Origin: Owenia fusiformis
Taxonomy: Eukaryota; Annelida; Polychaeta; Sabellida; Oweniidae
Assembly (NCBI GenBank): GCA_903813345.2
Contig: CAIIXF020000010.1
Span: 7,493,169-7,557,168, forward strand
Length of the DNA stretch: 64,000 nt
Direction: 5' to 3'
Positions 1 through 64,000 of the stretch are shown here, piece after piece (position 1 is the first letter of the stretch; each line of letters starts with the position of its first letter). The position numbers and the translations under genes were made by a program. The notes beneath the pieces were generated by a model, which worked only from the letters and a program-made list of their open reading frames with translations, had not been told where the DNA came from and did no database searches.

Positions 1-1109
1 AGATCATATTTTGTAAAGCTTAGTGTAGCAAACAATGCAGAGGTCGATCAAACGCCTCATACATCAAACAATCTTATGATATCCCGGAAATAAAATTTCT
101 TCGTGCATTTGATAGAAAAATGGTGGAACAACAGGGTAATCAGGATGAAAAGACGCCATGAAATTACTTTGTATATTTTTAGAAAAATCCAAGAAAAATA
201 TTTTCATTACTCTTGTAAAAGCACCAAATTTAGTGCCAGCATATGGTGAAACATAGGACGATGACTACAGTCTAAAGCTAGCATAAAACATGTTTGTGTA
301 ATTCAGCTATATATAATAGAGTCTATCAATCACCCTTGGCATATGGTACTATCATCAATTAATCACTTTTAGATGAGAAAATCAGCACCAAACTTGTATA
401 ATAGACTTGGTTGGAAGATTTTCTTATTATTCATTTGAGATGAGTACAAAACATCCATTTTGAAGAACATCATTGAAGGTCATAGACCCCGGCCCTTGCC
501 ACACTTATATATTTACATGTACTTTTGAAATTAGACCTAATTTACAAGTATAAGGAAGGAACTGGTTTACCAGGGGTTGGGGGAAATGTACCCAATGACC
601 TCAATAACTTTGGTTGATCTTATATTATGTGGTGGTTACCCCCATCTCAAGAGAATCATATCACTAAAGTAATTGTAAATATGGTTTAAATTAAGGTTAG
701 AGACTACAATACTACAATCTTTATTGGTCAGAGGTCAGACAAGTATAAAAGGATCTATAAAAGAAGATTAAAGACAAATAACTTTTCTAATAAATCCTAA
801 TCATCCTGTATTTTATCATGTATATAATAATACTACAATACTAATTAGAAAATTGTACCAAAGCTTACAGACATGGTAAAACATTTCATATTAAAAAACA
901 TGGATGGAATGCTAAACTTATAAATATAATATATTAGTTCTTCAGGGATATGAAATATGCAAATACTGCATACTACAACACTGGTGCCCTTTGAAGAAAC
1001 CCAAATCCTTTTATTTTTAAAATGGCTATAAATATTGTAATTGCATATGCTACTGCTGTGCCGAGTCTCAGTAATCCTAGCCTTAACAATGGATCCCTCT
1101 AGGTCATAC
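1..1109. other. Gene-free stretch, nothing recognised
   Basis: AT-rich sequence without repeats, splice-flanked frames or RNA genes that I can support. Confidence 0.5.
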
Positions 1110-1685
1110 CCTTTGCATTCGTTTGACTTCACTTCTTAAAAGAGAGCTTCGTCCTCACTCTTTCAAACTAAAATAAACCTGTGAACTCACCGCGCCAATC
1201 AGTGTCCGTCGGCCAAATTTGACCGACGTTCTATATATGGTCATTCCTTCTGACGTCATCGTTGAGCCCGGAATTGACTAATGACATGCGCATATTTAAT
1301 TAGAACGCATTTGGCGTATGTTTCTTCACAAGCTCGCTGATTGGTGGAAGAAAGGTCAGCGCCTAGGTCAAAAGTGATTTATTACCCAAACTGTCACCGG
1401 TACCCGTCGTTGGGGCGGGGCTACTAAACTGTAATATGGTCTCTACTAGGCAGAGTGTAGTTTAACTAGACTCTGCACGCAGGGTATCTAGGTCATTGCA
1501 GTTTATACACTTAGAAAGATTTTAGGAAATCAAGGTCCCTCATAAAAATATACTTGGCCAAGTAAGTAATCTTGTTTCAATACAGTCCCAGAGATCAAAT
1601 GTACCCTTTGCATTTGTTCGACTTCACTTCTTAAAAGAGAGCTTCGTCTTCGTAGTTTATAACTAGACTCTGTGCACAGGGTAGA
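1110..1685. repeat. GC-richer patch flanked by direct repeats, with promoter-like motifs
   Basis: A segment of about 45 bases (CTTCTTAAAAGAGAGCTTCG core) occurs at 1110-1157 and again at 1606-1653. A second one (ACTAGACTCTG core) occurs at 1462-1486 and 1663-1685. Between them, CpG is more frequent than anywhere else below 10 kb, and TGACGTCA (1250-1257), a CCAAT-like CGCCAATCAG (1191-1200) and a GGGGCGGGGC box (1413-1422) are visible. It could be a promoter or part of a dispersed element; no adjoining exon was found. Confidence 0.45.
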
Positions 1686-3561
1686 TCAAATGTGACTGAG
1701 GCATAACAAAAAATAACAGATTTGCCGGTCAATCATGTTCAGAACTATGAAACTGTATAAATATAAAAATAAGTTACAATTAAAATTGGAACTACATGAG
1801 GTGAAACCGACATGTAATAACTTAACGTCAAATTATATACAGGTTTGTTTCAGATGTTTTTTTATCATCTTATTATCACCAAATTACCATATGTTTGAAT
1901 AATTACAATAAATATGAATTCATATCATACTAGAATGTGTTTTATTTGTATATCATGAGGGTGATAACAATTCAAGAACTTACCCATATTATTCAAAATT
2001 GATGCATCATGAAATATGCTTATATAGACATTTGTTCTATAATGTACATAGATATTAAGTTGTAATATTGTCTATTAATAAAAATCAAGATATGGTGAAA
2101 TAAATAATTGTTACTTAATATGCATTATTGACGCCAATATGGCGCATAGTGAAATTATCCAGGGGGATTTTTTCTCAAAGTAAATCATTTTGCCATTACT
2201 GCACATTAGATATCAGTAATTTCCCAGATGGGTTATAAAGCATAAAGACTGTAATTAAGTTAGCCAGTTTTTGACTTTACCAGCTATAATAAGTAGCAGT
2301 AAATACGAGAGAAATATTGTCATTTTGTGGTTATTTATGCGTTCATCATTTTTGGCCTTTGGGTTATGATCTGTTCCTGTAATATTCCTTGTCTTAAAGA
2401 AGGATCTCTAATCCCTTTTCCATCTCGAAGATTTGAAATAGAGCCATGTTTACCTCAAAAAGTCTATGTAGTGTTCACTTCCCATCTTTTTGTAATTTCT
2501 TTGTTAATTCAATTGATGCCACTCTACAAGTATTTTTGCGTTGAAAAAATAACGATCTGACATTTTTTGAACAGGATGTTTTAGTAAATGAGGCATTTGG
2601 ACTGACATGTCTAAAGTGGCGCTAATATACAATAAATTAAGAATACTCAGTGGCTAAAAAATCTAAATTAAAGAAAGTGATAAACTGGCTACAAATGAGA
2701 TAATGGGTTTCTAAGAGATGCTATTATGACTGATTATGGATTATTCAGATTCAGGGACAAAACCATAACTTTTGATTCCTTATTCTAACATAATACATAC
2801 AGAAATTTCCTCAATATTAAGGTTTATGGGTGCTGCATCTAGGTGATATTCTGTAAAGAGATTTAAACCAAACTGACTGATGGTACATATGCTACAACTT
2901 CAAAATGAGAAAAATCATGAAAAATCAGCATATTTTGACCAACTTTGGTAAAATTATGAAAATTTTACATCTACTTGAGAACAAATTTACAATTTACAAG
3001 TTTTCAAAAGAATTTCTGTCACATATGAATTAGTCATTAGTTTGTACATATGGACACCTATATTCACTTCTTTAAGGGCAAATCAGATCAAAAAGGACAA
3101 ATCTTAACTAATTTAGAAGTAAGAAAAACATAAAGCAGATAAAAAAACACAAAGTTAAATCAATTATGAATGTTATTGATACTACAGGTGTACCATAAAG
3201 TATAAAACATCTGATATAAACATACCTAAAGCTGAAACAAATCATGTTGAAAGGTCACGCAACACCTTGATTACATATCTCCGGATAAATTACTATTTTC
3301 TCAACATATTTAACAATTAAAACCAACCTTATCAGATGTCTGACATTTCACTTATCAGCAGGGTTTTGTACCACATGATTCAATGCAGCGCTGTAATGTT
3401 TACACTTATCATTTTGAAGTTTTTCTCCATGTCTAATTTCTACGATGTATAGTATGTATGTATTATTGAAATGAATGTTGCACTGATTCCACTCTTTTCC
3501 ACTTGGTTTTGTGTTTAAAAACATTATTTTAGGAGGTTTGAGGGGAGATTCAGAGAATTGT
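1686..3561. other. Gene-free stretch
   Basis: AT-rich. Near 2900-2970 it has a short match to the element family at 37418-37629 and 40769-40960 (TCATGAAAAATCAGCATATT). Nothing else recognised. Confidence 0.4.
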
Positions 3562-3975
3562 TTATTCAATTGGGTGAGATCTAATGAACCTTGGTGATAC
3601 AGTGTGTATGTAGTAAAACATGTCTTGGGGCATTTTTTCAGTGATCAAAGATTGTGATTGTATAAACATCTCATTATAGAGACCACCTTTATCTTCATTT
3701 GTTATAGAGATAACAGAGGCTATCACGTTAGGGGTCAGAGGGTTTCCAAATTTTTGGTTTAGTTTGGTTTTTACTCCCTCAGTTGAGTTTTTGGTTTGGT
3801 TAATCTTGGATCTTATCGCACTATAATATTCTAACATTATATGATGAAGAATACAAAACAAAGTTTCATCCTGTATGATTACTGTATTTTGTACTTTAAT
3901 TTGCATTGTTCCATCATCAGCAATTTCACGCAAGCATTCTTCCGATCTATCTTATTTAACGATCATGCATTTACA
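3562..3975 (-). other. Unassigned open frame
   Basis: An open frame of about 135 codons that can be read from a few codons upstream of the ATG at 3933 (SEECLREIADDGTMQIKVQ). It has no low-complexity repeats and fairly protein-like composition, but no recognisable domain, no convincing acceptor and no promoter. It could be chance or an old exon. Confidence 0.2.
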
Positions 3976-6900
3976 AACAGCAATTTTCTCTCAAAAAACA
4001 TTCCATTAAAAACTGAACTAAATGATATTTCCAGACTGAACAAACTGTCAAAGCCAATGGGTTGAGTTGAATATCTGAATTTAAGCACTGGACTGCTTTG
4101 TTTGTAAAAAGATTACTGTACTGGTCTGAATTAGAAATTTTATGAAGAATGCGGAATATATTGAGGTGCTCAAATTCAGCAGCTATTGTCTTCTAAAGGA
4201 TGAAAGGACTGATCCCATCGGTGAAATGCCAATGATATTCTACCATAATCCCAAGTTCCTCTTTAGCTGAATTTTTGTGAGAAAAATACTACCAAGCGAC
4301 CGCTTCATTCTGGTTAATTAATCTTGCTCTTACATCGAGGAATGACTCTAAAAACAGAATAAAGGAATTGCGAGACATTTGCGGTAAATGTAAAAATGAA
4401 TATGAAATATTATCACAGTGCTCAAAATTTCAACAAATGTAAAAAAAAGGAAAGCAACAACTTTATATATCAAAAGAAACTAAAAATGTAAGTTAGACTA
4501 GATACTCTGCATACTAAAAAATGAGCCCTTAAGCATAAGGGTCCTTTGCAATTTTGACCCAACAAGCGCAGATGATTGACTGACCATGATATAATATCTT
4601 CATGCCTAGTGGTCATTTCTCAAAATATAAATCAGTTTAGTCAGTTGAATAGTCAGAGAAAATATATCATCAAGGGTCAAAGCTCTTGGGATGAAGAAAA
4701 TGAGAACATGTTCTGCCAAAACCAGTTTCACAACCAACAATATATTTTGACGGGTATTCATCGATAATTAAGTTGCATGGAATGAATGCATTAAAACATT
4801 TTAGATGGCCAATCCTTGCATTCTAGTTCCTAGTCTAGTTGCATTAAATGATTCCTTATTTCAGTTGAAATAACAAAGGAATTCTATAATCAACTATTTT
4901 CCCTTTATTCTGTATGTTCAAGAATCAATGTTTTTCTCTTATACATGTTATATACAGAAATCCCAGACTTTTGTCGATGTTCTATCAAGGGTGGGTCAAA
5001 TGAAAGGTTGTTCTTCACTGATTAGATTCCTGAGACTCGAGGCAAGTTCAAATCAGAAATCAGTAGAGAATAAATTATTGTTGTTTACATTTAGAAGGCT
5101 TCTTTTGTTGTTGTTTTGGTACAATTTACCTCTTCTTTAAAACTGCAAATATAAGAACTGTCAAATGACATATTGCAGTGGCAGATATGCCCCCCCCCCC
5201 CGTATGCCCCATATCCCTATAAAAAATAGAATGCTACCTCAAATTCAGGCATTTCTTGGGGCTTGTTGTATCTTCCATATGGCACAAGCTTCGAATGCAT
5301 CATCAAAAATGGCTTGAGGGAAAAAATGTAACAAGTTTTACGAAATGAGACACTTCAAATCATAAATTCAAGATAGATTCTCTATCATATCCTCGTGGTA
5401 TGTTTATTTGTCTAGTCAATTCATATTGATTCCACAACAAACAATTCGCACAGAAAACTGAGGTGAAATCATATAGAAACAATACATTTGTCATTAATAT
5501 ACTGGACTGAACTAAAATACCCTATATATGAAGGGTGTCGAAAAAGTTTTGAAATACAATATGCTGTTTTTCAAATTTGATTATTCAAATATTGATGAAC
5601 ATCTTATTGAACTAAACCATGGAATCACTGTTGGATCTACAGGGGGCCCATGGGGCAAACGTAGACAATTTTCTCTGACTCGAAATTTGCCCCCCCCCCC
5701 TTGTTTGCTTCTGGATCCACCAGTAGGATATGATAGACTATTAATTGATTAATACAAACATATACACACATAGTAGGAAACAACCTTTGCTTTAGCATTT
5801 GAGGCTGTTTGACATAATTAATTAGCTTTAAACGGTGATTTATAGACAAAATTACCAAAAATCATGAAAATGGCATATAAACATCAATAAAAATATGTCC
5901 ATAGGTTCATATATTGTTTTTTAAAATAGTTGATTCATTTTCTAGTTTTGTGAATCCAGGATACTCTTAATTCTAACATGATAGAAAGCAGCTCCACTTT
6001 TCAATAGTATAGTTTAAACATGTAAGAGACCATAATTACAACCCCAGGGCACCAATCTTATCTGTTTTGCAACATTGATTTGAGAAGAGGGGGAATAACA
6101 TGTGTTATCCCACCCCTTTCAATAATTTCCTTTTGGTTTTTAAAAAAGAAGGTACTGTTACTCATGATGAATGAATATATTGACGAGTCGCAATTTGTCC
6201 TTGAAGTATCATGTAATTAAGAACATTTTCAGAGACAGGATAATCTCGGTGGAAGTTAATATCCTCTTTACTTTCACAGATAATCAAACGTTATAATCTC
6301 TCCAAATACCTCGCAATTCTTAATAACAGTCTTAATCGCAGAAGTTCCGTAAAGTATTCTGTATTGGGTTTAGTATGATAGATAAATATTTATATATGTA
6401 CAAGTGGGTTGTCTAGGTAATGGGATAATTATTCCATTTTAGGTCTTTAAGAATTTTTCTATAAAATCATCTAAACAATACTATGATGTTATTATCCAGG
6501 GTGAATTTTTGACAAGACATTTCGTTATTGCCAATTCTTTCACTTTTCCACTCGTCGTAAAGACATCCCTTCTATCCCATCATTCTTTGAATCAAAATAT
6601 AAGACACTTAATTCTGATTAGTACTAACCATATGGCCAAAACTAACTGTTACAACTGACATTTTATAATAACTTCATCAAGAAAAATGAGAATATATTAT
6701 TGATATCTTGGAAAAAATGAAATATTTGTAAATGTACAATCTTAATCAGGGATGGTATAATAAAATGCTCAATCATAATTTCAAAGATATTATATAACAA
6801 TTTAGAATCATAGATCAAATTAATGCAATTTATCTTCTCAATTTCGAAGACATCTCAGAAGATCATTGCTTTACATCAAGCCACAACTTAAGGGCATAAT

Positions 6901-8259
6901 TTAACATTGACATAAAACTGAAAATTAACACAAAACCCAAAAACATGAAAATCGTAAAATTCTCTCTATTCAGACTGAAAAGAAGAAAATATTCGGACGT
7001 CTTGCAATAATTTGGAAGTGCTATGTTGTGGGGTTTTATTGATTGTTCATCTAAGATTAAGGTGAACCACTGAAGCTTGGAGAAGATTCTCTGGGGATTT
7101 GGCAATATCCTTACAAAATATTATGTACTCGTTCTAAATCTTATTTAAAAAATTTAATTCTTTCACAAAATCACATAACATACTGAATATGTATGTTATC
7201 TTAAATACTCTGTAATCTACCTGTTTTCTAATTTTGTGGTATGCATCATAAACTTAATATGTACTATCAGGCGCACGAGATCTATCTAACGAGCATGTTA
7301 GAATCCCCGGAGATAGATATAATACATGTCTGTATATGCATAATGTAAATGATGTCCCCCGGGTATTTAAGCCATATATGAAAAGATTGTACATCATATA
7401 TCATATCTTCTCAGATAGATTGGAACGCTTCCAATAAGGTTCCAGATACATGTTTTCCTTAATGAATCTGCGTAAAAAATGTGATGAGCTTTAAAGATCA
7501 CAGTTTTTGCCATAATGTGAGAAGCTGAGGCATACACGAGTTATACGTTCTTACAATTTATGGAGTTATGAATATATATTTTGTTGGAGGTCAAGTCCTT
7601 AAATTAACTGAATGTGATAAATCGTGCCTTTGATTTATTATCTATCAACCATTACTGTTGCTTAGTCCTTTGACAAATATTGCGATCAAACTCTCACGAA
7701 TTTGAAATCATATTTTGGGAATACCAATTTTGCATTTAACACAAGCAATGATTTCCCTAAAGCATAACATTGTCACTGGTTGGTCCCTTACCATACTTTA
7801 TATGAATAAACTACAATGGTACAGAATCAAAACAAATTATTATGATAACATATATAACAGCAATGGGTCTTTTGGGGATTGAGATGTCAAGGATTTCTAT
7901 ATCTGTTTCGCTTCACGAATTACTCAGAAACCATGACAAAACAGATGATCTACTAAACCGGCATGACAGAAAAGATGATCTAAATATAATATGACTTTAG
8001 GGTATTCTGATCTCATATCTCAAGATGTAATTGTTCAAGAGAATAATTTGCTTTCAAAGATATGAACGAAAACACACTTCCCAGGCTTGAAATGTTATTT
8101 GGATGAAAAGTAAAATCAGCCTGGGAGCAAGCGATTAGAAAGATCTGACTTAAAGACTTAAAGATTATACTGATGGTTTTGATGCACCCAGATTATATTA
8201 TATTCACTGGTCTCAAGGTTAGAGAAACTAAGAGCATTTCTTGATTGTTTAAAACTATT
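3976..8259. other. Gene-free stretch with two C-runs
   Basis: Runs of 11-12 C at about 5190-5201 and 5689-5700; otherwise AT-rich DNA without features I can support. Short frames here look like chance. Confidence 0.4.
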
Positions 8260-8339
8260 GCATTGTTTGATAAATCAAATTGCTTTGTTGTTGTATAAAA
8301 ACAAAATTGTTTGTTAACCATTGCATTGTTGTTTAACAA

Positions 8340-8606
8340 GTACTTGTTTGTTTAACTTTTGCTTGATTGGTTCTTGATTGTTTAACAATTGTTTTGTTAT
8401 TGTTAGCTTTACACTTCCATTCATATTGATAAACAGAGTTATATTTATTGGACCTACAAGAACAAAAGTCACTTCCTGAATAATTGATGCCAACTTTCTT
8501 TATTCTACATTGACATGCACAATCTGGTCTTAGAAGAAACCTATACACTGGTTTCAAATGGTGGTTAGTTTTATAACCAACAATACAGAGAGTATAAAAA
8601 CTGCAA
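8340..8606 (-). other. Unassigned cysteine-rich open frame, possible exon
   Basis: After a pyrimidine-rich acceptor-like TTTGTTTGTTGCAG (about 8607-8620) the frame reads YTLCIVGYKTNHHLKPVYRF, RPDCACQCRIKKVG and FCSCRSNKYNSVYQYEWKCK, and ends near 8333 in simple repeats. The spaced cysteines and low repetitiveness of the middle part look protein-like. I recognise no family. It could be an exon of the gene starting at 15135, but the phases do not join directly. Confidence 0.3.
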
Positions 8607-10382
8607 CAAACAAATATATTGTAAAACCATAAAACCAGTGATAACTGCACCTATTTTGTTCAATGTACCAAGAAGCCATGTATTTCCCCTTTTTTATGGT
8701 ATGTCATTTATTTACATTTGGTCATGGTTGGCTGAATAATCATTCATTTTGCACAGTGGGACAAAGGACCAAGTTTCAAACACTTTTTGAAAATATTTTA
8801 CAAAAAAATAAAAAAAATAAAATGTTACAAGAAAATTAACAAAATCCTCCATACAAAGAAATCCTGGGAAGAGCACTGTTAAAACTCAGATCTTGTAAAT
8901 TGATATGTAATCCAATATAAAGAATGCTTCTTACACATGAATATTTCAAGCCAAATAAGGTAATATTTCACTGTATAAGTTGTCATGGGTCATGATGACT
9001 TAGAATATTTTGATATACCACAATGAGAAACATTTTGAGATAATCCTTACCAGTTTCATTATCATACATCATATCTTAGAAATCCAAGTTGACATTTTGA
9101 ACCACTGTATTTGAAATACAAAAATTGATCTCATTCTTTATCAATTCTAAATAAGTTAAATTTTCAATGGAATTAAGTTGATAAGACATCAACCTTATAA
9201 TTACCAAAAGCAACCAGCCCTTTCATAAAATGAAAATGAAGCAGTGACATAAATGAGGTATGTGGTTAAAAATGTAAAAAATATGCTAAACAGGAAGAAA
9301 TGATTCATTTCCTTTATTAGAAGAATTTAAAGGTATAATCAGAGTGGAATTTTCAAAAATTACTCCGTATCAGAATATCATTCCTTGTCATGACCAACTT
9401 TCTAAAAAAAACATTCAATATATTTAAGGATAGCTTTATTAGATATCATTGCTACTGTTTGAGATATTTACATATAATATGGCATAAATTTACTTGTAAA
9501 TATTGCTTGCAATATTGTCACCTTTATACTATAGATTCTGCCTTTAATACAGTCAGAAGAAACCATGTCTTTTATTGACTCTCTGATGTCAATAATACTG
9601 ATGACCTATGTTTACCACAATATTACAATGGACAAAACTAAAAAACAACTAGATTATTTTTTAGATTATAAAAACAAACAGCAGGACATAATTAAAATCA
9701 GAGTAATGTATTTGTTGCGACTATTGAACCAAACGTGTTTTAAAATCAATGCCTCTAGTAACCTTAATATTACATTATTTCAATAAAAAAATGATTTAGA
9801 GTTCAAGTAACATTCTTGATCAGACTTCTCAGCTATAGCTTACAATTACTGAATAGAGCATTGATCTTTTAATTATAATGTATGTAATTATCTACTTTTT
9901 CTGACACATTCCAGTACTATATTGATTTAATTTCTTATTTCTTGCATTCACGGATTTAGGTGTTTCCTTTTCGCGCAAGTCAAACAGCAGGGACTAAGAA
10001 TTTCTATAGAAAATTACCAAAATTGTGTTCTAGTAAATAACTACATCAGAACTTGGTTGTGTATGAAATGAAAGGACAAAGACATTTTTTAAAACAATTA
10101 TTATGTCAAATGACTTAGTTCCCATTGTAGAATTTCTAAATACAATAACATACATGTTTTAACATACATGTACAGTAAAACCTGTCTAGTATCCTTACGC
10201 CACTGGGATTGACCAAAAGTGTTTGGATAAGTATGTGTTCATATTTTAACATTTTCTTAATATGTACATGTGAATCACTTTTAAAGCATTAAAAAGGGTA
10301 AGACATATCACACATTAACGAGATGCAATTTGAAAGTGATATTCACATACAATCGGAAAATTACGACTACCATGACTCTCAT
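8607..10382. other. Gene-free stretch
   Basis: AT-rich. A fragment of the ACAGTAAAACCTGTC-type dispersed repeat is visible at 10172-10235. No gene recognised. Confidence 0.4.
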
Positions 10383-10920
10383 AATAGTCCGGATGTGAAG
10401 TGCCATATTTTAAGTGAAGGTGGAAATGCTTATTATATGAACTTTTTTTGCATTTTCTGTTTAAACATGATATCCATATTCAGAAACTGTCGGATGCCCA
10501 ACGGGCACCCTTGAGGAATTTTTTTGGTGGCCATTTTGAATTTTCACACGTTTTATGTATTTTAGCCAGCATATTAGAACAGAAAACTAGCATACACATA
10601 CACAAATCTTTCTGTTTTTCTATAATAGAGTTTTAATATGATGTATACCAATATGTTAGGTTCCAGAAATGTTTCTTGACAAAAATAAAAAAAATTCAAG
10701 ATGGCCGCCAACCTTACAATTTATAAAATGTCTCATTCTGTGATAATATCAAATGGATATTAGTGTTTCCTACAAAATTATCAATAAATAATACTAATAA
10801 ATACATCTGATTATGATCTCTTTCTCACATATAAAATATCTGAAATGAGTAAAAAGTAACCTACATAATAATAATGATGTTCCACAAGGGTCATTTCTTG
10901 GTGCTATATATATCTTGAAT

Positions 10921-12009
10921 TTATGAATTCTCTTCTTTTACTAAGATTTCATCAAGGATTTCCCTCAATAAATCCTCATCAGTTTCTTCCAATTCCTGTT
11001 CAGTTACTGTCTTTGTATGTTGGTTATTGCATTCATTCCCCTTGCAAACACAGAACAATGTACATGATAAAGATGCCTTGGAGCATGAACATTGACCAGT
11101 TCTACATACATTGCCCTCTGATGCACATGTGCACTTAATGAGCTGGAGAATCCCTTCAGGGGCACAGGGTGTATCCTTGGGCATTGTTGTTGGGACAATT
11201 GAGCCTGTGCTGTTAATTTCCCAACCATAATCTGTTGGAAGGATAAGTGGGGGGTCAGGCATATCAGCATTTTTCCATATAGCTACTTGGAAATGAGCTC
11301 GCTTCACATGCTGGAAAAATGCTTCTGTTGTTGGTGGGAGGGATTTTAGCTTTGGTGCATTTGTAATGTGTTTTGCAGCATTTTTCTTTGCTCATTCAGC
11401 ATATCTCACATCAGACATTTTGTCTGTGACTTTAGGTGTAATTTCATAACATCTAGAAACAAATTCTGTTGAAGTTTTCTCAACTTCAGTCATGTCTGCA
11501 TTGACATCTCTCAAGTTAGTGAGTGAGTATCTATTTAACACCTTCAGGACTGTTAGCTTGCCAATTCCATGCATGCAAGATGTTGTATCACTGCCAGAGA
11601 GACCATGCGCAGCTAACAAGTTTGGGATTTTTAATTTGTGTTCATTTACGGTTGCATTTATGTTAATGTTTGCTCGGCCAGGTGATGTTCCCTCCATTAT
11701 GATGTTATTTTCCATTAACTTGTGCTTGAGACAGTGATGAAGAAGTAGAAGGAAAACATCAGTATCATCACTGAGTACACTGATATTCTGTTGGCCTTCA
11801 CTGGCAGCATGCAGAACCTGAGTGTTCCTTAAGTCATTACGTTGGTCAATATTGCCTTTGTGAATTTGTACAGGTGTTGGATCAGGACCTGTGATAACAA
11901 GGATGTTGGAGAATGATCCTTCACTAGCTTTTTGAGTGAGATGGTCGATGACACACTTTATCAACTGGACCTTATTCTCAGTCACATTCAGAACAACTGT
12001 ATCTGTCAA
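10921..12009 (-). pseudogene. Decayed PIN-like + CXC-domain gene, left arm (one in-frame TGA)
   Basis: 363 codons in one frame, broken only by TGA at 11392-11394. N-terminal part: LSDDTDVFLLLLHH and HGLSGSDTTSCMHGIGK, resembling the acidic and G-x-G-K elements of PIN/FEN1-like nuclease folds. C-terminal part: a cysteine-rich CXC (tesmin/TSO1-like) segment, CTCASEGNVCRTGQCSCSK then CTLFCVCKGNECNNQ. Proteins joining these parts are, to my recollection, abundant in invertebrate genomes and probably travel with mobile elements; the function is unknown. The N-terminus is missing. A stretch near RNTQVLHA looks shortened relative to relatives, which usually carry an acidic HEEAD-like motif there (recollection, not checked). 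Confidence 0.7.
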
Positions 12010-12077
12010 TCTGTAACTTTTGTTTCAGTGTTGATTTTGAAGTTGTGATATTAATTTCTCCATTTTCATCAAATAGT

Positions 12078-12774
12078 GATAATGGAGGGAACATCATCTG
12101 GCAGAGCAAACATTAACATTAATGCAACCGTAAATGAACACAAATTAAAAATCCCAAACTTGTTAGCTGCGCATGGTCTCTTGATACGACATCTTGGATG
12201 CATGGAATTGGCAAGCTAACAGTCCTGAAGGTGTTAAATAGATACTCACTCACTAACTTGAGAGATGTCAATGCAGACATGACTGAAGTTGAGAAAACTT
12301 CAACAGAATTTGTTTCTAGATGCAAGGGGAATGAATGCACCAAAGCTAAAATCCCTCCCACCAACAACAGAAGCATTTTCCCAGCATGTGAAGCGAGCTC
12401 ATTTCCAAGTAGCTATATAGAAAAATGCTGATATGCCTGACCCCCCACTTATCCTTCCAACAGATTATGGTTGGGAAATTAATAGCACGGGCTCACTTGT
12501 CCCAACAACAATGCCCAAGGATACACCCTGTGCCCCTGAAGGAATTCTCAAGCTCATTAAGTGCACATGTGCATCGGAGGGCAAGGTATGTAGAACCGGG
12601 CGATGTTCATGCTCGAAGGCTTCTTTATCATGTACATTGTTCTGTGTTTGCAAGGGGAATGAATGCAATAACCAACATACAAAGACAGTAACTGAACAGG
12701 AATTGGAAGAAACTGATGAAGATTTATTGAGGGAAATCCTTGACGAAATCTTAGTAATAGAAGAGAATTCATAA
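12078..12774 (+). pseudogene. Decayed PIN-like + CXC-domain gene, right arm
   Basis: Inverted copy of the left-arm gene. Readable parts: MHGIGKLTVLKVLNRYSLTN (12198 on), then after an internal deletion MPDPPLILPTDYGWEIN and the CXC segment CTCASEGKVCRTGRCSCSK (12433-12774). A small change near 12180 breaks the GSDTTS motif (the sequence runs ...GGTCTCTTGATACGAC). Not expected to make a full protein. Confidence 0.7.
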
Positions 12775-13309
12775 ATTCAAGATATATATAGCACCAAGAA
12801 ATGACCCTTGTGGAACATCATTATTATTATGTAGGTTACTTTTTACTCATTTCAGATATTTTATATGTGAGAAAGAGATCATAATCAGATGTATTTAGTA
12901 TTATTTATTGATAATTTTGTAGCAAACACTAATATCCATTTGATATTATCACAGAATGAGACATTTCATAAATTGTAAGGTTGGCGCCGGCGGCCATCTT
13001 GAATTTTTTTTTATTTTTGTCAAGAAACATTTCTGGAACCTAACATATTGGTATACATCATATTAAAACTCTATTATAGAAAAAACAGCAAGATATGTTT
13101 ATGTGTATGCTAGTTTTCTGTTCTAATATGCTGGCTAAAATACATAAAACGTGTGAAAATTCAAAATGGCCGCCAAAAAAATTCCTCAAAGATGCCCGAT
13201 GGGCATCCGACAGTTTCTGAATATGGATATCATGTTTAAACAGAAAATGCAAAAAAAGTTCATATAATAAGCATTTCCACCTCTACTGGCTCTACATCCA
13301 GACTATAAG

Positions 13310-15086
13310 TTGACATTTTGATACTTAATATTGGAATAATTCACTGACCTTTCAAATTCCTAGAGCTCTGTTCCTTAGAGATTTATGTCAAAAACCAGAA
13401 ACCAGAGCGACAATATCTGTCACAATTATGTTGCCAAATTTACTCTAACTTTGACAGCACTTATTTAATTTACACGAATTATGTTTTAATATGTCAGTGT
13501 CAGGTTAGAATGGCACTCATTGTCATGGTCGGCAAATGAAAAAGAACGGAAATGGAAAAAATAGAAAATTGAGAGGAGTGATATGTACAGACATGTACAG
13601 GTATGTAATTGACCTTTTTAAAAAAAATTGTCCAGCCGAACAAAAAAAGATGAATATTATTTTTTATAAAAAATTTTAAAAGGACACCAATACATCTAGA
13701 TCTCATTAATAACTTCAAGATGTAAAAATGATGAAAAATAAGCATAATTGGACTAAAATTGGTCTAAATTGCCTAAAAGAATTTTACACATATTTGAGAA
13801 AAAATCCTGGGGAGAACAATGATGTGATAATTGTGAATATAAACAATATATAAGCCTACAAAAGGTCTGTGGCCTTAACTCTTCCTGTACCATTGGTAAA
13901 TGTTTTCTCACTATAGAACAGAATCAAAAGGGCGCAGTCGCAACTCATCCGAAAATGTATTTCCCTGGCTTTGAACTATGAAAAATCGGGGAAAATTGGA
14001 ACAATCTTGGCAGAGCTGTGAATGTGATAATTTTGTACCCACTTGGGAAAAAACTGTAAAACATTGCAAGGACAAAGCAACCAACAATAGTACAGATAAA
14101 ATACATTAGCTAAGTATAGGTTACCCAAAATATCTAATATCCAGGGTCAACATGATCTGGTAAGATAAAAAGTACTGCATGCAACTCAGTTATATGATAT
14201 ATATTTTTGGGTGTATACCTTGAGTATCTAAAATTTAGACTACACTTAATGACCTAGTACATGTACATTGGATTATGGTTCAAATAAAATATTAAATGTA
14301 ACGCCAATCAACATGTCCCCTCCTGAAATATCTCAAAAATAAATCTAGTCAATGAACCTAATATCTTTTTTTTTATAGTTGGCAAATGTTTATAAAACTG
14401 AAGTCATATACTTTGGGTAAAAGAAATTGAATAGCCACATGACAAATCAAAAATTTTAGTAAAAATAAGAATTTTTTGGCAATTTTCTTAGATTTTGAAC
14501 AAAATGTCTTCATATTTAGTGACGAATTAAGGAACGTTAAACATCGCCGCCTGTCAAAAATATAAACATATCCAGACCTCACACTTCAACCAATGAAAGA
14601 CTCCACTGTCTATTGAATGCCCATGGTCACATCAAGTATCTAAGGACCTGTAGAACTATCATCGCAAACCAAAAAATGTTAGTTGTGCCATGGAGTTTCT
14701 TTACATCAACAAGTGAACTTAGATGATATCACTAGACTATATATCAATACAGATAAGGGTATTACACTAGATCTATCTGTTCAGTATCAGTAATATAGGC
14801 AAATCTTACTTGTGACTGTTGATTTCAAAAGTCTAACTGATTGTATATCAAACTAACAGTCAGTCTATCTATAAATTGAGTGACCAGTAATCTATATACC
14901 CTAAAATTCATCAATACATAGGTGAATTTCTAATTTTAGGTACATGTTTGTCCTGAAATTCAAAAATAAAAATACTTAAAAACTTTTAAACTTTTTACAA
15001 ATAAACAAAAGTTTTGAAAAGATTTTTCAGAAATATTTCACGCTTTTGGTCCATTAGATTTGTATCAGAAGTAAATAAACACTTAC
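13310..15086. other. Gene-free stretch with an element end
   Basis: At 13793-13820 the text AAAATCCTGGGGAGAACAAT resembles the end of the miniature elements whose other copies end GGGAGATCACTG (37629) and similar. No coding region seen. Confidence 0.35.
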
Positions 15087-15135
15087 CATGTAATATGAAC
15101 AGTAACATAAGTCCAATGGCCGCCTTCTTATCCAT
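15087..15135 (-). CDS. Candidate first coding exon with signal peptide, gene not identified
   Basis: ATG at 15135 opens MDKKAAIGLMLLFILH, a basic start followed by a hydrophobic core as in a signal peptide, and runs straight into a consensus donor GTAAGTG (15081-15086) in phase 1. It lies 4 kb past the SORL1 stop, on the same strand. I could not connect it to further exons below 15 kb. A chance hit in AT-rich DNA is possible. Confidence 0.4.
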
Positions 15136-16182
15136 GATTGACGAACTATTTAAGAGTTATGGAGTGATTTTGAACGACATCAAAACATTTGTTTCCACAT
15201 CCTATGCTATTTGAATTCTTAATGACCTTGATGCACGCCATCTATCGGATGAACAGTGACTTTTTAACATTTTACGGTTTTATAGATGTCACGGCAGTAG
15301 AGTTCATTTCTAAATAGCTGAATAACGCTGACATAATAAAGATGTCACCCTTGATTTTCTTGGGCCAGACCTCAATTCACTTCAATGCTAGAAACTTGTA
15401 ATAGTCACTTAATTTCATGATTTATCAAAAACTGTTGTTTGAATCTGTCTGAAACTCGAATGACAGACCTATTAGATGACCCTGTCAATGTTCATATTGT
15501 GATTAAACATGAAGATATTGGTTGTCATACAAATAAGCCAAGGTTTTAATGAATTTTCGCATTGCACTAGATCTAAAGGATATTTTTTCAAAATGTCATT
15601 GAAAATGATTTACTAGTAAATGACATAACTGTGTAAATCAAGGCTACATTAGGAGAAAATGTGTCACTGAATTCAAATATGCTATCAAAAATAATAAGAA
15701 AAGTAAGTCATTAGAGGTAAAAAATGCAAATCTCTTAAAATTACATGAAAAACAAGAATTAGCAAAATATATAATGAATTGATAAAACATGATATATAAT
15801 AAAACATGACATTCTGCTAGTACATGTAAGTATCATCCCATATTTGAGTTTCAACAATTGTAACACAAGTGCATTCTTTGGCTTTAGTACTGTGAAAATT
15901 CCTATATGGTTTCGAGGCTTTGGGTTGTGTTATTTATTCAAGAATGATTGGAACATAATTAGATATTTTTTGTTGCCGTGTCATAGTTTGAGATATTGGG
16001 GATTTATTTTCTTTATGCACCCTTCAAATATTTGCCCTCGTGACCCAAACAAAGAGGATCAATGATTTGACACATATTGTTGTACCAGGGGTACTTAATT
16101 CCAGGGGTCTCAGGGAAACCTTTGAATAGTGCATCATGACTGAGTGTGCTTTTAAGAGCTTTTTTCTTGCTCTGTTGGCTTT
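15136..16182. other. Gene-free stretch
   Basis: Contains the region upstream of the candidate exon at 15135 (TTAAATAG about 15 bases upstream of the ATG, too close to be a clear TATA box). Nothing else recognised. Confidence 0.35.
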
Positions 16183-16538
16183 GGATAAAAAACGTCCAAC
16201 CTCATACCCACCTACGTGGAACATGATACAGTCATTGGAGGGTTCAATTTTAAAGATTATTAAATCTCGAAATAACATTTCTACAATTCCGGCTTTATTT
16301 TATCACTAGACTAGACAGATGGCAGATCCATAAATAAAGGCATATGGATGCCCCGGGTGGGAATCGAACCCAGCTGGGATGTAGTAGCATCTTGCTATCA
16401 AGGGTCGTTACAAATGCATCTATAATTCATCATAAACTAAGATTTAACAAACTGAGATCTTTAAAATTTAACCCTTCAAAGACTCTATCATGTCCCACGT
16501 ACGTGGGTAGGTGGGTATGAGGTAGGAGGTTTTTTATA
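16183..16538. repeat. Inverted repeat enclosing a tRNA-like B box
   Basis: Left arm 16183-16268 and right arm 16441-16538 are imperfect reverse complements (shared core CTCATACCCACCTAC and TTAAAGAT, about 80 percent by eye). Between them, on the minus strand, GGTTCGATTCC (16370-16360) is a perfect pol III B box with a 4-base T stem, followed by CCACCCGGGGCA. No full cloverleaf can be drawn, so this is best read as a tRNA-derived SINE relic or a hairpin element. Confidence 0.45.
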
Positions 16539-19059
16539 CAAAGCCTGCTGTGTTTGTTTTCCTCTTTTGACACCTGTGTTTACTAGATCTAATAATAGCA
16601 AAAGATGTAAAACTAACATTTAACAGTTTTTATAAAAAATACATTTTATTATTACATAATCAACAAGCATGCAGTATTTACATTCGAGCAAATCATTTTC
16701 TTTTTTAATCAACAATCCTGACAGTCGCACTTTTCATTTTTTGTTCAATAACAAGTTTTCACTACTTTATGAAACCTGTCAAAGTATGACATATTTAGAT
16801 ATCTTTGATCTAAGATGTGCAAAATATTGACTAGCCCCCAGTAAAACAGTCAAGTGACAGATCCTTATTTATTTACCATCTTAAAATACAATATTTGTCA
16901 TTTATTTTGGTGATGTTGAACATATAGACTTATACACTTCCATACATCTTTATAATTGAACATTTTACATGTTATAAGTTGTTGGTTTACATTCAGGGAA
17001 AACTCACGGAGTCTTCTTAAAAATGTGATAGTTTATCATAAAAATCTCAGATTTATCTTCCGATTAAGAAATAACATTAAGACCTGGTTTCTCAACTATG
17101 AGATAAGACCTCCTTTTTAAAAATAAGATGACAATTCATGTTTGCATCCAACACATTCTGAACCACTCCTTGACAAGGGGTGAGTCGAGTACTTCAAAAG
17201 GAATCTTTTGAGATTCTGGCAAAATGAGCCATCCCCAACTCTTGAAAGAAGGAAACAATGATGTGATACAAGGCTCACAAATATGGAAAATTCATTCATT
17301 TTATAAAAGAAAATTTCCAAAATGGAGCTAGAATACACTTGAGGATGGCTTTTCGCAGATTGAATGGTTTAACATGAAACATTATTAATCAGATCGGATC
17401 AAAGATTTTCCATGTTAGCAAATCTAAATCTTTGACTGATGACTGTCTCATCAACCAAAAAGCATTCACTTTTGGCTCTATCAATTTCACAGAACTATAC
17501 ATTCAATTTTTTAATTCTCTGCATATAGTTTTGAATGTACATATTGAATGTTTTAATATAATTCAAAAGTCCATTTCATAATTTCTCCATAATTTGATAT
17601 GTTTACAATTTACATGATGACATAAGACAAGTAGAACTAGTCTTCCACTTAACCTTAACTGATATACTGACCGGCCCAAAAGTAGGTTTACAGTTATTCA
17701 ACAATCTTTCTGTAAACTGTAAACTTATTTTTAGGCCACTCTGTATATCCTTGTATTGATATGAAGTAAATCCTGTGTTGTTTTATTAAACTCCCCTCCG
17801 TTTTCATTTCTTTCAAAAGTATTAAATCAACAGATCTACTTTGGATCTTATCAAATCATGTCTGAGATTGCAGTATAAAATGTCATATTGAGCGTATTAT
17901 CTAAAGCAGAATGTTAATGGACTCATAATAACCTTAGTACTAACAGTCTCAGAAAATATTAAACCCCATTATTCTCATTAGAAAAAGGTTAGTATAAAAG
18001 TTGAAACATGTCCACAATTTATATGTACATGAATTTCAGATTCAAATTTCTAAGCCCCTTTGATTGGAATAAGAGCATCAAGGCTTCACCTTGACTTGTC
18101 TACAGAAATTCAAGTATCTTAATACATGTTTCATTAGGTTCCAAAGAGTTTTATAAGTCAAATGCTTGAAACAAATACACTATTTCAGCATATTTGGTAT
18201 GTATCTGAATAATACAGGAAAAAAGCCAATTTTAACAAGCATTATATTATAAAAAATACTATTAATTCTTGGATAATTTTCATTTTATATGGTGCTCTTG
18301 TATTGCCACGCATGGCAACACATACACATAAGCTGTTACCATGACAGCTAATCCTGTTCTCTCGCTCAAGCACAAAGTTGGAAAAACACAACCCGAGACT
18401 TGACACAGGAATATATTTGATTCACTGTATATATATGGGGTATTTGAGACAATATACACATATATTTATTTAATATTTTCATCCACATTTCTTATATATA
18501 TAATCAATACCAAATATACAGGCAAAAGATTTCTTCTTATTTAATCACAGAAGCGATCTGTGAGACAGCTGTTAAAATGTACAGCATTGGATATGACAGC
18601 TGTGAAAATATAAAACAGCTGTGAAAGATAAAACAGATGTGTAAATGCATTAAATTTACACATGTATGGTACTCTTTATTTGAAAACAATAACTGCCTAA
18701 TATTTGAAGCAAATTGTTTTACCATTTTGGCTTCCTACTCAAGTTAATTTGACAAATCCCAAACTTTGGCTACAAAGCATGTTTTCAAATAAATCAAAAT
18801 ATGTGTAAACTAAAAATACAAGATATTATCCCTCCATTTGTACAAAAAACAAATACATATTGAAAAATTGGCAATATGAGTTAAAAATACGTACAACACA
18901 TATGTATAAAGAAGTATCTACATGTTTTTTCAAAATTCAAACCAAATTCGACAGTTTTCTTGTATCTCACTCAAGCAAAAAAATGTAAGCGAGTTCAATA
19001 ATTTTTTTTCATTCAGTGCAAACTGTTTTAAATTGGTACTTTTTACAGTTTAACACCTA
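16539..19059. other. Intergenic region past the SORL1 3' end
   Basis: About 2.5 kb of AT-rich sequence. It probably includes SORL1 3' untranslated sequence in its upper part; the boundary cannot be seen. A short hairpin-like CACGCATGGCAACA patch near 18308 is unremarkable. Confidence 0.4.
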
Positions 19060-19065
19060 TTTATT
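19060..19065 (-). terminator. SORL1: Candidate polyadenylation signal AATAAA for SORL1
   Basis: TTTATT on the plus strand, about 118 bases past the stop codon. Such hexamers are frequent in AT-rich DNA and others occur further downstream, so the true 3' end is open. Confidence 0.3.
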
Positions 19066-19182
19066 ATATTCCTTCATTAAAATATATTTTTGAATTGACT
19101 TCATAAATTGGTGTCCCTCTATGGCTGATTAGTAGCAAGCATTATATTTAGTCGATGTGATGACGTCACAATAATTGACCAA

Positions 19183-19244
19183 TTAGGCAATAACAAGTGG
19201 TTCGTCATCAGAAAATCCTCGAATCATTGGTTCTTCTTCTTCAG
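19183..19244 (-). CDS. SORL1: SORL1 last exon: acidic cluster and GGA-type C-terminus
   Basis: Encodes [19 protein letters not shown], then TAA (19183-19185). It corresponds to the vertebrate acidic cluster plus the C-terminal DD-x-P-x-V-I-A motif bound by GGA adaptors. Too short for simple ORF detection; identified from the tail sequence and phase. Confidence 0.95.
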
Positions 19245-22200
19245 CTGAAATCAATCAAAAATTGAAAATAATATTTCTACACAGAGATGTTCAAAAGTGT
19301 CACCCCCTGCCATTTGTTACAAATGCCAAACGACAACCGCTAAATGCAGAGTGCTGAAGTGAGAGACTATAAAAATATGTCACCACTTCTGGCGGTGACA
19401 GACAAATAAATATTTGAACTTTTCTCTGCCACATGGAAAGAACCCAGAAAGTTATGTCACATAATTGCTTTGGTTCAAGCACATTTAAAGTGGTCTTCTA
19501 GAAATACAGCTTACAAAGATCAAGGTAAGTAAATACAAGGGTTGTCCCAGAAGTAATGCACTATATGCTCTAACTTTCTTTAATATTCTTCAATTCAGCT
19601 GAAATTTTGTGCATATAACAATTGAAGTTTTATCTATTATATCCTGAAGTTTCAGCATCAAACATTAATGTTAAGTCTTAATATGGTTGCTGTACAATTA
19701 AGTTATATTTAAAGTAAAATAATCTATGAGGCATCATGCTCACCCCAGTCATCACCACTGCTGAATGTTGTTGCACCCGTCCTGGTGTCATAATGGCTGT
19801 TAGCAAATGACAAGAAACTTCTCTGTAAGCGATGGTGTCGCACAACAAATACAATTACTACAACTATTAAGGCAACAATGACGATGCCTCCGACTGCTGC
19901 GACTGCTGGTATCCATACACTCTTGCTTATGTTACTATTCTGAGGAGCTGATGGTACTGCCTTCCCTGTAAAAATAGAAGAAACTTGAGTTAAAATAAAA
20001 GAATGTGAAAACAAAATGGCTGATATTATTTTATATATCAAAACTGCCCCAAGAGGATAAAATTTTCCAGCTAATCAGCTTGTCTCTGGATCAGGGTAAT
20101 AATTTGACAATTCACAAGTCATACCATTTTTGCTTCACATTTTTCAGGGTATTGACTTATCATTTCAAAAATTATACCATTTTCCTTGACATGTTTAGAT
20201 GTAGAAATAATTGTGCCATGATATAATTTCCCAAGGTTATATACTTCTTACATGTCATATACAGTACAGTATGTAGTCTAATATATTTTCACATTTTTTC
20301 AATTTAAATCACATTTTATGGATAAAAATTATTGAAAAAGTGATTGAAAATTCTTTGATGGATTTTCCTTGTCAAACTTTAACGTCCCTCCCACCAGATA
20401 TGGCCTTTGGATATGAAGAGTACGCATCGCAGAAGGATGAAGACTTACACCACGGTTCCTTCCATGTATTTGACCATGCTCCATACTCAGGTTGGCCTGC
20501 ACTGGTGTGGCCAACATAACGCACTTTGAAAAAATAGATGTGGCCATATATCAGATCTTTAACTGTTTTACTACTAGAGGTAGTATCTCTACAATCTGTG
20601 AAGTTTAAATCTCGGAATGTATCACTCGGATTTGTAGTATTTGCTATGCACAACTGGTATTGCTGAAAATATAATAAATCAATACTGAATTCCACTTTAC
20701 AGATTTTGCTTTACATCCCTAATATATACATGAACATGTAGAGACATACTTAAGTACAAATACACTTTGAGAAATTGGTTTCAGATAAATAAAATCACCT
20801 ATGCTTATATCATAACATCTTGAAAATTTCAGATATAAATAATTGATACATCAAAGTTGATGTTGTATTTTAAAGTAAGTAATGCATTGCCATACTTATA
20901 ATTCATGTATCTAATAACAAGAGTTGCGCTTGACTTTTTAAAAGCTGTACTAATTCTACTTGTACATTACACATTATTCTGTAACAATTTTGCTTAGATT
21001 TATTTTTGAATGCCACAATGTTTTAACCAATGTTCACTTACTGCATTTTTTTCTGGGACTCCCTCTAAATTTTCCCAATCAAAATATAAATTTCCATCCT
21101 GGAGATGTTCCCCTTTGAATCCAACTGGAGCCTGGTACTGATCTGCAAAATAGAATAGTATTTGACAATATACAGTCAGTTAAGTATTTTAACCAATGAC
21201 ATGCTTCCATTTAGGTTCTTTTTTCGGTTCTATGATTAGCGTCATCCTGAATTTGCAATTTTTGTCTTTTTTGTAAATACAAAAAAAATCAGATGTAGAT
21301 GAACCACTCTTTTAATGAAGCAAAATAGTCAAATCAAACTCTTGGAAAGAATAATAATAAAGACAGTACTCACTAGTTGAAAACACAATAGGTTTGGTGT
21401 ATTTTGCTCCTTTTACATCTGCATGGATACTCAGTCTATATCTAGTATTTGGTATCAAATTTCTAACTGTGTAGCTCCAATGGGTCTTGTTGGATGGTTG
21501 TGTAGTGAGAGCCCCATTTTTCAATTTTTCCAAGTTGGTGAATGACATAACATAGGCCTGTAAAACATAATAACAAACTAATATACCAATACGCGATAAC
21601 GTTTAATTTAGTTCAGTTTAGTTACCTCCCATTTGAAGAGCTCTCATGTATGGTACAACTTCGTCTACATCCGGGTTCTTTCCCATTGGATAACACAGGG
21701 GTGCTATTTTCAATGCCGCACTGCGACTCTATTAAACATTTATGTAGAGTTTCATTTGCACAAATGATAGGTATGTATGTAATTATGATATATGACAAAG
21801 CTTTTTGAACTATAATCCCCAAATCCGAAGATATCTGTAGTTGAAAATGCCGTCCAATTCCAGTGACGTCACTGATATCCCAGAAATTGCTCAGACGCCA
21901 TCGAAGATCGAAAAAATATAAATAATGTTACTTTGAATCTCCGATTATCTTTCTGATTATCAAATAGATTGGATCATATAACTATGCTTGAGGGCTGATG
22001 GAAGATCAGAAGCTGAGAAACGTTCAGAGTAATCGACTCATTCGGCGGGCCAATGAAAATTTGTCCCTTCCAAAGCGATGCATTATGGGAGATATTTATG
22101 TAAATTACCACCCGAACTCTTATCGAGAATAGAAGTATTGTATAGTAATATCAATAATATACTGTAGACATTTACATGGATATCAATATATACATGTACA

Positions 22201-25200
22201 TGTACATACATGCAAAGCCCCTTTCCTAAATCTTCTCTTTTAGGTATTTAAAAAGGAAGCAACTTTAAATTTTTAGAAAAATCAATGGATGTTCACTGAC
22301 ATTTTGGAGGAGAAGGATGTGGTAAATCTGTAATATAGTAAGTAACATCTTGCAGCTTCAAGTGGAAATATTGACTTGGTCCCCAACTGGCCAACATTTT
22401 TGAACCGGACACTTTCTTGACTGTATTCATACTTACCATTGGTCTTCGGAAACCAGTCTCACATGAAACATTCCAGTAGACAATCACAGAGGTAATATCA
22501 TTGGTTATCACAACTTTAACATCCTTTACTGGGGCTATCAAATCTGCAATACAATATAGTGTGATTGGTTAGACGTTAGCTTTAGAATCCTTTTAATAAC
22601 TACAAACAGTTATTTTTGTGGAACAGCTAATAGCCTATAAGAACTATAAATAATACTGGAAAAACTGAAATGGGGAGTGACCAATGACAGATCAGTTTCA
22701 CTATTTCCCAACACACACTTTTTGGTGGGTTAGCTATGAATACAAGTCATTAACATGACAGAATGTCACCATCTAACTGCTCACAATATTATGAGTTCAA
22801 TGTCAAGTCAGATTTGAATTTCTGAGAACTTGGAAGATGATTTTGAAACTTTTTCATTCAACGTGAAATCTCAAATCTAAAGTCAGATATTAACTTCTGA
22901 GAACATGTAATGTAGATGATTTTGGAAAAAATAGTCAATTTTTGAAATATCAATCATTTTTTAATAGTACTAATACTATAGATTATATTTTAATTGCATT
23001 TCCAAGGGGAAAGTTGTGCATGACTATTTATTATTGTTTTACATAGTACAGTATTGCTACCTACCTTGGGCTGTGACACCAGCTACTTTGTAATTGAAGG
23101 GCATAGGACCTTTTGGCTTAGTAATCTGAACTAAAATGAAATAGTCGGAGCATGCATGTAAACCACTTGATATGATGGCATCATTGAAACGTTTCACAGT
23201 CTTCTTCAGAGCTTTCTTTTCAATGTCACAGTCATCAAGTTCTTCATCTGTGTAGTAGACCGTGTATTCAACCTACATAAATAAATAAATATTAACAGAT
23301 ATGCATTCTTCCAGTTTTCATTTTTCATATGCAGTAAAACATATCTAAGCGGAACACTTTTGGTACCTCTTGAAAGTGTTCCACCTGAAAGATGTTCCAC
23401 ATATAGAGGTTGATTTATCAAGAAGTCAGCTGTTCTTGGAACAGAGGTGTTCCCCTTCTAAAAGTGTTCCACTTTACAGGTTTCACTGTATGACAATTCA
23501 TATGTACAATTTTAATTTTATTCACTCATTATCTTTGTTGTGTAACAATCATTTACATATCATATAGGAGAATGGTATACCATCATCAATCAGGTTTCAC
23601 TGTATGACAATTCATATGAACAATTTAAATTTTATTCACTCATTATCATTGTTGTGTAACATGGGTATACATATATAGCAATCATTTACATATCATATAT
23701 AGGAGAATAGTATACCATTGTCAATCAGGTTTTACTGTATACACGCTCAGATATAAACATAACATTCCAAACAGAATGAAATATTATATAACCTTATATT
23801 AAACCTGATATGTCTTTTATATATGTACATATGTAATTTAATGTCTCTGATAAGTGTACTTACATCAGCTGGTACTCCATTTGGTACAGGCCAAGAAACA
23901 TTGAATTCTGTCTTCCCAATACTTGCCACTGTTACATTTGTTATCATTGGCATCTTGGTTCCTAAATGCATAAGATATATATGATAGTATTACATACCTA
24001 GCGAAGCATTTAAATGGAAGTCAATGGAACTGAATGTCAGCTATATATTCCTGTATAGGCACCAAACTTTTTACCATGACAATCATATGATTCTCCCAAA
24101 TTCCACTCGCACACGGATGTGTGACGTCATTGATATAAACATATATTATAATTATTGTATAGGCTTCATTGCACTCTAATGTATCAATTTCTCTCTTCCT
24201 TTGAAAATTGCTTGATTTGTATTTTGAAAATATATCTAAAATTATTCCAGAATAAGCCATGAATCCAATACCAATGATACATGACATAATAATGTATCCA
24301 TACCTATTAAGGGTAATAAAATCCCAACTAAATAGCAATTCAATTATATCATTTTGAATAGTTCATGATAGATAAAACAAGACCATTATAGTAATATAAC
24401 CAAAAATTCACATTTTTAATCAGCTCTTAAGTTAAAGCTAAAATGTCAGATTTTTTACAAAACATCGTAGCAATTTTGATTATGAAGACATTTTGGAAAT
24501 TCCATTTTTTACAGAGGTTGTAGACCATAAAACAAACAGGCCTCTCTAAATTTATGACAATATGAAATCATACCATTTGTTTTATAATTCATATATAGAG
24601 CAGGTCCTGTTTCAAGTTTATCATAGGCTCTCACGACAACTTGATACGTCACACCTTGTACTAGACCAGTTACTGAAATGGAATTTTTGACATCATATTT
24701 ATAATGCTTAGATTCATTTCTGTACTCCTATGAAGAAGTTCGAGTACTGCAGGATTCCAGTAGCCCACAGTAACAGCTCCGCCGTCTATCTTACTAAAAT
24801 CAATCAAAATTTGTAATATTGCAAATTATTATTACAATCTAGCTAGCACTGTACTTCACACCTTGTACTAGACCAGTTACTGAAATGGAATTTTTGACAT
24901 CATATTTATAATGCTTAGATTCATTTCTGTACTCCTGGTAAGAAGTTCTAGTACTGCAGGATTCCAGTAGCCCACAGTAACAGCTCCGCCGTTTATCTTA
25001 CTAAAATCAATCAAAATTTGTAATATTGCAAATTATTATTACAATCTAGCTAGCATGAAATGGAATATTTGACATCATATTTATAATGCTTAGATTCATT
25101 TCTGTACTCCTGGTAAGAAGTTCGAGTACTGCAGGATTCTAGTAGCCCACAGTAACAGCTCTGCCATCTATCTTACTAAAATCAAATAACTTTATGAATT

Positions 25201-28200
25201 AATTTGCAATTTGTAATATTGCAAATTGTTATACAACAATCTAGCTAGCACTGTATGATTGGTCAAAATAGGGTCACATGGCATGGAGTATCTGGTGGTT
25301 TTCAATGCCCATGCTAATCAGATAAGATATCTCTGGTCCAGATTTGGTTATAAAATGGATAAACCTCTGTCGGAGGAAAGTTTTATTTTGTTATAAAAAC
25401 ATAACGTAAAGGTGGGGACAAGTGAGATATGTGACATTTTCGCAAGATGATATTCCACTAGCCCATCAGGCTTCGTGGAATATCACTCGTGAAAGATACC
25501 AGGTATTCACATCAATAGAATGAAATATTTGTTCAATATCAAAGTAAACACCCAAAATATCAAATTATTTAAGTTCTGTAAAATCTGAAAGCAATTTTTT
25601 AAACTGAAACGGGGATGGAAATAAAAACCAATATTGATATAACCTGAAAAATATTTGTTAATTTAAATAAATATTACATTATACTTACAATTTGCTTCAA
25701 CCTTATTTATATCATTTTCTATTGTACATGTTACGCCTGGTTCATTAGAGGAGTAGCTTATTTTGTAACCAACTGCATTTGGAACAGGTTTCCACTTGAT
25801 ATGGATATATGTGGACTTTATTTCATCTGACTCAAGAGATGGAATCCCAAGAGGCGTTGCCCCCACGGTGACATCATCTGATTTTTCACCCTCACCCTGA
25901 CTGGTTAAAGCTGAGACCTGAAGAATAAAAATAAAAGAAATAGATAATAAAATGTGTATGTGTAACTTCATTAAGTCATTTAATATGACTCAGTGCATTG
26001 AGTTTTGCGCGGGATTTTATCATCTATTCAATGATTGAGGAAATAATGAATGGTATTTAAGCATAATGAAACACGTTAGTGTGCATTGCAATTGGTCTTT
26101 TTCATGAATGTGTTATATGTATGTGAAGTCACTCGGTCGTTGCAGTCAACGATGTTTCTTATATGTGAGCTGGATACTATGCACTTGATCTTCATTTTGT
26201 TTTTACTATGAAGCATGATAGCAAAGTAGCTACAACTGATTCCTGTGTAAATTGTTAAATTATTTTGATTATTTTATCTGGACCATATTTTAACGGAGTC
26301 CATTATTTTTTTGTGAACGTTGGTTACTAATGTATATTGCCGTATTCATATTGACTGGTATCAAGCTTGGGAGATGCAGCATTGGGGGAATGTGTGGTGG
26401 GGTACTTTTATATTCCTCCTTTAAGTGTAAGGTAGATCGTTTAGGCATAGATTAATGCCAATTGTTATTGAACAACACCGGGCAGCTATTGGACTATTTA
26501 ACAGATGCGCGAGCCTCGCGTCCGGGTCAATATACACGGCTTTAAAAACAAACGCCATGGTATCACTGATTAACTTATTCAAAAAAATCATGATACTTGC
26601 GACACTAAACTGTAAATTTGTCATAGTCATTCTTTTGATTATTGGAGGAATACATCCGAATCCTGGTCCCGATCGAGTGCTTGAAAACAATAAAACATTG
26701 ACTCTCGCTCACAGTAACATCAATAGCATAAAACCTATTGAGGATACTCACGAGGTTAAATTTGCCGATCTTCAATTGTTTATAGAAGAAAACAACGTAG
26801 ACATATTGTGTCTTTCTGAAACGAAATTATCTGACCAAATACCAGATAATGAGATAACCTTTTCTGATTTTCATGCGCCTTTTAGACGAGATCGCACGCG
26901 TCACGGTGGGGGAGTCTGTATTTATGTATCTGACCACTTATTTTGTAGACGAAGGCAAGACTTAGAACCACCTGACATTAAATTAGTATGGGTTGAAATA
27001 AGAGTTAGGCATCTAAAAATTTTAGTAGCCTCGTGCTATAGGCCACCCGGTCAAAATCGAGATCAAATGGAGAATTTTTTAACGAGACTCGAGCAAAGTC
27101 TGAATGTTGTAAATAATGAAAACACCTTTGGAATTTGGATTCTTGGGGATTTTAACTGTGGGTCAAACGAATGGGTTCCGGGTCATATCAATACGATTTT
27201 TGACAACGAGTTTAGCAATTTTGTAAAAACATTCAATATGACCCAACTGATAAAAGAAACAACTCGTCTTAATTATTTACGTGATCTAATCTTAACAGAT
27301 GCACCGGCTATTTCAGAAAATGCCTGCATATCTCGTCCACTTTTAAATCATCGTACTGAAGGTGACCATAGAACAATATTAACGGATATTTTGACCACAA
27401 TACCCAAGAAATCAACATTCATAAGGAAAATCTGGGATTTTTCAAATGTCAACTATAACAAACTGACTGAGTCCTTAATTTCTGCACCATGGGATGTCTT
27501 TTTTACTTTTGATGATATTGAAGATACGTGTTCAATGATTACGGACTTTCTGAAATCTACTATGCAAGATTGTATACCCAATAAAGTAGCCACTGTGAGA
27601 CCTGACGATAAACCGTGGATAAATGGATACATTAGAAAAATGAGTAGAATTAAAAACAGAGCGTTTAAAATGGCCCACAAAACGGGAAGTTTGTTAGATT
27701 GGGACATATACAAGCTTCATAGAAATAGATTGGTAAACCTGGTTAAAAGATGTAAAATTGAGTATTATGAGAAAGTATCAAACATTTTAAATGACAAATT
27801 GACACCTCCTAAAAAATGGTTCGCTGTTTTAAAACAGATATATGGTCATAAAATTAATCAAGGGGTACCCAGTCTAATTGAAAATGACATAATCTTAGAT
27901 GACGATGCTGAAAAGGCAACTGTTTTAAATAAATACTTCACTGATATGTGTACTGTTGATGAGAATCTAGCTCACTTTCCAAATAATGAAGTTAATGTTG
28001 AACAGACACTTGATTTAATAACAACAAACCCGACTGAGGTTCATGACTTGAGGTTCAAATTGAATATATCCAAAGCCGGGGGATGGGACGAGCTTCCTAA
28101 TAAATTTTTAAAACTTTGCGCTGATTATATAAGCGAACCAATATCGCGTTTATTTAATTTATCCCTAGCCAAGGGCATTTTTCCATCCATGTGGAAGAAA

Positions 28201-31200
28201 GCACACGTCACCCCAATCTTTAAAAAAGATGATCCACATATTAAAAGTAATTTTCGGCCAGTATCCCTGTTGTGTTCACTATCAAAAGTCCTTGAAAAAA
28301 TAGTGTTTAATAGATTATACAATTTTGTCAAGGATAAGATAACTTTTCGTCAATCTGGATTTACACCACTTGACTCTACAATTAATCAACTTATCCGCAT
28401 AGTTGATGAAATAAGCTTTGCTCTCGACAACGGTAAAGAAGTGAGGCTAATTTTTCTTGATATAAGCAAGGCTTTTGACAAAGTTTGGCACACGATGTTG
28501 ATTTATAAATTGAGAAAAGTTGGAATTGGTGGAAGTCTGCTAAAGTGGATCAAATGTTATTTAAAAAATCGTTTGCAAAGAGTAGTTGTCAATGGAAAGC
28601 ACTCAGACTTTTTGCCAGTTAGAGCAGGAGTACCACAAGGCTCCGTTCTTGGACCGCTCCTTTTTCTTATTTTTATTAATGATCTTGTTGACCATGTTCA
28701 GAGTAATCTTTATCTGTTTGCGGACGATTCATTTGTTTTTGAAATTGTTGAAGACTCGGATAGGACCACTGTAAAACTCCAGACTGACCTTGATAATATT
28801 AGAGACTGGGCTAATGATAACCTAATAACATTTAATGCTTCCAAAACACATACCATGACCGTTTCTCATAAACAATTTAAACCTCAACATGCAGACTTGT
28901 TCTTTGATGGTGTCAGACTAGAGTCTACAAACAAACACAAACATCTAGGGGTAATTTTTACACCCGATTTAAAATGGAATGAGCATATAACCACCACCTG
29001 TACTAAAGCCACAAAATTAGTAAATCTTATGGCAAAACTAAAAACAATACTACCTAGACAAACCCTAGATACTATATATAAACTTTATGTTAGACCAATA
29101 ATCGACTATGGTTGTGTAATATATGATAATACTTCTGAAAGGGCTAGCCAAATGATTGAGAACATACAATATAGAGCATCTTTGGTGGTCACTGGGGGAA
29201 TGAAAAAATCAAGCTATGTAAAAACAATAAACGACCTTGGATGGTCAACATTAAAACTTCGAAGAAACTACTTTAAGATTCTAATACTCGCAAAAATTAT
29301 TTATGGGAAAACTCCCAATCATTATAAAAACATTCTTCCAGGAAAGGTCTTTGACAGAACAAATTACGACTTAAGATCAGCAGGTGAATACCAGTTAATT
29401 AAGACTAAAAGTAATTTTCATCGAAACTCTTTTATTCCCTCTGTCATAAGGACGTGGAACGACCTTCCAAAAGCAATAAAAGATAAAACCACTTTTAACC
29501 TTTTCAAATTTGAATTGAAAAGACATTTATTTAATCAAAATAAAAGGTTTCAGAAACTGTATTATTGCGGCGACCGCAAAGTTAATATAATTCATGCCCG
29601 TTTTAGATTAGGCCTCATGCAACTGATTTCGCATTTATTTTCCATGAGGTTGATCGACTCTCCAAGTTGTCCCCTCTGCGGAAATGGTAATGAAACAATC
29701 ACACATTTTATCCTTAGCTGTCCATCTCTCAACGTTCAACGAAACGATCTACTAAACACGCTTAACAAAATATGCATAGACAAACCCTCGATTAGTTTGA
29801 CAACAAATCATGAAAAAGTGAACATTATTCTCAATGGGAATACTTTTCTTTCTGACGAGGAAAACAAATTATTATTCGAAGAACTCCATCGATACTTCAT
29901 TAATTCACGAAGATTGTAAAAATAATCTTATGTCTCCCAATGCTGCACCCCCCCCCCCCTTTTTACCAATGATAACATTAAATAATGTGTATGGAAAACA
30001 TTTTGTATTAGCTGATAGCTATTAATGTAATCCAATAAATATAGTATTACACAAGATAATAAAAGATAACTAGACATGTAAATTGAACAAGTTCAATTTA
30101 AGACTCCAGATTTCAAATTTTTTTCAAGCTGAGTCATCCAATTACTTATAAGCTGAGTCATTCAGAATAAGCTGAGTCAGCCAGAATATAGACATTTAGA
30201 CAACTCTTAAGAATGTTATCTTCGACTCCATTGGCGTAACATGGGGATATCATCATATCGACTTTTCAAGACTTCAAACCGCCATAACTATTTAACCAGA
30301 AGTTGGATCAAAATTTGATTTAAAGATTCGGATTCCTGAGAAAATTCTACCCTTAATCCATAACTTATACGTTAAATTTGGAGAACTTTTTATTTTGACC
30401 TACTTTTTGGACACCATGTCTCAAAAGTGGGTCAAAATACTTTCTGACGGCAAAAGGCTACCACTATTAGCATACTCTTCGCTACCTCTGCACAAAATTT
30501 CGAAGCAAATCATTTAAGTGTAATGTCAGAATCGCAAAAATAAGGAAAAACTATGAATTTGACCTAGATTTTGACCTAGGCATTTTGGTGTCCAAATTTT
30601 AAAGCTAGATAGCCTCCAAGGTCCCCTTCTTTTCTTGGCTTTCAGAATGTTAAGCTGTACTCAGTCTATATCTGGTATTTTACACTTCAAAAAAATATTT
30701 TTTCTCATTGACATAACATGGAGCACCAAATTTAGTGATTTTTGAGCTTTCAAAACGCCATAACTTCCGAACCGAAAGTCGGACTGCAATTTGGTTTGCA
30801 GATTTGGATTCCTGAGAAAATTCTACCCTTAATTCATAACTCATACGTTAAATTTGCAGAACTTTTTATTTTGACCTACTTTTCGGACACCATATCTCAA
30901 AAGTAGGTCAAAATACTTTCTGACGGCAAAAGGCTAACACTATTAGCACACTCTTTGCTACCTGTATACAAAATTTGGAAGCAAATCATTAAAATGTAGT
31001 GTAAGAATCACAAAAATAAGGAAAAACTATGAATTTGACCTAGATTTTGACCTAGGCATTTTGCTGTCCACATTTTGAAGCTAGTTGGCTTTTGAGGTCC
31101 CCTTCTTATAAAAGCTATCATTATATTAAGCTGTACTCAGTCTATATCTCGTATATTACACTTCAAAAAAATCTTTTTTCCCATTGACTTAACATGGGGC

Positions 31201-34200
31201 ACAAATTTAGCGATTTTTGAGCTTTCAAAACGCCAAAACTTCCAAACCGGAAGTCGGATCGAAATTTGGTTTGCAGATTCAGATTCCTGAGAAAATTCTA
31301 CACTTATTTCATAAGTCACATGTTGAATTTGGAGAACTTGTTGTTCTGACCTACTTTTCGGACGCCATATCTCAAAATCGGTAAGAGTAATCAAAAAAAG
31401 ACAGGACACTTATGAAAGCGCCTTTTTTAAGCTATGTGTTGAAAAAAAGATCGAAGAAAAACGACGAATGGTGACAAAGATAATTGACAGAATGTTGAAA
31501 TTTTAAGATTTGACCTAGTTTTTGACCTTTGACCTAGATAAAAATTTGACCTAATTTCCCAGAAACTAGGTCTCATTACCTAGTTGACTATGTTAGCAGA
31601 TTTAAGTAAGTCCTTCTAGTTGCTGAGAAAACTGGGAGAGAAAGAATAATAATAACTAGACTTTGGAAATTGAACAAGTTCAATTTCAGACTCCAGATGA
31701 CAGATTCGTTTACTCTGAGTCATCTAGAATAAGCCGAGTCATCTAGAATAAGCCGAGTCATCCAGAATAAGCCGAGTCATCCAGAATAAGCCAAGTCATC
31801 CAGAATAAGCTGAGTCATCCAGAATAAGCCGAGTCATCCATAATAAGCCGATGGATGGATGAATGGATGGATGGATAGGATAGGAAGGATAGGACAGAAT
31901 AGGAAGGAAGGATAGGATAGAATAGGAAGAAAGGATAGGAAAGGATAGGAAGGATAGGATTGGATAGGATAGGCTAGGTGGGATGGATATAGCCGAGTCA
32001 TCCAGAATAAGCCGAGTCATCCAGAATAAGCCGAGTCATCCAGAATAAGCTGAGTCATCCAGAATAAGACGAGTCATCCATAATAAGTGGACGGATGGAT
32101 GGATGAATGGATGGATTGATAGGAAGGACAGGACAGAATAGGAAGGAAGGATAGGATAGAATAGGAAGGAAGGATAGAATAGGATAGAATAGGAAGAAAG
32201 GATAGGATAGGAAGGATAGGATAGGATACGATAGAATAGGAAGAAAGAATAAGATAGGACAGAATAGGAAGGATAGGATAGGATAAGAAGGAAGGATAGG
32301 ATAGGATAGGAAGGATAGGAAAGAAGGATAGGATAGGATGGATGGATATGATAGATGGATGGATTTTTCAATATTTTCTTCACTACTCTTGACTTTCTAT
32401 CAGGATACCATCATATTAATTTTTTCGATCTTGCGCATGCTTATTGGCAGGTTAAAAAAAGTTTTAAAATGTCATAACTTTTGAACCGGAAGTCAGATCG
32501 AAATTTGGTTTGCAGATTCGGATTCCTGAGAAAATTTTACCCTTAGTTCATATGTCATACGTTGAATTTGGAGAACTTTTTGTCGTGACCTACTTTCTGG
32601 ACGCCATATTTAAAAATCGGTAAGAGTAATCAAAAATCTAATGTCATATCTTTGCTTTGGCTTTTTCCAAGCTACATGATGAAAAAAAGATTTAGGAGTT
32701 ACGACAAACAACGACGAAGATAAATGACAGAATGTTGAAAATGTAAGATTTGACCTAGTTCTTGACCTTTGACCTAGATAAAAATTTGACCCAATTTCCG
32801 AGAAACTAGATCTAGGACCTAAATGGACCATATATAAGACTTGACTCAATATCTTCTAGTTAACGAGAAAACTGGGAAAGAAAAATAATAAAGAATAATA
32901 ATAAAGAATAATAAAGAATAAGAATACTGACAAAAACAATAGACTCCAGATTGACATCTGGAGTCTAATAAGAAGAAAACTGGCAAAAGCAATAGACTCC
33001 AGATTTTCAATCTGGAGTCTAATAATAAAATAATTAAAAATTTAAAAATAAGTAATCAAGAAATAAGAAATGAGAAATGGTAGATTCAAAATGGACAATA
33101 CTCAGCAATATCACAACTTTTACTTGTAGTCTGAAATTTTTCGATAACTTGTAACTCAGATTTATTATTTTGTTCTTCACACAGAGGAGACTTCCTAAAC
33201 TTCAAAGATGCCATCAGGTTCACACGATCAAGTGTGTATTCGAAAGAAAATAGATGTGTTGTAAGGCTATATATTTTATGAGGTAGCTATCGCACACTTT
33301 GTCAGTTGGTGTAAGTTTAAGATGGTTATCGTGCATACCTCAAACACATCCAAGAATTGGATTTTTCGTATATGTAGCATGAACTTTACAACAGGTATTA
33401 ACAATGACCGTGATATATCAACATTTATCGTATGATTTGTAAAATGAAGCCTTCTGATTGGTCAGTTCTTGTGCTGTAACAATCTGTATTGCTACTGAGA
33501 TTGTCCCCATTGATCATCTCCGTCGCAATACAGAAAATATTGGTACAGAGGGGACATTCTCAGTAGCAATACAGAGGATCACACGATAAAAATGTTATAG
33601 AATGATTTGAAGTGCAATACAAGATATATTCTGGTCTCGATATTCTGTATTGGCACTCGACTTCGTCTCATTCCAAAACGGAATTTCTTGAGCAGAATAT
33701 ATCCTGTATTGCGCTTCAAATCATTCAATAACTTTTAGTACTTACATATATTATGTACTTCTTTTTCCAATCCAGGTTAGATATTATAGTACTAAGACTA
33801 GTAGTGTATAGCATCAAAATAGGCGCTCCAGTATCATTAGCAGAATAATATACCTAAAATGCAATGTCAAATAATAATATGAACTTTAAGTCACTGTAAA
33901 TACACCTGGGAATAGCAGTGTATATACAAAGATAATCAGTTGAAAACATTTTCAAAAGCCTGCTTGATCATTATACAGTTTTTTATTTAGGTGTTATTCA
34001 TACCTGTTTTTATTCAATTAGTACCCTAAAATAATATAAACTTGAGATATATTAAACATAATATAAAATATATTGAGTAAATTGGCACACGATGAGAGCA
34101 TTTTATTCCTTTTTCTCATTGGTCATTCTTGGATCCAAGAGTTTTTTGAACGCAAAACACAAACCACTGAACACTGTCCACAAAAAAGTTGGAGACTACA

Positions 34201-37200
34201 CAGCAAACATTTCTCAATGTTGATTTAACAAAACATCAACCTTGATTCAACATTGATCTTCTCAAGCATTGAAAAAGCAATATTTGCCCAAGTGTTATTT
34301 CAGTGCTGAATCAAGCTTGAGAATATCAATGTTTAATCAAGCTTGATTTTAAGGTTGATTCAGCATTGAGGTTTTTCAATGTTGAATCAAGCTTGATATC
34401 AAGCTTGAATCAACCCTGATCTGCCATCAACATTGATTCAACCTTGGGAAATATTTGCTGTGTATAACAATGTGTCACCACATCTGGTGGCAAATTAATA
34501 ATAAATTCACATATAGCTAGGCAAGGTGTTTCCAATTCCAGCAAATCAGAACACGCTATATCATACAAATGCATTCCATTAAATAACCAACAATGCATTG
34601 TATGGTTGTCAAGGTGAGGAAATTGAAACTAGTTTGCCAACTTGACCCTTGCAAAATGATTCATTGAAAATATGTTCTTTTAGTGATTTTATATCTTTCA
34701 GATGATTTTGTAGAAAATATTTTGCAACGTGTGAAAAGAATTTAAGCCCAAAACTCAATGCATTGTAGTTGCATCATTCCACTCAGGTGTTGTTTCCTAA
34801 ACTTTGCATTCCCGCTACACGCTCATGAAAAGATTTGGAAACAAGACCTTCGATGGAATGATTCAACAACACACTTTGCACTGAGTCCAGGGCTTAAATC
34901 CTTAATAATTATATCAATTTGTAATTATAGAAATGCAGGGTTCCCACGACATTTTGAAATCAATACCATTACTTCCCTCATACTATTGGGAACTAGAAAA
35001 ACAGCAACTCCACGGAGTAGCAAATCCCAAAAAACAAAACATGTTTTGGTAAATAGCGGCCATATAAAATTTAAGCCAAATCCATCCACTGGTATTTGAA
35101 TTATTAGATTGTGTTTTTATGAAACATGGTTGCCATTTTGAAATTCAGCTGTCATCTTTAGATTTCTCCTTTAGCAGAGCTCCTATGTCCAAAGGCATCA
35201 GCATATATTATACAATTAATCCAAATCTGTCAACTGGTACTTTAGTTATCAAAGGTAACATTGTTTTATGAAAAATGGTGGCCATTTTGAAATTTAGCTG
35301 CCATCTTGAAAATCCCTTCTCCAACAGAGCTCCAATGTCCCTAGGCATCAGCATGTAAAATTTGAACCAAATCCATTCAATGGTACCTGAGTTATCAAAG
35401 ATAACGTTTTTTACAAAAAATGGCCACCATTTTGAAATATGGTGGCCATCTTGAAAATGTCTTCTTCAGCAAGGCTCCTTTGTACCTGAGCAACAGCATA
35501 AAAAATTTGAACCAAATCCATCCACTAGTATTTGAGTAATCAAAGATTATATTTTTCCGAAAAATGGCCGCCATTTTGAATTTAGTGGCCTTATTGAAAA
35601 TTCCTTCTACACCCATAAGGCATAAGCCTATAAAATTTCAATGAAATCCGTCAACCGGTATTTGAGTTATTGCCCGGACACACGAACAGATGGACGAACG
35701 GACGGACAGCTTTTGTATATCCCCCTCGAACTTCGTTCGGTGGGATAATGACCCTTATGAAGACTGCATGTAATGTTCTTTATCAAAGCAATATTGTAAG
35801 TAAAGTGACGGTAATGTTCATACTTCATGTATTCAATTTACGAAACAGATATATCAAAGATGGTGGAAACACTTTTCAAACAAAACATGATTACATAGAT
35901 CACCTTATATTGGTTAATAAAGCCATTGGGCTTTGCTGGTGGTTGCCAGGAGACAAGCACACTCATATCAACATTGTCCACTGCCACTTGGTCTCCAGTA
36001 ACATGAGCCACTACATGTCTGGGCTTAGAGGGAACTAAAAAAAAGATTACAGTTCAGATTTTTTCATTTCTACCTGGTTTCAACAAGAGAGAATTGGCTT
36101 TATGACTTCAATTTTTGTATGTTGCTATAATAACCTTTGACTGTCCTTATTTCTCTTTTTATCAAACATATAGTTTGATGGGATGTATATGGATTCTACT
36201 ACTGGAAGATGTGGTTTAGTTGAATGTAAAATGTCTGCAATTGAATGATGTAGTTTATTTATTTAGTTTATAGATGTTTTTGGTTCTACAACAGGAATGT
36301 GAATGTGTGGCCAAAGTCTTCATGACGACATTATTAGGTGCAACCTTAGCATTTTTACCACTTTAAACATTTCTTTTCATTTTTTCAAGTTTCATAAGAA
36401 TCTCATAAAAAAGATATCTGAGCAGGTTCAGAGTTTGCACCAAACGCACCCCTTCCTAATTTTAATGCACATGTACTTAATACATACCTCCTTCTTTTGT
36501 TTTCACAATTACTGGTCCGACACTATCGAAGACAATAGTATGATTGAAGACAACACTAACGGTGACTTGATACCGTGTTCCAGGTTTCAGATTTTTCAGC
36601 ATATATGAGGTTCTATTACTAGTGTATTTGATGTTTCCAATAGTGTAATTCGACTCATGATTTCCATTTTCATCATGGAAGCTGCAAAAAATTTCAAAAA
36701 ATATTAATCAAACAATGTATTACTCTGAATAAAAGGACACACTATTTTTATCTGAACTAGAAATCGGCAACTACACAGAGTTGCAAATACCAACAAACAA
36801 AATATTCATGCAACTGTATATATCCCAATGTAATATTTACCATCTACTTTACCCATGGTTTACATATATAAAAAGACATTGGCCAAATCGTACATAAGTG
36901 GCCATTTTGAATTGAACAGCATAAAGGACACCCAGTATTAATTTGTATTAATCTGAACAGCAAATAAGATATCATGCAGCTCAGTTAAGAAAGTAGTAGA
37001 TACCACTGGCGGATCTGGGGGGCCTTATTGGTCACAACTGGGCCTTTTAAGGCCTTATTTTTTGATTCAAGGCCAAATTTTGAAGAAAATGGGCCTCAAA
37101 ATTTCAAAATTTGGGCCCTCTTATGGTTTTTTTTCTCAAAATTTTTTCCACGCAAGCACGGAGGATTTTTTCTCTGACCTAAAATTTGGGCCCCCCTTAT

Positions 37201-40200
37201 TGGTTCCCAGATCCGCCACTGGATACATATTAGGAATAGTACCTCTTTTGAATACGATAAGAGTAGAGATTCTGGCTACTCCTCATGTTCAATGGTTTCA
37301 TCCAGGTTATTGTGAAGTTGTTCGCCTCTACATGATATTTATCATAGGATAACATTCTCACTTTGAGGTTATCACCTACAGGTATATTACATAATATTGT
37401 ATGCATTGCACTGTGTACAGTGATCTCCCCAGCATTAATAGCATTAAAGCAAGTGGGCGTAGCTACCACCCGAGATTTTGAAAATAGGCTTGCAACCACC
37501 TGAAAATCCATTTGCACCCACTTGAAAATGAGAAAAATCATGAAAAATTGGCATATTTTGATTAATTTTGGTCTGAATTGTGAAAATGAGAATTTTGCAC
37601 CCACCTAAAAAATCCTTGGGAGATCACTGGTATATGTACATTATTATTAAACTGATGCATTTATAAATTCAATTTATCTAAATGATTTATAATATTCTTT
37701 CTGTAGTGAACACCTACCATAAGTGTTCACTATATACAGGTTTTACTGTATTATACATGGAAATAATGAATGCTAACTTACGGCATCTGGGTAGATTCTC
37801 ATCGGAGTTATCAAAGCAGTCAGAATAGCCATCACATACAGAGGACAGTTCCACACACTGACTGGAAGAATGACACGTGAACTCATCATATCGACAGATG
37901 GTTGGAACATATGAGGAGTTCTGGATGGGAACTGAAAATGAAAATTTTATTTTTAATTAGTTTATTTCATTCATACATTAGATTAGACTAGCCATACTAA
38001 TAGTCCTTTTAGTTTGTTATTCCTGAGGAATATGCTATCAAATTAAAAAAAAAGAAAGACACCTTGACAATTCTAATAAATTAATACATGTACATGTAGA
38101 AGTTTACATATACGCTAATTTGCTGAACACCATTAGGACCAGCAAAAGTGTTTGTATTAATAGGTGTTCACATTTCAAGGCTTCTTGATATGTAAGTCAA
38201 TGGGATATAACAAATTGGAACCAAGAAAAAATTTCAAATTAAGAGGTGTTTGGATTATAGAGAAGTTCAGATATACAATCTTACATTTAAATAAAGTGTA
38301 CTGTATATATAACCAAGACAAATGGTGATTTGTACAAAGTAGAAACAAAACAATCCTTATTTGCAAATAATATTAACACTTTGGAATGAACAAAATCTTC
38401 AATTAGGCAATCTTACTAAAGTACCACAAGAATTCCAAACGCAACATTGATCACTTTCTGTTCATTGAAGTGATGATGCATATACATAACAAATGAAAAG
38501 TTGCACTCAGACATACCTTCAGTCGTAATTGGGTTACCTCCACACATTCGCTCATCAGAGCCATCGGAACAATCTGGAGCTCCATCACATACCCAACTTC
38601 CAGGGATACATCCATCACTTTCCTCGCACTTAAAGTTAGGGGAAGCGCAGTCCTCTAAAATATTCGAATACAGACTTTATCTAATCTCTAAAGCTTAGAA
38701 ATAATATACTTGAATTATATTTAGGAGCAAAGTATTAAATGTACAACCAATTAAATGAAATCGATCATACCTGTTTCATCACAGTCAAGTTCATCTTCTC
38801 CATTGTGACAATCTGGTGTTCCATCACACACCCACGATTGATAGATGCAATGTGTATATGAGCTGTTGTAGCAGTTGAAGTCATATGGACTACATGTCCC
38901 TACAGGTGCAACTGTTGTTACTACAATTAAAAATGAACAACTTTTTTAACTTGTGTTGTACTATTTTGGAAATAATTTGTGCATCAAAACAGACATATTT
39001 ATCTTCGCTATGATTGGGTATTTCATATTGGAAAAAGACAAGACAAAGAGTTGTTCATAGACAAGTAAATTCAACCCGACAAAACATTTTTCTCAAATTA
39101 TCCTCATTTAAACATTTACTGGAAATAACCAAACAAGCATAATACAAGTAGCCCCCAAGGTACATTTAGTTTCAAAATAGTATCAAAACTGTCATACAGG
39201 CAACGTCTGCCTAGGACCCAAAATCACTTATAAACTTATAAAAACTATGATTCAATATATGAGTCATATCTGTTAAGTGGCTGTACCAGATTCTGATCAA
39301 AAAAGAATTCACTATTTTGATATTATTACACTAGTCTAATAAAACAGTGCAACATTGAACATTTTTGAAAGGTTCCCTAATGATAAAGTATTGGATTTTT
39401 GTGTGTGTTTAGAGTCAATTGCCTTTATTATTACAAGTGCATCTTTATGGTTTAATGGTTTAAACTTTCCATGTGGCCTATCAGTACCTGATCCACAATT
39501 AGTTTCATCACTGCTATCTTCACAGTTCTCGACACCGTCACATTTCTCATAGATTGGTACGCATTGTCCATTGCCGCAAGTAAATTGCCAACGGGTACAT
39601 GGTATCACAGTTGTACCTGGTGTAAATATAGGTTTACAAGAGTAAAATTTCATTAAAACATGAGAATGTAGAATGAAATAGCATCTAAATATGAAAACGT
39701 GGATTAAACATATAATAAACATAATCTAAAATAAAATTCTACATGCTTTCAACATGATTGTAAACTTCCATTTAAAAAGGATCAGTGTAAAACATAAGTA
39801 TGACATTCAGCAAACATAAGTAGAAGAAACTGATTTGAAACATGAAGAGTATACAAAAGAAACATGAAACAAGAAACAAGTGACCCCCTAACCTAACCCC
39901 CTTCACTCACCCCCTACCATTTACATGTGACCCCCTACCCTCCCCCCCTACCATTTACATGTGACCCCCTACCCTCACCCCCTACCATTTACATGTGACC
40001 CCCTACCCTCACCCCCTACCATTTACATGTTATCCCCTAACCTTGCCCCCTATCATTTACATGTGACCCCCTACCCTTGCCCCCTACCATTTACATACCT
40101 ACACTGCAGCCTTCTTCATCTGAGAAATCTCCACAGTCATTGATCCCGTCACATTTCTGTTTCCACCAAACACAGTTTCGGTTGCGACAGCGGAAATGAA

Positions 40201-43200
40201 ACAATGTACAGTAGCTTAACGATGGTGTGGTTGTCATATTTGGAACAACTGTAGCTAGAAAACATAGAAGCTTAATGTAAAAAAACATGTACCAGTATGA
40301 AAGGACACAGCATGATAATTACCACAATTGAATAACAAAAAAATTCTACATGTTAAGAATTTCATTTAATGAAGCACATTAAAAATTTGAATCCAATATG
40401 TTAAATTTTGATTTGGAATGGTTTGTCTTAAATCATGCATGTACACAGGGAGATATGCCCAATATAAAATATAGTGCTAATAAAATTGATTTTTCAGCAC
40501 TAAATGAGTACTCATAGTACTAAATTAGCACTTTTGGCATGAGCGCGCTTTTGCCAGAGTGCTAATTAAGTAATAATTTTGTGCTAATTGAGTAATCCGC
40601 ATATCTCCCTGTGTAGACAGAATTTTTATCCCACCCATGATCAATCTGCTAAAGTACACAACAGCATGATATAATTATAATATAGCACTTTATAGATATA
40701 ATAGCTAATCTATGCACAGTTTGAACATCAATAATAATATTTAGCTCATTTTAAAGGGATAGAACCCAGCATTAAAGCAAGTGGGTGCAGCACCCATCTG
40801 AGATTTTAAAAACAAGGCTTTCACCCACCTGAAAATCCATTTGCACCCATTTGAAAATGAGAAAATCATAAAAAGTGGGCAAATTTTGACCAATTTTGGT
40901 CTGAATTGTGAAAATGAGAATTTTGCACCCACTTGAGAAAAAATCGTGTGGATAACACTGGAACTCATTTCTCGTTTCTATATTTTAGAGAAACCTCATG
41001 CACAATTCAATATTTAAATTGCGCATGAATAAATTAATAATCTGGAAACCAGAAAAACTTACTGCAACCACTTTCATCGGACTTATCATGGCAGTCATCT
41101 GCTCCATCACACTGCCATCTTTTGGGAATACACCTCTGGTTATGACACTCGAACTGATAATCAGCACATGTTCGGTTGGTGCACCCTTTTTCATCACTTC
41201 CATCATCGCAATCTGAATCCCCATCACATTTCCAGGCAATGGGAACGCAAGTACGCCGACTATGTTTACAGGTAAATTGGTTTGCAGCACATGTTTGTGG
41301 TGCGGCAGTAGCTGTAAATAATGTTAGTGTAAGTTAGGAATGACATTAGTCTCACATTGTGTATTATATATTAAAATGTTATGAAACATCCTGCTAGCTT
41401 TGACCTATGGGTTTTGTGTCCATAAAAAGCCAAAACTTGTTAAAAACATGTATTTATAAATTATAAATACATGTTTGAGCAAGTAGCATGGGAAGAAATA
41501 CAAATAAAATTATCACAATATGTTGTATATCAAATTACAATTTGATAATAATATTATAATAGTATTAAATTGTTCCAATTGTACTTCTATTCCACATTGC
41601 ACATCATAAATATTAACAAGACACACAGTGATAAATATCGCACTTTGAAGAGCAAACTGGCCACCATGCAATTTACCCAGCATGGCCAAAACCTAATCAG
41701 ACCTTGGCACTAGTCTGCTCTTGCATCTGTAAACATTTCAAGTTGACAAGGTTAGCGGTTTTCCTGCAATTTTGATGACAAGAATTTATTTGTAGTCTTG
41801 AACTTTGGGAAAATTTAGATAACATTGTTTGTGACCTAATTTGATGACCTTCGACCTTGAAAATTTCACTTTTTCAGACCTCAGTAGGTCTTTTGTAATT
41901 AGCTGACCTAAATTTAAATCCAAAATATCAATTTAGAAAATCAAATTTTTGACCTTTTCAAGGCCACTGAAGGTCAACGAAAGGTCAAATCTGAAATCTA
42001 AGGTCAGATTTGAACTTCTGAGAACTTGTAGATGTTTTTAAAAAAAAAATTTGGTCAATTTGGAGCAAGTTGAAAAATTCAAAATGGCCGCCAAATTGAA
42101 AAATTCAAAATGGCCACCATGTAATTCAGCCAGCATACCCAAAACCTAATCAGATCTTGGCAATAGTCTGTTCTTACATCTGTAAAAATTTCAAGTTGAA
42201 CGGATAAGTGGTTTTCCTGGAATTTTGATGACAAGATTTGTTGAAAAATTCAAAATGGCCACCACGTAGTTTACCCAGCATGCCCTTAACCTAATCAGAT
42301 CTTGGCACTAGTCTGCTATTGCATGTGTAAAAATTTCAAGTTGAACAGGTTAGCGGTTTTCTTGGAATTTTGATGACAAGAATTGATTTGTAGTCTCAAA
42401 CTTTGAGAAACTTGGATAACATCATTTGTGACCTAGTTTAATGACCTTGACTTTCGACCTTGAAAATTACACTTTTTCAGACCTCAGTAGGTGTTTTGTA
42501 ATTAAGCTGACCTAAATTTAAATCCAAAATATCAATTTAGAAAATCAACTTTTTTGACCTTTTCAAGGTCACTGAAGGTGAATGAAAGGTCAAATCTGAA
42601 ATCTAAGGTCAGATTTGAACTTCTGAGAACTTGTAGATGTTTTTGAAAATAAAATTTGGTCAATTTGGAGCAAGTTGAAAAATTCAAAATGGCCGCCAAA
42701 TTAAAAAATTCAAAATGGCCACCATGTAATTCAGCCAGCATACCCAAAACCTAATCAGATCTTGGCAATAGTCTGCTCTTGCATCTGTAAAAATTTCAAG
42801 TTGAACGGATAAGTGGTTTTCCTGGAATTTTGATGACAAGATTTGTTGAAAAATTCAAAATGGCCGCCACATAGTTTACCCAGCATGCCCTTAACCTAAT
42901 CAGATCTTGGTACTAGTCTGCTCTTGCATCTGTAAAAATTTCAAGTTGAACAGGTAAGCAGTTATCCTGGAAATTTGATGACAAGATTTGGTTTATGGCC
43001 CGCCCGCCCGCACGCCCAAACGCCCGCCCAACAGCACAAGACGACGACAATATAGCACTTTTTCAAAGTGCGATAATATCTCTGATCTTAACAATCTTCA
43101 AAAAACATAAGTAGCTGTCATGGTCTATTCTCAGGTAGAATCTGAATCTGAAATAAAAGCCAGGTACTTATGAAGGCATAAGATTTCTAAGCAGTCCTGT

Positions 43201-46200
43201 TATGTTGTCTCTTATTTTATGTGTACTCATACTAGGCATACAAGTACACACCACAGCCTTTTTACAAGTCATGGACCACTCAGTCAAACACCCTGAAGTA
43301 CTCTAAATAGTCCTGTTATGTGTTCTCTTATTTTATGTGTACTCATACTAGGCATACAAGTACACACCACAGCCTTTTTACAAGTCATGGACCACTCAGT
43401 CAAACACCCTGAAGTACTCTAAATAGTCCTGTTATGTGTTCTCTTATTTTATGTGTACTCATACTAGGCATACAAGTACACACCACAGCCTTTTTACAAG
43501 TCATGGACCACTCAGTCAAACACCCTGAAGTACTCTAAATAGTCCTGTTATGTGTTCTCTTATTTTATGTGTACTCATACTAGGCATACAAGTACACACC
43601 ACAGCCTTTTTACAAGTCATGGACCACTCAGTCAAACACCCTGAAGTTCTTTATGCAAATTAAACTGTGTATAAATATTGCTTACGAGTGGTAGAGATGT
43701 TGCAATTCATTTCATCAGAAAAGTCATGGCAATCGTCATCTCCATCACATAACCATCGTTGAGGAATACATCGTGAATTGTTACATGTAAACTGATTTAC
43801 ATTGCATGTGGGGTACACATGATCTGAAAATAAATATTATATTAGTTATTGTAGAATTTGAGATTATTTGGATATAAGGTTGTGTCATGTGGATTCTGAG
43901 CCTTCTGGTAACTAGAAAAAATTTGAACATTACATGTTAGAAATAATCTGGCAGTAGTATTACCTCCTTTTAGCAAAAACATTCATGACGTTAAGTGACA
44001 CCATATAATTAAAAATTCCATCTTGAGTCACATTTCATCTATGGCATCTGACGGCAGCCATATATAGGGATAAGCATTTCGAGGTAGATTTTTCTGTATC
44101 AATTTCGTCAAGCTATGGCTGCTCTATCATATAATATGATAGAGAAATCATGCCAGACCTATCAAATATGATGTCTTTCTGACATTTCAAAGCAGGAATA
44201 GGATTAACCTATGAATTTTTAAACACCTCTTTCAATTTTGTTGACAAAAATTGCAGCAGTAAAGAACAGTAAAATCTGTCAAGTGGAACACCTCTTTAAG
44301 TGGAACACTTTTTACCTCGTCCCATGACCCATTGACTAAATGTTATTGAACTTCTACAAGTGGAGCACCTCCATATGTGGAACACTTTTTACAGTTCCAT
44401 GACCCATTGACTAAATGTTATTGAACTGCTACAAGTGGAGCACCTCCATAAGTGGAACACTTTTTACAGTTCCATGACCCATTGACTAAATGTTATTGAA
44501 CTTCTACAAGTGGAGCACCTCCATAAGTGGAACACTTTTTACAGTTCCATGACCCATTGACTAAATGTTATTGAACTTCTACAAGTGGAGCACCTCCATA
44601 AGTGGAACACTTTTCACAGTTCCATGACCCATTGACTAAATGTTATTGAACTTCTACAAGTGGAGCACCTCCATAAGTGGAACACTTTTCACAGTTCCAT
44701 GACCTGTTGACTAAATGTTATTGAACTTCTACAAGTGGAGCACCTCCATAAGTGGAACACTTTTTACAGTTCCATGACCCATTGACTAAATGTTATTGAA
44801 CTTCTACAAGTGGAGCACCTCCATAAGTGGAACACTTTTCACAGTTCCATGACCCATTGACTAAATGTTATTGAACTTCTACAAGTGGAGCACCTCCATA
44901 AGTGGAACACTTTTCACAGTTCCATGACCTGTTGACTAAATGTTATTGAACTTCTACAAGTGGAGCACCTCCATAAGTGGAACACTTTTTACAGTTCCAT
45001 GACCCATTGACTAAATGTTATTGAACTGCTACAAGTGGAGCACCTCCATAAGTGGAACACTTTTTATAGTTCCATGACCCATTGACTAAATGTTATTGAA
45101 CTGCTACAAGTGGAGCACCTCCATAAGTGGAACACTTTTCACAATTCCATGACCCATTGACTAAATGTTATTGAACTGCTACAAGTGGAGCACCTCCATA
45201 AGTGGAACACTTTTTACAGTTCCATGACCCATTGACTAAATGTTATTGAACTTCTACAAGTGGAGCACCTCCATAAGTGGAACACTTTTCACAATTCCAT
45301 GACCCATTGACTAAATGTTATTGAACTGCTACAAGTGGAGCACCTCCATAAGTGGAACACTTTTTACAGTTCCATGACCCATTGACTTAATGTTATTGAA
45401 CTGCTACAAGTGGAGCACCTCCATAAGTGGAACACTTTTCACAATTCCATGACCCATTGACTAAATGTTATTGAACTGCTACAAGTGGTGCACCTTAATA
45501 AGTGGAACACTTTTCACAATTCCATGACCCATTGACTAAATGTTATTGAACTGCTACAAGTGGTGCACCTCAATAAGTGGAACACTTTTCACAATTCCAT
45601 GACCCATTGACTAAATGTTATTGAACTGCTACAAGTGGTGCACCTCAATAAGTGGAACACTTTTCACAATTCCATGACCCATTGACTAAATGTTATTGAA
45701 CTTCTACAAGTGGTGCACCTCAATAAGTGGAACACTTTTCACAATTCCATGACCCATTGACTAAATGTTATTGAACTGCTACAAGTGGTGCACCTCCATA
45801 AGTGGAACACTTTTTAGGGGAACAAGGTGGTTCCACATGCACAGACTTTACTGTATGACATCAAAATCTAGCAAATAAACTCTAGTATGTTTGGTTCGCA
45901 AAAGGGGCTCAGGATTCATTGGAAAGATCTATTACATACCACATCCTCTCTCATCTGATCCATCAGCACAGTCATTGTCGTGATCACATTTCCATCTTGA
46001 GGGAAGACAGCGACCTGAATCTTCGCAACGAAACTGTTCTGGCTGGCATGAATTATATGCTGCAAAAGAAAAAAAAACATGTTACTCTGCAAACATAGCA
46101 TCTTACATAGCATCTTACATTTGCTTGATTCAAATTTGATAATGGGTCTATTCATGAATTTAATGTCACAAATAAATATTTTTACTATTGAAATCGATGG

Positions 46201-49200
46201 TAAATAATAGTGAATTTAACATGTTAGCTTCAATAATGTCAATTGCTGATGTTATAACTTAACACCACAAGTCCAGATTGGCCTCACACTAATTCTTTGT
46301 TGGTAGATAACTGTGGTAGCTATTTTGAATTTGTGCATGACTACATTGATAAATTTAAGCCTAGGAAATATTTGAAATTACATATAAAATAAATCCAATT
46401 GAAGAAAAAGATAAAGCAGGAGTTTGCAGTTTTTGCAGTTACGGGTGGAGCTAAGCTCATGTAACCTTGTTTACTTTAGACCATAAGGTTCCTGACCTCT
46501 AACGTTCATACATTCCAGATTTCTACGACGGACATAGGATAAAAATAAAATATTTCTTACGGCAGTTCAACTCATCACTCCTATCTGAACAGTCACCATC
46601 ATGGTCACATTTCCAGGTGAGCGGAATACACTGGGAGCCATTGAAGCAGGCAAATTGGGTTGGACTACATGTCCCATTACCTGAAATACATGGTGATAAA
46701 GTATACAATTGTGGAGTTGAGTGAAGGACCCACAGCCCTGTGCTTACAACTTTAGAGGAATGTACATCCTGACTTTCAACCAAAAATACTGATTTGTAGT
46801 CTTGAACTTTGAGAAACTTAAATACCACAGTTTGTGACCTAGTTTGGTGACCTTGACCTTTGGCCTTGAAAATTTTACTTTTTCAGAGCTGAGTAGGTCT
46901 TTTGTGATTAAGCTGACCAAAATTTGGAAACAAAAAAATCTTTTTTGACGTTTGAAGGTCACTAAATGTCAAGTAAAGGTCAAATCTCAAAACTAAGGTC
47001 AACTTTGAATTTTTGGGAATTTGTAGATGATTCTAGAAAATAATTTGGTCAAATTGAAGCAAGTTGACAAATAACCTATTTGTGCCGTTTTTATGTCAAA
47101 ATTTTTAAAACTGTAAAGATAAGGACAAACTTTGAGAAACTTGTCTATCACATGAGAAAGTTCCCTGAAAATGATGCCCTACTTTTTATCAAATGTTATC
47201 GAGTAAACACCAAAAACTGTAACTTCAAGAGCTTTGAACAGCAACTACTACCACTTATTAGAAAGTTCTACTTTAACAAAGTGTCTCGTATTTAAAGAGA
47301 ATTTGACATTTTGACATCAAAATCGGCAATTTTTCAGAAACCGGGCGAACTTGGGAAATGGCAATTACAGGTCAAATAGGCAATATAAATATGCATAAAA
47401 TAAATATGGATGACTCAATATGAATAGCAGTATCAGTTTGTGAGGCCAATGTTGATGGGCAGATGGACCAATAGACAGATGGACCAACAGACAGACGTAG
47501 GGACAGATGCCAAGTCGATCCCACAGGCTGACTGTGTGAGCCACAAAAAGGAATCCCAATATCTGTGACTTTTTTGTCTAAATACAATCTAAGCCATTAT
47601 CTCCAAGATCACTTATTATACCCCCATTGACTAAAATCTGCCACTTGAAATGTTTGTAATTGAATTCAAGAATTTGCCATAATCTATGAAACTCGAGTTA
47701 AACGTTTACAACACAACTGTAACATCTCCAAGTGCTGATCACTAAAAGGGTGTTATAAACTGTGATGGCTAGGATACAGTTGGTTGACAAAATAAAAAAA
47801 GAATAAAAAAAGACTGTGTTATCCCTAATGGATAAACAAGGCATTAACATGCAAAATATCACCATCTGCCATTTGTTACAGATGACAAATGCTTAACTCC
47901 AAACACCGTCATAAAAAAGTTGGGAGACTATAACAATATGTAATCACTTGTGGTGGTGACAAAATAAACTGTAATTTGCCTCGACCCCATTATCGACTTC
48001 CATTGTGTTAACACATCTTGGATGCAAATGCTTATTTATCCTATGCCAAGTAGAGTTTTAGGGAGATAACTTGGTAAGATATATCCCGTATCCTGATTTT
48101 GAGGTTTCCATATCCAGAACCTCCATATCTCCCGCTTCGGTGCATATCTTCCCGCTTCCGGTGCATATCTTCCCGCTTCCGGTAATGCAATAAAATGACT
48201 TTGCATATGAATGATTTGTATATTTTTACACCTTTAGTATTGAAATGACCATATGCCCCTGAAAACTCAACTTGGTATAGGATAAAGCAGTTATGTACGG
48301 TCAGTTTGGATATAGGGTTCATCCCTCGTGAGATATGCACATCTACCTTCAGTCCCTACGGTCCCTCAGGTAGATATGCATATATCCCTCTGGATAAACC
48401 CAATATCCAAAACCTCCCAGTACATAACCCTTATTTATGCCTTTAAAAATGTGATGTGTCATGCCCGTGATGTCACGGGACAAATCAAAAGTCTCCAAAT
48501 ATTTGTTTCACTAGCAGTCACACTCGTTTTATGACCCTTCTATTGAAACATTTTGTGACATGATATCTTTACTTTGGAGCATTTTATTTTATTTACTCAG
48601 TAAATGTGGATTAAATGAAGGTGAAGTTGAAGCAACTGAATCCTTGTGAATTGAGATGCCTTGACCCTTAGTTAATCTTAGATACACAACTGACACAGAC
48701 ATTGTTTATTCATGATGCATACAAACTTACTGGAATTCTCTATGCAGTCTCCATTTTCACCAAATTGCTGACCTGCTGGACATAAACATTGCTCTGAATG
48801 CATGTCAGCTGCCTTGCCCTTTTGAAGTGCATCAGGGCAGAGACATGTCCTATTTTTCCCATGAGGATTAAATGTTTGGGGCTGACCTACACATAGATGT
48901 GTACAGTCTCCATTGTTCCTTGTCGAACAGATGTTACTCCCTGGAAAAATATTTTTTACAAAAATTTATATAAATAATAACAGATCATTTAAATTCCACC
49001 TAAATTAGAATTCAAAATGATAATCAATTCTTTGCTGATTTCTCTCTTTTCCTATTATTGCACATGTACATGAGGTTTCATGGAACAAATATTAATCTGA
49101 ATGGTTCTGTTCGAAGAACAGAACAAAACAATTTGGAACAGAGTGACTACGTGTGTTAGATTACTTTAAAACCTACCAAAGACAGTCCAAACTGAAAAAT

Positions 49201-52200
49201 GAACATCAAAAAAATTGAAAGAAAAAAGCTGTTTTGAGGGCCAAAGGACAATTCTCGGTTTGGAGAACGAAGTTCATCAATCTAAATGAGCATTATCCCT
49301 GCTTCGGATAAATTTGATTTTTTTTACATAATATAGATTTGAATGTCTTCTTTTGAATAGTCATAATTTAATTTGGGTAATATTTCCAGATTTTTCGCAA
49401 AAAAATATTAGCGCAGTACACTGATGAACTTCTTTCCCCAAATCGAGACTTGTATTTTATTGAATCTGTCTAATTGAGCGTTATCCCTGCTTCAGACCAA
49501 TTTGTTATTTTTACATCTTGTAGATTTAAATGTCCTCTTTTGAATATTCATAGTTTAATTTGGGTAATATTTCTATATTTTTCATGAAAAAAATTATTAG
49601 CCCAGGAGACTGTTCTCCAAACCAAGAATCGTCCTTTGTGAAAATATAAGATTTTCTTGTTTCAGAACCGAACCAAAATTTTGAATTTTGTTCAGTGTTC
49701 ATTTCTGAGTGCCTATTTCTATGGGACCCCGTTATTCCATTGTTTACAGAGATAAATGAACTTTTTGAGAGTTATATTGACTATTAGCCTGCTTATAAAT
49801 GGTAATTTACATGTGTAAATTGTTTTTAATAGGAGGAATGACTATAATGCCATCTATATTTTGTATTCAAATCACTGCTTGTTGAATCATTGCCAAGATA
49901 GACGTCCTTGGTTGAACAAAGTTTTCATTGTCACTTTCCATAAAAGGTAATTTTGTTTCTAACACTAATACATGGCAGTTCACGGCCCGGTGTAAAGTCC
50001 AATCAGAATGCTCTGCTTCATCATGTGACAAAATATTGAAAATGTCTATACGGACTGAATAAATATCCGTCGTTAATTGACCGATTGTTTCTGCGGCGTC
50101 TCACAAAACTCTGCGGGCAACAGCCAGGAGGAGCAATATTGAGAGGGAACTCAGCTGGGGTTTATTTACACAGTGGTCAGTTAAATCAGGCAGATTTATC
50201 AAAGTGAGGTAGGAACAATTGGAATTTTGTGAATCAAGATGCAAAGTTTTTGAAGCCACAAGCTATCTAAAAGAGTGGTACCCATCAATAAAGGCACCAA
50301 ACAAAGCTCATGTACTGAGCATTTACTCCATTTATTAATCCAACCTCTAACCAAAAGTATTAGATACATAATTCTGCAGGTTCATGAATTCATAAGATTA
50401 CTACGATACTAATAATTTAATTCAGGCCATCCGTAAAGAGTTGATGATTTCGCTATTGTTCAAGGCACAATTATATACAATTATTGACCTCTCCAGAGGT
50501 TTACTGTCAAAATTATATCCCGAGACTGTAAACCGAGACCGTAGGTCGAGGTTTACAGTAGAGGGATATAATTTTGACAGTAAACCGAATGGAGAGGTCT
50601 ATAATTGTTTTGTTAGTCCGAAGAATATCTTAGATTTTTCTGACCCTTGAAGTTGACTTGAAGTTGGATCCAGACCCTCGAGACGTTCATGTTGTATTTC
50701 AGTATATCGGCAGTAAGTTCACTCAATGGAGTCAAATTACTCTCCTGGGCGAAGTCCACTAAAAGCTTTGTACAAAGTTTTAGATTTTTCTTCATATTTT
50801 GACTGTCTTTACTCTCTAAGAGACTAATAATATCCTCATCTTAAACATTTTTGAAACGGCTAGTGCTAGCGGCGGCCATTTTATCGTCTGATAATGACGT
50901 CATTTTAGTGGAATGCTGGGAATATTATTCACCGGCAATGCATTGCGCGGTGTACAGTTAAAATTATTCACCCCTCATTGACCAATCAAAATCGAGTATT
51001 TCAACTGAGGTACTAACAAAATAAATTGTAACTTACATTTTGAGCTTGATACCCACTAGGGTGTCTAGCGGCTTGTTTTTATAGTGTATATTATATAAGA
51101 ATTATTAAATAAATTGAATTGAATTGAAATTAAATTATTGAGTGGCACATAAGAAGTGCTTAATGGAGCCTACAATCTAAATATCTATTAAAGGTATTGT
51201 TTGAGATATTGTATTGCTTGAAATGAATACCTTGTTGAGTCGCTCTATGCATTATCTTCATGTCCATGATACCCCTCAGTCCTCGTTTGAAGTACTCCAC
51301 ATGGCCAACATACTTATTAGATGTCATAATAGCTGCCTTGTTCCAATCAGTCCAGTATACAGAATCCTAAAATATAATGTTTCACTCATGTATTTGCTTG
51401 TTTCAGTATTTTTTCATTGTTTATTTTGTTTATTTGTTTATTTATTTATTTTTTCATTTTCTGTCAAAGAGTCAAAGGTAAATCAGATTTATAGAGTGTG
51501 ACAATTTGCAAGCAACTTGGACAATTCTTATGATCTCAAATAAAATATTACTCAAAAGATCTGTGATATGTTATCTCTTGGCGATGATTCAATGTGCAAA
51601 AATGGGAAAAAATGTTTTAATTCTCCGAAATGTGGTCACCACAGTTGGAGACTATAACAATATGTCATCACTTCTGGTAGTGACCTAATACAGATCTCAA
51701 ACATGAAATATATCTCATACAAAAGAATAAAAATAACCTTGGCTTGTATACACAAATGAAATACTGTAAAGTTGCTAAAATGAAACTTAGTATAGTAGAT
51801 TTACTTATACAAACTGGAATTTTGTCATACCTTGTATACAAAAAAATGAAATGTAGATTTACAAAATACAAAGAAATGTAATAAATAGAGATTATCCTAT
51901 ATGAGGTTCAGGATATTGGGATTATCCCGAGGCAAATATAATATATTTGCCCGAATATATTATATTGGCCAAGGGATAATCCCAATATCCTGAACCGACT
52001 TTAGGATAATATGTTTATCCCATACCAATCTTGTGTCATCTGGTTAACATTGTTCAATCATGGAAATATTTTAGAATACTCATGTCCAGTTTTGTTTTCT
52101 TGGCCGTTGGCGGATTTTCCTGTTCTCTCAAATATTCCCATATTTATTTTCTCTAATTTTTGATTGATTAAGTGGATGCTCCTTCCCTTTTTTAAACCAT

Positions 52201-55200
52201 CAAACAGATCCCGATAGTCTGTGTTTTCTCCATTGTCGTTTACAGTCATTACGCGAACGTTACAAATTATGAACAAATATGCGAGCTGCGATTATGACGT
52301 AGCGGGCAGATATACTATATCTGCCCGCTCGGAGCGGGATGTAAAGCTATATCTGCCCGCTGATGAAAATATAAGTTTTTACAAACCGGCTTTATGTACC
52401 TGTAACACGTCCAAGTATGGGATAAATAGCCATACCCTGAATACGGACATGGCATACGGATTCATAAATATGAATAAAGTACACATTTACTTATAATACA
52501 AAATGGAATTTATATTATAAGTCATACCTTATAAACAGAAATGGAATACGGATGTGGAACATTATAGCTACCACTGACGAGAATAACCCTATTCTGTCCG
52601 TTATAATCGCTACTCATAATTCTGTCTAAGTGTGCATCTGTCCACCATATTTTCTCTGACTGGAAGTCTATAGTAATACCATTGGGCCAATAAACATTTT
52701 GCTTCCCCGAGACAATCGTTCTGTTGTTGGTTCCATCGAGCCAAGCCTTGGAGATTCTTGGATTAATGACTGACCAGTCTGTCCAGAAAAAATACCTACA
52801 TAACAGAAATAGACACTTATGAATAAAATTCAATAGCCTATAATCATCTTCCTATATGGTTTTCCTACTAACAACCAAATTTCCATATTTGTTGTGAATG
52901 AAACTAATTTATATTATGAAATTTATATGAAAGTAACTCTTTTAAAAATTAATTCATTTTTGACGCTTGTAATATTCCTAAACTTCAGCTAAAAATTCAC
53001 ATCTTTAAGTCAAACAATCATTTCCTAACATTCAATAATTACAGAAAAGAAAGTTGATGTCTGTGTCTATTATCATGAATTACATATTCTGTAAAACCTG
53101 TTGGTACCTCCAAATAGTGTTCCACTTGGGAGGTGTTTCACTTATAGAGGTTCATTTTACAATAAATTATTTGGCAACAGAACTTTAACATGTGTTCCAC
53201 TTAAGGAAGTGTACCACTTACAAAGGCGTTCCACTTATAGAGCTTCATTTTACAATAAGTTATTTGGCAACAGAATTTTCAAATGTGTTCCACTTATGGA
53301 AGTTTACCACTTACAGATGTGTTCCACTTAACAGGTTTAACTGTATTTCAAGGTTATCAAGGATACGAACTACAGCCGTGACCCCCTTAACTTACCCATG
53401 TACTGGATCCAATACTATGGCCCTTGGTTTATCTGTGATGATAGAAGACTGCCAGACTTTACGCCGGAATCTTCCATCAAGTCTACGAAGAAAAGTCAAC
53501 AATTTCAAAACAAAAGTGTTTTAAGAGAATTACAAAACCATTCAAAGGGATTAAATGTCTGAACATTTGTTCTTTATTCAGAGTAAGCAATGTCAAAAAC
53601 ATCCCAAACCATCATTTTTCAAATTCATAGCATCTCAAATGATGTAAGGTCATTTTCAAATCCTTATCACAAGTGATAGAGGAAACAGACTTTGACATGG
53701 GAAATGAAGAAATCTTTAAAGTATCAATTTTGGGTGGGTGAAATAATACTGAGGATTTTTCAAGCACAATGTTACCATGAAAATAACACTCAAACATGTA
53801 CCTTGACATTTCAATCTTCCTCTTGCCCCCATCCACCCAGTATATATTTCCACTCATCCAATCCAGGGCCAGACCTTCAATTGAAGTTATTTCCCCTGCT
53901 ACCAAAGTCTCTGCAGCACCATTCCCATCCAGGCACTTTCTCTGTGAACACATTGTTGTCAACAGCATTACAAGGTGTTAAAACATTTATATGTGTCACC
54001 CTTTTCAATAATGTGGCACATTTTCCATTTGATAAATTGATGACTAGCTAGATATTCCATCTATAACAAGATTATCCAGTGAATTTCACTAGAAAAATAT
54101 GAAGGCAAAAGCTGCGGGGCCATAACTGTATGTTAATGGAGAAAACCATGAACCGCAATGATCCACAGACAGCAATCTTTAATGCATGTTTTGTTGTTGG
54201 TTAGGTAACATGTTAATGACATCACATATTAACATAAAATCAATAAAAATGTTTGACATAACGATTATTATTTGTTTGTTCATAGTTGCTCGATGGAGTA
54301 AATATGTCACTGACGTCATATTTTTTTGTGATACGTCATATCTCGAATCACGATCACATCATTTGACGACTTGGCAGTTGCCTTGAAGATCTGCAATTTA
54401 ACCTAATAAAGGCGGGACTTAGTTCACGTGAATGGTCCTACCCGGCCCATAGATCTATAGAACGAAGGGTACCACCCACTTTGTGAGGGGCCTTCGTAAA
54501 AAACTATGCAACAATCAAAAATGTTCATGAGGCCCAAACTTCATTATGTGTACTGAGTAGCTGAATTCTTTCATTAAAAAAGACCCTATATGAAGGCCAT
54601 TTAACATGGAATGAACAAGAGAATTGTCAAGAGAATGAAATTAAACATGAATGCCATTGATACTGGATAAAAGTAACATTTAAGTATCACGAACTCAAAG
54701 ACCTCCCAAAGACACTACAATAAGCATTATACTTACACTTATGTTATCATAGTGAGAATCTGCCCAATAGAGACAGTTAAGTTTGTAATCAAACTCAACA
54801 GCAATAGTCCGACTAAGACCCCCCTGTAATAGCATTGTCCTGTTGTTACCAAATATGGTCTCATAGATGGCAGTACGGGTGGTGTACAGTAGGAACTCTT
54901 CCCTTTCTGAAATAAAATAAATAGTACCATGGGCACTGGGCTCACATGGTGTTGCTCAAAAGTGAATGATGGCTAAAATGGCAGAAAATAAAAAATGGAT
55001 GTAATTTTTGCTGACTTTTTATAACAAAATTATTTCATACAACTACTCTTTACAGTGACATGGCTTTTTACAATGCAGGACAGAGGTTTAAAGGCAAATG
55101 GTCGAAAAGTGGATTTCGTGAGACAGATGGACAAACGAATGTAAACTAAAATGGCAGAAAATAAAAAAAATGGATAAATTTTTTTGCCGATTTTTTGTTA

Positions 55201-58200
55201 CAAAATTATTTCGGGAATCCTATTGACAGAGGTTTTAAAACTGGCCAATTGTTGACAGATGGACAGACAGACAGATGGACAAGTGAGTGATTGCAATAGC
55301 TCACCATGTGAGTTAATAAATAAAAATACACAAAAATATACAATCTCTTCACAGTAAAAGAGGCCTCTAAAGGACATGGTTTGTATATTGATGTTAATCC
55401 ATTAACTAGGTTTGATAGAGGACTAAAAGTTTATTTTGTTTTGATAGTTCTCACTGACTTCTGTTCTATAACTGAACTAACCTGCTACTGGACAAGACAG
55501 AATATCTGGGTTATATCTATGTTCCTCGCCACCTTGACATTTATCACCTGACACTTTGCGGTATCTAAAACAGAGAAAGTTATGACATTCAGTATAAACT
55601 CATTCATCAAACATAACAACAACATTAACGCAAGTGTTTCACTGGAATTTTCAGACGTAAAAACAAGGCATTAACATGCATAAAATCACTAGCTGCCTTT
55701 GTTACAGACGCCAAATGCCAACCGCTGAACACCAACCGCCCAATGCCAAACACAGTTCACAAAAAAGTTGGAAACTATAATAACAATATCTCACTACCAT
55801 TATAGACCATTTAAAATGTGAAATGCCTGATTCCTACCCTCTGGTCCTGTTATAATAGGCTCCCTCATGACAGTAGCCTGGTATAGCATGTGTGTCTATA
55901 GTTCCACATTCATCATTATCCTTTACACACTCAGAGCTCCATTCTTGTTTCAGCTTGAAGCAAAAGTCACTGGAATAAGATTAAGAGAATATGAAACTAG
56001 ACTCCCTGAAATAGCAAAAGTCACTGGAATAAGATTAAGAGAACATGAAACTAGACTCCCTGTAATAGCAAACATCACTGGAATAAGATTAAGAGAACAT
56101 GAAACTAAACTCCCTGTAATAGCAAAAGTCACTGGAATAAGATTAAGAGAACATGAAACTAGACTCCCTGTAATAGCAAAAGTCACTGGAATAAGATTAA
56201 GGGAACATGAAACTAGACTCCCTGTAATAGCAAAAGTCACTGGAATAAGATAAGAGAACATGAAACTAAACTCCCTGTAATAGCAAAAGTCAAGAACATG
56301 AAACTAGACTCCCTGTAATAGCAAAAGTCACTGGAATAAGATTAAGAGAACATGAAACTAGACTCCCTGTAATAGCAAAAGTCACTGGAATAAGATTAAG
56401 AGAACATGAAACTAAACTCCCTGTAATAGCAAAAGTCACGAGAATAAGATTAAGAGAACATGAAACTAGACTCCCTGTAATAGCAAAAGTCAGTAGAATA
56501 TGATTAAGAAAACATGAAACAGGACTCCCCGTAATAGCAAAAGTCACTGGAATCAGATTAAGAGAACATGAAACTAGACTCCCTGTAATACCAAAAGTCA
56601 GTAGAATAAGATTAAGAAAACATGAAACAGGACTCCCCGTAATAGCAAAGATTATCAAGATTACAATTTTTATGAATCCAATCTGTCAACTGGTGTTTGA
56701 GTTATTGCTTGTGCAGACAAATGAGCAGACAGACAAATACAAGACGAAAAACTTCTCTATATCCAAATCTAAAGAAGTTTTGTGGGAAAATAAGGCCCCC
56801 TTTTGACAATTTTGTATTTTTCATCTGTACAAACTCCGAGCTCCATTACTATTTCAGAATCTGAGGAATCTAACTATTCTTACCATTCAAAATCAACCCT
56901 AGAACATGGGCATGGTGAGGTAGAGATCTCCCGATCATAGTCACGTCCATTGTAGCAAAGAGAATGAGTACGTCGTCTTTCATATGTGACTTTCTCTCCA
57001 AGGAGACAGGAACTGTATACACCTGCATAGGCATCCCCGGGAGACCAGTCTTTGTAATCATCAGCTACACATTGGGTGCCTACAGAATGTTAATTTAAAT
57101 GTGTTTTAGTATTCTATACTAAGATTGTTATCAATGTGTAATGTATTTTCAATTGCGTATTAAGTTTCAACATGTGTACCATTCTGGATAATAAGATATT
57201 TTTGGATGATTGAGTTTGTACTACAGGAGTGTGATTGGTTATTCAATATTTAGTACTTTTTCAATACTGTGTGGAAACAATTACTAAAGTGCTGATGGCT
57301 CGATTAAAGTGTGGAGCTGGGTAAAACTTTAGTAGGCTTTGCTTCATTGATGGCTAACAAAATACAATGCAATACAATACAATACAATACAATACAATAC
57401 AATACAATACAGTACAGTACAATACAATACAATACAATTCAATAGAATGCAGGAATATCTAGTCTGTCGAGCGGGATAATTGTCACATATTAGTGTCAGT
57501 ATAATAACTAACCCAGTACTTGCTGTAGATTGATGGTCACTACAAGCCAGCTGTGTCTGGATGGATTGGACCCAAACAATGTGAAGATAGTTGTTTTCTC
57601 CCCAGGTTCTGTTAATAGACCGTAAATGTGGATCTTGTAGGGGCTGAATACATAAGATGTCCATGTCTCTCCCTCATTTAATGAATATCTGCAATTACAG
57701 AAGTCCATATTTGACAGCAGGTCTATATAACTTACAGTTACAATCTACTCTAATAGGATAAAATCAAATGCTTAACCATAACAAGAAAAAAATTACTTAA
57801 AGGAATATTCCTTGCCAAACCATCTCTCTCCTCATATGGTAGCTATAACCATATATATGCTTGCCATGTTTAGCAAAACACGCAAAAATGTTTTGATATG
57901 GTCAAATTTGATCACTTAGAAATGTGATGCTCAATTCCAGTAAGCTGCCATCTTTTAAAATTTCACACAGGAAGTGATGTCATCGACTCTCAACTTTGCA
58001 TATAGCATGAGGTGAGGAGCTATTAAGAATTACAAAACCAGCTAAATATTCTTTTTCAACTTTGTATCTTATTTAATCCTTCTGAAAATCTCTTCTTTTA
58101 TTCTAAGTTGACAAGCCCTGAAAATATTTTTGCACAGAAAGTAATGGTCACTTGTCTAGAAGTGATTTTGTGCTACTTTCCTATACTGTTATGGGCAAGG

Positions 58201-61200
58201 TTATAGAAGTTGAGAGTTGATGACATCACTTCCTGCAAGAAATCTTAAAAGATGGCAGCTCACTGGAAATAAGCACTAGATTTTTAAATGATCAATATTG
58301 ACCATATTAAAACATTTTCCCATGTTTTGCTAAATATGGAAACTATATATATGATTATAGCTACCATATCAAGAGAGAAAGGGTCTGGCAAGGAATATTC
58401 CTTTAAGCCTTTTCTGAATATACATGTTTCCCAATATTAGTGTTTTACTATTGCATGGGCCAGGTCATTATATTAATGCCATTTATGCAGAAAATTGTAA
58501 TAACATGTACTGTAGACGTCATTATTAACGCAGAGGTAAATTTTCACGCCTTTTATAAATTCGTTAATTTCGCGTGTTTATATTGTCGCGCTGATTCCAC
58601 TTCTGTATAAACAAAATAAATAAACTTGCGAAAAATCGCCATATATTCGCAAAGCATCTTGGGAGTTTTCTGTGCACTGAAACTAAGCCAATTACGCATG
58701 GCAGTCAATCAAATAAGCATGTTGATTACACATTTTGAGCACTGTATTGCACTGATTGCAGGGTTAGTTCTAACACCGATGTTAATTTTGAACTTTGACA
58801 TGTGAGTTCAGTGCGCATGTGTGAAGTGAAATTAAGATGTTTGAGATCGTTTTTCACTATAAATAACAACTTTGTGCATTACTATCTTATGATTATGCGC
58901 GCACCTACAAACTATGATGCAACATAGGGATATGAGGGGTTAGTGCCACAGACTTACAGAAAATCAAAAAAATCATTTTTTCGTAATTTTTTCAGATTTT
59001 TTTTCAAGACAACTATCCTAATTATTCGCAGGTTCTTTTTTCGCGGATGGAGGGCATCCCGCGAATATAGCTAAAATATACACACCGGGAAATTAAAGAC
59101 GTCTACAGTAGTCTCAGACCACTGAACCTTCTCAACACAAAAAATGTTTTTTCTTTTTAGTGGTTGACATGACTTTTTACAATAATGAACTAATACCTTG
59201 GGATTAACATGCAAAATATCACTACCAGCCATTTGCTACAGACACCTACTGTAGATTGCTGACTGTTCCAAGCACCAATCACCAAATACAATAAATGAAA
59301 CCCCTGCTCATCTTCAAACATTTCGTGATAAAAACACTGATATTTTGACACTGCCTCTTGATAATTTGAATCTAACGCTGAACATTTAATTTTTTCTTAC
59401 TGCGAAACAAAAGCTGAAATGATACGAGTGAATCAACTCAATTCTTACTATACCTTATTTCGTTTGTAGACCCATTCTGTTTTGCTGCCACTATAACTCC
59501 TCCATGGTCACCAAATGCATAGAAATACTGGCCTTTCAATACCTGAAACAAAGAAATATGATCAACTGAATGGTGTAATACTACTCAGTAATTCAAATGA
59601 ACCAGGCTAGTCACAGGAACACCTTTTTGCATATACGCCTTAAAATATCTAAAATTAATACATATTGCAAAACAGTTAATTTACAGTTTCTTACCTCATT
59701 CCATCTGTAGCCGCCATCATTAGATAGATACACATCAAACTCAGTTTTCTTAGATATCGTTGTGTTAGTTGTACCTGTAGCCATTATAAGACCAACTGCA
59801 GACTTCTTGGAGAGAATGGGTATAGTTCGTGTTCGTGGGTAAAACTGCTGTAGTTTTTGACTGAGATGTAAGCTGCAACCGTGCCACTGAAACATCAAAT
59901 TATCAGAATTGATGTTGAGATGAAAGGGTGGGATCAAGAGGATTCCTCAAAATAAATTCCTTGATTTGGAATTGTGCAACACCCTCTCATTTTGATCAAA
60001 CAAACAAATCTTACAAGAAAATTCATAAATTCTATCCACACATTAGAATTGAATTTGGACATGGCTATTCAGTGGCCCATTCATAAAACACCTATCTCTA
60101 TTCATCTTGCATTACAAATCACAACCACCTTTGTCCTTTTAACTACATTTGGACAACTCACCGAATGACAATGTTTTGGTTGTTTATTACTATCTAATCT
60201 TGGTGCAGAGAGTTTCTGCCATAGTGCTCCTTTATCATATGTTATAACAGTGGTGACATTCACAAAGTCTCCTGTGGTACTGCTATAATTCCCATCCACT
60301 TGTGATGCTATAAAGATGCCTTCCAATCCCTCTACTTTGTGTATATCAGCAAACGGTTCTTCAGCAAAGTACCTATGTAGGTAAAACAACATGTCTCAGA
60401 TGTGTCCATAAAAGAGATTTCGTTATTTCATTCGATAAATGTTTGAACTTGTAGTACTTATGTGGTGATGAGTATGATTAACAAGGCACAGACGTGAACA
60501 ATATCGTACCTAAAACACAGCAGTGTGACAGTGAAGAATTTGGGACGGAAAATCCAAAATGGCCACCTTAAAATTTACCCAGAATGCCCAAAAACTAATC
60601 AGTTCTTAACTTTGATATGTAGAAACATCCCTGAAATTTCAGATGAATCCGTCAAATGGTTTGGCTGGAAACCTGTAGACAAGTCTTGAAAGTGAAGATT
60701 TTAGGACGGAAAATCCAAAATGGCCACCTTAAAATTAACCCAGAATGCCCAAAAACTAATCAGTTGTTAACTTTGATACGTAGAAACATCCCTGTAAATT
60801 TCAAATGAATCCGTCAAATGGTTTGGCTGGAAACCTATAGACAAGTCTTGAAAGTGAAGATTTTAGGACAGAAAATCCAAAATGGCCACCTTAAAATTTA
60901 CCCAGAATGCCAAAAAACTAATCAGTTCTTAACTTTGATACGTAGAAACATCCCTGAAAATTTCAGATGAATCCGTCAAATGGTTTGGCTGGAAACCTGT
61001 AGACAAGTCTTGAAAGTGAAGATTTTAGGATGGAAAATCCAAAATGGCCACCTTAAAATTTACCCAGAATGCCCAAAAACTAATCAGTTCTTAACTTTGA
61101 TACGTAGAAACATTCCTGAAAATTTCAGATGAATCTGTCAAATGGTTTGGCTGGAAACCTGTAGACAAGCTGAAAAGTGAGACGCCGCCCGCCCGCCCGC

Positions 61201-63238
61201 CACCCGTCAAGCTGACTACAATATTGTACCTCTTGTTAGGTACGATAAAAAAAGAGGCAATACAAGCTAAATTACTTCAAATTTACACATAAAATTACAG
61301 ATTGAACCTAATGTGCCATGTTTGTTAAAACATTATAGAATTGATTTCCTCTATCATTTGCTGAGATACAAGTTATTTAGCACAATGGTAAGGCATACAA
61401 TAATATTGGCAAATTCAGCTCTTCATTTTTTTTTAGGTTAACATGTATTTACTTCTAATTCATTTTCTACTAATACTTTACATATACAGGGTGACACAAA
61501 AAAATGACACTCACTTTACGTTGCATAACTTGTTTGTCTATTATTGGAACATTTAAAGTAGACATAATGCGAAAGCGCGTCCAAAAATTTCAGATGTGTA
61601 GCTCAAGTGGGTCAAATTTTATGAGTGTTAGAACATTTTTTCTAAATGCCATCCATCCCTTTCCAAACACACATGGATTCTACACAAAAATATGCCAACC
61701 AGCTTTTGTAACATAACTTTGTAAATACTGATGATTTTGGCTTGTTATTGCAGGGACATGAAGTTCATTCAATTGAACACAAAATGCTGTAGTTATTGTT
61801 GATAAAATCATTTTGACTTATTTCCAAAATTATGTTAGAAAAGGTGGGTGTCATTTTTTGCTTTAGATTATCTTCCCTGCAAAATTTCAGCATAATTATG
61901 ATTTTTTACTTACGAGAGCCAAGAGTCATTATTCTTGTGTGGATTGTAGTAGAATATTCTCTCTAATGATAGCGTGAAGTCCTTTCCTTTAGCTTGAGAG
62001 ATATATAATTTTGAGTTATTGCTAGCATGGTTAACAACAACAAAAACCTGATCCTCTGAAGCATCTGCTATGTAGTAATCCTGAAATAAAACTCAAAGTT
62101 TAATACAGTAAAACTCGTATATCAGAACACTCTCTCTGATCTGAACACTTATCAATGTGAGCACCTTTATCTAAGGCCCAGCTTTGTTATCTTCTATTCA
62201 CTCATATATTAAGAAAACTAAGTACAGTATAGGTGAATATTAAAAAGAAAACCAATTATGAAATGAATGTCTGTCAATTCTTGAGTTTTCAAAATAATAA
62301 CAATGTAACTATTTCAGATGTAAAAAAAAAGTCAAGAAGTAAAAAATAGACAGATAAGACCTACATTTTCCTTGAGTCTTCCAGGGAAAACAGCTCGATG
62401 CCACTCTGTATGATTGTGAGACACCCAAAGTTGTAATGAGGACCTTCTATGAAAACTCAACCATCCCAAGAAACTCTGAAATACAGGAAATAGTTTCAAA
62501 TCTGCCAAGCTCATTAGATATTATGAGACATAGTGGGATAAGACATGCTGTGCATGTGTCATAATACCAAATGGTTAAAATATCCCAAATATTGTGAACA
62601 CAATACAAGAAATTGTGAAAATAATTTTTAATGCAATCATTAGGAGCAATCTCAACAGTATGAAGAATTAATCAGAAGCCAGACTAATGTGTATAAGTAA
62701 GCGCTTACTATATTCCTTGTAGCAAACAAATAATTTCCTTTGACCTCAAAATCTTCAACTTGAGACAGAACAGCCGTGGTTGTAGTGAAGAAATTGCTAC
62801 TTTTCACAACATCTGATTTGCTGGATCTTTGCTCTCTACGCTCGACGTAAATGGTATTTACACTGTCATAAGGAACAACTCCCCTGGAATAGAAAGGATC
62901 AACCCATATTTATATTATTTGGGGTTAGTATGTTGAAATTAATGTACATTAATGTCTTCAACCACCCTACCTTGAGGCATTTTGTGCCTCAAGGTGAGCC
63001 TCCTGTATTGCACTTCAAATCATTCAATAACTTAATAAGGTCATCGTAATATGACATCACTTTACTTAACATCTCTTACCAGAACTGCCACCAATTTTTT
63101 TAACTTTGGCAGTCTATTTGTTGTATATTTGAATATATTTACAGGAATAAAGAAAGAAAAAAAAACTTACCAGAAGAATGACTTGACATTAACTTGAATG
63201 GATTGCCAACTGAACCCAAAGTTTCTTGACACATACAA
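19183..63238 (-). CDS. SORL1: Sortilin-related receptor SORL1/SorLA, 40 exons, 5'-truncated by the window
   Basis: Type I membrane sorting receptor of the VPS10 and LDL-receptor families. Known members move cargo between Golgi, endosomes and cell surface. The exons join in consistent phase to 2016 residues. Domain order: VPS10 propeller with 10CC modules, YWTD propeller, EGF-like module, ten LDLR class A repeats, six FN3 domains, one membrane span, and a short tail with FANSHY and a C-terminal DEPLVIA. This order is specific to SORL1; sortilin, SorCS and LRP proteins lack it. The length from the first visible exon closely matches the vertebrate protein from the equivalent point. All donors read GT and all acceptors AG. 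The signal peptide and propeptide are upstream of 64000. Differences from vertebrates seen here: ten instead of eleven class A repeats and very repeat-rich introns. Exon borders were placed by eye from splice sites and family resemblance. Confidence 0.96.
19280..19395. repeat. Dispersed repeat copy (CCATTTGTTACA...GTCACCACTTCTGG family)
   Basis: Shares the blocks GCCATTTGTTACAAATGCC and ATGTCACCACTTCTGGCGGT with copies near 34150-34500, 47830-47960, 51600-51690, 55665-55800 and 59195-59290. Several of these lie in other SORL1 introns. Probably a short interspersed element; its ends were not defined. Confidence 0.6.
19744..19965 (-). CDS. SORL1: SORL1 exon: transmembrane span and sorting tail
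   Basis: A short Ser/Asn stem, then a 20-25 residue hydrophobic span ([17 protein letters not shown]), the basic stop-transfer RHHRLQRS, and the tail motif [26 protein letters not shown] is the known retromer/VPS26-binding signal of SORL1. The donor reads GTGAGC. If this intron is retained the frame adds GEHDAS and stops. Confidence 0.96.
19966..21041. other. Introns around the FN3-6 second-half exon (20449-20662)
   Basis: The two introns on either side of that exon show no repeats, element ends or further frames. Confidence 0.4.
20449..20662 (-). CDS. SORL1: SORL1 exon: FN3 domain 6, second half
   Basis: Encodes [18 protein letters not shown] and [17 protein letters not shown], ending [18 protein letters not shown], like the last FN3 domain before the membrane. 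I chose the GTAAGT donor at 20447-20448, which leaves the phase needed by the membrane exon. Confidence 0.92.
21042..21142 (-). CDS. SORL1: SORL1 exon: FN3 domain 6, first half
   Basis: Encodes [20 protein letters not shown] and [12 protein letters not shown]. Phase 1 in, phase 0 out. Confidence 0.9.
21374..21557 (-). CDS. SORL1: SORL1 exon: FN3 domain 5, second half
   Basis: Encodes [14 protein letters not shown], then [20 protein letters not shown], a clear L-I-P-N-T-x-Y motif. Phase 0 in, phase 1 out. Confidence 0.94.
21558..22436. other. SORL1 intron with a CpG-richer patch
   Basis: Between the FN3-5 exons. 21850-22080 is richer in CpG than its surroundings (CAGTGACGTCACTG at 21860-21873 is a CRE-like palindrome). 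No gene or element boundary recognised. At its upper end the frame of the preceding exon stays open for 47 codons. Confidence 0.35.
22437..22543 (-). CDS. SORL1: SORL1 exon: FN3 domain 5, first half
   Basis: Encodes [20 protein letters not shown] and [13 protein letters not shown]. The donor is a strong GTAAGTATG. The frame stays open for about 47 codons past it (see findings), but splicing to the exon at 21557 gives the proper FN3 continuation. Confidence 0.92.
22544..23064. other. SORL1 intron, small repeat fragment
   Basis: GTCAGATTTGAATTTCTGAG (22808) and a second run at 22880 match the interior of element A (42005, 42608). Otherwise nothing recognised. Confidence 0.4.
23065..23272 (-). 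CDS. SORL1: SORL1 exon: FN3 domain 4, second half
   Basis: Encodes [19 protein letters not shown], then [20 protein letters not shown] and VAGVTAQ. Phase 0 in, phase 1 out. Confidence 0.92.
23333..23735. repeat. GTGTTCCACTT-type repeat followed by a tandem duplication
   Basis: 23333-23490 has several GTGTTCCAC units and ends in CAGGTTTCACTGTATG, as at 53340. Then a block starting CAGGTTTCACTGTATGACAA (23477) is repeated from 23591, with small insertions, to 23735. Confidence 0.6.
23864..23961 (-). CDS. SORL1: SORL1 exon: FN3 domain 4, first half
   Basis: Encodes [20 protein letters not shown] followed by NGVPAD, the FN3 A-B strands with S-W-x-x-P. Phase 1 in, phase 0 out. Confidence 0.93.
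24574..24672 (-). CDS. SORL1: SORL1 exon: FN3 domain 3, second half
   Basis: Encodes [20 protein letters not shown] and the G strand ALYMNYKTN; joined to the previous exon it reads VEANLTGLVQG. The acceptor and first 23 coding bases are copied again about 207 bases upstream in the intron. Confidence 0.92.
24645..25245. repeat. Triplicated exon-intron junction segment
   Basis: Three copies of about 170-207 bases: copy 1 begins inside the exon 24574-24672, copy 2 at about 24857, copy 3 at about 25056. Copy 2 repeats the last 23 plus-strand bases of the exon and its acceptor; copy 3 starts just after that point and so lacks an acceptor. All share GAATTTTTGACATCATATTT (copy 3 with a small change) and CAGTAGCCCACAGTAACAGC-like blocks. 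Confidence 0.85.
25449..25484. repeat. Short hairpin (GATATTCCAC...GTGGAATATC)
   Basis: Perfect 10-base stem around a 16-base loop in the intron upstream of the FN3-3 exon. Confidence 0.6.
25689..25917 (-). CDS. SORL1: SORL1 exon: FN3 domain 2 end and FN3 domain 3 start
   Basis: Opens [20 protein letters not shown] (G strand of FN3-2), then [20 protein letters not shown] (B-C strands of FN3-3). A 7.8-kb intron separates it from the previous exon. Phase 0 in, phase 1 out. Confidence 0.93.
25980..26454 (+). other. Probable 5' untranslated part of the retrotransposon
   Basis: 475 bases between the SORL1 exon's intronic flank and the ORF start, with no recognisable exon or repeat. The 5' end of the element is probably somewhere in here, but no boundary is visible. 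Confidence 0.4.
26455..29919 (+). mobile_element. Intact non-LTR retrotransposon ORF (APE endonuclease + reverse transcriptase)
   Basis: One open frame of 1154 codons in SORL1 intron 25918-33745, antisense to the host gene. Residues 83-310 are an apurinic-type endonuclease: SETKL, GDFN at 231-234, and a late D-H. Reverse transcriptase follows: FRPVSLL, motif [14 protein letters not shown], motif [14 protein letters not shown], and motif C FADD at 755-758 instead of YADD. The C-terminus has a C-x2-C-x8-H-x4-C knuckle (1072-1089). Residues 54-63 are hydrophobic, directly before GGIHPNPGP (64-72), which resembles a 2A ribosome-skipping peptide. The set points to the CR1/L2/Jockey group; I cannot fix the clade. 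No ORF1 is visible. The lack of stops suggests a recent insertion. A C-rich tract and an AT-rich 3' flank follow the ORF, and I could not find target-site duplications. Confidence 0.93.
29920..30072 (+). other. Probable 3' end of the retrotransposon
   Basis: AT-rich stretch with a run of about 13 C at 29949-29962 and simple AATAAAAG-like repeats towards 30060. No clear poly(A) tail or target duplication. Confidence 0.35.
31717..32086. repeat. 19-bp arrays (GCCGAGTCATCCAGAATAA) split by an AGGAT block
   Basis: Seven units at 31717-31850 and five at 31990-32086, separated by an (AGGAT)-rich stretch. Some units carry a full TGAGTCA; most read CGAGTCA. Three related units occur at 30128-30180. 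Confidence 0.85.
31851..32365. repeat. AGGAT/GGATGGAT microsatellite blocks
   Basis: Purine-rich simple repeats (GGATAGGATAGGA, GATGGATGGATG) at 31851-31989 and 32091-32365. Open frames across them are artefacts of the repeat. Confidence 0.9.
33480..33733. repeat. Two nested inverted repeats next to the small FN3-2 exon
   Basis: CTGTATTGCTACTGAGA at 33485-33501 pairs with TCTCAGTAGCAATACAG at 33557-33573. A 40-base arm at 33594-33633 pairs with 33694-33733 (core GAATGATTTGAAG). The right arm stops 12 bases before the exon (33746). A half copy of the second arm lies at 63002-63035. Confidence 0.8.
33746..33853 (-). CDS. SORL1: SORL1 exon: FN3 domain 2, middle (small exon)
   Basis: 36 whole codons, starting [15 protein letters not shown] and ending [14 protein letters not shown]. 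It supplies the C'-F strands missing between the flanking exons and restores L-x-x-x-x-x-Y-x-x-Y-V across the junction. The acceptor (33854-33855) follows a T-rich tract and the donor is GTAAGT. It was found by searching for the missing strands, so it is less certain than the others, but phase and fold both fit. Confidence 0.85.
34150..34500. repeat. Dispersed repeat copy interrupted by a miniature transposon
   Basis: Outer parts (AAAAAAGTTGGAGACTA, TAACAATGTGTCACCAC) match the uninterrupted copies at 47930 and 51640. The 34199-34462 element is inserted between them. Confidence 0.75.
34199..34462. mobile_element. 264-bp miniature inverted-repeat element with TA target duplication
   Basis: Terminal repeats CACAGCAAACATTT and AAATATTTGCTGTG; TA on both sides (34197-34198 and 34463-34464). 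The empty site is preserved in sister repeats as GACTATAACAA. Inside are several TTGAATCAAGCTTGA-like palindromic units and no coding frame. TA targets suggest mobilisation by a Tc1/mariner-type transposase. Confidence 0.8.
34991..35748. mobile_element. HINE/pearl-like element D with about four 150-bp internal repeats
   Basis: Starts AACTAGAAAAACAGCAACTC, then has about four copies of a unit containing AAAATGG-CC-CCATTTTGAA and CAAATCCATCCA. It ends with TGAGTTATTGCCCGGAC, a GGACGAACGGACGGACAG tract and a hairpin (CCCCCTCGAACTTCGTTCGG, 35721-35740). Same family at 63353 on and, truncated, at 36755-36915. No coding capacity. Confidence 0.65.
35904..36034 (-). CDS. SORL1: SORL1 exon: FN3 domain 2, first part
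   Basis: Encodes [14 protein letters not shown] and [19 protein letters not shown], the A-C strands (S-W-x-P-P...N-G-x-I-x-x-Y). I placed the donor after YK because this joins in phase 0 to the exon at 33746. Confidence 0.92.
36488..36681 (-). CDS. SORL1: SORL1 exon: FN3 domain 1, second half
   Basis: Encodes [20 protein letters not shown], the FN3 E-F strand pattern L-x-P-x-T-x-Y-x-V. Several N-x-S/T sites are present. Phase 1 out. Confidence 0.93.
36755..36915. mobile_element. Truncated copy of element family D
   Basis: Starts AACTAGAAATCGGCAACTAC as the other copies do and includes AAGTGGCCATTTTGAATTG; the 3' tract and hairpin are missing. Confidence 0.5.
37003..37222. mobile_element. 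Miniature element with CCACTGGCGGATCTGGG ends
   Basis: Terminal repeats of 17 bases (37003-37019 and 37206-37222) match at 16 positions. CAGTGGCGGATC-type ends are common on hAT-like non-autonomous elements in animals (recollection). The right end is only 20 bases from the first FN3-1 exon. Confidence 0.7.
37243..37375 (-). CDS. SORL1: SORL1 exon: FN3 domain 1, first half
   Basis: Encodes [17 protein letters not shown], the B-strand Trp (I-T-W-x-x-P) of an FN3 domain, ending [11 protein letters not shown]. This small exon sits between two miniature elements (37003-37222 and 37418-37629). Phase 1 in, phase 2 out. Confidence 0.9.
37418..37629. mobile_element. Miniature element with CAGTGATCTCCC ends
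   Basis: Perfect 12-base terminal repeats, 212 bases in all. The interior (GCATTAAAGCAAGTGGGCG, TTTTGCACCCACCT) is repeated at 40769-40960. GTA stands on both sides, a possible target duplication. It starts 42 bases from the acceptor of the FN3-1 exon. Confidence 0.7.
37782..37931 (-). CDS. SORL1: SORL1 exon: LDLR class A repeat 10
   Basis: [19 protein letters not shown] then [18 protein letters not shown], the last class A repeat before the FN3 block. I found ten repeats in all, against eleven in vertebrates; I saw no exon for an eleventh. Confidence 0.93.
37932..38516. other. SORL1 intron, mostly featureless
   Basis: Only a weak GTGTTCACATTTC-like fragment of the ACAGTAAAAC group at 38115-38185. 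Confidence 0.35.
38517..38654 (-). CDS. SORL1: SORL1 exon: LDLR class A repeat 9
   Basis: [19 protein letters not shown] then [16 protein letters not shown], followed by GGNPITTE linker. Phase 1-1. Confidence 0.95.
38771..38920 (-). CDS. SORL1: SORL1 exon: LDLR class A repeat 8
   Basis: [20 protein letters not shown] then [16 protein letters not shown]. In place of the usual S-D-E it has G-E-D-E; the acidic residues needed for calcium are still there. Phase 1-1. Confidence 0.94.
38921..39487. other. SORL1 intron, nothing recognised
   Basis: No repeats or frames that I can support. This is where a missing eleventh class A repeat might be expected, but I see no six-cysteine pattern. Confidence 0.4.
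39488..39616 (-). CDS. SORL1: SORL1 exon: LDLR class A repeat 7
   Basis: [19 protein letters not shown] then [16 protein letters not shown]. Phase 1-1. Confidence 0.95.
39885..40096. repeat. 34-bp tandem array, C-rich on plus and G-rich in the SORL1 transcript
   Basis: About six units of ACCATTTACATGTGACCCCC-type, spaced 34 bases. On the transcript strand each unit has two runs of four to five G plus a run of three. The array touches the donor of the class A repeat 6 exon. Confidence 0.9.
40099..40254 (-). CDS. SORL1: SORL1 exon: LDLR class A repeat 6
   Basis: Thr-rich linker ([12 protein letters not shown]), then [19 protein letters not shown] and [16 protein letters not shown]. The donor at 40097-40098 directly borders a G-rich 34-bp tandem array (on the transcript strand). 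Confidence 0.95.
40769..40960. mobile_element. Copy of the 37418 miniature element, degraded ends
   Basis: Interior matches 37430-37610 (GCATTAAAGCAAGTGGG, GAATTTTGCACCCAC). The right end reads GTGTGGATAACACTGG; the left terminal repeat is not clear. Confidence 0.6.
41063..41311 (-). CDS. SORL1: SORL1 exon: LDLR class A repeats 4 and 5
   Basis: Two complete repeats in one exon: [17 protein letters not shown] with [16 protein letters not shown], and [19 protein letters not shown] with [16 protein letters not shown]. It is preceded by a short PTAAPQT linker. It is the only class A exon here carrying two modules. Confidence 0.96.
41637..43074. mobile_element. HINE/pearl-like element A, 1.4 kb
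   Basis: Terminal repeats ATCGCACTTTGAA (41637-41649) and its exact complement (43062-43074). The interior contains two long copies about 600 bases apart plus extra CAAAATGGCC-CCA units, then a CCCG-rich tract (43000-43030) and a terminal hairpin GCACTTTTTCAAAGTGC (43055-43071). Tandem core, microsatellite and 3' hairpin is the published layout of Helentron-associated and bivalve pearl elements; the assignment here is inference. No protein is encoded. Confidence 0.65.
43195..43647. repeat. 116-bp tandem array, four units
   Basis: TCCTGTTATG starts at 43195, 43311, 43427 and 43543, exactly 116 bases apart. The units are almost identical, which suggests recent expansion or homogenisation. It ends 38 bases before the class A repeat 3 exon. 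Confidence 0.95.
43686..43823 (-). CDS. SORL1: SORL1 exon: LDLR class A repeat 3
   Basis: [19 protein letters not shown] then [16 protein letters not shown], followed by a short Ser/Thr linker. Phase 1-1. Confidence 0.96.
44281..45815. repeat. 75-bp tandem array, about 20 units
   Basis: Unit core ACAAGTGGAGCACCTCCATA and TTCCATGACCCATTGACTAA, period exactly 75. Sub-variants (CTTCT or CTGCT; TTTTTACAG or TTTTCACAA; GGAGCACCTCC or GGTGCACCTCA) are grouped along the array. The first unit follows ACAGTAAAATCTGTCAAGTG (44268). It fills most of the intron between class A repeats 2 and 3. Confidence 0.95.
45940..46059 (-). CDS. SORL1: SORL1 exon: LDLR class A repeat 2
   Basis: [20 protein letters not shown] then [16 protein letters not shown]. 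Six cysteines and a complete calcium-binding end. Phase 1-1. Confidence 0.96.
46060..46560. other. SORL1 intron, nothing recognised
   Basis: AT-rich sequence between class A repeats 1 and 2. No element ends, tandem units or exon-like frames. Confidence 0.4.
46561..46680 (-). CDS. SORL1: SORL1 exon: LDLR class A repeat 1
   Basis: Six-cysteine repeat: [20 protein letters not shown] and [16 protein letters not shown]. The acidic calcium cage residues (D-x-x-x-D-C-x-D-x-S-D-E) are complete. Phase 1-1. Confidence 0.96.
46785..47065. repeat. Fragment of element A interior
   Basis: GTAGTCTTGAACTTTGAGAA and following text match 41795 and 42391 inside element A. No terminal repeats here. A short AGACAGATGGACCAACAGAC tract follows at 47470-47500. 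Confidence 0.55.
47830..47965. repeat. Dispersed repeat copy, uninterrupted
   Basis: Same family as 19280-19395. Contains the empty insertion site GACTATAACAATATGT that corresponds to the target of the 34199 element. Confidence 0.6.
48289..48429. repeat. 141-bp snap-back palindrome
   Basis: Left arm AGTTATGTACGGTCAG and on pairs with the right arm ending CAGTACATAACC, about 60 bases each with some mismatches, around a loop with CAGTCCCTACGGTCCCT. Its left neighbour (48120-48185) has three CATATCTTCCCGCTTC-type repeats. Confidence 0.75.
48731..48940 (-). CDS. SORL1: SORL1 exon: EGF-like/cysteine-rich module
   Basis: Encodes [28 protein letters not shown] and [15 protein letters not shown]. 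This is the EGF-like domain that follows YWTD propellers in SORL1 and LDLR-type receptors. Phase 1 at both ends. All nine class A exons that follow keep this symmetric phase. Confidence 0.94.
49242..49638. mobile_element. Miniature element with 27-base terminal repeats and an internal duplication
   Basis: CAAAGGACAATTCTCGGTTT at 49242 and its complement ending at 49638 differ at two positions over 27 bases. The interior holds two copies of about 190 bases (TTATCCCTGCTTC, TAATTTGGGTAATATTTC). Confidence 0.75.
50479..50606. repeat. 128-bp snap-back palindrome
   Basis: Arms of about 62 bases: AATTATTGACCTCTCC...CTGTCAAAATTATATCCC pairs with the mirrored right arm; the centre reads GAGACCGTAGGTCGAGG. 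Confidence 0.85.
51231..51366 (-). CDS. SORL1: SORL1 exon: YWTD propeller, last blade
   Basis: Encodes [18 protein letters not shown], then [12 protein letters not shown]. The D-M-K-I end is shared with vertebrate SORL1. Phase 1 out. Confidence 0.95.
51905..51996. repeat. 92-bp hairpin with perfect 24-base arms
   Basis: GGTTCAGGATATTGGGATTA (51905 on, 24 bases) has an exact complement at 51973-51996. A second stem (AAATATAATATA/TATATTATATT) is nested inside. Confidence 0.9.
52301..52362. repeat. Perfect 29-bp palindrome plus a third half copy
   Basis: AGCGGGCAGATATA, C, TATATCTGCCCGCT at 52301-52329, then CTATATCTGCCCGCT again at 52348-52362. Confidence 0.9.
52528..52795 (-). CDS. SORL1: SORL1 exon: YWTD propeller, blades 3-5
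   Basis: Longest exon of the propeller: [34 protein letters not shown] and [11 protein letters not shown]. The FWTDW and WWTD motifs mark two class B repeats. Phase 0 out. Confidence 0.95.
53100..53350. repeat. GTGTTCCACTTA repeat, tandem 110-bp duplication
   Basis: Seven or so GTTCCACTT-like units. The block TTCATTTTACAATAA.TTATTTGGCAACAG occurs twice (53151, 53248). The end CAGGTTTAACTGTATTTC matches the end of the 23333 copy. Related to the 75-bp array unit (AGTGGAACAC). Confidence 0.7.
53396..53482 (-). CDS. SORL1: SORL1 exon: YWTD propeller, blade 2/3 link
   Basis: Encodes [20 protein letters not shown] followed by AIVLDP; the K-P-R-A-I-V-L-D-P block leads into the next YWTD strand. 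Phase 2 in, phase 2 out. Confidence 0.94.
53802..53941 (-). CDS. SORL1: SORL1 exon: YWTD propeller, blade 2
   Basis: Encodes [20 protein letters not shown], a typical class B repeat (E-G-L-A-x-D-W-x-x-x-N-I-Y-W-V-D). Ends with AG of an Arg codon. Confidence 0.95.
53942..54736. other. SORL1 intron, nothing recognised
   Basis: AT-rich with a TGACGTCA-like CACTGACGTCAT at 54308. No element boundaries or exon-like frames. Confidence 0.35.
54737..54906 (-). CDS. SORL1: SORL1 exon: YWTD propeller, blade 1
   Basis: Encodes [16 protein letters not shown], then [15 protein letters not shown]. This is the start of the LDLR class B propeller, with LYWAD as the YWTD motif. Phase 0 out. Confidence 0.94.
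54941..55312. mobile_element. HINE/pearl-like element C
   Basis: Terminal repeats CTCACATGGTG (54941-54951) and CACCATGTGAG (55302-55312). Two internal copies of a unit of about 177 bases (AAAATGGCAGAAAATAAAAA), then a GACAGATGGACAGACAGAC tract and the hairpin GCTCACCATGTGAG. It starts 34 bases from the acceptor of the first YWTD exon. Confidence 0.65.
55482..55564 (-). CDS. SORL1: SORL1 exon: end of 10CC
   Basis: Encodes [14 protein letters not shown] and ILSCPVA, the conserved GYRK-x-SGD-x-C and x-x-CP end of the 10CC region. Phase 2 in, phase 1 out. Confidence 0.93.
55665..55805. repeat. Dispersed repeat copy
   Basis: Same family as 19280-19395 (AAGGCATTAACATGCATAAA, AAAAAAGTTGGAAACTATAA). 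Confidence 0.6.
55838..55969 (-). CDS. SORL1: SORL1 exon: 10CC module (b)
   Basis: Encodes [16 protein letters not shown], then [14 protein letters not shown]. Its acceptor (55970-55971) and first nine coding bases lie inside copy 1 of the 54-bp tandem array described separately. Confidence 0.93.
55961..56650. repeat. 54-bp tandem array, 13 units, containing the 10CC-exon splice acceptor
   Basis: Units start CAAAAGTCACTGGAATAAGA at 55961, 56015, 56069 and so on to 56592; unit 6 is one base short and unit 7 is cut to 38. Unit 1 overlaps the exon at 55838-55969. Units 11 and 13 share the same set of changes (CAGTAGAATA, AAACAGGACTCCCC). Because 54 is a multiple of three, both strands stay open for over 100 codons; these frames are not genes. 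Confidence 0.97.
56651..56883. other. Microsatellite and hairpin end after the 54-bp array
   Basis: GCAGACAAATGAGCAGACAG (56713 on) and the hairpin AAACTTCTCTATA...AAAGAAGTTT (56749-56781), the same kind of 3' end as elements A-D. The matching 5' end was not found. Confidence 0.45.
56884..57079 (-). CDS. SORL1: SORL1 exon: 10CC module (a)
   Basis: Cysteine-rich: [35 protein letters not shown] and CPCSRVDFE. Matches the first 10CC segment that braces the VPS10 propeller. Ends with TG, completed to Cys by the next exon (C-D-F). Confidence 0.94.
57359..57435. repeat. AATAC pentanucleotide microsatellite
   Basis: About 15 units of AATAC, some changed to AGTAC, in the intron between the last VPS10 and first 10CC exons. 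Confidence 0.95.
57513..57688 (-). CDS. SORL1: SORL1 exon: end of VPS10 propeller
   Basis: Encodes [36 protein letters not shown] and [10 protein letters not shown]. The [16 protein letters not shown] segment is among the best conserved parts of the domain. Ends in phase 1 (G), joining the 10CC module. Confidence 0.95.
57796..58407. mobile_element. 612-bp foldback element with arms of about 200 bases
   Basis: The ends CTTAAAGGAATATTCCTTGC and exact complement (57796 and 58407) continue as imperfect arms to about 57998 and from about 58206. Shared blocks: AGTGATGTCATCGACTCTCA / TGAGAGTTGATGACATCACT and AGCTGCCATCTTTTAA. The spacer is about 207 bases. No coding frame. Confidence 0.9.
58408..59453. 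other. SORL1 intron remainder, CpG-richer
   Basis: 58520-59110 contains GTAGACGTC at 58513 and its complement GACGTCTAC at 59098-59106, with TTCGCG and CGCGAA blocks between, so it may be an old inverted-repeat element. A dispersed repeat copy lies at 59195-59290. No exon seen. Confidence 0.4.
59454..59542 (-). CDS. SORL1: SORL1 exon: VPS10 propeller
   Basis: Encodes [25 protein letters not shown] is a hallmark of the VPS10 fold. I chose the donor at 59452-59453 because it leaves two bases (AG) that form Arg with the next exon; a second GT a few bases further would break the frame. Confidence 0.93.
59695..59886 (-). CDS. SORL1: SORL1 exon: VPS10 propeller
   Basis: 64 whole codons: [34 protein letters not shown], then [13 protein letters not shown], a clear S-x-D-G-G-x-x-W blade motif. 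Each stretch has a direct counterpart in vertebrate SORL1. Confidence 0.95.
60162..60372 (-). CDS. SORL1: SORL1 exon: VPS10 propeller
   Basis: Encodes [20 protein letters not shown] and [16 protein letters not shown], another blade with an Asp-box-like D-K-G-x-x-W. Two cysteines near the end (HCHS) precede the conserved GCSLHL of the next exon. Phase 2 in, phase 0 out. Confidence 0.94.
60504..61246. mobile_element. HINE/pearl-like element B with four 162-bp units
   Basis: Terminal repeats ATCGTACCTAA (60504-60514) and exact complement (61236-61246). AATCCAAAATGGCCACC starts at 60551, 60712, 60874 and 61036, so the unit is about 162 bases. A CCGCCCGCCCGCC tract follows at 61183-61203, then the hairpin GTACCTCTTGTTAGGTAC (61227-61244). 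Its ends are similar to those of element A (ATCG-C/T-AC; CAATAT-A/T-G-C/T-AC before the hairpin). Confidence 0.7.
61497..61860. mobile_element. Possible miniature element, CAAAAAAATGACACTC ends
   Basis: CAAAAAAATGACACTC (61497-61512) pairs imperfectly with GGGTGTCATTTTTTG (61846-61860). CAGGGTGACAC just outside the left end is mariner-like. It ends about 50 bases from the donor of the VPS10 exon at 61914. Confidence 0.4.
61914..62080 (-). CDS. SORL1: SORL1 exon: VPS10 propeller
   Basis: Encodes [17 protein letters not shown] and [32 protein letters not shown] is almost unchanged from vertebrates. Ends with two bases of a Ser codon. Confidence 0.95.
62081..62364. other. SORL1 intron with an ACAGTAAAAC-type repeat start
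   Basis: ACAGTAAAACTCGTATATCA at 62105 belongs to the same loose group as 10172 and 44268 (start ACAGTAAAAYCTGTC). Otherwise nothing recognised. Confidence 0.35.
62365..62475 (-). CDS. SORL1: SORL1 exon: VPS10 propeller
   Basis: 37 whole codons, including [20 protein letters not shown]. The LQLWVS core is shared with vertebrate SORL1. Phase 0 at both ends. Confidence 0.92.
62709..62883 (-). CDS. SORL1: SORL1 exon: VPS10 propeller
   Basis: Completes the Trp codon and continues [17 protein letters not shown], then [16 protein letters not shown]. Both stretches align by eye with the vertebrate SORL1 VPS10 domain. Ends in phase 0. Confidence 0.93.
62969..62995. repeat. Perfect 11-bp stem hairpin
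   Basis: ACCTTGAGGCA, TTTTG, TGCCTCAAGGT, followed at 63002-63035 by a half copy of the arm described at 33594-33633. Confidence 0.8.
63171..63238 (-). CDS. SORL1: SORL1 exon (first in window): VPS10 propeller blade
   Basis: Encodes [15 protein letters not shown] and VKSFF, the blade repeat (S-x-D/N-F-G-x-x-W, an Asp-box-like motif) followed by the conserved VKSFFW. Starts in phase 0 and ends with two bases of the Trp codon. Acceptor at 63239-63240, donor at 63169-63170. Confidence 0.92.
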
Positions 63239-63352
63239 CTAAAGAAAAAATAGACATATTTAAGGATGCATCGCAATAAACTGGCAAAGACGCATTTTGA
63301 GGAAACAATTTAAAATAATCATTTTTATTTCTGTGTTATTAGAATGTGACAT

Positions 63353-64000
63353 AACTAGAAAACGGCAACTCCACAGAGTAGCAAATCCCAAAGAACAAAT
63401 TTCTATCAATCTGTATATGTCTGATATTATATTTACCATTTACTGTAACCTTGATTTGCAGATAACACAAGACAGACATATAACTAAATATGGCCATATT
63501 TTGAAAGGATAGGGAAATTTTTGCGAAATCCCACACTTAGCAGCCATTTTTAATTGTCTGAGGCACAAATCAGAAAAATGATACAATATTTGCAATCTAC
63601 ACTAAATTGCCTTTCATTAGAGTATAATATTGGCATACTTCAGAAATATCTCAAGATTAACCCAAATTTCTGTTTTCCCGACCCCCAACACACGGCCCCT
63701 GAGGGTCAGGGTGAAAAACATGGAATATATGTGAAAAAGATAGATGTTGTGAATATACTACCAAAATTTCAAACAAAAATATTTATTATAATGGTTTAAA
63801 ATGAAAAAAACATAAGATTCTTGTGAAAAAGTGGCAGCCATCATGAAACAATTATTTTTTTGCGTAAAACCATTTATCAATTTACATCTTTCCACCAAAT
63901 ATGAAGAAAATCTGTCTACTAGTATATGAGTTATCGGACGGATGGACTGACAGATGGATGAACGGATGGACAGACTGACAGACAGAGGGTTTCACTATAT
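63353..64000. mobile_element. Element D-family copy running out of the window
   Basis: Starts AACTAGAAAACGGCAACTCC as at 34991 and ends in TGAGTTATCGGACGGATGGA and more GGAC/GACAGAC units up to the window edge. The expected hairpin would lie beyond 64000. No SORL1 exon is visible here. Confidence 0.6.

Follow-up and report, generated by a model that had tools for sequence, protein, structure and literature searches.

A 54-bp minisatellite that repeats a splice acceptor of a SORL1-like gene in the annelid Owenia fusiformis

Minisatellite-like duplications of intron-exon boundaries were described in amphioxus as 'mirages' (PMC3087553). The genes concerned are Adh3, BflGb6, BflGb9, and TnC, with imperfect repeats in PGBD5 (PMC3087553; PMC3902484), the troponin C and PGBD5 repeats being described in PMC3902484. 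One acceptor-side mirage differs between haplotypes, with 6 units in one and 3 in the other; Adh3 data together with globin RT-PCR suggest undisturbed splicing (PMC3087553). The VNTR in intron 18 of human ABCA7 includes a splice donor; exon 19 skipping and reduced expression are correlated with the length of this VNTR (PMC5954066). Among the titles listed in literature searches that were mostly not directed at annelids, none concerned a boundary minisatellite in an annelid. The text of PMC9977687, which describes a developmental RNA-seq series of Owenia, does not name SORL1, sortilin, or minisatellites.

The array presented here was identified in an intron of a minus-strand gene in a window of Owenia fusiformis DNA (the whole stretch analysed, 64,000 nucleotides). 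In keeping with an annelid, the genome gave three matches to the erythrocruorin linker family, one of them with an internal stop; a COX1 search of it gave no match. Judged from its sequence, the gene is SORL1-like, and the SORL1 label of the preliminary description was borne out by Pfam matches and by the ranking of solved structures. The three exons joined across 57079-55482 match Pfam Sortilin_C with an E value of 2.6e-27. Sortilin-related receptor chains 3wsy, 3wsx, and 7vt0 are the top three solved-structure matches, with sortilin and SorCS2 chains ranking lower. Downstream of the 10CC exons, a motif scan gave nine matches to LDLR class A repeats between 37717 and 46882, every one in the orientation of the gene (minus strand); 41037-41333, the single LDLa stretch scanned, matches Pfam Ldl_recept_a. 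A YWTD-like pattern has three minus-strand matches at 51163-54955, but three more elsewhere on the plus strand, and the one such stretch scanned (54698-54955) gave no Pfam match. A single FN3-like match in the window was seen by pattern alone. Other repeats also lie at this gene: two of its LDLa exons flank an array of 75-bp units (about 20 copies, 96% match; 44280-45814), a 116-bp array of four copies (43186-43647) adjoins an LDLa exon, and a LINE-like open frame of 1162 codons with endonuclease and reverse transcriptase domains (26431-29916) runs opposite the gene on the plus strand. Coordinates of the features at the array are listed in Table 1.

Table 1. Features of the SORL1-like gene around the 54-bp array (positions in the window)
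Feature	Position	Strand	Remarks
VPS10 exon	59614-59946	-	Pfam Sortilin-Vps10; upstream of the 10CC exons
Upstream exon, first part of 10CC	56884..57079	-	ends in TG (phase 2), followed by GTAAGA
Intron, 914 nt	55970..56883	-	about three quarters is array
54-bp tandem array, 13 units	55959..56649	-	11-base overlap with exon; TRF and cutting by unit
Eleven CAG/GGA acceptor-like sites, stretch	56006..56584	-	G at 56583, 56475, 56421, 56367, 56313, 56275, 56222, 56168, 56114, 56060, 56006
Eight CCAG/TGA decoy acceptors, stretch	56024..56548	-	G at 56547, 56385, 56331, 56240, 56186, 56132, 56078, 56024
Authentic 3' splice site AG	55970..55971	-	TTATTCCAG+TGAC (cut between); reading frame, paralogue junction; score 5.80
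10CC exon, 132 nt	55838..55969	-	phase 2 on both sides, followed by GTAGGA; first 11 bases common with array
Next exon, third part of 10CC	55482..55564	-	end read from sequence, before GTTAGT

At the real junction, the exon ending at 56884 joins the exon 55838-55969 in phase 2, as TG/T. The preliminary description had claimed a tandem array that copies this splice acceptor about 12 times, and both its coordinates and its count were right when checked with TRF and by cutting the array into units; the nine exon bases that it placed in the repeat are corrected to eleven. The array totals 691 bp in 13 units, eleven of them 54 bp long, one 53 bp, and one 38 bp. Its last unit is the genuine junction, made of the intron 3' end and 11 exon bases, and the copied exon 11-mer TGACTTTTGCT is exact at 11 of the 13 unit positions, the real junction included. 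Among the 12 upstream junction copies, CCAG/TGA is intact in eight. The AG is gone by substitution in three (TTCTAC twice, TTCTCG once), and one more was lost by a 16-bp deletion. In ungapped comparison, seven of the eight intact decoys match the real junction at all but 2 to 5 of 57 bases, so the likeness is not due to chance; the remaining decoy, 56240, contains a 1-base indel, which precludes an ungapped comparison. A second acceptor-like site, CAG/GGA, is present in 11 of the 13 units and was absent from the preliminary description.

Pairwise identity of the units ranges from 81 to 100%. Inner units 6, 10, and 12 are identical to one another, while edge units 1 and 13, like some inner units, carry non-consensus changes. 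A variant that recurs at every third unit marks units 5, 8, and 11, and units 1 and 3 have a set of changes in common. For the array, TRF gave a period of 162 bp besides that of 54 bp. The spacing of the variants and the 162-bp period form the pattern expected if two or three units were exchanged at a time, and this pattern, together with the 16-bp deletion, suggests that array length may vary between individuals. The array would have begun as a tandem duplication of a 54-bp segment (the intron 3' end with the first 11 exon bases); slippage or unequal exchange, involving several units at a time, would then have expanded it inside the intron. That its copy number is an artefact of assembly is highly improbable: tandem arrays are prone to mis-sizing, but several units carry their own variants in an order not easily made by stutter or collapse, and an array of 691 bp should fit within one long read.

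The direction of copying can be read from a paralogue on contig C5, found in the 10CC family search. It has an intron of 194 nt at the same codon and in the same phase 2 (DFE-TG/T-GAT). The junction is therefore most likely old, predating the array, and the array a derived copy of it. The exon segment that was copied carries a change of its own. The conserved Gly of CDFG is replaced by Cys (CDFCF) at 55960-55962, the third full codon of the 10CC exon and inside the copied 11 bases, and the Cys-making base is identical in all 13 units. The Gly of CDFGF is retained in the solved SORL1 chains; chain 3wsy, which we take to be human SORL1, aligns ECDFGFK to ECDFCFK of the Owenia gene, and the paralogue has CDYGY. 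A second extra Cys (DEC) was noted in the same exon, and the 10CC region here has 12 Cys, compared with 10 in the aligned SORL1 chain. With two extra Cys, a new disulphide is possible.

A genome search with a 23-base core of the unit placed all ten of the places with at most one mismatch, among the matches listed, within the array. With two or three mismatches, matches were dispersed in the genome. In total 86 matches were listed, 11 of them in the array, and the reversed core as control gave three; an excess of this size would favour the arrival of the array with an inserted dispersed repeat that ended at the exon by coincidence. Such an origin is scarcely credible and was rejected: of about 75 dispersed copies listed, four were retrieved, and in each of them the similarity extends no further than 23 bases, within a low-complexity stretch. 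Moreover, the peptide encoded by the copied exon bases can be aligned with solved SORL1 chains and the paralogue. The dispersed low-complexity stretch may belong to the coding region of a retroelement, to judge by its appearance.

Strength of the acceptors was scored with a model built from LDLa acceptors of the Owenia genome, with the array site left out of the training set. Of 119 LDLa stretches, 105 were not joined to another one upstream, and 67 of these had exactly one phase-1 AG candidate; after one exon-internal site (from L021) was dropped, 66 acceptors were kept, of which 65 are distinct. The model spans a window of 23 bases, with the branch point and exon signals outside it, as does the earlier model mentioned below. 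The training set consists of LDLa exons alone, with C at position +1 in 41 of 65, and several of them are tandem-duplicated relatives and so not independent. Real acceptors left out in turn had a median score of 3.76, and 6666 other AGs in the window a median of -6.19. The authentic site at 55970 scored 5.80, the 68th percentile of the left-out acceptors.

The eight CCAG decoys scored 3.36, 5.79, 8.52, and, five times, 5.80, the last five sharing the 23-mer of the real site exactly. CAG/GGA sites scored from 4.27 to 7.23, nine of the 11 above 5.80. Compared with the real site, ten of the 19 decoys are higher (the nine CAG/GGA sites and 56240), five are equal, and four are lower (56547, 56186, 56583, and 56060). 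Every one of the remaining 24 AGs of the array (TAG, GGAG) scored below -5. An earlier model of 37 acceptors, 35 hand-picked and two from neighbouring acceptors of the SORL1-like gene, was replaced by the automatic set; it gave 3.45 for the real site, as for the five copies identical to it, and 5.06 to 7.40 for the CAG/GGA class, with 12 of the 19 decoys above the real site, five equal, and two lower. As both models agree, most decoys are not weaker than the real site. Intact units had been described as ready-made decoy acceptors, and locally the predicted scores uphold this, with 15 of 19 decoys equal to the real site or higher. Under the model, local signals give the real site no advantage over the decoys.

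When the upstream exon was joined in silico to each decoy, a premature stop followed in all 19 cases, as had been expected of decoy use in the preliminary description. Its more exact prediction of a TAA within about 14 codons holds for seven of the eight CCAG decoys, with the stop at codon 14 after the junction codon, and fails for 56331, where the stop is at codon 31. Over all decoys, the stop falls between codons 8 and 108, counted after the junction codon, and in no case less than 112 nt before the exon 3' end. The exon frame is preserved by ten of the decoys and shifted by nine, which are upstream of one or both shortened units. Premature stops are linked to nonsense-mediated decay by the 50-nt rule, and transcripts spliced to decoys are candidates for decay because of the distance of their stops from the exon 3' end.

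A minisatellite of the mirage kind, most likely tolerated, is the favoured reading (probability about 0.7); on this reading, the exon-proximal AG at 55970 most probably still serves most transcripts. Splicing would pick this AG in most cases, and some leakage to the decoys would be removed by nonsense-mediated decay. We propose that 55970 is preferred because only the real copy has genuine purine-rich exon sequence directly after it: past the shared 11 bases, the exon has 62% purine and 3.3 GAA per 100 nt, compared with 37% and no GAA in the array. In experiments with duplicated splice sites, the adjoining exon sequence reportedly decides the choice. The purine-rich exon is the likeliest reason why the real site would win, an argument drawn from general knowledge of splicing and from the purine count. 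Counting against a preference for 55970, the decoys are transcribed earlier than the real site. The support lent by amphioxus splicing comes from other genes and from another animal group, and would apply here by analogy.

A length-dependent attenuator, in which decoys capture splicing and SORL1 output falls through stop and decay as the number of units rises, is unlikely, even with five of the eight CCAG decoys carrying the real site's 23-mer, ten of 19 decoys scoring above it, and all 19 stopping far enough upstream of the exon 3' end. ABCA7 offers a donor-side precedent, in which VNTR length tracks exon 19 skipping and lower expression, but its cryptic donor lies one repeat unit in and is used independently of VNTR length (PMC5954066), and amphioxus mirages reportedly leave splicing undisturbed (PMC3087553; PMC3902484). 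The dosage switch suggested in the preliminary description is made less likely by the amphioxus copies, which are reported to splice normally (PMC3087553; PMC3902484), and is favoured, by analogy, by the effect of ABCA7 VNTR length on splicing (PMC5954066). Quite unlikely is a tunable bank of poison acceptors, in which 19 decoys compete with one real site so that the number of units determines what fraction of SORL1 mRNA is productive, and in which the first codons of the real exon were themselves altered as the array was homogenised. Very unlikely, too, is selection that has been clearing decoys from the array. It would account for the loss of the junction AG in units 1, 3, and 4 (units 1 and 3 are also without ACAG and CTAG), which leaves three of the four 5'-most units without the AG of CCAG, and one further unit lost its junction by deletion. 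But no significant excess of AG-destroying changes was found across the array units: AG columns took four of 17 distinct changes in eight of 54 columns (p = 0.24), and the AG columns of the two strong acceptors three of 17 in four of 54 (p = 0.13). Moreover, units 1 and 3 are related copies, and eight CCAG and 11 CAG/GGA sites persist.

Within the 66 LDLa acceptors, a small sample and not an independent one, no boundary minisatellite was found. Two of the 66 fall in TRF arrays, both in L036 (4822-5619 and 7606-8472), and these are tandem copies of about 290 bp, each of which, judged from translation, holds a whole LDLa exon with its intron. L036 lies in a large LDLa cluster on C1. With its 20 acceptors of similar local strength, the Owenia locus offers a natural test of how the spliceosome chooses its site. 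Use of the decoys would make SORL1 dosage depend on repeat number; were they unused, the choice would be decided by sequence beyond the 23-base acceptor window.

Among known minisatellites with repeated splice sites, that of human 6-16 (IFI6) reportedly provides multiple splice donors; it resembles the Owenia array in the repetition of splice sites and differs in being on the donor side. The ABCA7 VNTR likewise takes in the splice site of a flanking exon, but on the donor side and with a 25-bp unit, and its length polymorphism and effects on splicing were measured in human (PMC5954066). The amphioxus mirages share with the Owenia array the tandem minisatellite-like units across an intron-exon boundary and a splice AG or GT in many, not all, units (PMC3087553; PMC3902484), and BflGb6 shares the acceptor side (PMC3087553). 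Their hosts are cephalochordates, whereas the Owenia array is in an annelid, and their units are about 150-160 bp in BflGb6 and BflGb9 and 10-72 bp in Adh3, compared with 54 bp. The second acceptor-like site sets the Owenia units apart from those of the mirages; regular splicing and length variation are reported for amphioxus, and the Owenia array is known from the sequence of one haplotype. On three features of its sequence, namely tandem units across the boundary with the authentic junction as one of them, a splice AG kept in many but not all copies, and units that are highly alike, evolve in concert, and are distinct at the edges, the Owenia array fits the mirage kind, and boundary minisatellites would thereby extend from lancelets to an annelid.
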